This document shows positions 1-49,899 of a DNA stretch of 49,899 nucleotides, in pieces. Origin of the DNA: Rhodanobacter denitrificans (GTDB lineage: Bacteria > Pseudomonadota > Gammaproteobacteria > Xanthomonadales > Rhodanobacteraceae); contig JAFIHF010000056.1 in assembly GCA_017848855.1 (NCBI GenBank), forward strand, positions 1-49,899, given 5' to 3'. The notes under the pieces are model-generated. The model had not been told where the DNA came from. It saw only the letters and a list, made by a program, of their open reading frames with translations, and searched no databases. How positions within the stretch are numbered: the first letter of the stretch is position 1; every line of letters starts with the position of its first letter. The translations under genes were made by a program, and so were the position numbers.

Positions 1-7
1 GATCTTC

Positions 8-120
8 TCCCCTCTCCCTCCGGGAGAGGGGCCGGGGGTGAGGGTTCGGACTTGCCGCAGCATTTCGCTTTGCCCGAACCCTCACCCGCCTGCCGGCACC
101 CTCTCCCGGAGGGAGAGGGG
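8..120. repeat. Nested palindromic repeats (CTCTCCC type)
   Basis: Two short palindromes built on CCCTCTCC/GGAGAGGG lie at 8-31 and 99-120. Between them is a 14-base inverted repeat, GGGTGAGGGTTCGG at 36-49 with its complement at 74-87. The same CTCTCCC palindrome recurs at least eight more times in the window, always between genes. The remainder up to 279 holds no gene I can support. A short stretch near 210-240 resembles 49278-49300, so this is repeat-derived sequence downstream of the dehydrogenase gene. Confidence 0.7.
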
Positions 121-279
121 TTCACCAATCAGCGCCTGCGCGAATTCATGTCGCTCGGCTTCGTTGTTCAAGGCGAGAGCCTGCGGCGCTTGGAGTCTGC
201 GGACTGGAACATCGGATATTCCGGACAGCAGTGCGCTTTCGCGGGCATGACGCCATCGTCAATCTCGGGGCATGGCGTG

Positions 280-1428
<1,149 letters not shown>

Positions 1429-2793
1429 TCAGGCCTGCGGCACGGCCACCTGCCGCATGCGCCGCTCGACGCCGAACGCGTAGTAGGCCACGGTGAGCAG
1501 CGCGATCCACAGCACGCCCACGTACAGCGCCACGCGGGTGTCGGGGCTCCAGCCCAGCATCACCCACACGAAGGCGAGGAAGGCCAGGCACAGCACGCTC
1601 GACAGCGGCCACGCGCGCAGGCGGAACGCCAACGGCTCGGCCTGCCGGCGGCGGAAACGCCAGTGCGCCACCAGCACCATGCCCCAGGTCCACACCGTGT
1701 TGAACGCGAGGATCGACATCATCATGCCGAAGATGCGCCCCGGCACCAGGTAGTTCATCAGCACGCCGAACAGCAGGAACGCCATCGTCACCAGCACGCC
1801 GCGCACCGGCACGCCGTGCGCGCTGGTGCGGCCCATCGCCGCCGGCGCCTGGCCCTTGATCGCCAGGCTGTGCAGCATGCGGCTGCCGCTGAAGGTGGTG
1901 GAGTTGAAGCTGGACAGCGCCGCGGTGATCACCACGAAGTTGATCAGCCCCGCCGCGCTGGGAATGCCCAGCCGTGCGAAGGTGGTGACGAACGGGCTGC
2001 TGTTCGCGTCCAGCTCGTTCCACGGGTAGATCGCCATGATCACGAACAGCGAGCCGATGTAGAAGATCAGGATGCGCCAGATCACCGAGTTCACCGCGCG
2101 CGGGATGGTGCGTTCCGGCTGCGCGGCTTCCGCCGCCGCCATGCCGATCGTCTCGATGCCGCCGAAGGAGAACACCAGCACCGGCAGCGCCAGCACCGTG
2201 CCGGTGATGCCGTGCGGGAACCAGCCACCGTGCGTCCACAGGTTGGACAGGCCCACCGGCGTGCCGCCGTTGCCCCAGCCCAGCCAGATCATCGCGCAGC
2301 CGCCGGCGATCATCGCCACCACGGTGAGCACCTTGATCAGCGAGAACCAGAACTCCAGCTCGCCGTACACCTTCACCGCCAGCAGGTTCAGGCCGCCGAT
2401 CATCGCCACGCTGGCGAACGCCCAGATCCACTGCGGCGTGTCGGGAAACCACGCCTTCATGTAGATGCCCACCGCCGTGCTCTCGGCGATACCCACGCCC
2501 ATCATCAGGATCCAGTAGTTCCAGCCGGTGAGGTAGCCGGCGAACGGACCGAGGTACTTGTGCGCGTAGGTGCTGAAGGAGCCGGCGACCGGCTCGTGCG
2601 CGGCCATCTCGCCCAGCGCGCGCATGATGATGAAGATCATCGCGCCGCCGAACAGGTAGGCGAACAGCACCGACGGCCCGGCCAGCTTGATCGTGCTGGC
2701 CGAGCCCAGGAACAGGCCCGCGCCGATGCACATGCCCAGCGCCATGAAGGTGATGTGGCGCGGCGTGAGGCGGCGCTGCAGGTCGTGGCTCAT
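1429..2793 (-). CDS. Amino acid permease, APC superfamily (AAT family)
   Basis: A 454-residue inner-membrane transporter with about 12 hydrophobic segments. The N-terminal helix carries the consensus GMCIGAGLFLGSA of amino acid:cation symporters, and FSFGGIETIGMAAAEA is the typical helix 6 region. The pattern GEMAAHEPVAGSFSTYA is also family-typical. Closest recognisable relatives are the ProY, CycA and AroP permeases; the substrate cannot be read from the sequence. It starts 15 bases after the rhomboid stop codon and ends 39 bases before frmA, so the three are probably co-transcribed. Confidence 0.88.
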   Translation of the reverse strand: MSHDLQRRLTPRHITFMALGMCIGAGLFLGSASTIKLAGPSVLFAYLFGGAMIFIIMRALGEMAAHEPVAGSFSTYAHKYLGPFAGYLTGWNYWILMMGVGIAESTAVGIYMKAWFPDTPQWIWAFASVAMIGGLNLLAVKVYGELEFWFSLIKVLTVVAMIAGGCAMIWLGWGNGGTPVGLSNLWTHGGWFPHGITGTVLALPVLVFSFGGIETIGMAAAEAAQPERTIPRAVNSVIWRILIFYIGSLFVIMAIYPWNELDANSSPFVTTFARLGIPSAAGLINFVVITAALSSFNSTTFSGSRMLHSLAIKGQAPAAMGRTSAHGVPVRGVLVTMAFLLFGVLMNYLVPGRIFGMMMSILAFNTVWTWGMVLVAHWRFRRRQAEPLAFRLRAWPLSSVLCLAFLAFVWVMLGWSPDTRVALYVGVLWIALLTVAYYAFGVERRMRQVAVPQA

Positions 2794-2808
2794 GGGTTTC
2801 CTAGATGA

Positions 2809-3450
2809 TCAGCGCAACAGCCGGCGCTGCGGTTTCAGCGGCAGGCGGCCGCGCCAGTACTGGATCATGACATAGCCGCCGACCATGCCGCCCAGGTGCG
2901 CGAAGTGCGCCACGCCGGCCTGGGTGCCGGTGACGCCCAGCACCAGTTCCACCGCCGCGTAGCCGATCACGAACAGCCACGCCGGCATCGGGATCGGCAG
3001 GAAGATCAGGAACATCTTCTCCTGCGGATACAGCATGCCGAACGCCAGCAGCAGGCCGAACAGCGCGCCCGAGGCGCCGAGGGTGGGATAGAAGCCGTGG
3101 GTGAAGTACTTCACCACCAACAGCTGCGCCAGCGCCGCCACGATCGCGCAGACGAAGTAGTAGATCGTGTAGTTGCGCGCGCCGAAGGTGCGCTCGATCA
3201 CCCCGCCGAACATCCACAGGCCGAACATGTTGAACAGGATGTGCTCGTAGCCGCCGTGCATGAAGGCATACGTCACCAGCTGCCACGGCTCGAACCCGGC
3301 CACGTTGGAGTACGGCGAAGGCCCCAGCGGCCACAACGCGAAGTTGGCGACGAGGGCCAGCGAACCCGCATCCGGCAACAGCTGCTGCAATGCGAACACC
3401 ACCACGTTGGCGATCAGCAGGTAACGGGTGACCGGCGGGAGATTCGGCAT
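2809..3450 (-). CDS. Rhomboid family intramembrane serine protease
   Basis: A 213-residue polytopic membrane protein. The rhomboid signature is complete: HGGYEHILFNM with the conserved His and Asn in helix 2, the nucleophile motif GASGALFG (Ser127) in helix 4, and the catalytic His in AHLGGM (His185) in helix 6. Such proteases cut transmembrane helices within the bilayer; the substrate is unknown. The ATG at 3450 is chosen; a TTG two codons upstream (3456) is an alternative. It is the first gene of the rhomboid, permease, frmA run. An unusual tandem hairpin repeat lies upstream at 3541-3690. Confidence 0.92.
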   Translation of the reverse strand: MPNLPPVTRYLLIANVVVFALQQLLPDAGSLALVANFALWPLGPSPYSNVAGFEPWQLVTYAFMHGGYEHILFNMFGLWMFGGVIERTFGARNYTIYYFVCAIVAALAQLLVVKYFTHGFYPTLGASGALFGLLLAFGMLYPQEKMFLIFLPIPMPAWLFVIGYAAVELVLGVTGTQAGVAHFAHLGGMVGGYVMIQYWRGRLPLKPQRRLLR

Positions 3451-3540
3451 GTTCAATCCGTCGAAGCCCCGGCGACAGGGGCAAAGACGCTAGCGTAACG
3501 GCTGCATACCCCGCGGTCATGTACGGAAAGGCACACGACT

Positions 3541-3690
3541 GCGATCAGGGAGTGATCGCAATGACTGAGGAGTGCGGCCATGGATGGCCGCTCGTTTGAC
3601 GCTCGCGATCAAGGACGATCGCAATAATCGTGAAGAGTGCGGCCATGGATGGCCGCCCGTTTGATTCTCGCGATCAGGGATGATCGCATC
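3541..3690. repeat. Tandem 64-65 base repeat made of two hairpins
   Basis: Two full units and one partial unit start at 3541, 3605 and 3670. Each full unit contains a GCGATC...GATCGC hairpin followed by a perfect GCGGCCATGGATGGCCGC palindrome. The first hairpin varies between copies (GCGATCAGGGAGTGATCGC, GCGATCAAGGACGATCGC, GCGATCAGGGATGATCGC) while the stem is kept. The array fills most of the gap between the rhomboid start and the NlpC/P60 stop. It could act as a terminator or insulator for the NlpC/P60 gene, which reads into it. Confidence 0.8.
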
Positions 3691-3699
3691 GATAAAGAA

Positions 3700-4458
3700 T
3701 CAGCCCTTGCCAGCGGCCGCCAGCATGCCCTCGGGACGCTTGGCGCCCACGAAATGCTTGGCCCAGTAGGCCTCGTCGAGGCTGGAGATCTGCACCGCCT
3801 TGCCGTAGGTGGGCGCGTGGATGAAGCGGCCGTTGGAGATGTAGATGCCCACGTGGGAGATGCGGTGATGGCGGCCGCCGGTGTGGAAGAACACCAGGTC
3901 GCCCGGCTTCATGTCGGCGCGCTTCACCTTGAGCCCGGCGAGGAACTGCGAGGCGGAGTTGGTCGGCAGCTGCACGCCGATCGCATGGGCGAACACGTAG
4001 CGCACGAAGCCGCTGCAATCGAAGCCGGTGCTCGGGCTGTGGCCGCCGCGCACGTAGCGCACGTCGCGCAGGTTCATCGCCAGCCCGATCAGCGCCTTGC
4101 GCAGGTCGGTGATGGTCTCGGCCGGGCCGTCGGCCTGGTCGTTGCCGGCTTGGTCGTCGGCCTGGCTGGCGGCGGGCTTGGCGTCGTCGGCCTTGGCCGG
4201 GGCGGATTCCACCGGCGCCAGCAGGCTGCGGCCGGCGCCGAAGGCCGGCGTCGCGCCGGCGAAGCTCGGCGCACTGGGCGCGGCGAGCATCGGCGAGGGG
4301 TTGAGGATGGGCAGCTGGTTCAGCGACAGCGGGGAAGCGGAGGCGGCACCGGCGATGAGCGGAAGCTGGGCGACGCCACGGGTTTCGGCATGCGCGGGGA
4401 TGGCGAACAGCAGCATCGAAACGAGTGCGGCAACACCGGTCAATCGCTGGATTGGCAT
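3700..4458 (-). CDS. Secreted NlpC/P60 family peptidoglycan hydrolase (C40)
   Basis: A 252-residue exported protein. An N-terminal signal peptide ends near AHAET (residue 25). A low-complexity linker rich in Ala, Pro and Asp runs from about 40 to 115, and the C-terminal C40 domain starts near 118. The catalytic residues are visible: Cys148 in FDCSGFVRYVF, His202 in SHVGIYI and His214 in RFIHAP. Such enzymes usually cut the gamma-D-glutamyl to diaminopimelate bond of cell-wall stem peptides. The ATG at 4458 is chosen because the signal peptide begins there; a longer in-frame extension upstream lacks such features. Confidence 0.9.
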   Translation of the reverse strand: MPIQRLTGVAALVSMLLFAIPAHAETRGVAQLPLIAGAASASPLSLNQLPILNPSPMLAAPSAPSFAGATPAFGAGRSLLAPVESAPAKADDAKPAASQADDQAGNDQADGPAETITDLRKALIGLAMNLRDVRYVRGGHSPSTGFDCSGFVRYVFAHAIGVQLPTNSASQFLAGLKVKRADMKPGDLVFFHTGGRHHRISHVGIYISNGRFIHAPTYGKAVQISSLDEAYWAKHFVGAKRPEGMLAAAGKG

Positions 4459-4666
4459 GAGGCAGAAACCCCTACGACGGTTCTCGGAGGTGCCGCCTGG
4501 CGTGCAGACGACGTGACGAAGGGTTGACCATACCAAGACGAATCGGGGTGGTTGTTGGATCGAAGTTAATTGAACCCCGTCGTTCGCAAACGCCGTTACA
4601 CCGATCACACTCCGGAAAACATCAGATTTTTCCGAAACTTGTGCCAGCGAGCCGGCATCCGCCGGC

Positions 4667-5392
4667 TTACTGCCCGGTTTCGGGCCAGTAAAAGCTGTCC
4701 GAAGTGGGGCGGCGCCCGAAGATCGCGGTGCCGATGCGCACCTCGGTGGCGCCCTCGGCGATCGCGATGGGGAAGTCGCCGCTCATGCCCATCGAGAGGC
4801 GCGGGATGTCGTGGCCGCGGGCGATGGCGGCGTCGCGCAGCTCGCGCAGCTGGCGGAAGCAGGCGCGGATCTCCTCCGGCACCTGGGTGTGGATGGCCAG
4901 CGTCATCAGGCCGCGCACACGCATCGTGTCGTAGCGGGCGAGGCGATCGAGGAAGGCCGGCAGCTCGGCCGGCGGCAGGCCGTACTTCGACTCCTCGGTG
5001 GAGGTCTTCACCTGCACCAGCACGTCGATCGTGCGCCCCTCGATCCGCAGCCGGTGATCCAGCGCCTCGGCCAGCTCCGGCCGATCCAGCGACTGCACCT
5101 CGCTGGCCAGCCGCGCCACGTCCTTGGCCTTGTTGGTCTGCAGGTGTCCGATCATCACCCACTGGATGCCGGCATCGGGCAGCGCCCGCGCCTTGTCGCG
5201 GATCTCCTGCACCTTGTTCTCGCCGAAGCGGGTGAGGCCCAGCGCCATCGCCGCGCGCACCACCTCGGGACCGAAGGTCTTGCTGACCGGCAGGATGGCA
5301 ACCTCGGATGGATCGCGCCCGGCGGCACGACAGGCCTCGTCCACCCGATGGCGGATGTCGGCCCAGTTGGCGGCGAGATGGGAGTGGTCCAT
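4667..5392 (-). CDS. yggS: YggS family pyridoxal phosphate homeostasis protein
   Basis: A 241-residue single-domain PLP-binding protein with an alanine-racemase-type barrel. The PLP lysine lies in PVSKTFG (about residue 36), and GENKVQEI, WVMIGHLQTNK, TSTEESKYG and LSMGMSGDF are all family signatures. YggS/PLPHP proteins buffer free PLP and affect amino acid pools; no enzymatic reaction is established. The ATG at 5392 gives the usual family N-terminus. A longer frame upstream runs into the CTCTCCC repeat and is not credible. It does not neighbour pilT or proC here, unlike in several relatives. Confidence 0.93.
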   Translation of the reverse strand: MDHSHLAANWADIRHRVDEACRAAGRDPSEVAILPVSKTFGPEVVRAAMALGLTRFGENKVQEIRDKARALPDAGIQWVMIGHLQTNKAKDVARLASEVQSLDRPELAEALDHRLRIEGRTIDVLVQVKTSTEESKYGLPPAELPAFLDRLARYDTMRVRGLMTLAIHTQVPEEIRACFRQLRELRDAAIARGHDIPRLSMGMSGDFPIAIAEGATEVRIGTAIFGRRPTSDSFYWPETGQ

Positions 5393-5419
5393 GGCGATAA
5401 ACCCTCTACATATCCGACT

Positions 5420-5520
5420 CCCCTCTCCCACGCGTGGGAGAGGGGTTGGGGGAGAGGGCCGTCGTGCACAGAAGCCAAAGCGCCCTCTCCCCTGCCCCTC
5501 TCCCGCAAGCGGGAGAGGGG
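5420..5520. repeat. Pair of CTCTCCC palindromes
   Basis: Two copies of the dispersed palindrome, CCCCTCTCCC-N5/6-GGGAGAGGGG, at 5420-5445 and 5495-5520. They fill the gap between yggS and the M20 peptidase gene. They may terminate or slow transcription from the peptidase gene. Confidence 0.8.
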
Positions 5521-5527
5521 AGAAACG

Positions 5528-6943
<1,416 letters not shown>

Positions 6944-7054
6944 GGGTGGCTCCAAAGCGACGGAAAAGGGCCATTCTAGCAAGCCGGCGTCAGCCGCCGG
7001 CCGCAGGCCGCGCGGCAGGCACTACACTGGCGCCCCGTTTTTGCCGGCTTCGCC

Positions 7055-7522
7055 ATGATCCTGCCGCGCTACCGCATCGCACCCTCGCGCATCCCCGGTG
7101 CCGGCAAGGGCCTGTTCCTGGCCGAGGCCGTGCGCGCCGGCAGCATCGTCACCGCGCCCGACCAGATCGACCGCACCTACCGCCACGCCGAGTTCGACGC
7201 GCCGGAACTGGCGCAGCTGAAGTACGCCAGCGCGCGCTGGTTCGAGGACCGCTACACGGTCTCACCGGACTGGCCCGACGAGTGCTACATCAACCACAGT
7301 TTCCAGCCCAACGGCCTGTGGCACCTGGGCTTCGTGTTCGCGCTGGCCGACCTGCCCGCCGACACCGAGATCACGGTGGACTACCGCCACCTGCTGCCGC
7401 CCGGCGAGGCCGAGGATTTTGCGGATGCGGCCACCGGTGAGACAATCATCGGCTTGCCATGGCACGAGAGCCTCGCTTCGAGCACCCGTGCGCTCGCCGC
7501 GCTGCTGGGAGCCTGCCCATGA
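7055..7522 (+). CDS. SET-domain protein, putative protein-lysine methyltransferase
   Basis: A 155-residue protein consisting of little more than a SET domain. Recognisable parts are the N-terminal IPGAGKGLFLAE, the cofactor-binding motif YINHSFQPNGLW (residues about 85-96, equivalent to the NHS motif) and ITVDYRHLL. SET proteins transfer methyl groups from S-adenosylmethionine to lysine. Bacterial substrates are poorly known, so the target is unknown. The last codons form the left arm of a 22-base perfect inverted repeat, which suggests the C-terminus or its stop codon was shaped by a repeat. A GNAT gene follows 68 bases on. Confidence 0.85.
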   Translation: MILPRYRIAPSRIPGAGKGLFLAEAVRAGSIVTAPDQIDRTYRHAEFDAPELAQLKYASARWFEDRYTVSPDWPDECYINHSFQPNGLWHLGFVFALADLPADTEITVDYRHLLPPGEAEDFADAATGETIIGLPWHESLASSTRALAALLGACP

Positions 7523-7561
7523 TCCCCAACACCTCGCGCTTGGGGATCATGGGCAGGCTCC
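7508..7561 (+). terminator. 22-base perfect inverted repeat at the SET gene 3' end
   Basis: The arms are 7508-7529 and 7540-7561 with a 10-base loop, a perfect 22-base match. The left arm covers the last codons and the TGA of the SET gene. There is no T-tract after it, so it is not a classic intrinsic terminator, although an RNA hairpin of this strength would protect a 3' end or stall polymerase. Confidence 0.6.
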
Positions 7562-7590
7562 ATGGCACGGCACCTGCTTGCTGATTCGAC

Positions 7591-8133
7591 ATGATCGACA
7601 TCCCTGTAATCGAGACGGCGCGCCTGCGCCTGACCGCGCTCACCGAGCGCCATTTCGACGACTACGCCGCCATGCTGGCCGACCCGGACAGCACCCGTTT
7701 CATCGGTGACGGCCAGCCGCTGGACCGCACCAACGCCTGGCGCTCGCTGGCGATGCTGCTCGGCCACTGGCAGCTGCGCGGCTACGGCATGTGGGCGCTG
7801 GAACTGAAGCACAGCGGCGAATTCGTGGGCCGCGCCGGCCTGTTCTGCCCCGAAGGCTGGCCCGACCTGGAACTGGGCTGGATGCTCAAGCCCGAACACC
7901 GCCACCATGGCTACGCCACCGAAGCCGGCATCGCCGTGCTCGACTTCGCCTGGAACCAGCTGCACGCACCGCGGGTGATCAGCCTCGTGCGCGTGGGCAA
8001 CGAAGCCTCCGACCGCGTGGCCGAACGCCTCGGCGGCGAGCACATCGACGACATGAATTTCTACGGCAGCGACACCCGCGTGTTCGCCTACTATCCGCCG
8101 CATCGGGAGAGCCGCAGGGCGGCATGTGGGTGA
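7591..8133 (+). CDS. GNAT family N-acetyltransferase (RimJ/RimL type)
   Basis: A 180-residue cytosolic acetyltransferase. The opening IETARLRLTAL and the body ELGWMLKPEHRHHGYATEA (acetyl-CoA pyrophosphate loop near residues 109-125), followed by SLVRVGNEASDRVAERLG, are typical of the RimJ/RimL-like branch. The acceptor could be a protein N-terminus, a small molecule or an antibiotic; the sequence does not say. The gene reads in the same direction as the SET gene, with a strong hairpin between them, so co-transcription is uncertain. Repeats follow its stop codon. Confidence 0.85.
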   Translation: MIDIPVIETARLRLTALTERHFDDYAAMLADPDSTRFIGDGQPLDRTNAWRSLAMLLGHWQLRGYGMWALELKHSGEFVGRAGLFCPEGWPDLELGWMLKPEHRHHGYATEAGIAVLDFAWNQLHAPRVISLVRVGNEASDRVAERLGGEHIDDMNFYGSDTRVFAYYPPHRESRRAACG

Positions 8134-8173
8134 GGGGTTTTCTCGCCTGTTGGCGAGGTTGGGGAGCAAGGCG

Positions 8174-8485
8174 TTTGCTCTCGCGCTTTCGCAAGCGACA
8201 AAGCGGTTTCGGTCGCCTGCCGGCGCCCGAGCTACTTCTCTTTTGCTTGTTCAAAAGAGAAGTAGCCAAGAGAAAACGACACCCCGCGGCGACGCTTTCC
8301 GTCCATCCATGGACGGAAAGTCCGTGAGTCGGGGCCGGGCTTTTCGGCCGGGCTTCCTGCCCGGTCGAAAAGGCGTTGCCCTCCCTGGCAACGCCCGCTG
8401 CGCGGCCTACTCGTCCCCGCCTCACCGTCGCCGAGGGGCCCCGGGTAAAGCAGCGCGCTCCCAGCGCGCAGAAGCAACAGCAAGA
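8174..8485 (+). repeat. Multi-hairpin structured element, full copy A
   Basis: A non-coding stretch with successive helices. H-a is at 8211-8217/8222-8228 with loop TGCC. H-b is a perfect 14-base stem at 8231-8244/8253-8266. H-c is an 11-base stem at 8295-8305/8310-8320. A longer-range helix at 8324-8334/8415-8425 encloses H-d (8340-8353/8359-8372) and H-e (GGCGTTGCC at 8372-8380 with 8387-8395). Copies B (27565-27860, inverted) and C (49388-49690) share the same order, and many stem positions change in compensating pairs. A further hairpin, CCCTCCCCTGC/GCAGGGGAGGG, follows at 8506-8529. Open frames through the element are not credible genes. Confidence 0.8.
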
Positions 8486-8571
8486 TCAAGAGCACCCCAC
8501 CCCAACCCTCCCCTGCACGCAGGGGAGGGAGACACGACGCCAGGCGAGGCGAAGCGCTGCGAAGCTTTGTT

Positions 8572-8674
8572 CCTCAGTTTCCAGATACGTCGCGGGATGG
8601 CCGTTGTAGGGCGACGCGGCGACGAGCGCTGGTCCAATCCCCTCGACACGGCGGGCTTGTAGGGTCGGCGGATT
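8572..8674 (+). repeat. Conserved 100-base repeat module M2
   Basis: A roughly 100-base sequence running from CCTCAGTTTCCAGATACGTC to a terminal TAGGGTCGGCGGAT. It recurs at 49719-49820 in the same orientation and at 39682-39783 inverted. In copies A and C it lies downstream of the multi-hairpin element in the same orientation. No coding function is apparent. Confidence 0.75.
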
Positions 8675-8694
8675 GAATCAGGCCATTTCTCTTG

Positions 8695-8840
8695 GTTACT
8701 TCTCTTTGGGCCAGCAAAGAGAAGTGACTCGGGCGCCGGCAGGCGTCCGAAACCGCTTTGTCGCTTGCGTAAGCACCCGAGCGAAAGCCCGCCGCAGGCG
8801 AGCCAAGGTGCAGAATCGAAAGGTTGTCGCGAGCACCCGC
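8695..8840 (-). repeat. Short version of the structured element plus tail
   Basis: Carries only hairpins H-b (8695-8728) and H-a (about 8732-8752), inverted relative to copy A, followed by CGAAAGCCCGCCGCAGGC and GAAAGGTTGTCGCGAGC. Together with the preceding M2 module it is nearly identical to the inverse of 39480-39783, making a composite of about 260 bases. A CTCTCCC-like palindrome follows near 8862-8880. The region between the GNAT gene and the adaptor gene (8134-8887) therefore consists almost wholly of repeats. Confidence 0.75.
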
Positions 8841-8887
8841 CCCCTCACCTCAACCCTCTCCCCGGAGGAGAGAGGGAGCAGAGCGCG

Positions 8888-9835
8888 TCAGCGCTTGCCG
8901 TCGGGCAGGAACCGCACGATCACCCGCTGCCCGATGCGCAGCTGCTGCTCGGGCTGGTCGAAGGCGAGCACGCATTCCACGGTGCGCGCGTTGGCGCGGA
9001 TCTGCGGGTCGTTTTCCAGCGTGGCCGGGCCGTAGACCTGGCCGATGCGCAGCACGTGGGCGCTCCAGTGGCCGTTTTCGGCGTCGTCGTTGGCGACCAC
9101 GTCGGCGCGCATGCCGGGCTGCACCGCGGCGATGAAGCTTTCGTTGAGTTCGGCGCGCACGATGCGCGGCTTGTTCGGCAGCAGGGTGAACAGCGGGCCG
9201 GCGGTGGGCGAGACGCTGGCGCCGGGCTGGGCGGCCACGTGCACCACCACGGCGTCGAACGGGGCGTGCAGGCTGCGCTGGGCCAGTTCGTACTTCGCCT
9301 CGGCCAGCTTCTGCGCGGCCATGGCCAATGCGGCCTGGTCGGCGCCGCGTTCGGCGTCGAGCTGCTGGCTGGCTTCGCGGGCGTCGTCCGCGCTCTGGCC
9401 GTCGCCCGCGCCGGCGGCGGCGGCGGCGGCGAGGCGCTGCGCGCGCTGTTTGGCGGCGGCCTGCTTGATGTCGAGCAGCTTGAGCTGGGCCTGCGCCTGT
9501 TCGAGTTGCGCCTGGGCGGCATCCACCGCGAGCTGGGCGGGGCGGGTGTCCAGCGCGGCCAGCAGCTGGCCCTGTTTCACCGTTTCGCCTTCATGCACGG
9601 CGACGCTGGCGAGCGTGCCTTCGCGCGGCATCGCCAGCGCGAGCAGGCCGCCTTCGATGTCCACGCGGCCGCGCGCCACCGCGGCGTAGTGGTTGGCGGC
9701 GGCCGGCGCGGCGGGCGGTTCCGCATTCCTGGAGCAGCCGGCGAGCAGCAGCGTGGCGGCCAGTGCGCATCCGGCGGGCCGCAGCAGCGCCGCGAGGCGC
9801 GCGGGCGAGGACGGACGGGGAGCGGTCGGCGTCAT
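8888..9835 (-). CDS. HlyD/MacA-like periplasmic adaptor lipoprotein
   Basis: A 315-residue membrane fusion protein. A signal peptide with lipobox LLAGC predicts lipidation near residue 31. It has the two half-barrels of a biotinyl-lipoyl domain (EGTLASVAVHEGETVKQGQLLAALD and SLHAPFDAVVVHV) separated by an Ala/Gln-rich coiled-coil hairpin. A beta-barrel follows (VRAELNESFIAAVQPGM). The adaptor bridges the inner-membrane ABC transporter and an outer-membrane channel. Its ATG overlaps the stop codon of the ATPase gene by four bases, so the two are translationally coupled. It is the last gene of the four-gene exporter operon. Confidence 0.9.
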   Translation of the reverse strand: MTPTAPRPSSPARLAALLRPAGCALAATLLLAGCSRNAEPPAAPAAANHYAAVARGRVDIEGGLLALAMPREGTLASVAVHEGETVKQGQLLAALDTRPAQLAVDAAQAQLEQAQAQLKLLDIKQAAAKQRAQRLAAAAAAGAGDGQSADDAREASQQLDAERGADQAALAMAAQKLAEAKYELAQRSLHAPFDAVVVHVAAQPGASVSPTAGPLFTLLPNKPRIVRAELNESFIAAVQPGMRADVVANDDAENGHWSAHVLRIGQVYGPATLENDPQIRANARTVECVLAFDQPEQQLRIGQRVIVRFLPDGKR

Positions 9836-10581
9836 GGCGTGGGTTCCTTGGGGGCGTCGGCGCCATGGCGCCGGTCGCTGAGAATGCGGCCATCTTCCAT
9901 CGCCAGCACGCGGTCGGAGTGGGCGACCAGGCGCGGGTCGTGGCTCACGCACAGCACGGTGGTGCCGTGGGTGTGGGCGATGGTGTGCAGGATGTCGATG
10001 ATGACCTGGCCGTTGGCGGCGTCCAGCGCGCTGGTGGGCTCGTCGGCGAACAGCAGCTCCGGCTCCTTGGCCAGCGCGCGGGCGATCGCCACGCGCTGTT
10101 TCTCGCCGCCGGAGAGTTCCGAGGGACGCAGCTTGATGCGGTGGGACAGGCCCACTTCCTCCAGCGAGCGGCGGGCGCGTTCGCGCGCTTCCTGCTTCGA
10201 CAGGCCCATGTGGTTGAGCGGCAACTCCACCTGCTCCAGCGCGGTGAGCGCGGGGAACAGGTTGAAGCCCTGGAACACGAAGCCGGTGTGCTGCAGGCGG
10301 AAATGCTCCAGCGCGCGCAGGTCGAGCTGGCCCAGCTCGCTGCCCAGCGCGCGCACGCGGCCGCTGTCCACCTTCTGCAGGCCGCTGAGGATGGCGAGCA
10401 GTGTGCTCTTGCCGCAGCCGGAGGGGCCGGAGATCAGGGTGAGTTCGCCCGGGTCGATGCTCAGCGACAGGCCGTTGAGCACCGGGGTGCGCAGCTTGCC
10501 GGAGACGAAGGCCTTGCACACGTGGTCGGCTTCGATCACCGGTGCGCGCGGCGTTGCCAGGGGAGCGGTGGCGGATGGCAT
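9832..10581 (-). CDS. ABC transporter ATP-binding protein (MacB/LolD/DevA type)
   Basis: A 249-residue ATPase. Motifs in order are Walker A GPSGCGKST, Q-loop FVFQGFN, the signature LSGGEKQRVAIARAL, Walker B LLFADEPTSALD and the H-loop VSHD. The sequence type is that of mechanotransmission-type transporters with FtsX-like permeases. It starts seven bases after the permease stop codon and overlaps the adaptor start by four bases. In the predicted complex it energises a permease dimer that works with the adaptor and outer-membrane channel. Confidence 0.95.
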   Translation of the reverse strand: MPSATAPLATPRAPVIEADHVCKAFVSGKLRTPVLNGLSLSIDPGELTLISGPSGCGKSTLLAILSGLQKVDSGRVRALGSELGQLDLRALEHFRLQHTGFVFQGFNLFPALTALEQVELPLNHMGLSKQEARERARRSLEEVGLSHRIKLRPSELSGGEKQRVAIARALAKEPELLFADEPTSALDAANGQVIIDILHTIAHTHGTTVLCVSHDPRLVAHSDRVLAMEDGRILSDRRHGADAPKEPTP

Positions 10582-10588
10582 CGCGCGG

Positions 10589-11719
10589 CTACCTCAGCAG
10601 GGTCGCGGGATCGATGCGGCGCATGCTGCGCATCGCGGCCACGCCGGACACCGCGGCCTGGCCCATCACCAGCGCGATGCAGGCGAACGCGGCCAGCGGC
10701 CCGAGCACCACCGGCACGTCCTGGCTGCGCGCCAGCAGCAGCAGCAGCACGCCGAGCACGCTGGCGCCGAACAGGCCCAGCGCGCCGACCCAGAACGCCT
10801 GCTCCAGCACCACCTTGCGCAGCGCGCCCACGCCCACGCCCAGCGCGTTGAGCGTGGCGTACTCGCGCACCGAGCCCTGCACCGCGCCGACCAGGGTCTG
10901 GCTGGTGATCACCGCGCCGACCAGGAACACGATGCCGGCAAGAAACAGCACGCCGGCGCCGGCGCCGGTGTCGAACAGCCAATACAGCACGGAGATGTGC
11001 GCGAAGTCGGCGGCGCTCCAGGTGGTGTAGGGGCCGAACTCGCTGCTGCCGCGCAGGCGCGCCGCCACCGTCTCGGCCTGCTGCGGATCGCGCAGCTTGG
11101 CGACGAGGTAGGTGGGGCCGTTGTCGGCGGCGTCGTTGTCGAGCCGGCGCGCGGTGTCCAGCGAGGCGATCACGTTGATCCCGCCCAGCCCGCGCAGGCC
11201 GTGGCTGATGCCCACCACGCGCACGCGGTGGCCGTTGATGGTGGCGGTCTGGTCCAGCGCCACGCCCAGCTTGTCGAGGTCGGCGCGGTCCACGATCACC
11301 GCGTCCGGTTCGGCCAGCCGCTCGCGCAGCGCGGGCGGCAGCACCTTGGAGAACATCAGGCCGTCGGCGGCGGGATCGATGCCGGAGACGAACACCGACA
11401 TGCCGCCGGTTTCGCCGGCGCCGCGCCAGTCGCCGTCCACCCACACGTAGGGCTCCACCCGCGTCACCGCGGGGTCCATCAGCACGCGCGACTCCACGTT
11501 GGCGTCGATCGAGCGGCCGGAGCCCACGCTCTGCGTGCCGGGGAAGCCGACCCACACGTCGGCGGAGGAGCCGGTGATGTAGACGCTGGTGGCGCCGAAG
11601 ATGCCCAGCACCAGCGCCAGCTGCAGCAGCTGCAGCAGGCCGGCGAAGCCCACCGCGAGCATGGCGGGCAGGAAGCGCCGCCATTCGTAGACCAGGGTCT
11701 TGCGCGCCAGGGCGACCAT
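10589..11719 (-). CDS. ABC transporter permease, FtsX/MacB-like
   Basis: A 376-residue inner-membrane protein. It has one N-terminal transmembrane helix (about 18-42), a large periplasmic domain (about 45-240) and three C-terminal helices (about 255-365), ending in SMRRIDPATLLR. This is the DevC/LolC/MacB-type permease topology. The ATG at 11719 overlaps the TGA of the upstream outer-membrane gene by one base (TGATG), indicating coupled translation. An in-frame extension beyond this start reads across the outer-membrane gene in another frame and is not real. Confidence 0.92.
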   Translation of the reverse strand: MVALARKTLVYEWRRFLPAMLAVGFAGLLQLLQLALVLGIFGATSVYITGSSADVWVGFPGTQSVGSGRSIDANVESRVLMDPAVTRVEPYVWVDGDWRGAGETGGMSVFVSGIDPAADGLMFSKVLPPALRERLAEPDAVIVDRADLDKLGVALDQTATINGHRVRVVGISHGLRGLGGINVIASLDTARRLDNDAADNGPTYLVAKLRDPQQAETVAARLRGSSEFGPYTTWSAADFAHISVLYWLFDTGAGAGVLFLAGIVFLVGAVITSQTLVGAVQGSVREYATLNALGVGVGALRKVVLEQAFWVGALGLFGASVLGVLLLLLARSQDVPVVLGPLAAFACIALVMGQAAVSGVAAMRSMRRIDPATLLR

Positions 11720-13152
11720 CAGGGCGACGCCTCGGCGGCTTTCTCGATATGCGTGTCCGGCGCCTCCTCCGGCGGCAGCGGCGCGCCGCCCAGCGCCTTG
11801 AACAGCGCCACGTAGGCGAGGCTGCGGCTGGCGCGCGCGTCGGCCAGTTCGAGCGCGGCCTGCTCGGCGGCGAGCCGGCCGTCGGCCAGCGCCAGCGGGC
11901 TGTCCAGCTTCAGCCGCACGCGGGTCGCCAGCGTGCCGTCGACGCGCTGCAACGCCTGCCAGGCGTCCTGGCTGTGCTGCTCGCGCTGCTGCTGCTGCTG
12001 CAGCGTGCCCAGCGCGGTTTCCACCTCGGCCACGCCCTGCAGCACGGCCTGCCGGTAGGCCAGCACGCTGGCCTTCAGCTCGTGCGACTTGGCGTGTTCG
12101 GCGGCGGCGCGCAGGCCCCAGTCGAACAGCGGCATGTCGAACAGCGGGCCTATCGAGACCAGCCCGTTGGAGACGGAATATTTCCGGTTGTTGTTGAGGT
12201 CGCCGGCCCAGATCATCGAACCGCCGAGGCCGAGCTTGGGAAAGCGGTCGGCATGGGCCAGGCCCAGCTCGCCGGCGGCGCGCAGCACGTCGGCTTCGGC
12301 GCGGGCGATCTCGGGGCGCGTGCGCAGCAGTTCGGCCGGCGTGCCGGGCAAGGCCCATGCGCCGAGCTGCGGTTGCGGGCCGGGCTGCAGCCAGGCCGGA
12401 TCGGGATGATTCTGGCCCAGCAGCACGGCCAGCCGCTGCGCCGCGGCGTTGATCGCCGCGCGCGGCGCCGCCAGCGCGGCGTTGGCCTGCGCGGCCGCCG
12501 CCTGCGCCTGATCCACCGCGCCGGGCGGCGCCAGCTGCAGGCGCTGGCGCACCTTGAGCAGGTCGAGCTGGTGCTGGCGCAGTTCGCCGATCTGCTGCAG
12601 CAGCTGTTCCTGCCGCTGGGCGGCGCGCAATTCGATCCAGTTGCGCACCACCTCGGCCACCAGCGACACGCGCGCGGCCTGCAGCTCGGCCGCGCCGGCG
12701 TCCAGCGTGCCCTGCGCCTCGCGGCGGGTGCCTTGGGCGCGGCCGAACAGGCCGAGTTCCCAGGTGGCGTCGAAGCCGGACACCAGGTAGGAGGCGCTGG
12801 CGTCCGGGTCGATCGTCTGTTCGGTACGGGCGCTCAACGAGGGCAGGTAGCGCGCGCCGGCATGGCGCTGCAGGATGCGCGCGGCGCGCAGCCGCTCGGC
12901 CGCCTGCGCCACGTCGAGGTTGTGCGCCAGGGCCTGGTCGACCAGCGCATCCAGGGCGGTATCGCCGAACGCGCGCCACCAGCTGCGCAGGTTGGCCGGC
13001 GCGGCCGCCTGCGCCGCTTGCGCATGCTGCCATTGCGCGGGGATCGGCGGCTCCAGCTTCGGCATCGCCACCGAGCAGCCGGCGAGGGCGATGGCCGCGC
13101 CGAGCAGGGTCGCGCGCAGGCGGCGCAGCGGCACGCTGCTGGCCTCAGCCAT
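11719..13152 (-). CDS. Outer-membrane efflux lipoprotein, NodT/TolC-like
   Basis: A 477-residue channel protein. Its signal peptide ends in a lipobox, ALAGCS, typical of NodT-type outer-membrane factors. Two duplicated efflux repeats follow, each with long Ala/Gln-rich helices. Family signatures include WWRAFGDTALDALVDQALAHN at the start and FGRAQGTRREAQ in the first repeat. The ATG at 13152 is preferred over two GTG codons just upstream. It heads the order channel, permease, ATPase, adaptor, a complete tripartite exporter. The substrate is unknown; the sensor/regulator pair next door is a candidate controller. Confidence 0.9.
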   Translation of the reverse strand: MAEASSVPLRRLRATLLGAAIALAGCSVAMPKLEPPIPAQWQHAQAAQAAAPANLRSWWRAFGDTALDALVDQALAHNLDVAQAAERLRAARILQRHAGARYLPSLSARTEQTIDPDASASYLVSGFDATWELGLFGRAQGTRREAQGTLDAGAAELQAARVSLVAEVVRNWIELRAAQRQEQLLQQIGELRQHQLDLLKVRQRLQLAPPGAVDQAQAAAAQANAALAAPRAAINAAAQRLAVLLGQNHPDPAWLQPGPQPQLGAWALPGTPAELLRTRPEIARAEADVLRAAGELGLAHADRFPKLGLGGSMIWAGDLNNNRKYSVSNGLVSIGPLFDMPLFDWGLRAAAEHAKSHELKASVLAYRQAVLQGVAEVETALGTLQQQQQREQHSQDAWQALQRVDGTLATRVRLKLDSPLALADGRLAAEQAALELADARASRSLAYVALFKALGGAPLPPEEAPDTHIEKAAEASP

Positions 13153-13304
13153 GCCGGCCACCACGTGTTGCGGGGCCGGTGCGACGTCCGGAGTTGTCGA
13201 TGGGGGTCAGGGCCACGGTCAGGTCAGGAAAATCTTTGGATGATGGAGGCGCGGATAAGGACCGTGCGAATCCGCACAAGGATACAGGCCGGGTGCGGGG
13301 GCTG

Positions 13305-14723
13305 TCAGCGCGGCGGCAGCGCCCCGCCGTCGCGGGCGCGCGGCGGCGGGAAGCGCACCTCCACGCACAGGCCGCGCTCCTCGCCGAGCCGGTAGCTCAC
13401 CTCGGCGTGGTGGCGCTCGGCGATGCGCTGCACGATCGCCAGCCCCAGACCGCTGCCTTCCTCGTTGGTTCCCGGCGCGCGGAAGAAGCGCTCGCTGAGC
13501 CGCGGCAGCAGTTCGGGCGGCACGCCCGGGCCGTTGTCCTCGACCAGCAGGTTGGCGCCGCCGTCGGGCCGCGCCTGCAGGCTCACGGTGACGGTGCTGC
13601 CGCGGCCGGCGTAGCGGATGCTGTTGTCGATCAGGTTGTCCAGCAGGTCGTGCAAGCTGGCAGCATGACCGTCGATGCTTAGCGCCTGCTCAGGCCCCTG
13701 GTAGCCGAGGTCCACGCCGGCCGCCAGCGCCTCGTGCACGCGCTGCATCACCGCCTCGGGGATCAGCCGGGTGAGCTCCAGCGGCACGTGCTCCACCGTG
13801 TCGGTCGACGGCGCCTGCGCGCGGGTCAGCGCGAGCAGCTGCGCGGTGGTGCGCGCGGCGCGCTGGGTGAGCCGGCGGATGTGGGTGAGCGCGTCGCGCA
13901 CGGTGGCCGGGTCGGGGTCGGCCAGCGCGCGCTCCACGTGCAGGCTCAGCCCGGTCAACGGCGTGCGCAGCTGGTGCGCGGCGTCGGCGATGAAGCGGTC
14001 GTGCAGCGCCAGCATGCCGCGCAGGCGCGCGAACAGCGCGTCGATGGTGCGGGTCAGCGGCAGGATCTCCTGCGGCACGTCCGGCCCGCCGATCGGGGTC
14101 AGTTCGTGCGTGCGCCGGGCCAGCCGCAGGGTCAGCGGATCGAGCACGCGCAGGCCGTGGGTGACGCCGAACCACACCAGCGACAGCACGCAGACGATCA
14201 ACAGCGCCTGGGTCAGGATCGCCAGCAGCAGGATGCTGCGCGCCTGCACGTGGCGGTCGTGCAGGGTCTCGGCCACGGTGATGACCAGGGTGTCGCCGGG
14301 GTGGCTGCTCGAGGTCGTGCTCAGCGTGACCGCGCGCAGCGGGCGGCGGTCCATGCGGGTGTCGAACAGCTCGGGCGGCGCGCCCACGGCGGGAATCCGC
14401 GCGGCCTGCGGCAGGTGTTCGTTGCCGGCGAGCAGGCCGTGCTGGCGGCTGACCACGCTGAAGTAGCCCTCGCCGGTGGGGTCGTACTGCAGCAGGAAGC
14501 GCGCCTGCGGCGAGAGCTCGCCGCCGAGCTGCTCGTTGCCCATCATCTTGGCCAGCGTCAGCGCGTCGTCGCCGAGGTCGCGGTCGTGCACGTGGTTCGC
14601 GTAGCCCAGCGCCACGCCGTAGGTGAGCGCGATGTCCAGCACCATCAGCACCGTCACCGGGATCAGCAGGAAGCCCAGCAGGCGGCGGCGCAGGCTGGGG
14701 CGGCGGGCGGGGGCGTGGCTCAT
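13305..14723 (-). CDS. Sensor histidine kinase (TctE/QseC type)
   Basis: A 472-residue membrane kinase. Transmembrane helices lie at about 15-37 and 163-187, around a periplasmic sensor region of roughly 120 residues. A HAMP-like linker follows, then the phospho-acceptor His250 in DAAHQLRTPLTG. The ATPase domain has N-box DNLIDNSIRYA, G1 VEDNGPG and G2 GSGLGLAIV. It overlaps the regulator gene by four bases (ATGA) and is transcribed after it. The exporter genes start 152 bases downstream on the same strand. The TctE resemblance does not prove tricarboxylate sensing. Confidence 0.93.
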   Translation of the reverse strand: MSHAPARRPSLRRRLLGFLLIPVTVLMVLDIALTYGVALGYANHVHDRDLGDDALTLAKMMGNEQLGGELSPQARFLLQYDPTGEGYFSVVSRQHGLLAGNEHLPQAARIPAVGAPPELFDTRMDRRPLRAVTLSTTSSSHPGDTLVITVAETLHDRHVQARSILLLAILTQALLIVCVLSLVWFGVTHGLRVLDPLTLRLARRTHELTPIGGPDVPQEILPLTRTIDALFARLRGMLALHDRFIADAAHQLRTPLTGLSLHVERALADPDPATVRDALTHIRRLTQRAARTTAQLLALTRAQAPSTDTVEHVPLELTRLIPEAVMQRVHEALAAGVDLGYQGPEQALSIDGHAASLHDLLDNLIDNSIRYAGRGSTVTVSLQARPDGGANLLVEDNGPGVPPELLPRLSERFFRAPGTNEEGSGLGLAIVQRIAERHHAEVSYRLGEERGLCVEVRFPPPRARDGGALPPR

Positions 14724-15406
14724 GCGTGCTTGCCGTCCTCGGCGGTTTCTTCCAGCAGGTAGCCGAGGCCGCGGATCGTGCGCACGCCGGTGCCGCTGCC
14801 TTCCAGCTTGCGGCGCAGGCGGTGGATCGCGATGTCGAGGCCGTTGTCGGTGAGCTCCTCGTCCCAGCTGCACAGCGCCTCGATCAGCTGGGCGCGGCTG
14901 GTGACGCGGTCGGCGCGCAGCGCCAGCGCCTCCAGCAGGCCGAACTCGCGCGCGGTGAGCTCCAGCGGTTCGTCGTCCACCCAGGCGCGGTGGCCGGGCA
15001 GGTCCAGCCGCAGCCGGCCGAGCTTGAGTTCGGGCACGCCCTGGCTGCTGGCCCGGCGCAGCAGGGCGCGCACGCGCGCCTCGAATTCGGACAGCGCGAA
15101 CGGCTTCACCAGGTAGTCGTCGGCGCCGAGGTCGAGCACCTGGATGCGCTCGTCCAGCCCGTCGCGCGCGGTCACCACCAGCACCGGCACGCCCGCGCCG
15201 CGGGCGCGCAGCCGGCGCAGCACCTCGCTGCCGTCCAGCTGCGGCAGGCCCAGGTCCAGCACCAGCAGGTCGTAGTCGTGGTCGCGCAGCGCGGCGTCGG
15301 CGAGCTGGCCGCTGGCCACGTGGTCGACCGCGTGGCTGCTATGGCGCAGCGACGCGCAGATGCCTTCGGCGATGGAGGGATCGTCTTCGGCCAGCAGGAT
15401 GCGCAT
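14720..15406 (-). CDS. OmpR family response regulator (TctD/QseB type)
   Basis: A 228-residue DNA-binding regulator. The receiver domain has acidic residues at 8-9, the phospho-acceptor Asp51 in LLVLDLGLP, Thr79 and Lys101 in YLVKPFA. The C-terminal winged-helix domain (about 125-220) ends in the usual IRGLGYLLE. It is first in a two-gene operon with the histidine kinase. Candidate targets include its own promoter, the exporter operon downstream and the divergent M1 peptidase gene, with which it shares a 156-base intergenic region. Confidence 0.95.
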   Translation of the reverse strand: MRILLAEDDPSIAEGICASLRHSSHAVDHVASGQLADAALRDHDYDLLVLDLGLPQLDGSEVLRRLRARGAGVPVLVVTARDGLDERIQVLDLGADDYLVKPFALSEFEARVRALLRRASSQGVPELKLGRLRLDLPGHRAWVDDEPLELTAREFGLLEALALRADRVTSRAQLIEALCSWDEELTDNGLDIAIHRLRRKLEGSGTGVRTIRGLGYLLEETAEDGKHA

Positions 15407-15562
15407 GCGGTTCGGGTTCCTCGTGGTGATGGCGCACAGCTTGCCATGCGCCGTCCGTCCGGCAGCTTAGCGGGCGGTTGCCCCGGATGTATGACCTCTG
15501 GCCTATGACGACAAGGCCATGCAGGCGCAGTCTGCGCGGATCATTGCGTGGGGAGAGCGTGC

Positions 15563-17803
15563 ATGGCGGCGATCAGGGACATGGGCGGGCGCTGGCTCGC
15601 CGCGTTGGCGCTGGGCTGGTGCGGATGCTGCGCGACCGCCCTCGCGCAGGAGGCGCCCGCGACGGCCGCCACGGTGGCGCCACCGGCCGCGGCCGCCACG
15701 GCGCCGACGCCGCCGATCCCGTTCGCGCCGGCGCACCGGACCATCGTCACCACGCCCAGCGCGGCGGACGCCTGGGGCGGCGAGCGCAGCGGCCATGAAC
15801 CGACCCTGTCCGACCGCGTGGTGAGCTACGCGATCGACGCCAGCCTCGACGCGACCAAGCACCAGGTGGCCGGCAAGGAGCACATGACCTGGCGCAACCG
15901 CAGCGACCGCGCGGTCAGCCACGTCTACTTCCACCTCTATTTGAACGCGTTCGAGAACGACGGCAGCACCTGGTTCGGCGAACGCAAGGTGCTCACCGCG
16001 CACGGCCGCTCGCGCGGCAACGCGGTGCTGAAGGACGGCCAGTGGGGCTGGATCCGCCTGCAGCAGGTGGCGCAGGACGGCACGGCGCTGAAGTGGGAGT
16101 TCGTGCACCCTGACGGCGGCCCGGCCAGCGACCACACCGTGGTGCGCATCGACCTCGCCCAGCCGGTGCCCGCCGGCGGCACGCTGGCGCTGGACATCGC
16201 CTTCCTCAGCCAGCTGCCGCGCGTGGTGGAACGCACCGGCTGGTGGGGCGACTTCAACCTCGTCGGCCAGTGGTTCCCGAAGATCGGCGTGCTGGAACTG
16301 CCGGGCGAGCGCGGCGCCACCGCCGTGCGCTGGAACGTGCACGAGTTCCACTTCAACAGCGAGTTCTACGCCGACTTCGGCAGTTACGACGTGCATCTGG
16401 ACGTGCCCAGCGACTACACCGTGGGTGCGGTGGGCCAGCTGCAGGGCGCGCCGCAGACGGCGAACGGCCGCACGACTTACCACTACGTGCAGGGCGACGT
16501 GCACGACTTCGCCTGGGTGGCCGCCAAGGGTTACAAGACGCTGGACGGCAGCTGGCGCGGCCCCGGCAGCCCGGAGGTTGCCGTGCGCGTGATCTATCCG
16601 CCCGAATACGTGGCCAGCGCCGCGCCCACGCTGAAATCCACCATCGACTCGCTGGAGTATTTCTCGAAGACCATCGCGCCGTATCCGTACCGCACCGTCA
16701 CCGCGGTGATCCCGCCGTACAACGCGCAGGAAGCGGGCGGCATGGAGTACCCCACCTTCTTCACCTCCGAGGGCTACAAGAAGGTGGAGCCGGGCACCGG
16801 CAGCCAGTACATGAGCGACTTCGTGAACATCCACGAATTCGGCCACGGCTACTTCTACGGCATCCTCGCCTCGAACGAGTTCGAGGAGCCGATGCTCGAC
16901 GAGGGCATGAACGAGTTCTGGGACGACCGCATGATGCGCGCGCGCCAAGAGGATCTGGTGATGGCCTCGCCGTTCATGAAGTGGCTGGGCATCACGCCGG
17001 CGATGAGCGGCTTCCAGATGGAGCTTCTCGGCGCCGGGCTTGGCCGGCCCGAGGATCCGCTGGCGCAGAACAGCTGGGACCGGCTCTCCAGCTCCAGCTA
17101 CGGCACGGTCTACACGCGCACCGCCACCGCGATGCACGATCTCGAACAGCGCGTGGGCGAGCCGGCGATGGAGCGCGCGATCCGGCTCTACTACCGGCGC
17201 TGGAGCTTCCGCCATCCCTCGGTGGCCGACCTGCGCCAGGCGCTGGTCGACGGCACCGGCGACGCGAAGGCGGTCAACGAGATCTTCGACCAGTTCGTCT
17301 ACGGCACCGCGCACATCGACGACCGCGTGGCCGACATCGACGTGCGCGAAGTGCTGCCGCAGGCCGGCGTGAGCTGGAAGGACGGCAAGCCGGTGACGGC
17401 CGACCAGCAGGCGCTGGACAAGCAGATCGCGCAGCAGCGCGCGGACTGGAAGAAGGCGCACCCGGATGCGAAGCCGGGCAGCGGCGGCCCGTTCCCGTGG
17501 CACAGCACGATCACCGTGCTGCGCGACGGCGCGCAGGTGCCCGAGACGCTGCGCGTCACCTTCGCCGACGGCAGCCACGAGGACGTGCGCTGGAACGACG
17601 ACCGCCGCTGGGCGCGCTTCGAATTCGACAGGCCGAGCAAGGCGGTGTCGGCCGCGCTCGACCCGGAGCGCAAGGTCTACCTCGACGCGAACAAGCTCAA
17701 CGACAGCCTGACCGCCAAGCCGAACGGCGCCGCCTCGCGCCGCTGGACCGCCGACGTGGCCGCCGTGCTGCAAGCCTTCTATTCGATCCTGGTGACGCTG
17801 TGA
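15563..17803 (+). CDS. Exported M1 family metallopeptidase
   Basis: A 746-residue protein with a signal peptide (cleavage near ALAQEAP). The gluzincin motif HEFGH occurs at about residue 424, with the third zinc ligand Glu in LDEGMNEF, and GGMEYPTFF matches the substrate-anchoring GAMEN loop. Family members are aminopeptidases, here probably periplasmic. The ATG at 15563 follows a good ribosome-binding site (GGGGAG at 15550-15555); an in-frame GTG at 15548 is less likely. The stop codon overlaps the start of the following membrane-protein gene (TGATG). Confidence 0.9.
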   Translation: MAAIRDMGGRWLAALALGWCGCCATALAQEAPATAATVAPPAAAATAPTPPIPFAPAHRTIVTTPSAADAWGGERSGHEPTLSDRVVSYAIDASLDATKHQVAGKEHMTWRNRSDRAVSHVYFHLYLNAFENDGSTWFGERKVLTAHGRSRGNAVLKDGQWGWIRLQQVAQDGTALKWEFVHPDGGPASDHTVVRIDLAQPVPAGGTLALDIAFLSQLPRVVERTGWWGDFNLVGQWFPKIGVLELPGERGATAVRWNVHEFHFNSEFYADFGSYDVHLDVPSDYTVGAVGQLQGAPQTANGRTTYHYVQGDVHDFAWVAAKGYKTLDGSWRGPGSPEVAVRVIYPPEYVASAAPTLKSTIDSLEYFSKTIAPYPYRTVTAVIPPYNAQEAGGMEYPTFFTSEGYKKVEPGTGSQYMSDFVNIHEFGHGYFYGILASNEFEEPMLDEGMNEFWDDRMMRARQEDLVMASPFMKWLGITPAMSGFQMELLGAGLGRPEDPLAQNSWDRLSSSSYGTVYTRTATAMHDLEQRVGEPAMERAIRLYYRRWSFRHPSVADLRQALVDGTGDAKAVNEIFDQFVYGTAHIDDRVADIDVREVLPQAGVSWKDGKPVTADQQALDKQIAQQRADWKKAHPDAKPGSGGPFPWHSTITVLRDGAQVPETLRVTFADGSHEDVRWNDDRRWARFEFDRPSKAVSAALDPERKVYLDANKLNDSLTAKPNGAASRRWTADVAAVLQAFYSILVTL

Positions 17804-18681
17804 TGATGGCCTCCACGACCTATCCGCGCGCCGGCATCGGCGCCCTGTTCGCCGCGATGGGCAACGCCCTGCAATGGCGACTCTTGCTGCTGTGGCTGCT
17901 CGTGATGCTGCTGCCGGCCACCGTGGTGGCGCTGCCGCTGTGGCGTTCGCTGGCCGCGCTGCTCGACCACTCCGTGCATGCCGACGCCTGGGCGCGCCAC
18001 TTCGATCCGCTGATGTTCAGCGGCATGAGCGCGGCAATGACCGGCCATGTCGCCTGGCTCGGCGGCGCCGCCACGCTGGCCCTGCTGCTCACCCTGCTGC
18101 TGTCGCCCTTCCTCGACGGCATGGCGGTGGGCAGCGGCCGCGCCGCGCGCACGCTGGGCTTCGGCGCGCTGCTGCAGAACGGCTGGATCGAGTACGGGCG
18201 GATGTTCCGCGTGATGTTGTGGTCGCTCGCGCCGTACGCCGTGGTGGCGATCGTCGCCGGCATCGGCACGCACCTGGCCGACAGGCACGCGGAGCAGGCG
18301 GTGCTCGAAGCGCAGGCCGACGCCTGGACGCATGGCGCGCGCTGGGTGCTGCTGGCGGCGTTCGTGCTGGCGCAGGCCATCGTGGAATCCACCCGCGCCG
18401 CCTTCATCGCCGACCCCGGCCTGCGCTCGGCCACCCGTGCGCTCGGCCGCGGCTTCCTGCAGCTGCTGCGCCGGCCGCTGAAGACGCTGTTGTTCTATCT
18501 GGTGGTGAGCGTGCTGGGCCTGGCGATCGCGGCGGCGTTCGGCATCGCGCGCATCCACGTTACGGCGGTCGATGGCGGCTTCTGGCTGGCACTGCTGCTC
18601 AGCCAGTTGATCGTGTTGGTGTTGGGCTGGATGCGCATCGCGCGCTTGTTTGCGTTGGCGCGGTTGGCGCGTTCGCGCTGA
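17803..18681 (+). CDS. Polytopic membrane protein of unknown function
   Basis: A 292-residue protein with about six hydrophobic segments (near residues 24-45, 85-108, 135-155, 185-205, 240-262 and 268-285). I do not recognise a named family; a short Arg-rich C-terminus is the only other feature. Its ATG overlaps the M1 peptidase stop codon by one base, so translation is coupled and the two products probably work together, perhaps with this protein anchoring or transporting something for the peptidase. That link is inference from gene layout only. A CTCTCCC palindrome follows its stop codon and may end the transcript. Confidence 0.8.
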   Translation: MMASTTYPRAGIGALFAAMGNALQWRLLLLWLLVMLLPATVVALPLWRSLAALLDHSVHADAWARHFDPLMFSGMSAAMTGHVAWLGGAATLALLLTLLLSPFLDGMAVGSGRAARTLGFGALLQNGWIEYGRMFRVMLWSLAPYAVVAIVAGIGTHLADRHAEQAVLEAQADAWTHGARWVLLAAFVLAQAIVESTRAAFIADPGLRSATRALGRGFLQLLRRPLKTLLFYLVVSVLGLAIAAAFGIARIHVTAVDGGFWLALLLSQLIVLVLGWMRIARLFALARLARSR

Positions 18682-18692
18682 CGCTGCCCGTC

Positions 18693-18797
18693 CCCCTCTC
18701 CCGCTTGTGGGAGAGGGGCAAAGGCGCGTCGCGGAGGCGTCCGAAAGCCCGCCGCAGGCAAGCCAAATTACGGAAGTGAAAGGTTCTCGCGAGCGCA
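18693..18797. repeat. CTCTCCC palindrome with dispersed tail
   Basis: The palindrome is at 18693-18718. It is followed by CCGAAAGCCCGCCGCAGGC and GAAAGGTTCTCGCGAGC, also found at 8783-8838 and, inverted, near 39490-39520 and 49325-49380. The rest of the gap to the hydrolase gene at 18892 holds only short sequence with no gene I can support. Confidence 0.7.
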
Positions 18798-18891
18798 ACC
18801 CACCCCAGTCGAAAGACTGAAGAAACCGGCCACTGCGAAGCTGGGAGCCAGAAAAGCCGCCAATGCGGCCAGCATCTTCCAAGGCCCCCTC

Positions 18892-19728
18892 GTGATTCAG
18901 CAAACCGATTTCTTCTTCGAAGGCGGCCGCAGCGGCGTGCTGCTGATCCACGGCCTCACCGGCACGCCGATGGAGATGAAACTGCTCGGCAAGGGCCTGA
19001 ACCGCGCCGGCTACACCGTGCACGGCATGCAGCTGGCGGGCCACTGCGGCGACGCCGAGGATCTGCTCGCCACCGGCTGGCGCGACTGGTACGCAAGCGT
19101 GGAGCAGGCCGCGGACGCGCTGCGCAAGAAGGTCGATCACCTGTTCGTGGGCGGGCTGTCGATGGGCGCCCTGCTCTCGCTCAAGCTCGCCGCCGACCGC
19201 CCGGAGCAGATCTCTGGCGTGGGCGTGTACGGCGCCACCTTCCGCTACGACGGCTGGAGCATCCCGCGCATGGCGCGCATGTCCTTCATGCTGCCGCTGC
19301 TGAAGAAGCTCGGCATCGGCCGCCACCGCAGCTTCATGGAGCAGCCGCCCTACGGCATCCGCGACGAGCGCCTGCGCGCGCAGATCAGCGCGGCGATGCT
19401 GGGCGGCGACAGCGCCGCCGCCGGCCTGCCCGGCAACCCGTGGTATTCGCTGGCCGAGATGTACGGCCTCTCCGCCACGGTGCGCCGCCAGCTCTCGCAG
19501 GTCACCGCGCCCTGCCTGGTGGCGCACGCCAGCGAGGACGACGTGGCCAGCGTGAAGAACGCCGAGCTGGTGATGCGCGAGGTCAGCGCGCCGGTCGAGC
19601 TGCTGCTGCTGGACGACAGCTACCACATGATCACCATCGACAAGGAACGCCGCACTCTGATCGAGCGCTCCGCCGCGTTCTTCGACCGCATCGCCGCAGC
19701 CGACGTCCCGCAGCGCGCGGCAGCCTGA
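18892..19728 (+). CDS. Alpha/beta hydrolase (carboxylesterase, Est30-like)
   Basis: A 278-residue hydrolase. The oxyanion loop LLIHGLTGTP (about 17-26), nucleophile elbow GLSMG (Ser90), acid Asp216 or Asp217 in SEDDVAS, and His245 in DDSYHMITID form a complete triad. The small cap region resembles bacterial carboxylesterases and monoacylglycerol lipases. The start is a GTG at 18892. Only two bases separate its stop codon from the next gene, so it is the first gene of a four-gene plus-strand operon with two small transporters and an aminotransferase. An acyl or ester substrate connected with the acyl-carrier genes nearby is plausible but unproven. Confidence 0.88.
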   Translation: MIQQTDFFFEGGRSGVLLIHGLTGTPMEMKLLGKGLNRAGYTVHGMQLAGHCGDAEDLLATGWRDWYASVEQAADALRKKVDHLFVGGLSMGALLSLKLAADRPEQISGVGVYGATFRYDGWSIPRMARMSFMLPLLKKLGIGRHRSFMEQPPYGIRDERLRAQISAAMLGGDSAAAGLPGNPWYSLAEMYGLSATVRRQLSQVTAPCLVAHASEDDVASVKNAELVMREVSAPVELLLLDDSYHMITIDKERRTLIERSAAFFDRIAAADVPQRAAA

Positions 19729-19730
19729 TC

Positions 19731-20105
19731 GTGTCGACGGGTTCCATCACGCCACTCGTCGCGCTGCTGTGGGTACTCAACGTGGTGCTCGACACCGGCG
19801 GCCAGCTCGCGTTCAAGGCCGCCGCCGGCGATCCCGCGGCCGGCGACGGTTTCGCGCGCTGGCTGTACATGGCGCGGCGGCCGTGGATCTGGCTGGGCAT
19901 CGCCAGCTACGTGATCGAGTTCCTGATCTGGATCGCCTTCCTCTCGCTGCTGCCGTTGTCGCAGGCGATCCTGCTCGGCTCGATCAACATCGTGGCGATC
20001 ATGGTGGCCGGGCGCTTGCTGTTCGGCGAGAAGCTCACCCGCCTGCGCGTGGCCGGCATCCTGCTGGTGACGCTGGGCGTGGCGATCGTGGGAGTCGGCG
20101 GATGA
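19731..20105 (+). CDS. Small EamA/SMR-type membrane transporter, subunit 1
   Basis: A 124-residue protein with four predicted helices, the size of a single SMR/EamA half-transporter. It starts with GTG two bases after the hydrolase stop codon. Recognisable pieces are LNVVLDTGGQLAFKAAAG in helix 1 and the C-terminal GEKLTRLRVAGILLVTLGV. Its four-base overlap (ATGA) with the following paralogue suggests an obligate heterodimer, like EmrE-type pairs or the ArnE/ArnF flippase. No substrate is visible. Confidence 0.85.
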   Translation: MSTGSITPLVALLWVLNVVLDTGGQLAFKAAAGDPAAGDGFARWLYMARRPWIWLGIASYVIEFLIWIAFLSLLPLSQAILLGSINIVAIMVAGRLLFGEKLTRLRVAGILLVTLGVAIVGVGG

Positions 20106-20515
20106 AGCGCGGCTGGTTCTACCTGATCGGCTTCCTGGTGCTGGTGCTGTTCGACTCGGTGGGCGCGATCAGCTTCAAGTACGCCGGCATGCATGCGCTG
20201 CCGGTGGAGGCCAGCACGGCGTGGCTGCTGCGGCTGTTCGGCAAGCCGTGGATCTACGGCGCGGTGGTCGGCTACATCGGCGCGTTCTTCACCTGGATGA
20301 CCCTGCTCAAGCACGCGCCGATCGGCCCCGCGTTCGCCGCCTCGCACCTGGAGGTGGTGTCGGTGATGCTGCTGTCGATCTGGCTGTTCCACGAGCCGCT
20401 CACCCTGCCGCACGTGCTGGGCGCCATCGCGATCGTCGCCGGCATCGTCTGCCTCGGCTTCGCCGAGAGCCGCGAACACGTGCCGGAAGAAGGCAGCGCG
20501 CCGGCACAGACCTGA
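20102..20515 (+). CDS. Small EamA/SMR-type membrane transporter, subunit 2
   Basis: A 137-residue four-helix protein similar in plan to its upstream partner. Characteristic segments are DSVGAISFKYAGMHAL in helix 1, PIGPAFAASHLEVVSVMLLS in helix 3 and the helix 4 signature LTLPHVLGAIAIVAGIVCLG. Translation is coupled to the upstream gene by an ATGA overlap. Together with a DegT-type aminotransferase immediately after it, the pair recalls arnE/arnF beside arnB, but arnC, arnA and arnT are absent from the window. A lipid-linked or amine substrate is one possibility. Confidence 0.85.
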   Translation: MKRGWFYLIGFLVLVLFDSVGAISFKYAGMHALPVEASTAWLLRLFGKPWIYGAVVGYIGAFFTWMTLLKHAPIGPAFAASHLEVVSVMLLSIWLFHEPLTLPHVLGAIAIVAGIVCLGFAESREHVPEEGSAPAQT

Positions 20516-20527
20516 AGCCGGCACGCC

Positions 20528-21739
20528 ATGCTGCCCCGTCGCCGCCACGAACTGCCGCCCACCGCCGGCCTGCCGCTCAAGCTGACGGACCTGCGCCCCG
20601 GCGCGGCCACGCTGGCCGCCGACGTCGCCGCGCTGCTGGGCACGCCGCCGCTCGCGCTCACCTGCTCCGGCACCGCCGCGCTGCTGATCGCACTGGCCAC
20701 GCTGCACGAACTGCAGCCCGCGCGGCGCCGCGTGCTGATGCCCGCCTACACCTGTCCGTTGGTGCCGCTGGCCGTGCACCAGGCCGGGCTGGAGCCCGTG
20801 CCCTGCGACCTGCGCCCCGGCCACTACGACATGGACCCGCACGCGCTGCGCGCGGCCTGCGACGAACGCACGCTGGCGATCCTGCCCACCCATCTCGCCG
20901 GCCGCGTGGCCGACGTGGACGATGCGCTGGCGGTGGCGAACAACGTGGGCGCCTGCGTGATCGAGGATGCCGCCCAGGCGCTGGGCGCGCGCCGCGACGG
21001 CGCCAGCGTGGGCCTGGCCGGAGACATCGGCTTCTTCAGCCTCGCCGCGGGCAAGGGCCTGTCGATCTACGAAGGCGGCCTGCTCGCCGCACGCGATCCC
21101 GAACTGCGCGAACGCCTCGCCCGCACCGCCGCGCGCCTCGCGCCGTTCCAGCTCGGCTGGGAACTGCGCCGCAGCGCGGAACTGCTTGGCTACGCCGCGC
21201 TGTACCGCCCGCACGGCCTGCGCCTCGCCTACGGCAACCCGCTGCGCAAGGCGCTGCGTCGCGGCGACCCGGTGGCCGCGGTGGGCGACGATTTTTCGCT
21301 GCCGCTGCCGCTGCATGCGGTGGGCCGCTGGCGGCAAGCCGTTGGTGCGCACGCAGCCAAACGCCTGCCCGCCTTCATCGAGCAATGCACGGCGCGCGCG
21401 CAGCGCTGGCTGCCGCGCCTGCGCGCGATTCCCGGCGTCGAGGTGCTGGACGACCCCGCCGGCGCGCACGGCACCTGGCCGTTCTTCATGCTGCTGCTGC
21501 CCGACGCGCAACGCCGCGACGCCGCGCTGGAGCAACTCTGGCAAACCGGCTACGGCGTCAGCCGCCTGTTCATCCACGCCCTGCCCGACTACGCCTACCT
21601 CGGCGGCATCGTGCCTACGAGCGATGTGCCGAACGCCCGCGACTTCGCCGCGCGCAGCCTCAGCATCGGCAACAGCGAGTGGCTCACGGAGGCGGACATG
21701 GAGGCGATCTGCGGCGTGCTGGAAGCGTCGGCGCGCTGA
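20528..21739 (+). CDS. DegT/DnrJ/EryC1/StrS family PLP aminotransferase
   Basis: A 403-residue type I-fold PLP enzyme. The region TCSGTAALLIAL binds PLP phosphate, VIEDAAQALGA carries the Asp that contacts the pyridine ring, and FFSLAAGKGLSIYEGG contains the Schiff-base Lys176. The family normally aminates keto-sugars on nucleotide carriers, though some members act on other ketones. Unlike typical sugar aminotransferases, the segment after residue 200 is Arg-rich and the C-terminus is divergent, so a nonstandard substrate is possible. It starts 12 bases after the second transporter gene and ends seven bases from the convergent beta-propeller gene. Confidence 0.87.
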   Translation: MLPRRRHELPPTAGLPLKLTDLRPGAATLAADVAALLGTPPLALTCSGTAALLIALATLHELQPARRRVLMPAYTCPLVPLAVHQAGLEPVPCDLRPGHYDMDPHALRAACDERTLAILPTHLAGRVADVDDALAVANNVGACVIEDAAQALGARRDGASVGLAGDIGFFSLAAGKGLSIYEGGLLAARDPELRERLARTAARLAPFQLGWELRRSAELLGYAALYRPHGLRLAYGNPLRKALRRGDPVAAVGDDFSLPLPLHAVGRWRQAVGAHAAKRLPAFIEQCTARAQRWLPRLRAIPGVEVLDDPAGAHGTWPFFMLLLPDAQRRDAALEQLWQTGYGVSRLFIHALPDYAYLGGIVPTSDVPNARDFAARSLSIGNSEWLTEADMEAICGVLEASAR

Positions 21740-21746
21740 TTTCCGC

Positions 21747-22895
21747 TCACAGCGGCGTGGGCACCACTTCGACCCGCTCGTCCTCGTACAGCGTGGCGAT
21801 CAAGCTGCGCCCATCGGGCAGGAACGACACTTCGCGCGGGAAACCCGCAGCAGGCGCCTTCATCAGCGTACCGGGCTTGCCGTCGGCCAGCGACAGGCCG
21901 GCCAACTGCCCTGCCGTCGCATTACCGAAACGCGCCGACAAGGCCACCCATACCTGCTTGCCGTCCGGCCGCACGGCCACGCCCACGGGACTGGCGCCGA
22001 TGGCGAAGCTCGCGTAACCGGACTTGCCGGAGTCCGCCAACAAGTCGCTGGCCTGGAACTCCAGCAACGCATTGCTGCCGCGTGCACTCACCCACACTTG
22101 CCCTCCCGACGGCGCCACGGCAACCCGCACCGGGTTGCAGCCGGCGGTCACGACGCCGGCCACGGCACGCCGCGGCTCCTGCGCCGCCTTGTCCACATCG
22201 ATGCGAAACAGCAGTCCCGGCGGATGCATCCGCTGCGCCGCCTCCTCCGGCTTGCAGATCGCCGGCAGGCCCGCGCCCGGCGGGGCGGCCTCGCTGGTCG
22301 CATACAGCCAGCGTCCATCCGGCGATTGCGCCAAACCGACCGGCCCCGCCGCAACCGGGATGCGCCCGATCAGCGCGGCACTGCGGAAACCGTTGCCGCG
22401 CGCCTTCGCCAGGTCGAACACGCTGATCGCATGCGCGCGTTCCTGGCTGACGAACAACAGCCGGCCGTCGCGGCTGACCAGCGTGTAGACCGCCTGCCGG
22501 CCCTCGCTGTCGCGCAGTTCCCCCAGCAGCGGCTTGCCCTGCGCGCTTTCCAGGCCGGCGACATCGAACACGCTGGCGCCGTCGCGTTCGGCCACCGCCA
22601 GCAACTGGCCGTCAGGGGAAATCGACTCGCCGAATACCGGCTCCGGCAACGATACCGTGTGATCCAGTCGGAACTTTCCGTTCTCGTTGTGCAGCACCGC
22701 TACCGCGCCCTGCCGCGTCCCTTGCACCAGCGACACGAACACCCAGCATCCATCCGCGCTGGAGACGGCCGCGAACGGATGGCCCGGAACCGCCACCTGC
22801 ATTGCCTGCGCGGGCATCGCACAGGCGGCTGCCTGCGCCCTTCCCGCCAGAACCAAAACCAGAGTGCCAAGCATCCCCGCGATCATCCGCTTCAT
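21747..22895 (-). CDS. Exported YncE-like beta-propeller protein
   Basis: A 382-residue protein with a signal peptide (cleavage near AQAAAC). It has repeated blade-like motifs such as GESISPDGQLLAVAE, GLAQSPDGRWLYAT, RVAVAPSGGQVWVSARG and GVAVRPDGKQVWVAL, about seven in all. This is the WD40/YVTN-like fold of YncE and surface-layer propellers. No catalytic residues of lactonases could be assigned, so a binding role in the periplasm is the cautious call. The ATG at 22895 starts the signal peptide. It lies downstream of the arginase-like and FemAB-like genes on the same strand, with a 132-base gap. Confidence 0.82.
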   Translation of the reverse strand: MKRMIAGMLGTLVLVLAGRAQAAACAMPAQAMQVAVPGHPFAAVSSADGCWVFVSLVQGTRQGAVAVLHNENGKFRLDHTVSLPEPVFGESISPDGQLLAVAERDGASVFDVAGLESAQGKPLLGELRDSEGRQAVYTLVSRDGRLLFVSQERAHAISVFDLAKARGNGFRSAALIGRIPVAAGPVGLAQSPDGRWLYATSEAAPPGAGLPAICKPEEAAQRMHPPGLLFRIDVDKAAQEPRRAVAGVVTAGCNPVRVAVAPSGGQVWVSARGSNALLEFQASDLLADSGKSGYASFAIGASPVGVAVRPDGKQVWVALSARFGNATAGQLAGLSLADGKPGTLMKAPAAGFPREVSFLPDGRSLIATLYEDERVEVVPTPL

Positions 22896-23027
22896 GCGCG
22901 CCCTGCCGCCACGTCGATTGCGCACACTACCGCCAACCCGGCCACAGTCGTCAACGTGCAGGATTCTGCGCACGGCGGGTGCATCGGTGGCACACCATCC
23001 GCGCCGACACCGCGAACAAGGGCCGGA

Positions 23028-23909
23028 TCAGCCACAGCGTGCGGCAATCGCGTCCAGCAACCGCAAGTTCAGCGCATGCTGCTGCGCCTGCCAGCCGGCG
23101 ACTTGCGCGGGGTCGATCTCGGGCTGCTCGTCCATCGCGGAGAGCTTGCGCTTCCACCACGTGCGGTAGCGGTAATGCGAGACCTCGCCGTTGATGTCGC
23201 TGCCGGCAAGGCCCTGCCGCAGGCTGGCGATCAGCGCCAGCGCGTGATCGAGCTGCAAACGGCCCTGGTCCCAGTTGGTGCGCGCCACTTCCGGCGCGAA
23301 CACGTCCTTGTCGATGGTGAGGTAGGTCGGCTGGCGCTGCGTGCGCTGCTGTTCGACGAAGGCGTCGACCAAGGCATCCGGTGTGTCGAAGCCGCGGAAC
23401 GCGCGCGCGATGCCGAGCCGCCGCGACCAGCCGGTGTCCACGCCCATGCTCCAGTAGGTGAGCTTGCCGCGTACGAGCGGCGCGAGGTAGTTCTCCCACG
23501 CGTGGCCGGCGCCGATGTCGTGCGAGGTGATGCCGAGCACATGCACGTGTTCCACGAACGGCAGCGCGGCTACGCGGCGCACCCACGAGCCGCAGTGCAC
23601 GCCGAACGGAAAGCGCATGTTGTCGGGATGGTTGTCCAGCACCACCACCTGGATCGGCGCGGCGGGCTGGAGCCGCGCGATCAGCGGCCAGCTGAGGTGG
23701 TGGAAATCGCCCGAGCCGGTGAACACGGTGCCGTAGTGCGCGGGCAGCTGCGCGTCCAGCAGCGCGCGGAAGCGGCGCATGGTGGCGAGCGAGCAGCCGA
23801 AGCGGATCGCCTCCTGCCACTCGGCCAAAGGCAGCACGAGGCGGCCGGGCAGCGCGCCCACCGAGCCGTCGATGTCGAGCACCACGGGGCGCGGCATGGA
23901 AACGTTCAC
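23028..23909 (-). CDS. Arginase-fold-like protein of unknown substrate
   Basis: A 293-residue protein. Three motifs resemble the metal ligands of the ureohydrolase (arginase/agmatinase/deacetylase) fold: GSGDFHH (about 65-71), DNHPDN (about 92-97) and LTIDKDVF (about 197-204). They match the GGDHS, DAHxD and SxDxD positions in order and spacing. The enzyme may hydrolyse a C-N bond, but no substrate is evident. A GTG at 23909 has GAGGGG six bases upstream and is preferred; an ATG at 23897 or an ATG at 24014 directly after the FemAB stop are alternatives. The longest version would translate through a REP palindrome. Confidence 0.7.
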   Translation of the reverse strand: MNVSMPRPVVLDIDGSVGALPGRLVLPLAEWQEAIRFGCSLATMRRFRALLDAQLPAHYGTVFTGSGDFHHLSWPLIARLQPAAPIQVVVLDNHPDNMRFPFGVHCGSWVRRVAALPFVEHVHVLGITSHDIGAGHAWENYLAPLVRGKLTYWSMGVDTGWSRRLGIARAFRGFDTPDALVDAFVEQQRTQRQPTYLTIDKDVFAPEVARTNWDQGRLQLDHALALIASLRQGLAGSDINGEVSHYRYRTWWKRKLSAMDEQPEIDPAQVAGWQAQQHALNLRLLDAIAARCG

Positions 23910-23926
23910 GCGCAGCCCCTCGCGAT

Positions 23927-23985
23927 CCGTGGGTCGGGCTTCAGCCCGACAGGCCCGGCGCGTCGGGCTGAAGCCCGACCCACGG
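23927..23985. repeat. REP-like palindrome with 24-base perfect arms
   Basis: The arms at 23927-23950 and 23962-23985 are perfectly complementary and contain GTCGGGCTTCAGCCCGAC, itself a palindrome, so alternative small hairpins can form. The spacer is 11 bases. It sits between the FemAB-like and arginase-like genes of a presumed operon. Elements of this kind are common in xanthomonads. Confidence 0.85.
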
Positions 23986-24014
23986 GAGATGCTGGGCCGG
24001 CCGTCGCATGACAT

Positions 24015-25085
24015 TCACTCATCGTCCTTCTCCGCCTGCTCCTGCCAGCTGCGGTCGCCCTCGAAATGCCCGCCCAGCTTGCGCAGCAGCGCGCGCAGCA
24101 GCGGGTTGCGCGCGTACACCGCGTGGCGGGTGAAGGTGAAGCTGGCGCCGAGGAAGGACTTCACCTCGGGGTCGGTCCAGCCGGCCACGTAATGCGTGAA
24201 GCCGCGCTCGCGCGCGTAGCCGAGGTTGTGCATCCAGCTCACGAAGTAGAGGTTGTGCTCGCGCGCCGCGGGGTAGGCGAAGCCGATGTACTTGTCGACC
24301 AGCTTGCCGCCGTATTCGTAGCAGAGGTTCCAGCCGATCATCGCGCCGCCGTGGCGGTAGACGAAGACCACGCCGCCGCTCCCCTCGTCCTGCAGCAGCC
24401 GGCGGAAGTAGTCCGGGCTCAGGCGGTCGAAGTGGATCTCGCTCTGCGCGTACACGTTGTCGAACAGCGCGTAGTACGCGGCGAGCACGGCCTCGTCGCG
24501 GAAGCGCGCGTCGCCGGTGCGCATGGTTTCGATCTCGAGCTGCGCGCGCGAGCGCAGCTTGCGGCGGATGTTCTTGCGGCGGCTGTAGCTGAGCCGGGCC
24601 AGGTAGTCGTCGTCCGAGGCGAAGTCGATCGTCACGTAGGCCAGCGCCTGGCCCTCCAGCAGCACGAAGCCTTCCGCCTCGCAGGCTGCGGCGAAGGCGC
24701 GCGCGTGGGCGTTCGCGGCGGCGTCGAGCAGCGGCGAATCCTGCGCGATGTCCTTCACGATGAGCAGCTTGCACTCGCGCCCCCAGGCCGCCTTCAGGCC
24801 GCGCGCCAGTTCGGCGGGCGCCACCTGCGGCGGCAGCGGCGCGTACTCGGTCGCGGTGCTGCCGGCGAAGCGGGTGCGCCAGCTGAGCAGCCGGCGCCAG
24901 TGCCGGTACAGCGGCAGCGCGGCCACGCGGCGGCGCAACGCGTCGTCGGCCGTGGTCAGGAGGTCGAACGGCGCCAGGAAGCCCGGCATGCCCTGCGGCG
25001 AGCGCGCCGCCGTGAAGCCGATCGGCGGCTGCGACATGAACGCTTCGAGCAGCGCGTCCGGTTCCAGTTGCGAAATGAAAGGCAT
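24015..25085 (-). CDS. FemAB/BioF2-like GNAT-fold N-acyltransferase
   Basis: A 356-residue cytosolic protein with a C-terminal double GNAT-type domain (about 130-340). The segment YLARLSYSRRKNIRRKLR resembles the basic stretch of Acetyltransf_6 proteins, followed by FVYRHGGAMIGWNLCYEYGG and DKYIGFAYP, typical of the acetyl-CoA or acyl-ACP binding half. Such enzymes transfer acyl or aminoacyl groups to amines. It is divergent from the acyl carrier protein gene and shares a 90-base intergenic region with it, so acyl-ACP is a natural donor candidate. That assignment is inference. Confidence 0.8.
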   Translation of the reverse strand: MPFISQLEPDALLEAFMSQPPIGFTAARSPQGMPGFLAPFDLLTTADDALRRRVAALPLYRHWRRLLSWRTRFAGSTATEYAPLPPQVAPAELARGLKAAWGRECKLLIVKDIAQDSPLLDAAANAHARAFAAACEAEGFVLLEGQALAYVTIDFASDDDYLARLSYSRRKNIRRKLRSRAQLEIETMRTGDARFRDEAVLAAYYALFDNVYAQSEIHFDRLSPDYFRRLLQDEGSGGVVFVYRHGGAMIGWNLCYEYGGKLVDKYIGFAYPAAREHNLYFVSWMHNLGYARERGFTHYVAGWTDPEVKSFLGASFTFTRHAVYARNPLLRALLRKLGGHFEGDRSWQEQAEKDDE

Positions 25086-25175
25086 GAGTAAGCGGGTTTG
25101 CCTAGACTATGGGGGTCGCCGAGCCGGCTCGCCGGTTCGGATGCACCCATTGTCGCCTGCCACCAAGGATCCGTC
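25086..25175. promoter_or_regulatory. Divergent promoter region of the acyltransferase and ACP genes
   Basis: The 90 bases between the FemAB-like start and the ACP start must serve both directions. They contain a hairpin-capable CCGAGCCGG-CTCG-CCGGTTCGG at about 25119-25140. AAGGAT (about 25165-25170) is a likely ribosome-binding site for the ACP gene. I cannot assign sigma-factor boxes with confidence. Confidence 0.45.
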
Positions 25176-25448
25176 ATGACCGGAACGACCCAGCAGCAAG
25201 TGTTCGAGATCATCGCCAAGCAGGCCAAGGTCGACGTGGCGAACGTCAAGCCCGAATCCACGCTGAAGGACCTGGGCATCGCCTCGCTGGAGGCGATCGA
25301 GCTGATCTTCGACATCGAGGAGCACTTCGACATCCACTTCCCCGAACAGCAGGGCGCGAACTTCGACAGCGACACCGCGCAGAGCCTGGTCGACGCGGTG
25401 CAGAAGGCGCTGGACGAGAAGGCCGCCGCCGGCGAAGGCAACGCGTAA
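25176..25448 (+). CDS. Acyl carrier protein (phosphopantetheine-binding)
   Basis: A 90-residue acidic protein. The phosphopantetheine serine is Ser37 in DLGIASLEAIEL, where the usual Asp-Ser-Leu is replaced by Ala-Ser-Leu. A longer than usual loop, HFPEQQGANFDSD, precedes helix IV. It differs clearly from housekeeping AcpP, which is expected next to fabD/fabG/fabF rather than here. It is therefore a dedicated carrier for a specialised acyl pathway. Its TAA overlaps the ATG of the ketoacyl synthase by one base (TAATG), indicating coupled expression. Confidence 0.92.
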   Translation: MTGTTQQQVFEIIAKQAKVDVANVKPESTLKDLGIASLEAIELIFDIEEHFDIHFPEQQGANFDSDTAQSLVDAVQKALDEKAAAGEGNA

Positions 25449-26680
25449 TGCCCACCATCGAGACACGCCGGGTCGTCATCACCGGCATGGGCGCGGTCAG
25501 CCCGCTCGGCGTGGGCGCCCGGGCGCTGTGGCACGGCCTGCGCGAGGGGCGCAGCGCGATCGGCCCGCTGCGCCACCGCGACAGCGAGGTGCTGCGCGTG
25601 AAGATCGCAGCCCAGGTGCCGGAAAGCTTCGACCCGGCCACCGGCATCGACGAGCGCACCCTGCCCATGCTCGACCGCACCTCGGAATTCGCGCTGCACG
25701 CGGCGCGCGAGGCGATCGCGCATTCCGGCATCGACTTCGCCCGCGACGGCCTCGGCCAGCGCACCGCGGTGGTGGTGGGCACCGGCGTGGGCGGCGAGAC
25801 CACCCAGGACGAACAGAGCCGCCGCATCTACGCCGAGAAGTCCAGCCGCGCCCATCCACTCACCATCGTGCGGCTGATGACCAACGCCTCGGCCAGCCAG
25901 ATCAGCATCGCCTACGGCCTGCGCGGCCCCGCCTACGCGGTGGCCAGCGCCTGCGCCTCGGCCAACCACGCGATCATCCAGGCGGCGCAAATGATCCGCT
26001 TCGGCATGGCCGACGTGGCGGTCACCGGCGGCACCGAAGCCTGCCTCAGCTACGGCGCGCTGCGCGCGTGGGAAGCGATGCGCGTGCTCGCCGACGACAC
26101 CTGCCGCCCGTTCAGCGTCAACCGCCGCGGCCTCGTGCTGGGCGAAGGCGCTGCCATCTTCGTGCTGGAATCGCTGGAACACGCCCGCGCGCGCGGCGCC
26201 ACCATCCTCGCCGAGCTGGCCGGCACCGGCATGAGCGCCGACGCCAGCGACATCGTGATGCCCAGCGCCGAAGGCGCCGCCACCGCGATGCGCCAGGCAC
26301 TGGCCGAAGCCGAACTCAACCCCGAAGACGTCGACTACATCAACGCCCACGGCACCGGCACCCAGGCCAACGACGTCACCGAAACCCGCGCCATCCGCCT
26401 CGCCTTCGGCGAACACGCCGACAAGCTCGCGGTGACCTCCACCAAGTCCATGCACGGCCACGCCCTGGGCGCTTCCGGCGCGCTGGAACTGGTCGCCGCC
26501 ATCGGCGCGCTGCGCGAAGGCGTGGTGCCGCCCACCGCCAACCTCGACAAGGTCGACCCCGCCTGCGACCTCGACTACGTACCGAACACCGCGCGCGAGA
26601 TGCCAGTGCGCGCGGTGCTCAGCAACTCGTTCGCGTTCGGCGGCCTGAACGCCGTGCTGGCGCTGAAGCGCGCGCCGTAA
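25448..26680 (+). CDS. Beta-ketoacyl-ACP synthase, FabF-like (KAS II type)
   Basis: A 410-residue condensing enzyme. The catalytic triad is intact: Cys169 in ASACASANH, His301 in NAHGTGT and His338 in STKSMHGHALGASG. The C-terminal FGGLNA is also typical. It catalyses decarboxylative elongation of an acyl thioester with malonyl-ACP. The gene is paired with its own ACP but no ketoreductase, dehydratase or malonyltransferase is nearby, so it must borrow those from primary metabolism or perform a single condensation. A CTCTCCC palindrome 14 bases after the stop codon may end the transcript. Confidence 0.93.
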   Translation: MPTIETRRVVITGMGAVSPLGVGARALWHGLREGRSAIGPLRHRDSEVLRVKIAAQVPESFDPATGIDERTLPMLDRTSEFALHAAREAIAHSGIDFARDGLGQRTAVVVGTGVGGETTQDEQSRRIYAEKSSRAHPLTIVRLMTNASASQISIAYGLRGPAYAVASACASANHAIIQAAQMIRFGMADVAVTGGTEACLSYGALRAWEAMRVLADDTCRPFSVNRRGLVLGEGAAIFVLESLEHARARGATILAELAGTGMSADASDIVMPSAEGAATAMRQALAEAELNPEDVDYINAHGTGTQANDVTETRAIRLAFGEHADKLAVTSTKSMHGHALGASGALELVAAIGALREGVVPPTANLDKVDPACDLDYVPNTAREMPVRAVLSNSFAFGGLNAVLALKRAP

Positions 26681-26694
26681 AGCCGCGCGCTGCT

Positions 26695-26850
26695 CCCCTC
26701 TCCCACTTGTGGGAGAGGGGTTGGGGGAGAGGGGCCGCGGGGTGTCGTTTCTCTTTGGTGACTTTCTCTTTGGACAAGCAAAGAGAAAGTCACTCGGGCC
26801 GCGGCAGCGGCTCGAAACCGCTTTGAAACTTGCGAGAGCGCAAAGCAAGA
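26695..26850 (-). repeat. CTCTCCC palindrome and short structured element
   Basis: The palindrome is at 26695-26720. Hairpin H-b of the structured element is at 26758-26793 with perfect 15-base arms GTGACTTTCTCTTTG and its complement. H-a follows near 26796-26813 in the variant form GGCCGC-GGCA-GCGGCT. This is an inverted, shortened copy lacking H-c to H-e. The remaining bases to the VapC stop codon hold nothing I can identify. Confidence 0.75.
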
Positions 26851-26888
26851 AGCCACATCGCACCCGATGCCCACCCCGCGAGGCACGC

Positions 26889-27281
26889 CTAAAACACCGA
26901 CCGCAACCCCAGATGCGTAACGAAGGGCTCGAAGTCCCGATCGTCGTGCAACAGCGTCAGTCCGTCCATGATGCAACGGGTAGCGATGAAGCAGTCGATA
27001 GTCTTGCGAACGGTGCAGCCCTTCGCGCGCAGCACCCGAAAATTGCGCGCGGCCTGCACCGCCGCGGCCTGCCCGCCGAGCTGCACGACGTCGAGGCTGT
27101 CGAACAAGCGCAGGACGTGCTTGAACTCCTTGTCGGTGGCCGTCCCCTGCAACACCTCGGCAAGGATCAGGTCGCCGATGGCCACCGGCTCCACGCCAAG
27201 CAGCGCGTGCAGGCAATCCGTTTGCCGGGTGACGGTGCCGCGCAGATAGTCGATCCAGACGCTGGAGTCGACCAGGATCAC
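26889..27281 (-). CDS. vapC: VapC family PIN-domain ribonuclease toxin
   Basis: A 130-residue PIN-domain protein. Acidic active-site residues are visible: Asp5 in ILVDSSVWIDYL, Glu in LILAEVLQG, Asp in TIDCFIATRC and Asp in LHDDRDFEPF. VapC toxins cut tRNA or rRNA when released from the antitoxin. The start is a GTG at 27281 that overlaps the antitoxin stop codon by four bases (GTGA), the usual coupled arrangement. The pair lies between copies of the structured repeats, which suggests an accessory insertion spot. Confidence 0.9.
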   Translation of the reverse strand: MILVDSSVWIDYLRGTVTRQTDCLHALLGVEPVAIGDLILAEVLQGTATDKEFKHVLRLFDSLDVVQLGGQAAAVQAARNFRVLRAKGCTVRKTIDCFIATRCIMDGLTLLHDDRDFEPFVTHLGLRSVF

Positions 27282-27472
27282 GCATCCGTCCTCATCTTCC
27301 GCAAGTTGCCCTGCCAGTCGACCTTGCCGCGCAGGGTCTTGATCTTCTGCTGCCGCTTGAGCCGCAGCAGGGTCTGCAAGCCGAGTTCCACTGCCTCGCG
27401 CTTGGTCTTGAGCCCGGTAACCCGCAAGGCATCGCGCATCAGCGCGTCGTCGATCACGATATTGGTACGCAT
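27278..27472 (-). CDS. vapB: VapB family antitoxin
   Basis: A 64-residue antitoxin. The N-terminal part MRTNIVIDDALMRDALRVTG followed by KTKREAVELGLQTLLRL matches the VapB ribbon-helix-helix-like DNA-binding family. The C-terminal tail, rich in Lys and Arg with LRGKVDWQGNL, is the typical toxin-wrapping segment. It is translated before and overlaps the toxin gene. An inverted repeat directly upstream of its ATG is a candidate autoregulatory operator. Confidence 0.9.
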   Translation of the reverse strand: MRTNIVIDDALMRDALRVTGLKTKREAVELGLQTLLRLKRQQKIKTLRGKVDWQGNLRKMRTDA

Positions 27473-27499
27473 GTGTATAACCTCGGAAAGTCATACACA
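27472..27499 (-). promoter_or_regulatory. Candidate VapBC operator
   Basis: TGTGTAT (27472-27478) and ATACACA (27493-27499) are perfect 7-base inverted arms separated by 14 bases, abutting the vapB start codon. VapB proteins with their toxin partner commonly repress from palindromes at this position. Binding is inferred. Confidence 0.55.
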
Positions 27500-27564
27500 A
27501 CGTAACGCGAGACTGAGCGGATACGCAAGCTATGTACGCTTGGTGGCGGCGTGGCGTAGCGTTT

Positions 27565-27860
27565 GGCTTCTGGCGCGCAGGATGCGCGTCCGCTCTACCG
27601 GGGCCCCTCGGCGGCGGTGAGCCGTGGACGATCAGGCCGCGCAGCGGGCATCGCCATGGAGGGCGATGCCTTTTCGACCGGACAGGAGTCCGGCCGAAAA
27701 GCCCGGCCGCGGCTCACGGACTTTCCGCCCACGGATGGGCGGAAAGCGGCGCCGCGGGGTGGCCTTCTCTTTTGGCTACTTTTCTCTTGGCCACGCAAGA
27801 GAAAAGTAGCTCGGGCCGCGGCAGCGGCACGAAACCGCTTTGAAACTTGCGTAAGCGTCA
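27565..27860 (-). repeat. Multi-hairpin structured element, full copy B
   Basis: An inverted copy of the element at 8174-8485. Its helices are H-e at 27647-27655/27662-27670, H-d at 27670-27683/27688-27701, the enclosing helix 27617-27627/27707-27717, H-c at 27721-27731/27736-27746, H-b at 27775-27789/27796-27810, and H-a near 27813-27832. Compared with copies A and C, GGCGTTGCC/GGCAACGCC becomes GGCATCGCC/GGCGATGCC, and CTTTCCGTCCA becomes CTTTCCGCCCA with the matching change opposite. Pairing is kept although bases differ. Nothing else is found in the gap from vapB to the aminotransferase apart from the palindromes listed next. Confidence 0.8.
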
Positions 27861-27884
27861 GAGAGCAAAGGCCCCTCTCCCCTG

Positions 27885-27910
27885 CCCCTCTCCCACAAGC
27901 GGGAGAGGGG
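27885..27910. repeat. CTCTCCC palindrome
   Basis: CCCCTCTCCC and GGGAGAGGGG arms around ACAAGC. Same family as at 5420, 18693, 26695 and 39533. Further down, a CCATCCATGG hairpin lies near 27967-27980. Confidence 0.75.
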
Positions 27911-28022
27911 AAATGCAAGGCGTCGCGAGTACCCGCCCCTCACCCCGGCCCTCTTCCTCGCTCCTCAAGACAGGGCCATCCATGGCCCTTCCCCGCGTCC
28001 CGACGGGGAGAGGGAGAAAAGC

Positions 28023-28050
28023 AAAAGGCCCGGCGGTTTCCCACCGGGCC
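28023..28050 (-). terminator. Intrinsic terminator of the aminotransferase operon
   Basis: On the minus strand the RNA forms a 10-base stem, GGCCCGGTGG with CCGCCGGGCC (28050-28041 with 28036-28027), closed by a GAAA tetraloop. It is followed by TTTTGCTTTT. It lies 25 bases after the aminotransferase stop codon. Confidence 0.85.
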
Positions 28051-28074
28051 TTCCGTTTATAGCGCGACGGGCGA

Positions 28075-29475
28075 TCAGCCCTTCTTCGCCTTCGTCAGCA
28101 GCTGATCCAGCAGCGAGATCGCGAGATCGATCTCTTCATGGGTGATGTCCAGCGACGGCGCGAAGGTGATCACGTTCTTGTACCAGCCGCCCACGTCGAG
28201 CACGAGGCCGATCTTCTTGCCGTTGTGTTCGAGGTCGCCGGCGAGGCCGATGTCGACCATCTTGTCGAGCAGGGCCTTGTTCGGGGTGAAGCCGTCGTCG
28301 GTGCAGATCTCGGCGCGCAGCGCCAGGCCCAGGCCGTCGACGTCGCCGATTTCCTTGTGCTTCTTCTGCAGTTCGCGCAGGCCTTCGAGGAAGTGCGCGC
28401 CCTTTTTCGGCACGCTGGTCTCGTAGTCCAGCTCGTAGCCCATCTTGATGACTTCCAGGCCCAGCGAGGTGCCCAGCGGGTTGGAGTTGAACGTGGAGTG
28501 GGTGGAGCCCGGCGGGAAGATGGTGGGGTTGATCAGTTCCTCGCGCGCCCACAGGCCGGAGAGCGGATTCAAGCCGTTGGTGAGCGCCTTGCCGAACACG
28601 ACCACGTCCGGCGTCACGCCGAAGTTCTCGATTGACCACAGCTTGCCGGTGCGCCAGAAGCCCATCTGGATCTCGTCGACCACCATCAGGATGCCGTACT
28701 GGTCGAGCACCTTCTTGAGGTCGCGGAAGAAGTTCATCGGCGGCACCACGTAGCCGCCGGTGCCCTGGATCGGCTCGACGTAGAACGCGGCGTATTCGCA
28801 CTGGTTGGTCTTGGGGTCCCACACGCCGTTGTATTCGGTTTCGAACAGGCGCGCGAACTGGCGCACGCAGCTGTCGGAATACTCTTCCGCGCTCATGCCC
28901 TTGGGGCGGCGGAACGGGTACGGGAACGGCAGGAACATCGCGCGCTCGCCGAAGTGGCCGAAGCGGCGGCGGTAGCGGTAGCTGGAGGTGATCGACGAGG
29001 CGCCGAGCGTGCGGCCGTGGTAGCCGCCCTCGAACGCGAACATCAGGCTCTTGCCGTTCTTGTAGTTGCGCACCAGCTTGAGCGAATCCTCGATCGCCTG
29101 CGCGCCGCCCACGTTGAAGTGCACGCGGCCGTCCAGGCCGAACTTCTTCTTCGCGTCCAGCGCCACCGTCTTGGCCAGCTCGATGCGGGTCTGGTGCAGG
29201 TACTGGCTGGCGACCTGCGGCAGCACGTCGATCTGCTTTTTCAGCGCGTCGTTCAGGCGCTTGTTGCCGTAGCCGAAGTTGACCGCGGAGTACCACATCT
29301 GCAGGTCGAGGAACGGCGTGCCGGCCGTGTCGAACATGTAGCTGCCTTCGCCGTGGCGGAAGATCTTCGGCGGGTCCACGTAGTGCACGGTGTCGCCGAA
29401 GGAGCTGTACTTGGCCTCGTCGGCGAGCAGTTGCGCGTCGTCGATGAAACCGACGGCGTTCTTGTCGATGATCAT
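28075..29475 (-). CDS. Class III PLP-dependent aminotransferase
   Basis: A 466-residue omega-aminotransferase-type enzyme. Visible landmarks are FEGGYHGRTLGASS (about 148-161), VVDEIQMGFWRTG with the pyridine-contacting Asp267, and the Schiff-base Lys296 in VVVFGKALTNGLNPLSG. Relatives act on beta-alanine, diaminobutyrate, lysine epsilon-amines or aminophosphonates; the substrate cannot be set. The ATG at 29475 is chosen because the upstream in-frame start is a TTG. It follows a HAD phosphatase gene by 55 bases and ends at an intrinsic terminator, forming a two-gene unit. Confidence 0.88.
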   Translation of the reverse strand: MIIDKNAVGFIDDAQLLADEAKYSSFGDTVHYVDPPKIFRHGEGSYMFDTAGTPFLDLQMWYSAVNFGYGNKRLNDALKKQIDVLPQVASQYLHQTRIELAKTVALDAKKKFGLDGRVHFNVGGAQAIEDSLKLVRNYKNGKSLMFAFEGGYHGRTLGASSITSSYRYRRRFGHFGERAMFLPFPYPFRRPKGMSAEEYSDSCVRQFARLFETEYNGVWDPKTNQCEYAAFYVEPIQGTGGYVVPPMNFFRDLKKVLDQYGILMVVDEIQMGFWRTGKLWSIENFGVTPDVVVFGKALTNGLNPLSGLWAREELINPTIFPPGSTHSTFNSNPLGTSLGLEVIKMGYELDYETSVPKKGAHFLEGLRELQKKHKEIGDVDGLGLALRAEICTDDGFTPNKALLDKMVDIGLAGDLEHNGKKIGLVLDVGGWYKNVITFAPSLDITHEEIDLAISLLDQLLTKAKKG

Positions 29476-29530
29476 GTGTCGGGTTCCGGGGAACGGTTTC
29501 AGGGGGTGCAGCAAAAAGCGAAGCGGCCGC

Positions 29531-30229
29531 TCAGGCCGCCGCCGCCTCGTGATAGCGCGCGTGGTGCGCCAGCGTGCCGTCGAGCAGGCGCGGCAGGTAT
29601 TCCAGCGCGTCCTCGAAGCCGGTGATCGGCATGTACGGGATGCCGGCGGCGCGGCAGTGTTCGATCAGGCGGTGCTTGGCGAACACGAAATCCACGCGGT
29701 CGGCCGCGCAGAAGTCCGAGGCGCCGTCGCCGATCAGCAGGGTCTTGCCGCCGGTCTTGCGCGCCTGGGCCACGCAGGCGCACTTGCAGGTGCCGCTGCG
29801 GCAGCCGTCGGCCTGGAACGGCGAGGTGAGCTGCCACTGTTTCGGCGGCGTGGCCGGGGCGAGATGGTTCGCGGCCAGCGGCAGGTCGTTCAGGCCGTAG
29901 CGGCCGAGGATCTGGTGGATCGCGTAGTCGAGGCCGTCGCTGACGATGCGGATCGGCACGTTGAGCTCGCGCGCTTTCGCCACGAAGCCCGGGAAGGCGT
30001 GGTCGATCCACAGTTCGCGCAGATGCTCGTCCAGCTCGGCGCGGGTCATCTGCAGCAGTTCGACCTGGCCGGCCATGCATTCGCGCGAACCGATGCGGCC
30101 GGCGCGCCAGTCCTGCTCCAGCACTTCCCAGCCCGGCCGGCCGAAGCGGTCAAGCAGGGAGTCGATCACGTCCTCGACGGAGATGGTGCCGTCGAAATCG
30201 CACAGGATGGTCCAGCCGGAAACGGGCAT
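29531..30229 (-). CDS. HAD superfamily phosphatase (MtnX/PHOSPHO1-like) with Cys cluster
   Basis: A 232-residue HAD-IB phosphatase. Motif I is LCDFDGTIS (Asp11, Asp13), motif II is IVSDGL, and motif IV is LLIGDGASD (about 165-172). An insertion, GCRSGTCKCAC, places Cys143, Cys148, Cys150 and Cys152 together, which could bind zinc or another metal. Relatives dephosphorylate small phosphometabolites such as 2-hydroxy-3-keto-5-methylthiopentenyl phosphate or phosphoethanolamine. No other methionine-salvage gene is adjacent, so MtnX activity is doubtful. It precedes and is likely co-transcribed with the class III aminotransferase, suggesting consecutive steps in one pathway. Confidence 0.85.
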   Translation of the reverse strand: MPVSGWTILCDFDGTISVEDVIDSLLDRFGRPGWEVLEQDWRAGRIGSRECMAGQVELLQMTRAELDEHLRELWIDHAFPGFVAKARELNVPIRIVSDGLDYAIHQILGRYGLNDLPLAANHLAPATPPKQWQLTSPFQADGCRSGTCKCACVAQARKTGGKTLLIGDGASDFCAADRVDFVFAKHRLIEHCRAAGIPYMPITGFEDALEYLPRLLDGTLAHHARYHEAAAA

Positions 30230-30442
30230 CAGGGCACGCTCGCAACAATGATGGGTGTCACGGTAGGCAAGCTGCCTTTCGGCGCCCTTTCCCCTGTCTG
30301 GTGCAAGGACTGCCGGCCCGATCGCATGCGGCCTTTCGCTTGCCGTTCGGCAGCCGAACCGCGGCTGAGCGGGCGACGCGCCGCTGACAACCGGGCGCGC
30401 GGACAGCCGTTAAGCTGATTCGGCCCCCTGCCCTGCCCGCCC

Positions 30443-31213
30443 ATGTCCGTAGCCTATTCGCGTCTGCTGTTCGCCCTGCTGTGCCTGTCGCTGCCGTTCG
30501 GCGCACTGGCCGACGACACGCCGACGCTGGCGATCGGCGCCGGCATGCAGCGCATGCCGGGCTGGGCCGGCGCGCGCACGCATCGCGACGATCCGATCCC
30601 GTTCGTGGACATCGAGCTGCCGCAGTACGGCTTCAGCCTGTCCACCGAGGACGGCCTGCAATACGACCTGATCCGCGACGCGCACCTGCACGGCGGCCTC
30701 TACGGCGACTTCCAGTGGGGCCGCGACCGCGACGACCTGCGCTCCCTGGCCGGCAAGCTGCCCACACTGGCGCCACGCGCCACCGGCGGCGGCTACCTGG
30801 AATGGGATTTCACCAGGCAGCTCGACGCCGGCCTGCGCCTCAGCCACGACGCCAACGGTGCGGGCGCCTACCTGGATTTCTACGCGGAATGGGATCCGCC
30901 CAAGCTGGGCATGGTCGAGCAGTCGCTGCAGTTGCGCTGGCAATCGATGAACGGTGCGGCGATGCGGCGCTTCTTCGGCACCACGCCCGCCTCGGCGCAG
31001 GCGCTGGACGTGCCGGTGTGGCAGCCGGGCGCGGGCAGCGAGCTCGCCACGCTGGAGTACGACCTGTTCCTGCCCACCAGCCGGCACACCGGGCTGGCGC
31101 TCTCGCTGGAATACGGCTACCTGCTCGGCGACGCCGCCGAAAGCCCGCTGGTGCGCCGGTACGGCTCGCGCAACCAGCTCAGCGAATCGCTGTCCTTCGT
31201 CTATCACCTGTGA
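30443..31213 (+). CDS. MipA/OmpV family outer-membrane protein
   Basis: A 256-residue exported protein. The signal peptide ends near GALADD, followed by alternating hydrophobic strands typical of a small beta-barrel and a terminal aromatic-hydrophobic strand SLSFVYHL. The family includes MipA, which scaffolds MltA and PBP1B in E. coli, and OmpV. Features such as GAGMQRMPGWAGA and PFVDIELPQYGFSLS are family-typical. The 3' end overlaps the convergent CPBP gene by 35 bases. The 213-base gap upstream holds GC-rich hairpins but no clear operator. Confidence 0.85.
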   Translation: MSVAYSRLLFALLCLSLPFGALADDTPTLAIGAGMQRMPGWAGARTHRDDPIPFVDIELPQYGFSLSTEDGLQYDLIRDAHLHGGLYGDFQWGRDRDDLRSLAGKLPTLAPRATGGGYLEWDFTRQLDAGLRLSHDANGAGAYLDFYAEWDPPKLGMVEQSLQLRWQSMNGAAMRRFFGTTPASAQALDVPVWQPGAGSELATLEYDLFLPTSRHTGLALSLEYGYLLGDAAESPLVRRYGSRNQLSESLSFVYHL

Positions 31214-31946
31214 CGGCACGCCGCGGCAGCAGCAGCACGATGGCCAGCAGCGCGAGGTGTGCCGCGATGGAAAGACCCGTGGCGCCGGCCGCATCGCGCA
31301 CCGAGACCGGCAGCAGCAGATCCTGCAGCCCGTTGCCCAGGTTCCAGCCCCAGTGCAGGCCCAGCGCCGCCCACAGGCTGCCGCTGCGCCACAGCACCGC
31401 CGCATACGGCAGGCCGAAGGCGAACAGTCGCAGCCATTCCAGCGGCCCTTCGCCCAGACGGTAGATGTGGTTGAGCACGAAGATCGCGGCCGAGGCCAGC
31501 ACGAACAGTGTGCCGCTGCGCCAGCGGATGCCCGCCGCGCGATACCAGAAGCCGCGGGTCAGGATGTCCTCGGCCAGCGAGGGGATGAAGGTGGACAGCA
31601 GCAGCATCGGCAGCACGTTCGCCAGCACTGCCATGCTGCCCGCAGCCGGCTCGCCCGCATAGGCGCCGAGCCGCAGCCCGACCGCCACGGCGACGAACTT
31701 CGCCAGCACCGCCAGCACGAGGCAACCCGGCAACCAGCGCCGCCAGCCGTCGCCCGCCAGTGCATACGCCGCATAGCCGCGCCAGCCCAGCCAGCGCGAC
31801 AACGGCCACGCCGCCAGCAGGCTGGACACCATCAGGACGTTGCGCACCGCATCGCTGTGCAGCCAGCGCGTACCCAAGCCCTCGGCGGACTGGTACAGCA
31901 GCCAGATCGCCGCGAATGCCAGCGCCACCCGCAACCGTTGCGTCAT
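31179..31946 (-). CDS. CPBP family intramembrane metalloprotease
   Basis: A 255-residue membrane protein with about eight helices. The CPBP (Abi/CAAX prenyl protease-like) motifs are present: SLAEDILTRGFWYR in place of the EExxxR motif (the second Glu is Asp), FVLNHIYRL with the FxxxH-type His, and HWGWN. Function of most bacterial members is unknown; some process bacteriocins or protect against them. Its stop codon lies inside the mipA-like gene on the other strand. The ATG at 31946 is chosen since upstream sequence loses membrane character. Confidence 0.82.
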   Translation of the reverse strand: MTQRLRVALAFAAIWLLYQSAEGLGTRWLHSDAVRNVLMVSSLLAAWPLSRWLGWRGYAAYALAGDGWRRWLPGCLVLAVLAKFVAVAVGLRLGAYAGEPAAGSMAVLANVLPMLLLSTFIPSLAEDILTRGFWYRAAGIRWRSGTLFVLASAAIFVLNHIYRLGEGPLEWLRLFAFGLPYAAVLWRSGSLWAALGLHWGWNLGNGLQDLLLPVSVRDAAGATGLSIAAHLALLAIVLLLPRRAVTGDRRRTAIR

Positions 31947-31987
31947 GCGATTCCCGTGATACCCCTTGAGAGGCGGCGAGTGTCGCC

Positions 31988-32314
31988 TCAACGGTCGTCG
32001 CGCGTCCAGATCGCACCGGCTTCCTCGCGCACCGGGAAGCAGCTCACCGGTTCCACCGCGGGCGGCCGCGTCACCGCGCCGCTGCGCAGGTCGAAGCGCG
32101 CGCCGTGGCGCGGGCATTCCACCTCGAAGCCGAACACCTCGCCGCCGGCGAGGTCGCCGCCGTCGTGGGTGCACACGTCCTCGATCGCGTAGAGGTCGCC
32201 GTCGAGGTTGTACACCGCGATCGGCGTGTCGCCGTCGAACACCACCTTGAACTCGCCCGGCAGCAGTTCGCTGCGCGTACCCACGCGCACCCAGCCTTGG
32301 TTTTCCAGACTCAT
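31988..32314 (-). CDS. Rieske [2Fe-2S] ferredoxin
   Basis: A 108-residue small Rieske protein. Cluster ligands are Cys48 and His50 in CTHDGG, and Cys67 and His70 in CPRHGARFDL. The domain covers the whole protein, as in ferredoxins of ring-hydroxylating dioxygenases and in small SufS-linked Rieske proteins. No oxygenase component is in the window. It overlaps the upstream GNAT gene by four bases (ATGA), so the two are co-translated. This pairing may point to a shared maintenance role, but no pathway is evident. Confidence 0.9.
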   Translation of the reverse strand: MSLENQGWVRVGTRSELLPGEFKVVFDGDTPIAVYNLDGDLYAIEDVCTHDGGDLAGGEVFGFEVECPRHGARFDLRSGAVTRPPAVEPVSCFPVREEAGAIWTRDDR

Positions 32315-32859
32315 GCCATTGCTCCGATGAAGGCTTTGCGCAGCACCTCGAAGCGCAGGTCGTCGCGACGCGGGATGCCGAAGCGCTCGTCGCCGTAGGG
32401 GAACGGCTGGAACTCGCCGGTGCGGCGGTAGCCGCGGCGCTCGTACCAGGCGATCAGCTCCGCGCGCTGCACGATCACCGTCATGTGCATCGCGCGGCAC
32501 TGCCACGCTTCGCGCGCGATGCGCTCGGCCTCGGCCAGCACCGCCTTGCCGAGGCCGCCGCCCTGCTGCGCGGGATCGACCGCGAACATGCCGAAATAGC
32601 CGGCCTCGCCGCGCCGCTCGATGTGGCAACTGGCCACCAGCACACCGTCGCGCTCGGCCAGCAGCACCATGCCGAAGGGCTGGTCCAGCAGCGCCGCCAC
32701 GCCGGCGGCATCGGTGCGCTGGCCGTCGAGCAGGTCGGATTCGGTGGTCCAGCCGCGGCGGCCGGAATCGCCGCGGTAGGCGGACTCGACCAGGGCCACG
32801 ATGGCGGGCACGTCGGCCGCGACGGCCGGGCGGAAGCGGAGCATGGCGGGTGGGGACAT
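32311..32859 (-). CDS. GNAT family N-acetyltransferase
   Basis: A 182-residue acetyltransferase. The core FGMFAVDPAQQGGGLGKAVLAEAERIA (about 92-118) holds the acetyl-CoA binding loop QGGGLGK, and AELIAWYERRGYRRTGEF is the usual C-terminal strand-helix. The substrate is unknown. The ATG at 32859 is preferred, with 32844 also possible. It is transcribed before, and overlaps, the Rieske ferredoxin gene. A divergent M13 peptidase gene begins 132 bases away. Confidence 0.85.
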   Translation of the reverse strand: MSPPAMLRFRPAVAADVPAIVALVESAYRGDSGRRGWTTESDLLDGQRTDAAGVAALLDQPFGMVLLAERDGVLVASCHIERRGEAGYFGMFAVDPAQQGGGLGKAVLAEAERIAREAWQCRAMHMTVIVQRAELIAWYERRGYRRTGEFQPFPYGDERFGIPRRDDLRFEVLRKAFIGAMA

Positions 32860-32991
32860 GCGCGCATGGTAAAGGATGTTCCGATCCATTCCGCGCACCC
32901 ATGACCTTCGTCACAGTGGCGCCGCCCCGGGATTTTGCCTAGCCTGCAGCCTCGCAAATTCTTTCACCCGCGCCCGCCGAGGACCACCCGC

Positions 32992-35028
32992 ATGAGCCAC
33001 CGTTACACCCAGCCGCTGGCACTGGCCATCGCCCTGTCGTTCGCCACCGGCGCGCTCGCCGCGCCGTCGCATTCGTTCGACATCCGCGAGCTGGACACGA
33101 AGATCAACGCCTGCCAGGACTTCAACGGCTTCGTCAACGCGAAGTGGGTGGCCGCGCACCCGATTCCCGCCGACCGCACGCGCTGGGGCTCGTTCGACGC
33201 GCTGCGCGAGGACAGCCTGAACATCCAGCACGCGATCGTGGAGCAGGCGGCCAAGCACGCCGCACAGGCCAGGCCCGGCTCGATCGAACAGAAGATCGGC
33301 TGGCTGTACGCCGCCGGCATGGACGAGGCGGCGATCGACAAGGCCGGCTATACGCCGATCAAGCCCGAGCTGGCGCGCATCGCCGGCCTCAAGGACGGCG
33401 CCGACATCGCCGCGTACATCCGCGACAGCTACGCGCAAGGCCACGGCGCGGTGTTCCGCTTCGGCGGCAACGCGGACTTCAAGGATTCCAGCCGCGAGAT
33501 CGCCTACGCCGGCCAGGGCGGCCTCGGCCTGCCCACGCCCGACTACTACAGCAAACCCGACTTCGCGAAGATCCGCGACGCCTACGTGGCGCACATCGCC
33601 AAGCTGTTCGAACTGACCGGCACGCCGGCCGGCGAAGCGCAGGCGCAGGCCCGGTCCGTGCTCGCGTTCGAGACGAAACTCGCCGCCGCCTCGCTGCTGC
33701 CCACCGAGCTGCGCAAGCCGGAGAACCGCTACCACTACGTCAGCATCGCCGAGGCGAACCGGGTCACGCCGCACTTCGACTGGGCCGCGTTCTTCAAGGC
33801 GCAGGGCGCCGACGTGGGCGACGGCTTCTCGCTGAGCCAGCCGAAGTTCTTCGCCGCATTCGACCAGATGCTGACGCAGACGCCGGTGGCGCAGTGGCAG
33901 GCCTACCTGCGCTTTCACGCCATCGATGACGCCGCGCCCTACCTCTCCAAGCCGTTCCAGCAGGAGGACTACGCGTTCAACGAGCAGACGCTGAACGGTC
34001 AGCAGGCGATGCAGGCGCGCTGGAAGCGCGTGCTCGCCACCGTCAACGGCAGCATGGGCATGGCGCTGGGCCAGCTGTACGTGGCCGGCCATTTCCCCGC
34101 CGCCTCCAAGCAGCGCGCGCAGGAGCTGGTGGACAACATGCGCGCCGCCTACAAGGCGCGCATCGAAAAGCTCGAATGGATGAGCGACGCCACCAAGGAG
34201 AAAGCGCTGGAGAAGTGGGCCAGCTTCACGCCCAAGATCGGCTACCCCGACAAATGGCGCGACTGGAGCGGCCTCGCGCTCAAGCCCGGCGACTACTACG
34301 CGAACGTGCAGGCCGCGCGCAAGTTCAACTACGACTACCGGGTGGGCAAGATCGGCAAGCCGGTGGATCGCGACGAATGGGGCATGACCCCGCAGACGGT
34401 GAACGCCTACTACAGCCCGCAGAAGAACGAGATCGTGTTCCCCGCGGCGATCCTGCAGTCGCCGTTCTTCGACGCCAAGGCCGACGACGCGCTCAACTAC
34501 GGCGGCATCGGCGCGGTGATCGGCCACGAGATGGGCCACGGCTACGACGACCAGGGCAGCAAGTTCGACGCCAAGGGCAACAACGCGAACTGGTGGACCG
34601 ACACCGACCGCAAGGCCTTCGACGAACGCACCGACAAGCTCGCCGCCCAGTTCGACGCCTACGAGCCGCTGCCCGGCAAGCACGTCAACGGCCGCCTCAC
34701 CCTGGGCGAGAACATCGGCGACCTCGCCGGCCTCAACGTGGCGTACGACGCACTGCAGATGGCGCTGGCGAAGAACCCCGCCGAGGCGAAGTCGAAGATC
34801 GACGGCTACACCCAGGACCAGCGCTTCTTCCTCAACTGGGCGCGCGTGTGGCGCGGCAGCATCCGCCCCCAGGCCCAGCTCACCCTGCTCAACACCGACC
34901 CGCACGCGCCCGCGCAATTCCGTGCCATCGGCGCACCGTCCAACATGCCGGCGTTCGCCGAGGCGTTCCAGTGCAAGAGCGGCGATGCGATGGTGCGGGA
35001 TGGGGAGCAGCGGGTGAGGATCTGGTAA
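32992..35028 (+). CDS. Exported M13 family metallopeptidase (neprilysin/PepO-like)
   Basis: A 678-residue zinc endopeptidase. A signal peptide ends near ALAAPSH. The zinc motif is VIGHEMGHGYDDQGSKFD (first His at about 511), and the third ligand Glu with the conserved Asp lies in GENIGDLAG. Substrate-binding NAYYSPQKNEIVFPAAIL and the family C-terminus with Cys and terminal Trp are present. The length matches bacterial M13 enzymes, which cut oligopeptides in the periplasm or outside the cell. GAGGA at 32979-32983 supports the ATG at 32992. A strong intrinsic terminator follows. Confidence 0.95.
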   Translation: MSHRYTQPLALAIALSFATGALAAPSHSFDIRELDTKINACQDFNGFVNAKWVAAHPIPADRTRWGSFDALREDSLNIQHAIVEQAAKHAAQARPGSIEQKIGWLYAAGMDEAAIDKAGYTPIKPELARIAGLKDGADIAAYIRDSYAQGHGAVFRFGGNADFKDSSREIAYAGQGGLGLPTPDYYSKPDFAKIRDAYVAHIAKLFELTGTPAGEAQAQARSVLAFETKLAAASLLPTELRKPENRYHYVSIAEANRVTPHFDWAAFFKAQGADVGDGFSLSQPKFFAAFDQMLTQTPVAQWQAYLRFHAIDDAAPYLSKPFQQEDYAFNEQTLNGQQAMQARWKRVLATVNGSMGMALGQLYVAGHFPAASKQRAQELVDNMRAAYKARIEKLEWMSDATKEKALEKWASFTPKIGYPDKWRDWSGLALKPGDYYANVQAARKFNYDYRVGKIGKPVDRDEWGMTPQTVNAYYSPQKNEIVFPAAILQSPFFDAKADDALNYGGIGAVIGHEMGHGYDDQGSKFDAKGNNANWWTDTDRKAFDERTDKLAAQFDAYEPLPGKHVNGRLTLGENIGDLAGLNVAYDALQMALAKNPAEAKSKIDGYTQDQRFFLNWARVWRGSIRPQAQLTLLNTDPHAPAQFRAIGAPSNMPAFAEAFQCKSGDAMVRDGEQRVRIW

Positions 35029-35051
35029 CTGAGGGTGTTTGAAGTGATGGG

Positions 35052-35083
35052 AAAAACCGCGGCAGGGAGGCTGCGGTTTTTTT
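35052..35083 (+). terminator. Intrinsic terminator of the M13 peptidase gene
   Basis: AAAACCGC and GCGGTTTT form the stem around a 12-base loop, followed by a run of seven T. It begins about 24 bases after the stop codon. The A-tract on the left would also allow function on the other strand. Confidence 0.85.
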
Positions 35084-35136
35084 GTGGGCGCGAAATGCTC
35101 GGCATGCGCGTCGTGCGTGAGCGCTGCCGAGTGCCT

Positions 35137-35215
35137 CCCCTCTCCCTTCGGGAGAGGGTGGCGGCAGCCGGGTGAGGGTTCGGGCGGGGCGAAGTGCCGC
35201 GCCCATATCGAACCC
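35137..35215. repeat. CTCTCCC palindrome with GGGTGAGGGTTCGGGC tail
   Basis: The palindrome at 35137-35158 is followed by GGGTGAGGGTTCGGGC, the same pairing of motifs as near the start of the window (8-49). This supports a composite dispersed repeat. Confidence 0.65.
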
Positions 35216-35283
35216 GCACGTTCGCGCAAGGTGTGCTGTCGCTTCGATCAACGGTGCGTTCGCATGACGCGAGCGAGGGATTG

Positions 35284-35547
35284 TTCGCCCCATCCATGGG
35301 GCTCACCCCTTCGCGCTGCGCGCTACGGGGCCAGCCTTCGGCTGTCCAAATTCGTTCCAGACGAATTTGTGTTCGCCCCATCCATGGGGCTCGCCCTTCC
35401 ACGCTACGCGCTCCAGGGCCAGCCTTCGGCTGTCCAAATTCGTTCCAGACGAATTTGTGCTCGCCCCATCCATGGGGCTCGCCCTTCCACGCTACGCGCT
35501 CCAGGGCCAGCCTTCGGCTGTCCAAATTCGCTCCCGGCGAATTTGTC
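35284..35547. repeat. Three tandem 88-base repeats with three hairpins each
   Basis: Units are 35284-35371, 35372-35459 and 35460-35547. Each contains GCCCCATCCATGGGGC, AGCCTTCGGCT and an A/T-rich hairpin. In units 1 and 2 the last hairpin is CAAATTCGT-TCCAG-ACGAATTTG; in unit 3 it is CAAATTCGC-TCCCG-GCGAATTTG, a compensated base-pair change. Open frames through the array encode only the repeat and I do not consider them genes. The array lies between the M13 gene and tRNA-Ser, and no other gene is in 35084-35622. Confidence 0.88.
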
Positions 35548-35568
35548 GAACGAAGGGTTCTCATCAGA

Positions 35569-35637
35569 CCTCTCTCTCCGCCAGACACGCAAAACGCCCC
35601 ACAAGGGGGCGTTTTGCGTGTCTGGCGGAGAGAGAGG
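35569..35637 (-). terminator. 32-base perfect palindrome overlapping the tRNA-Ser 3' end
   Basis: The arms 35569-35600 and 35606-35637 are perfect complements with a five-base loop. On the minus strand the inner part acts as a terminator-like hairpin directly after the tRNA CCA end. The outer 15 bases of the right arm are the tRNA CCA plus 12 bases of its 3' strand, so the downstream arm could pair with the acceptor and T-stem 3' strand. Confidence 0.8.
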
Positions 35638-35715
35638 GATTCGAACCCTCGATAAGGCTTTTGACCCTATACTCCCTTAGCAGGGGAGCCCCTTCGGCCA
35701 CTCGGGCATCTCTCC
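35623..35715 (-). tRNA. tRNA-Ser (anticodon GCU)
   Basis: A 93-base class II tRNA with encoded CCA (TGG at 35623-35625 on the plus strand). The acceptor stem is GGAGAGA with TCTCTCC, the anticodon loop reads CTGCTAA with GCT as anticodon, the long variable arm of serine tRNAs is present, and the T-loop is GGTTCGAATCC. It reads AGC and AGU codons. Its position next to csrA corresponds to serV downstream of csrA in E. coli, so it belongs to the conserved recA to csrA block. Confidence 0.97.
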
Positions 35716-35797
35716 GTGTTTGTGATGCTGCGGCAGGGTCGGCAAGGATAACCGCCGACTGGCTTGAGGTAAAGCCCGGATGCCGCGAGCGGCGCAA

Positions 35798-36004
35798 TCA
35801 GTGTTCGTCGCCGCCGGACGCGGAACCGCCGCCCGACTCGTGCTCGCCCTTGATGCGCTGGTAGATCTCTTCGCGATGCACGGCAACGTTCTTCGGTGCA
35901 TTGATGCCGATGCGCACCTGGTTGCCCTTCACGCCCAGAACGGTGACGGTCACCTCGTCGCCGATCATCAGGGTTTCACCCACCCTGCGGGTCAGAATCA
36001 ACAT
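35798..36004 (-). CDS. csrA: Carbon storage regulator CsrA/RsmA
   Basis: A 68-residue RNA-binding dimer. [18 protein letters not shown] and [24 protein letters not shown] are nearly canonical, including the Leu4 and Arg44 region needed for GGA-motif binding. The C-terminal tail is Gly/Ser-rich and a little longer than in E. coli (61 residues). CsrA controls translation and stability of mRNAs for carbon flux, motility, biofilm and virulence. GGAG nine bases before the ATG is its ribosome-binding site. A gap of 257 bases separates it from alaS and should hold its own promoter. Confidence 0.97.
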
Positions 36005-36261
36005 GATTGCTACTCCATTAATTCCCGGTTCCAGATCCGCGGCAATGGTGCCTCACCCCTGAGCCCCCACCACCGCGGTTCGATGATCAACCCGGCAGGG
36101 CCCTACCGCCCCGCGAGTCCCCATCCGCCAACCTGCCGCGACAACCCAGTCCGTCGTATATGGAACGTGTAGTTTGGCGTCTGGCGATACTAGCGAGCGC
36201 GCGACAACGGCGCAATGCGCAGGTGCGTGCCCCCTGGCGGGGGCCGGGGGTTGACGCTGCC

Positions 36262-38901
<2,640 letters not shown>

Positions 38902-38947
38902 GCGTGGCTGCAATGTCTTTGGGAGACACGCCGCAACGCGGCCGCGA

Positions 38948-39442
38948 TCAGCTTTCTTCGTCGGCCTCGTCCACTTCGGCGTGGGTTGCGTATCTTACCG
39001 TGGCGGCGGCAAAGCCGCGGCGCAGGAGGAATTGTGCCCGTTTGCCCTGTTCGGCGCGATCCGCGGCGGGCTTGGCGCCGTAGTGGCGGCGCAGCTGGTG
39101 CATCGCGCTGGCGTTCCAGTCCACTTCGGCCTCGTCCAGCAGCTGGCGGATGGCGGCGTCGGCGAGGCCATGGGTTTTCAGCTCCATGCGGATGCGCGCG
39201 GGGCCGTAGCCTTGGGCGGCGCGGTTGCGGAGGAGCATGGCGGCGAAGCGTGTGTCGTCCTGGTAGTGCTGGTCGGCAAGTCGGCTTAGCGCCTCATCGG
39301 CTTCATCGCTATCGTAGCCGCCTTGGCCTAGCTTGCGGCGGAGTTCGCGTTTCGACTGTTCGCGGCGTGCGAGGAGGCCCAGCGCCTTGTCGTAGGCGCT
39401 GGGGCGGGGTTTGTCGGGGGTGTCGCTTTGCTTGCGCCTCAT
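38948..39442 (-). CDS. recX: Regulatory protein RecX
   Basis: A 164-residue three-helix-repeat protein that modulates RecA filaments. Typical segments are [53 protein letters not shown] and a C-terminal RRHYG...[11 protein letters not shown]. The ATG at 39442 is preferred because upstream in-frame sequence enters the dispersed repeat. Unlike in many bacteria, recX is separated from recA here by about 380 bases of repeats and a terminator-like hairpin, so coupled expression is weakened. Confidence 0.93.
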
Positions 39443-39532
39443 GGGGAAGCTGCCTTGTCGCCAGAACTTGGTACTGATCGCATGCTGGCTCGCTTGCGGC
39501 GGGCTTTCGGGCGCTTGCCGCAGCGCGCTTTT

Positions 39533-39664
39533 CCCCTCTCCCACTTGTGGGAGAGGGGTTGGGGAGAGGGGCTCTTGCTTGTGTGCTTACGTCAGCGACA
39601 AAGCGATTTCGGTCGCCTGCCGGCGCCCGAGTCACTTCTCTTTGCTGGCCCAAAGAGAAGTAAC
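39533..39664 (+). repeat. CTCTCCC palindrome and short structured element between recX and recA
   Basis: The palindrome is at 39533-39558. Hairpins H-a (39611-39628) and H-b (39631-39664) are in the same orientation as copy A. The segment 39480-39783 reads, on the minus strand, almost exactly like 8572-8830, except that the 8.7-kb copy lacks the CTCTCCC palindrome, which looks like an insertion here. Confidence 0.78.
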
Positions 39665-39681
39665 CAAGAGAAATGGCCTGT

Positions 39682-39783
39682 TCAATCCGCCGACTCTACA
39701 AGCCCGCTGTGTCGAGGGGATTGGACCAACGCTCGCCGACACGTCCCCCACAGCGGCCACTCCGCGACGTATCTGGAAACTGA
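39682..39783 (-). repeat. Conserved repeat module M2, inverted copy
   Basis: The inverse of 8572-8674, with the conserved ends ATCCGCCGACTCTACA and GACGTATCTGGAAACTGAG. It lies immediately upstream of the recA terminator hairpin. Confidence 0.75.
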
Positions 39784-39793
39784 GTGTAAAGGG

Positions 39794-39821
39794 TTGCGCC
39801 TCCGCTTCCGCGGAGGCGCAA
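39794..39821 (-). terminator. Terminator hairpin of recA
   Basis: On the minus strand TTGCGCCTCCGC and GCGGAGGCGCAA form a perfect 12-base stem with a GGAA loop, followed by CCCTTT. It starts five bases after the recA stop codon. The short T-run suggests partial read-through. Confidence 0.75.
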
Positions 39822-39825
39822 CAGA

Positions 39826-40860
<1,035 letters not shown>

Positions 40861-40984
40861 CGTCTTGGTTCCGGTTGGGCTGGGTATGGAGGGCATCATG
40901 CCCGGATCGCGTCTCACGGGCTGCGATCAAGGCGAACCGGGAGTATCCCATACCGGTCAAGCCGCCCCGCCGGCCCGCGGCGCT

Positions 40985-41494
40985 TCAGGTTGTCAGGGTT
41001 TGCCGCAAGCCCGCGAGCGCGGCCGCCACGGTCTGCCGGCGCACCGCCTCGCGGTCGCCGTCGAAACGGAACAGCTGGGCGTGGGCGTAGCCGCCGCGGC
41101 GCTTCCAGGCGATCCACACCGAACCCACGGGCTTTTCAGGTGTACCACCGGATGGCCCGGCGATGCCGGTGACCGCCACCGCCACGCCCGCGCCGAAGCG
41201 CGCCAGCGCGCCGGAGACCATCTCCAGCGCGGTCTCCTCGCTCACCGCGCCGGCATGCTCCAGCGTGCGCGGATCGACGCCGAGCAGCGCCTGCTTCGCC
41301 TCGTAGCTGTAGGTGACCACGCCGGCGTCGAACCAGGCCGAGCTGCCCGGCAGGTCGGTGAGCGTCTTGGCGATCCAGCCGCCGGAGCAGGATTCGGCGG
41401 TGACCAGCATCAGGCGCTGGCGCAGCGTCGCCTCCGCCACCGCCTGCGCCAGCGCGTGCAGTTCGGCATCGGTGGGAACGGATGGCGGCTCCAT
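40985..41494 (-). CDS. pncC: CinA C-terminal domain protein, nicotinamide-nucleotide amidohydrolase
   Basis: A 169-residue protein made only of the CinA C-terminal domain. Motifs are [31 protein letters not shown] and [10 protein letters not shown]. PncC deamidates NMN to nicotinate mononucleotide in pyridine-nucleotide recycling. Size and position upstream of recA match E. coli pncC (165 residues). It is divergent from mutS, with 63 bases between the two start codons. Confidence 0.95.
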
Positions 41495-41557
41495 GCGAAA
41501 CTCCTGCGTCTCGAAGCGCGCACCTTAGCGCGCTCGCCGCCCCCAGCCAAACGCCCG

Positions 41558-44149
41558 ATGACTGCTGACGATCTCTCCCTGCACACCCCGCTCATGCGCC
41601 AGTACCTCGCCGCCAAGGCGGCGCATCCGGACGTGCTGCTGTTCTTCCGCATGGGCGATTTCTACGAGCTGTTCTACGACGACGCGCGCAAGGCGGCGCG
41701 GCTCTTGGACATCACCCTGACCCAACGCGGGCAGTCGGCGGGGCAGCCGATCCCGATGGCGGGCGTGCCCTACCACGCGGTGGAGAACTACCTCGCGAAG
41801 CTGGTGCGGCTGGGCGAATCGGTGGCGATCTGCGAGCAGATCGGCGATCCGGCGCTGGCCAAGGGCATCGTGGAGCGCAAGGTGGTGCGCGTGGTCACGC
41901 CGGGCACGGTGACCGACGCCGCGCTGCTGGAGGAACGCCGCGACAACCTGCTCTTGGCAATCTCTGCAGGCGCGAAGGGCGGCTACGGTTTGGCTTGGGT
42001 GGATCTTTCCAGCGGCCGCTTCCTGCTCAGCGAAGTTCCGCACGCCGAGGCGCTGGCGGCGGAACTCGCACGCCTGCAGCCGGCGGAGACGCTGGTGGAC
42101 GAAAGCGTGGCTTGGCCGAAACTGGTCGCCGCCCTGCCCGGCCTGCGCAAGCGTCCGCCGTGGCACTTCGAAACCGATGCAGCACGACGCGAATTGAACC
42201 GCTTCTTCGGCACGCGCGACCTGGGCGGCTTCGGCGTGGATCAGCTGCCGCTCGCGATCGGCGCGGCCGGCTGCCTGCTCGGCTACGTCGAGGAAACCCA
42301 GAAGAGCGCGCTGCCGCACTTGAGCGGCATGGCGGTGGAAGCGGCCAGCGAAACCATCGCGCTGGATGCCGCCACCCGCCGCAACCTCGAACTCGATACC
42401 CATCCCAGCGGCCGCACCGAGCACACCCTGCTTGGGGTGCTGGACGAGACGGTGACGCCGATGGGCGCGCGCCTCTTGCGTCGCTGGCTGAACCGCCCGC
42501 TGCGCTCGCGCGAGGTGTTGCGCGGACGGCACCAGGCCATCGCCGCGCTGATCGACAGCCGCCGGCACGAGGCGCTGCGCGAGCAGTTGCGCGGCATCGG
42601 CGACCTGGAGCGCATCCTGGCGCGCGTGGCGTTGCGCTCGGCAAGGCCGCGCGACTTGTCTACGCTGCGCGATGGTTTGCTAGCGGCACCGGAGTTGCGA
42701 GCGAGCATCGAAGCGCTGGACAGCCCGTTGCTGCGCTCATTGGTCGCGCGCATCGGCGATCACACCGACAGCGCCGCCCTGCTCGCCCGCGCCATCGTCG
42801 AACAACCGCCGGTACTGCAACGCGACGGCGGCGTCATCAACGACGGCTACGACGCGGAGCTGGACGAGCTGCGCCGGCTCTCCACCCATGCCGACCAATA
42901 CCTCGTCGAGCTGGAGGAACGCGAGAAGGCCGCCAGCGGCATCCCCTCGCTGAAGGTCGGCTACAACCGCGTGCACGGCTACTACATCGAGATCAGCAAG
43001 GCGCAGTCGGACAAGGCGCCCACGCACTACACGCGCCGGCAGACCACCAAGAACGCCGAGCGCTACATCACCGAGGAACTCAAGCAGTTCGAGGACAAGG
43101 TACTCAGCGCGAAGGAGCGCTCTCTGATGCGCGAGCGCGCGCTGTACGAGGCGCTGCTGGACACGCTCACCGAACGGCTGGAGCCGCTGAAGCAGGCCGC
43201 CGCCGCGATCGCCGAACTCGACGTGCTCGCCACGCTCGCCGAACGTGCCGAAACGCTGGACTGGGGCGCGCCGGAACTCGCCGACGAACCCGGCATCGCG
43301 ATCGAGCGCGGCCGCCATCCGGTGGTGGAGAAGGTGCGCGAGGAGCCGTTCGAGCCGAACGACCTCGTGCTCAATGATGCCCGCCGCATGCTGGTCATCA
43401 CCGGCCCCAACATGGGCGGCAAGAGCACCTACATGCGGCAGAACGCGCTGATCGTGCTGCTCGCGCATATCGGCAGCTACGTGCCGGCATCGCGCGCGGT
43501 GATCGGCCCGGTCGACCGCATCTTCACCCGCATCGGCGCCGGCGACGACCTCTCGCGCGGCCAGTCCACCTTCATGGTGGAGATGAGCGAAACCGCGAAC
43601 ATCCTGCACAACGCCACCGCGCACAGCCTGGTGCTGATGGACGAGGTGGGCCGCGGCACCAGCACCTACGACGGCCTCGCGCTGGCGCGCGCCGCGGCGG
43701 TGCACCTGGCCACCGCAAGCCGCGCCTTCACCCTGTTCGCCACGCACTACTTCGAACTGACCGAACTGGCCAGCGAGTACGCCGGCATCGCCAACGTGCA
43801 CCTCGATGCCGTCGAGTACGGCGAACAGTTGGTGTTCATGCACGCGGTGAAGGACGGCCCCGCCAACCGCAGCTTCGGCCTGCAGGTGGCGGCGCTGGCC
43901 GGGCTGCCGAAGTCGGTGATCGCCGACGCGAAGCAGACGCTGGCTGCGCTGGAGCGCGGCGTGCATCCGGGCACCGTGCCGAACCCGCGGCCGGCGGGCG
44001 ACTGGGCGCCGCAGGCCGACCTGTTCGCCGCGCCCGACCCGAAACTCGCCGCGCTGGCCGACGCGCTGCACGCACTCGACCCCGACGCGATGACGCCCCG
44101 CGAAGCCCTGGAAACGCTGTATCGCCTGAAGCAAGCCAGCCGCACCTAG
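41558..44149 (+). CDS. mutS: DNA mismatch repair protein MutS
   Basis: An 863-residue mismatch sensor. The N-terminal Phe-X-Glu mismatch motif is in [13 protein letters not shown], the connector and lever domains follow, and the ATPase has Walker [10 protein letters not shown] (about 615-623), Walker [17 protein letters not shown] and the helix-turn-helix end. Its product with MutL starts post-replicative repair. The ATG at 41558 gives [16 protein letters not shown], the usual start; longer in-frame sequence upstream is antisense to pncC and recA. No frameshift or missing motif is seen. Confidence 0.98.
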
Positions 44150-44216
44150 CGGCACTGGCGAGGGCGCAAACGCGAGCCTATGCTCGCCGCGTGGTCCCAC
44201 TGCGGAGGGGATTTCC

Positions 44217-44726
44217 ATGCGCGCTTCGATCCTGTTCGCGGCCGTCGTCGCGGCCGCCGCCCTGCCCGGCCTCGCCCTCGCCGCACACCAGCGGCCCGGC
44301 TTGTGGCAGCTCACCAGCCAGACGCACTTCGCCAAGGGCGGCCCGCAGATTCCCGCCGAGCTCCGCGCACGCATGCAGGCGCGCGGCATGCACCTGCCGG
44401 ATTTCGGTGCGCCGCACACCTTCAAGCACTGCGTGACGCCGGAACAGGCCGCCAAGCAGGAACATCCGGACTTCGGCCAGGACAAGGACTGCCGGATGGT
44501 CAGCGGCAGCTGGTCCGGCGATACCTTCCACGGCGAGATGGCGTGCAACAAAAGCTCGGGCCCATCGCACGGCAGCTTCGACGCCACCCTCGGCGGCGAC
44601 GGCACCAGCATGACGATGCACGGCCGCGTGCAGGGCAACGCACCGCAATTCGGCGGCGACTACGAGCTGGACATGCACTCGGAAGGCCACTGGCTCGGGC
44701 CGACCTGCGGCAAGGACGCCGGTTAA
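44217..44726 (+). CDS. DUF3617 family exported protein
   Basis: A 169-residue periplasmic protein. A signal peptide ends near LALAAHQ. The body has the DUF3617 pattern: RPGLWQLTSQ at the start, a Cys pair framed by FKHCVTPEQA and KDCRMVSGSWSG, then GEMACNKSSG and the C-terminal DMHSEGHWLGPTCG. Four cysteines probably form two disulfides. Its function is unknown. It lies 67 bases after mutS on the same strand. A short stem TAAACGGA/TCCGTTTA including the stop codon (44724-44746) may end the transcript. Confidence 0.85.
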   Translation: MRASILFAAVVAAAALPGLALAAHQRPGLWQLTSQTHFAKGGPQIPAELRARMQARGMHLPDFGAPHTFKHCVTPEQAAKQEHPDFGQDKDCRMVSGSWSGDTFHGEMACNKSSGPSHGSFDATLGGDGTSMTMHGRVQGNAPQFGGDYELDMHSEGHWLGPTCGKDAG

Positions 44727-44756
44727 ACGGAACTCCGCTCCGTTTAGCCGACCGGC

Positions 44757-45332
44757 TCAGCCGGCCGGCGGCTCGGGCGTCCGGTGCGCCTCGTCCGGCA
44801 TCGCGATATCGGGAATCGCGTCCCACTCGGCCTGGCTCAGGCCGGCCGGCGGCGGGGCCCGGTCCACCGGCGTGCGCGCCGGCAGGCGGCCGGCCAGCAC
44901 CAGCTGACGGATGCGCTCGAACACCTCGGCGCGGCCGAACGGCTTCTTCATGAAATCGTCGGCGCCGTAGCGCTGCACGTAGAACTGCTCGGTGGCCTGC
45001 ACGTTGCCGCTGATCATCACGATCGGGATGTGTGCGGTCGGCGGATCGTGGCGCAGCGCGCGCAGCACCGAAAAACCGGACACGCCGGGCAGCACGATGT
45101 CGAGGAAAATCAGGTCGGGACGCTCGTTGCGGGCCAGCGTCAGCGCGCTCTCGCCGTCGGCCGCCTTGAGCACCTCGTAGCCGTCCTGGCCGAGCATCTT
45201 GCCCAGCACCGCGCGGATCGTCGCCGAGTCGTCCACCACCAGCACCCGGGTGGCCACCGGCGCGCGCACGCGCGGTTCGCTGTGCCGGCGCTCGCCGCCC
45301 ACCAGCCGCTTGAACAAACCGAAACCGGCCAT
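44757..45332 (-). CDS. CheY/PilH-like response regulator, paralogue 1
   Basis: A 191-residue protein with a single receiver domain (about 27-150). Asp78 in LIFLDIVLPG is the phospho-acceptor, Ser108 takes the Thr/Ser position and Lys130 lies in FMKKPFG. A short amphipathic N-terminus, GLFKRLVGGE, and a Pro-rich C-terminal tail flank the domain. There is no output domain, so it acts by protein contact. Its closest relative in the window is the regulator at 47145-47690, with 70 consecutive identical bases. No kinase gene is adjacent. Confidence 0.9.
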   Translation of the reverse strand: MAGFGLFKRLVGGERRHSEPRVRAPVATRVLVVDDSATIRAVLGKMLGQDGYEVLKAADGESALTLARNERPDLIFLDIVLPGVSGFSVLRALRHDPPTAHIPIVMISGNVQATEQFYVQRYGADDFMKKPFGRAEVFERIRQLVLAGRLPARTPVDRAPPPAGLSQAEWDAIPDIAMPDEAHRTPEPPAG

Positions 45333-45538
45333 GCCCCGTCCCCTTCGCCGACGTACCCGCCTGCGCCGACGCAGTTTCCGCGTGGGCGCGGGCGGACGCA
45401 AGCGGGGCGGCCTATTGGCAAGGGAGACCTGCCTTCCGGCACAGCGCGCCACCGTGCACAAGCCGATCGGCCGCACGCGCGACATCACCTGCCATCCACC
45501 ACGAACGTGGCATGCCTGTGCGACGCGAACGGCCATCC

Positions 45539-45553
45539 ATAGCCACGCGCTAT
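45539..45553 (+). promoter_or_regulatory. Possible OxyR half-site upstream of the catalase gene
   Basis: ATAG-CCACGCG-CTAT fits the OxyR unit ATAG-N7-CTAT exactly. A full OxyR site has two such units; the next one at the proper spacing reads ATCG...CGAA and is weak. The site lies about 82 bases before the katA start, a reasonable place for activation. The rest of the 302-base gap (45333-45634) has no gene that I can support. Confidence 0.45.
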
Positions 45554-45634
45554 CGGCCGCATCGGAACAAACGAATTCCGGCGATCGCCATCGCCGCGTA
45601 GATTCGACCCGCCCCCCCACCACCGGAGCCCGTC

Positions 45635-47083
45635 ATGGCCAAGCCCCGCAAGCCCCGCCTCACCACCGCCGCCGGCGCGCCGGTGCCGGACAACCAGAAC
45701 ATCCTCACCGCCGGCCCGCGCGGCCCGGCCCTGCTGCAGGACGTGTGGCTGCTGGAGAAGCTGGCCCACTTCGACCGCGAGGTGATCCCCGAGCGGCGCA
45801 TGCACGCCAAGGGCTCGGGCGCGTTCGGCACCTTCACCGTGACCAGGGACATCACCCGCTACACCAAGGCGAAGATCTTCTCCAAGGTGGGCAAGCAGAC
45901 CGAGCTGTTCGCCCGCTTCACCACCGTGGCCGGCGAACGCGGCGCGGCCGACGCCGAGCGCGACATCCGCGGCTTCGCGCTGAAGTTCTACACCGAGGAA
46001 GGCAACTGGGACCTGGTCGGCAACAACACGCCGGTGTTCTTCTTCCGCGACCCGCTGAAGTTTCCCGACCTCAACCACGCGGTGAAGCGTGACCCGCGCA
46101 CCAACCTGCGCAGCGCGACCAGCAACTGGGATTTCTGGACCTCGCTGCCCGAGGCGCTGCACCAGGTCACCATCGTGATGAGCGAGCGCGGCATCCCCGC
46201 CAGCTACCGCCACATGCACGGCTTCGGCTCGCACACCTTCAGCTTCATCAACGCGAAGAACGAGCGCTTCTGGGTGAAGTTCCACCACGTCTGCCAGCAG
46301 GGCATCAGGAACCTCACCGATGCCGAGGCGGAGAAGATCATCGGCAAGGACCGCGAATCGCACCAGCGCGACCTGTACGAGGCGATCGAGCGCGGCGACT
46401 TCCCGAAGTGGAAGCTGTGCGTGCAGGTGATGCCGGAAAAGGACGCCGCGGAAGTGCCGTACCACCCGTTCGACCTCACCAAGGTGTGGCCGCACAAGGA
46501 CTACCCGCTGATCGAGGTGGGCGTGTGGGAGCTCAACCGGAACCCGGAGAACTTCTTCGCCGACGTCGAGCAGAGCGCGTTCAACCCGGCCCAGGTGGTG
46601 CCCGGCGTCGGCTTCTCGCCGGACAAGATGCTGCAGGCGCGGCTGTTCTCCTACGGCGACGCGCAGCGCTACCGGCTCGGCGTGAACCATCACCAGATTC
46701 CGGTGAACCGCCCGCGCTGCCCGTACCACAGCTTCCATCGCGACGGCGCGATGCGCGTGGACGGCAACCACGGCGGCACCCTGGCCTACGAGCCGAACAG
46801 CTACGGCGAATGGCAGGAGCAGCCGGACTTCCGCGAGCCGCCACTGTCGATCGAAGGCGCCGCCGACCACTGGAACCACCGCGTGGACGAGGACTACTAC
46901 TCGCAGCCCGGCGCGCTGTTCCGGCTGATGAGCGCGAAGCAGAAGAAGGCGCTGTTCGAGAACACCGCGCGCGCGATGCAGGGCGTGCCGGAGGAAATCC
47001 AGCGCCGCCACATCGCCCATTGCAGCAAGGCCGACAAGGCCTACGGCGAGGGCGTGGCGAAGGCGCTCGGCCTCAAGCCCTGA
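45635..47083 (+). CDS. katA: Monofunctional haem catalase (small subunit)
   Basis: A 482-residue catalase. Catalytic His57 lies in [12 protein letters not shown], Asn130 in [12 protein letters not shown], and the proximal haem ligand Tyr340 in [14 protein letters not shown]. The length fits the small-subunit clade that binds NADPH. It degrades hydrogen peroxide to water and oxygen in the cytoplasm or periplasm; no signal peptide is seen. GGAG precedes the ATG. It is flanked by two paralogous response regulators on the opposite strand, and a possible OxyR unit lies upstream. A strong terminator hairpin follows. The symbol katA is by clade resemblance. Confidence 0.95.
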
Positions 47084-47093
47084 AGCGCAACAG

Positions 47094-47123
47094 GCAGACG
47101 GCCCGCTCGCGCGGGCCGTCTGC
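47094..47123 (+). terminator. Terminator hairpin between catalase and the second regulator
   Basis: A perfect 13-base stem, GCAGACGGCCCGC with GCGGGCCGTCTGC, and a TCGC loop. No clear T-tract follows on either strand. It lies between convergent genes and could serve both. Confidence 0.75.
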
Positions 47124-47144
47124 TTCGAGACAGACTTGAGCGGC

Positions 47145-47690
47145 TCAGGCCGCCATGCCCGCCATCACGTCGTGCACGGCTTCGACCGCGGACGGTACGG
47201 CCGCCACCGGCGGTTCGACCGTGCGCGCCGCTAGGCGGTCCGCGCGCACCAGCGCCTCGATGCTGGCCTGCACCTCGATGCGGCCGAACGGCTTCTTCAT
47301 GAAATCGTCGGCGCCGTAGCGCTGCACGTAGAACTGCTCGGTGGCCTGCGGGTTGCCGCTGATCATCACGATCGGGATGTGCGCGGTGAGCGGATCGTGG
47401 CGCAGCGCGCGCAGCACCGCGAAGCCGTTGATGCCCGGCAGCACGATGTCGAGGAAGATCAGCTCGGGCAGCTCGGCCTTCGCCAGCTCCAGCGCCTGCT
47501 CGCCGTCGGCGACCTTCTGCACCGCGTAGCCGTCCTGCTCCAGCATGCGGCCCAGCACAGCGCAGATCGTGGGCGAGTCGTCCACCACCAGCATGCGCGT
47601 GCCCAGCGGCGCCAGCCGCCGGCCATCGGTCCGCGGTGCCGACGCCTCGGCGCCGCCCAGCCATCGCTTGAAGAATCCCATGCCGCTCAT
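47145..47690 (-). CDS. CheY/PilH-like response regulator, paralogue 2
   Basis: A 181-residue receiver protein with the same plan as the regulator at 44757-45332: amphipathic start GFFKRWLGG, a receiver domain with Asp81 in LIFLDIVLPG, and a divergent tail ending in VHDVMAGMAA. The stretch QATEQFYVQRYGADDFMKK is identical in both. Bases 47280-47349 are identical to 44931-45000, indicating recent duplication or gene conversion. The ATG at 47690 is used; 47681 is also possible. It converges on the catalase gene and has no adjacent kinase. Confidence 0.9.
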   Translation of the reverse strand: MSGMGFFKRWLGGAEASAPRTDGRRLAPLGTRMLVVDDSPTICAVLGRMLEQDGYAVQKVADGEQALELAKAELPELIFLDIVLPGINGFAVLRALRHDPLTAHIPIVMISGNPQATEQFYVQRYGADDFMKKPFGRIEVQASIEALVRADRLAARTVEPPVAAVPSAVEAVHDVMAGMAA

Positions 47691-47793
47691 CGCGTAGCCC
47701 TCCGCAGCCCGTGCCGCCCTTGCCGCGGATGGTGGGGCAGCGGCGCCGCGAAATCTGCGATGCACTGCTCAGAGCCTGCGCGGAAGATGTCGA

Positions 47794-48195
47794 TCACGTC
47801 TCATGGCGGTCTTTCAGCTGGCGCAATTCCCTGCGCGCGTGCTTGTCCGGGCGCTGACGCGGCGCCTGCACGCCGGCCAGCCGGCGCTGTTCGCGCTGCG
47901 CCTCGCGCGCCAGCCGGCTCGCCTCGCTCTCGCGGTACAGCGCCTGCGCCGCGCTGGCCGGACCGCGCCGGTCCGCCAGCGCCAGCACCTCGACTTCCAG
48001 CCGCTCTTCGCCACGGCCGATCCTCAGCGTGTCGCCCACATGCAGCGCCTTGGCCGGCTTGCAGCCGCCGCCGTTGACGTCGATCTTGCCGCCATCGATC
48101 GCCTGCTTGGCGAGGCTGCGGGTCTTGAAGAAGCGCGCGGCCCACAGCCATACGTCGACGCGCACTTCGGTCAACGCAGGCGTGACGGGATGCAT
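47794..48195 (-). CDS. hslR: Heat shock protein 15, S4-domain RNA-binding protein
   Basis: A 133-residue basic protein, the same length as E. coli Hsp15. The N-terminal S4 domain, VDVWLWAARFFKTRSLAKQAIDGGKIDVNG, is followed by a Lys/Arg-rich tail. Hsp15 binds stalled 50S subunits carrying nascent chain and tRNA and helps recycle them. It begins 14 bases after the AEC transporter stop codon, so the two probably share a transcript. I see no heat-shock promoter that I can name. Confidence 0.9.
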   Translation of the reverse strand: MHPVTPALTEVRVDVWLWAARFFKTRSLAKQAIDGGKIDVNGGGCKPAKALHVGDTLRIGRGEERLEVEVLALADRRGPASAAQALYRESEASRLAREAQREQRRLAGVQAPRQRPDKHARRELRQLKDRHET

Positions 48196-48209
48196 CGCGG
48201 TATACCCTC

Positions 48210-49112
48210 CTACGCGCCCAGCAACACGTTGCCCAGCGGCACCGTGAGCAGCGACAGCACGATGCCCACGCCCAGCACGGTGTTGGCCAGTTCGGGATCG
48301 AGCCCGTATTCGTCGGCGAGGATGGTGGCCGACACCATCGGCGCCATCGCCGCCTGCAGCACGCCGACGGTGAGCGTGAGCCCGCCCACGCCGGTTGCGA
48401 TGCCCAGCACCCAGCACAGTGCCGGCGCCAGCAGCAGCTTCCAGCCCAGCCCCGCGGCCATCGCGCCCAGCTGGCGATGGCCGCCGTGCAGGCGGAACTG
48501 CAGCCCCACCGAAAACAGCGCCAGCGGCGACATGGTCTCGCCCAGCGGCTTGAACACGCCGTCCAGCACGGGCGGCCAGCCGCCGGCCAGCCCCACGATC
48601 ACGCCCAGCAGCAGCGCGAGGAAGGGGGGAAACGTGAGGATGCGGCGCGCGATGCGGCGCGGATCGGACGTGCGCCCCGCATACAGCGAGGCCACCGCCA
48701 CCGCCACCGAAGCCACCAGCGGAAAGCAGCCGAGCTGGTCGGCCACCACCGCCAGGCTCAGCCCCGCCTGGCCATGCAGGGCCTCCAGCATCGGGTAGCC
48801 CATGAACGAGGTGTTGCCCAGCCCGCAGACCAGGGTGAGCGCGCCGATCCGCCCGCGCGACCAGCCCAGCCGCGACCCGATCGCGGCGAACAGCAGCCAG
48901 GCGCCGAAGAAGGTGAGCCACATCGTCGCTACCAGGAACCACAGCGTCGCGTCCAGCTTCAATCGCGGAATCAGCTCCAGCACCAGCGCAGGCAGCGCGA
49001 TGTTGAGCACCCACCAGTTGAGCCCGTGCACGATGCCCGCCGGCGGCTGCGCCCAGCGACGGACCACGACGCCCAGCATCAGGCAGACGAACAACAGCAG
49101 CAACGCACTCAT
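48210..49112 (-). CDS. AEC family transporter (auxin efflux carrier-like permease)
   Basis: A 300-residue membrane protein with ten predicted helices. Family features include WWVLNIALPALVLELIP in helix 2, CGLGNTSFMGYPMLEAL, and the C-terminal LQAAMAPMVSATILADEYGLDPELANTVLGVG. AEC members carry malate, lactate or related anions in bacteria; the substrate here is unknown. Its gene precedes hslR on the same strand. Upstream (49113-49200) no promoter could be named. Confidence 0.9.
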   Translation of the reverse strand: MSALLLLFVCLMLGVVVRRWAQPPAGIVHGLNWWVLNIALPALVLELIPRLKLDATLWFLVATMWLTFFGAWLLFAAIGSRLGWSRGRIGALTLVCGLGNTSFMGYPMLEALHGQAGLSLAVVADQLGCFPLVASVAVAVASLYAGRTSDPRRIARRILTFPPFLALLLGVIVGLAGGWPPVLDGVFKPLGETMSPLALFSVGLQFRLHGGHRQLGAMAAGLGWKLLLAPALCWVLGIATGVGGLTLTVGVLQAAMAPMVSATILADEYGLDPELANTVLGVGIVLSLLTVPLGNVLLGA

Positions 49113-49387
49113 CGGGAAAGTCTTGCGGTGGGGAGCCCCGCATTAGACGCGATGCGGCGCCCGCGCGAAAGCGCGGCCGTCGGCTCGGCGATAATGCGAG
49201 GCCTGATCAAGCTGGCTTCTCGCTCGTCATCCCGGCGAGGTGCTTTTCAACAGCCGAAGGCTGGTCAAGCGCACTGCTGTCCGGAATATTTCGCCGGAGA
49301 TCTGCTCTCCTCTCCCTCCGGGACGGGTGCTCGCGAGAACCATTCGATTCCGCATATTGGCTCGCCTGTGGCGGGCTTTCGGTCGCC

Positions 49388-49690
49388 TGCCGCAAGCGAC
49401 AGAGCGGTTTCGGTCGCCTGCCGGCGCCCGAGTGACTTTCTCTTTGCTTGTCCAAAGAGAAAGTCACCAAAGAGAAACGACACCCCGCGGCGACGCTTTC
49501 CGTCCATTCATGGACGGAAAGTCCGTGAGGCGGGGCCGGGCTTTTCGAGCGGGCTCCTGCCCGCGCGAAAAGGCGTTGCCATCCCTGGCAACGCCCGCTG
49601 CGCGGCCTTGTCGTCCCCGCCTCACCGTCGCCGAGGGGCCCCGGGAAAAGCAGCGCGCTCCCAGCGCGCAGAAGCAACGGCCAGAGCAAA
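49388..49690 (+). repeat. Multi-hairpin structured element, full copy C
   Basis: H-b is at 49432-49446/49453-49467 (perfect 15-base arms), H-c at 49496-49506/49511-49521, the enclosing helix GTGAGGCGGGG at 49525-49535 with a perfect complement at 49615-49625, H-d at 49541-49554/49559-49572, and H-e at 49572-49580/49587-49595. The region before it (49201-49387) holds repeat-derived sequence, including GGCTCGCCTGTGGCGGGCTTTCGG, and no gene I can support. Confidence 0.8.
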
Positions 49691-49718
49691 GCCAAGCGAA
49701 GCGCCGCAAGATTCGACT

Positions 49719-49820
49719 CCTCAGTTTCCAGATACGTCGCGGGGTGGCCGCTGTAGGGCGACGTGTCGACGAGCATTGATCCAACCCCCTCGATACAGCG
49801 GGCCTGTAGGGTCGGCGGAT
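49719..49820 (+). repeat. Conserved repeat module M2, third copy
   Basis: Same orientation and same position relative to the structured element as at 8572-8674. After it, a further palindrome, CCGGCCC...GGGCCGG, lies near 49866-49889 at the window edge. Confidence 0.75.
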
Positions 49821-49899
49821 GGAGCCGGCTATTCCGCTTGGTGCCTTCGCTTGACTCCGGGCATCCGGCCCTCGGCCCCTCGGGCCGGCGTCGCCGGGC

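Follow-up and report, generated by a model that had tools for sequence, protein, structure and literature searches.

A dispersed, structured repeat of Rhodanobacter denitrificans with CsrA-type hairpin tips appears to belong to the TwoAYGGAY group

TwoAYGGAY (RF01731) has been described as a probable RNA, not cis-regulatory, from human gut, gamma-Proteobacteria and Clostridiales (PMC2864571), to which Rfam 15 added two covarying pairs (PMC11701678). Both this kind of RNA and its proposed binding of CsrA are already known; validation of that binding was described as under way at the time, and the reverse complement of another family of uncertain strand was also proposed to bind CsrA (PMC4333381). 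In the open literature that we found, no tested function is reported for TwoAYGGAY since 2010, and a search of the open literature, with subscription journals and preprints outside its scope, returned no description of a dispersed form. RsmW, rsmX and TwoAYGGAY carry one Rfam clan number, CL00106. The sponge RNAs CsrB/CsrC and RsmX/Y/Z/W come from a single gene or a small set of genes, each with a promoter and a terminator of its own. They hold CsrA/RsmA by means of several GGA-tip hairpins (PMC7652899). The element reported here likewise has several GGA-tip hairpins, but is present as many scattered copies, and its copy 1 has neither a promoter nor a terminator pattern. Its host belongs to the same order as Xanthomonas campestris. 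In the latter, RsmU (sRX061) is described as an RsmA-sequestering, mRNA-derived RNA with GGA motifs, a single sRNA with two isoforms (PMC7694677); by this description, the element has GGA motifs in common with it. TwoAYGGAY, like the element, has two adjacent hairpins with AYGGAY-type tips within a common closing stem. In contrast to TwoAYGGAY, the element has a larger frame (P0, Hc, the head hairpins, Hf and a low-complexity tail), looser tips (A-N-GGA-N) and around 100 copies in one genome, often in tail-to-tail pairs.

The window analysed here is a stretch of 49,899 nucleotides from Rhodanobacter denitrificans, whose genome assembly (G000) comprises 3.49 Mb in 73 contigs and is 92.7% complete. 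The original prediction listed three full copies of a multi-hairpin element in this window, with stems that differ between copies while pairing is kept. We located all three copies at their positions, together with the quoted stem differences at the places given, and recognized further, partial or related elements:
8174 to 8485, plus strand: copy 1, type A1, with the head (Ha, Hb) on the left and the tail on the right
8573 to 8790, minus strand: type B element, which shares the head, inverted and tail-to-tail with copy 1
26695 to 26831, minus strand: truncated copy (head and first part)
27565 to 27860, minus strand: copy 2, type A1, inverted
39569 to 39784, plus strand: solitary type B element
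49388 to 49690, plus strand: copy 3, type A1
49720 to 49854, minus strand: part of a type B element, inverted and tail-to-tail with copy 3

The three full copies are 77-87% alike in pairwise comparison of ungapped stretches. Type A2 follows the plan of type A1 with different stems, and type B has only the head in common with type A. Copy 1 and the inverted type B element together make up a composite at 8170-8790; in such composites the inverted heads are approximately 100 nt long. No type B match corresponding to 39569-39784 was present in the equivalent spacer of three related genomes (G011, G007 and G003). Between the truncated copy and copy 2, which have the same orientation, lie a VapB antitoxin gene and a PIN-domain gene (26695-27860).

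The three copies are real, but as a count they fall well short. A covariance model of the central domain (R1), built from 30 copies, gave 103 matches in the genome at E<=0.01 (among the best 150 of 8786 candidates), two of which are weak opposite-strand shadows of good matches, leaving 101. Eighty of these score at least 98 bits and 21 score 49-70 bits, the latter being taken to be mostly type A2. A DNA search of the genome gave at least 71 matches (from the best 40 of 185 candidates), of which the top 40 had E values no higher than 2e-90. The good R1 matches occupy 49 of the 73 contigs, with 19 copies less than 1 kb from the low end of their contig, and include 18 close pairs (<700 bp apart), all 18 arranged head-outward and composed of one strong and one weak match in 17 cases and two strong matches in one. 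What is new here is the Rhodanobacter form, its copy number, the head-outward pairs (18/18), the extra hairpins and the strand. On balance, we consider the element to be probably a dispersed, high-copy RNA of the TwoAYGGAY class, read from the strand opposite to that of the original prediction, whose copies would present CsrA-docking tips and have spread behind gene ends.

In plus orientation the element begins with the hairpins Ha and Hb, followed by an outer long-range helix (P0) that encloses Hc and an inner long-range helix (P1), which in turn encloses Hd and He; Hf and a low-complexity tail follow. In copy 1 these parts are placed as follows:
8215 to 8224, plus strand: hairpin Ha, with the tip TGCC and no GGA
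8231 to 8266, plus strand: hairpin Hb, the conserved head hairpin, 15 pairs
8282 to 8293, plus strand: 5' arm of the outer long-range helix P0, partner 8427-8438
8295 to 8320, minus strand: hairpin Hc, minus-strand tip CATGGATG (CANGGANG)
8324 to 8334, plus strand: 5' arm of the inner long-range helix P1, partner 8415-8425
8341 to 8371, minus strand: hairpin Hd, minus-strand tip CAGGAAG (CsrB-type repeat)
8372 to 8395, minus strand: hairpin He, minus-strand tip CAGGGAGG (CANGGANG)
8415 to 8425, plus strand: 3' arm of P1, partner 8324-8334
8427 to 8438, plus strand: 3' arm of P0, partner 8282-8293
8453 to 8469, plus strand: hairpin Hf, with a variable tip, A(N)GGA on the minus strand in 63/163 copies

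P0 and P1 had escaped the original prediction. P1 pairs as GTGAGTCGGGG/CCCCGCCTCAC in copy 1 (10/11 pairs), as GTGAGGCGGGG/CCCCGCCTCAC in copy 3 (11/11 pairs) and as GTGAGCCGCGG/CCACGGCTCAC in copy 2 (10/11 pairs), where the odd pair, C-A, is a G-U on the other strand. Folding of copy 1 gave a better energy than all of 200 shuffles on both strands (z -8.49 for plus, -5.47 for minus), and the same plan is reached from either strand. The tail is of low complexity (AGAAGCAACAGC..., hexamer-like repeats) and is also seen in a second family within the order (L193 and L202; reversed in L203, L212 and L214). The right flanks of several loci (e.g., L122, L076, L202 and L203) carry hexamer-like simple repeats of the GCAACA, AGAGCT and AAAGCC types, and such tails are reminiscent of the simple-repeat tails of retroposons.

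The original prediction took the compensating changes as a sign of a maintained structure rather than random repeat decay, and this reading held up in much larger alignments. Full or near-full copies numbered 162; a diverse subset of 64 was taken, of which 50 were aligned with plain MAFFT, and 30 went into R1. In the 50-copy alignment, two-sided change was found in 46/78 pairs, and 479 cells had changed on both sides compared to 160 when partners were shuffled. Paired cells amounted to 92.6%, against 80.1% with shuffled partners and 41.6-47.4% when partners were slid along by 1-3 columns; the structure used for this count was written from one aligned copy, which favours it over the slid versions, and the shuffles ignore relatedness among copies, for which the slid control allows in part. 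Two-sided change affected 15/32 pairs of the central domain alone in 30 copies, and 29/32 pairs in 48 matches from other genera, an alignment to the model that leans towards the model and in which two doubtful rows were kept. The covariation score of this 48-match set was 0.640 versus 0.154 shuffled and at most 0.133 slid, and of five measures taken on it one, the number of further pair types, did not exceed the shuffled value (70 versus 66.8; 107/500). Altogether, the covariation of the element is sound.

Repair templated by hairpins, together with gene conversion among the copies, could in principle also produce compensating changes, with no selection on structure. By eye, each copy is a mosaic drawn from a small number of hairpin types, as such a process would give, and recombination among copies would be consistent with the mismatches seen in the long-range helices. 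The long-range helices, with arms approximately 80 and 133 nt apart, covary too (P1 in 8/11 and P0 in 5/10 pairs of the 50-copy alignment; P1 in 11/11 pairs of the wider set), and conversion does not fix the tips; we regard this explanation as very improbable.

The hairpin tips of the element carry an A(N)GGA motif on the minus strand. We sought the hairpins by perfect stems in 194 distinct copies, scoring A(N)GGA on the minus strand wherever a plus-strand TCC had a T directly after it or one base further on, and taking each tip with one stem base per side; after exclusion of copies with no anchor or perfect stem, the motif was present in 142/155 copies for Hc, 161/165 for Hd, 147/153 for He and 63/163 for Hf, on 43, 21, 43 and 22 distinct stems, respectively. 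None of the Hc, Hd, He and Hf tips counted had GGA on the plus strand. As a control, 37/553 intergenic hairpins outside the element (stems >=6) had an A(N)GGA-type tip on either strand. Hc had no GGA in four loci of one relative (G112) and in parts of another (G016). On the minus strand, GGA was present in 149/149 He motifs and the preceding A in 140/149, with a free middle base (54 G, 19 A, 52 T, 24 C); read on the plus strand, TCC (149/149) and T (140/149) flank the free base (C 54, A 52, G 24, T 19). A free middle base between constant neighbours is what CsrA recognition asks for, and contiguous Shine-Dalgarno pairing would not leave a free base there. The T is also kept in those listed hexaloops whose first base is not A, thus pairing with that base does not account for it.

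The minus-strand tip motif equals the CsrB repeat CAGGA(U/A/C)G and the SELEX consensus RUACARGGAUGU, which are described as the CsrA motif (PMC7652899), and CLIP analysis is reported to have given the motif AuGGAug, located within short stem-loops (PMC5694010). Across a wider set of members of the order, the tip was found in Hd in 46/46 copies and in He in 37/46, He not fitting in the other nine, with a spacing of 23-25 nt between the Hd and He motifs in 42/43. Outside the order, among 17 R1 matches in seven genomes, the tip was present in Hd in 17/17 and in He in 16/17, with a spacing of 24-28 nt in 16/16. Both sets were found with R1, which was built from copies having such tips and so favours them; for this reason the tips outside the order are support for the motif, not proof. 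Two weak opposite-strand rows (L182:567-668 and L186:668-748) were left out of the tip, spacing and mismatch counts and kept in the covariation count. The Hd-He spacing falls within the range over which CsrA is described to bridge sites, 10-63 nt with an optimum above 18 (PMC7652899).

These tips, together with the TwoAYGGAY overlap and the RsmW score given below and an excess of A-C over G-T mismatches in the wider set, favour as the informative strand the one opposite to that of the original prediction. In the wider set, 36 of the pairs failing on the plus strand were A-C, which would be G-U on the minus strand, and 4 were G-T; the two figures rest on 9 and 4 columns, i.e., on few independent events. 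The nearer set was neutral on strand (A-C 89 versus G-T 69), an earlier mismatch count gave A-C 101 versus G-T 120, of which helix Hd of type A1 alone contributed 50 G-T, and the strand signal from wobble pairs in the nearer set is therefore weak. Neither a sigma-70 promoter nor an intrinsic-terminator pattern was found in 7900-9000.

The window also contains the proposed partner protein:
35798 to 36004, minus strand: csrA, for which a PF02599 search of the 92.7% complete genome gave this single match

Downstream of csrA and of a tRNA-Ser gene (35623-35715, minus strand), three tandem 88-nt repeats (35282-35545, minus strand) each contain a GCCCC-ATGGAT-GGGGC hairpin on the csrA-sense strand. 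GGA occurs 14 times and TCC 3 times in 401 nt of this array, and its fold has a z score of -7.05. Two matches were found in G011 and G007 and three in G001, with none in the G003 stretch. The array is a candidate for a second CsrA-binding RNA.

At its cut-off, Rfam assigned no family to the element in the window. A lax search of copy 1 gave a match to RsmW on the minus strand (E 0.0093, 28.7 bits; cut-off 52). The RF01731 model had no match at E<=1 in the genome (best 38 of 224 candidates, strict filters) or in 20 Rhodanobacter loci, and its cut-off of 43 bits was reached in none of the same-genus genomes among the candidates scored, the best score being 29.2 bits (G006); among 61 relatives, at least four exceeded it. 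R1 in turn found relatives in at least 23/151 genomes and at least 11/64 genera of the order, and in at least 9/274 genomes of the class, including seven genomes in six families outside the order, whose 15 loci hold the 17 R1 matches mentioned above and in several of which the head hairpin is recognizable by eye. An exact pattern taken from Hd occurs in at least 73 stretches of named records, 68 from Rhodanobacter and five from 'Proteobacteria bacterium' among the matches listed.

The two models meet in other genera. R1 and RF01731 overlap, always on opposite strands, at seven places in five loci (L230, L232, L233 with three places, L235 and L236), and RF01731 exceeds its cut-off at four of them (L230, L232, one place in L233, and L235); L230, which was found with R1, is a TwoAYGGAY of 64.2 bits on the opposite strand. 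At a further place in L232 the R1 match is weak (E 0.22), R1 does not match the place in L234 where RF01731 is above its cut-off, and five loci below that cut-off (L237-L241) gave no R1 match at E<=1. On the minus strand, Hd and He form two adjacent AYGGAY-type tips within a closing stem, with middle and last bases looser than Y. Since the two models overlap in other genera while RF01731 gave no match in this genome or in the 20 Rhodanobacter loci, the element of Rhodanobacter appears to be, by descent, a member of the TwoAYGGAY group that falls outside the Rfam model.

We then turned to the genomic context of the copies. None of 226 element matches overlapped a called gene (simple codon-usage gene calls). 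Among 80 copies flanked on both sides, the neighbouring genes were convergent in 35 cases, divergent in 2 and co-directional in 43, compared to 97, 128 and 312, respectively, for all 537 spacers of at least 50 bp in the same loci. The 43 co-directional copies had the plus strand in sense in 23 and the minus (GGA) strand in 20, i.e., no strand bias relative to the neighbouring genes. The convergent excess, the scarcity of divergent sites and the 23 to 20 split show that copies lie behind gene ends and avoid promoters, with no strand preference. Such a distribution, and the absence of overlap with called genes, would also be expected of ordinary palindromic gene-end repeats acting as transcript stabilizers or terminators, whose tips would be a by-product of common ancestry. 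We consider this improbable, as the stems turn over between families but the tips do not, and copy 1 and its surroundings have no intrinsic terminator pattern.

The original prediction had left the choice between a structured RNA and a hairpin-DNA mobile element. The A(N)GGA tips, their spacing and the TwoAYGGAY overlap favour the RNA side; mobile-like spread fits as well, because the element is dispersed and differs at equivalent sites of related species, in which different spacers are filled. As a purely DNA-level repeat with no RNA role, its hairpins would serve a transposase or recombinase in the form of cruciforms or folded single-stranded DNA, an explanation consistent with the dispersed copies at sites filled or empty in relatives, the head-outward inverted arrangement of all 18 close pairs, a series of G112 copies that share one model score (whole copies 84-95% alike), the little use of wobble pairs, the lack of strand bias relative to genes and the presence of an element at the edge of an inversion. 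It leaves unexplained why A(N)GGA with a free middle base is kept while stems change, why the motif spacing is narrow and why the matches overlap with those of RF01731, a family that Rfam places in one clan with RsmW and rsmX. A MITE would have terminal inverted repeats and target duplications matching an IS; the composites have the inverted heads of approximately 100 nt, and visual inspection of sites revealed no target duplication, the spacers differing too much between species for a clean empty-site junction. Furthermore, no gene for a mobilizing enzyme was found, and the one uninterrupted Y1 transposase frame of the genome is flanked by other repeats. We regard a purely DNA-level repeat as rather unlikely.

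REP/BIME sequences mobilized with RAYT resemble the element as dispersed intergenic palindromes of alternating orientation at gene ends, but the element is a 300-nt multibranched fold, and the RAYT-like gene here stands beside another repeat. The genome has two PF01797 matches, one with an internal stop, and neither locus of approximately 3.2 kb holds the element; a RAYT/REP origin was rejected, the uninterrupted RAYT-like gene being flanked by a different repeat. Carriage by plasmids or phages was likewise rejected, as none of 72,556 plasmid and 50,697 phage records matched the element and its exact pattern had no match in viral contigs.

Returning to the RNA reading, we infer transcription, CsrA binding and the mode of spread from the features described above. 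In a transcript running through a copy on the GGA strand, the A(N)GGA tips of Hd and He could each meet one face of a single CsrA/RsmA dimer, and Hc, sometimes also Hf, would offer another tip. The copies may titrate CsrA by binding it, or serve as 3'-end marks for the transcripts that carry them, and would have multiplied into spacers behind gene ends by a mobile or recombinational route. It is tempting to speculate, albeit tentatively, that a mobile-like repeat spreads a CsrA-docking module, and that around 100 copies with two to four tips each form a distributed sponge that sets the level of free regulator, with copy number and read-through tuning Csr and an unrelated GGA-tip array standing beside csrA. 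Some palindromic repeats in gammaproteobacterial spacers may accordingly touch a global regulator, which raises the question of how CsrA is kept free in a cell with this many potential docking sites. With around 100 diverged copies and the one csrA found, both CsrA binding and the strand become directly testable.

Several observations concern the surroundings of the copies. The segment 8895-18719 is inverted with respect to G011 and G002, and to G007 as far as its contig goes, with the composite 8170-8790 at one edge and a related fragment (18742-18806) at the other; it may have been flipped by recombination between repeats. In G112, four loci (L168, L169, L171 and L172) show a composite of approximately 900 nt made of nested palindromes, in which a GTAGGAGCGC-type REP pair lies centrally between two tails. 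Many copies of this genome have identical model scores, yet the whole copies are 84-95% alike and, with the palindromes nested, their ends are not fixable to the base. In G036, eight copies of the central domain lie within approximately 14 kb (C1:2256588-2270572; L188, L198 and L208). Finally, two response-regulator genes in the window (44757-45317 and 47145-47690, minus strand) have a 300-bp stretch in common, with 83% identity.
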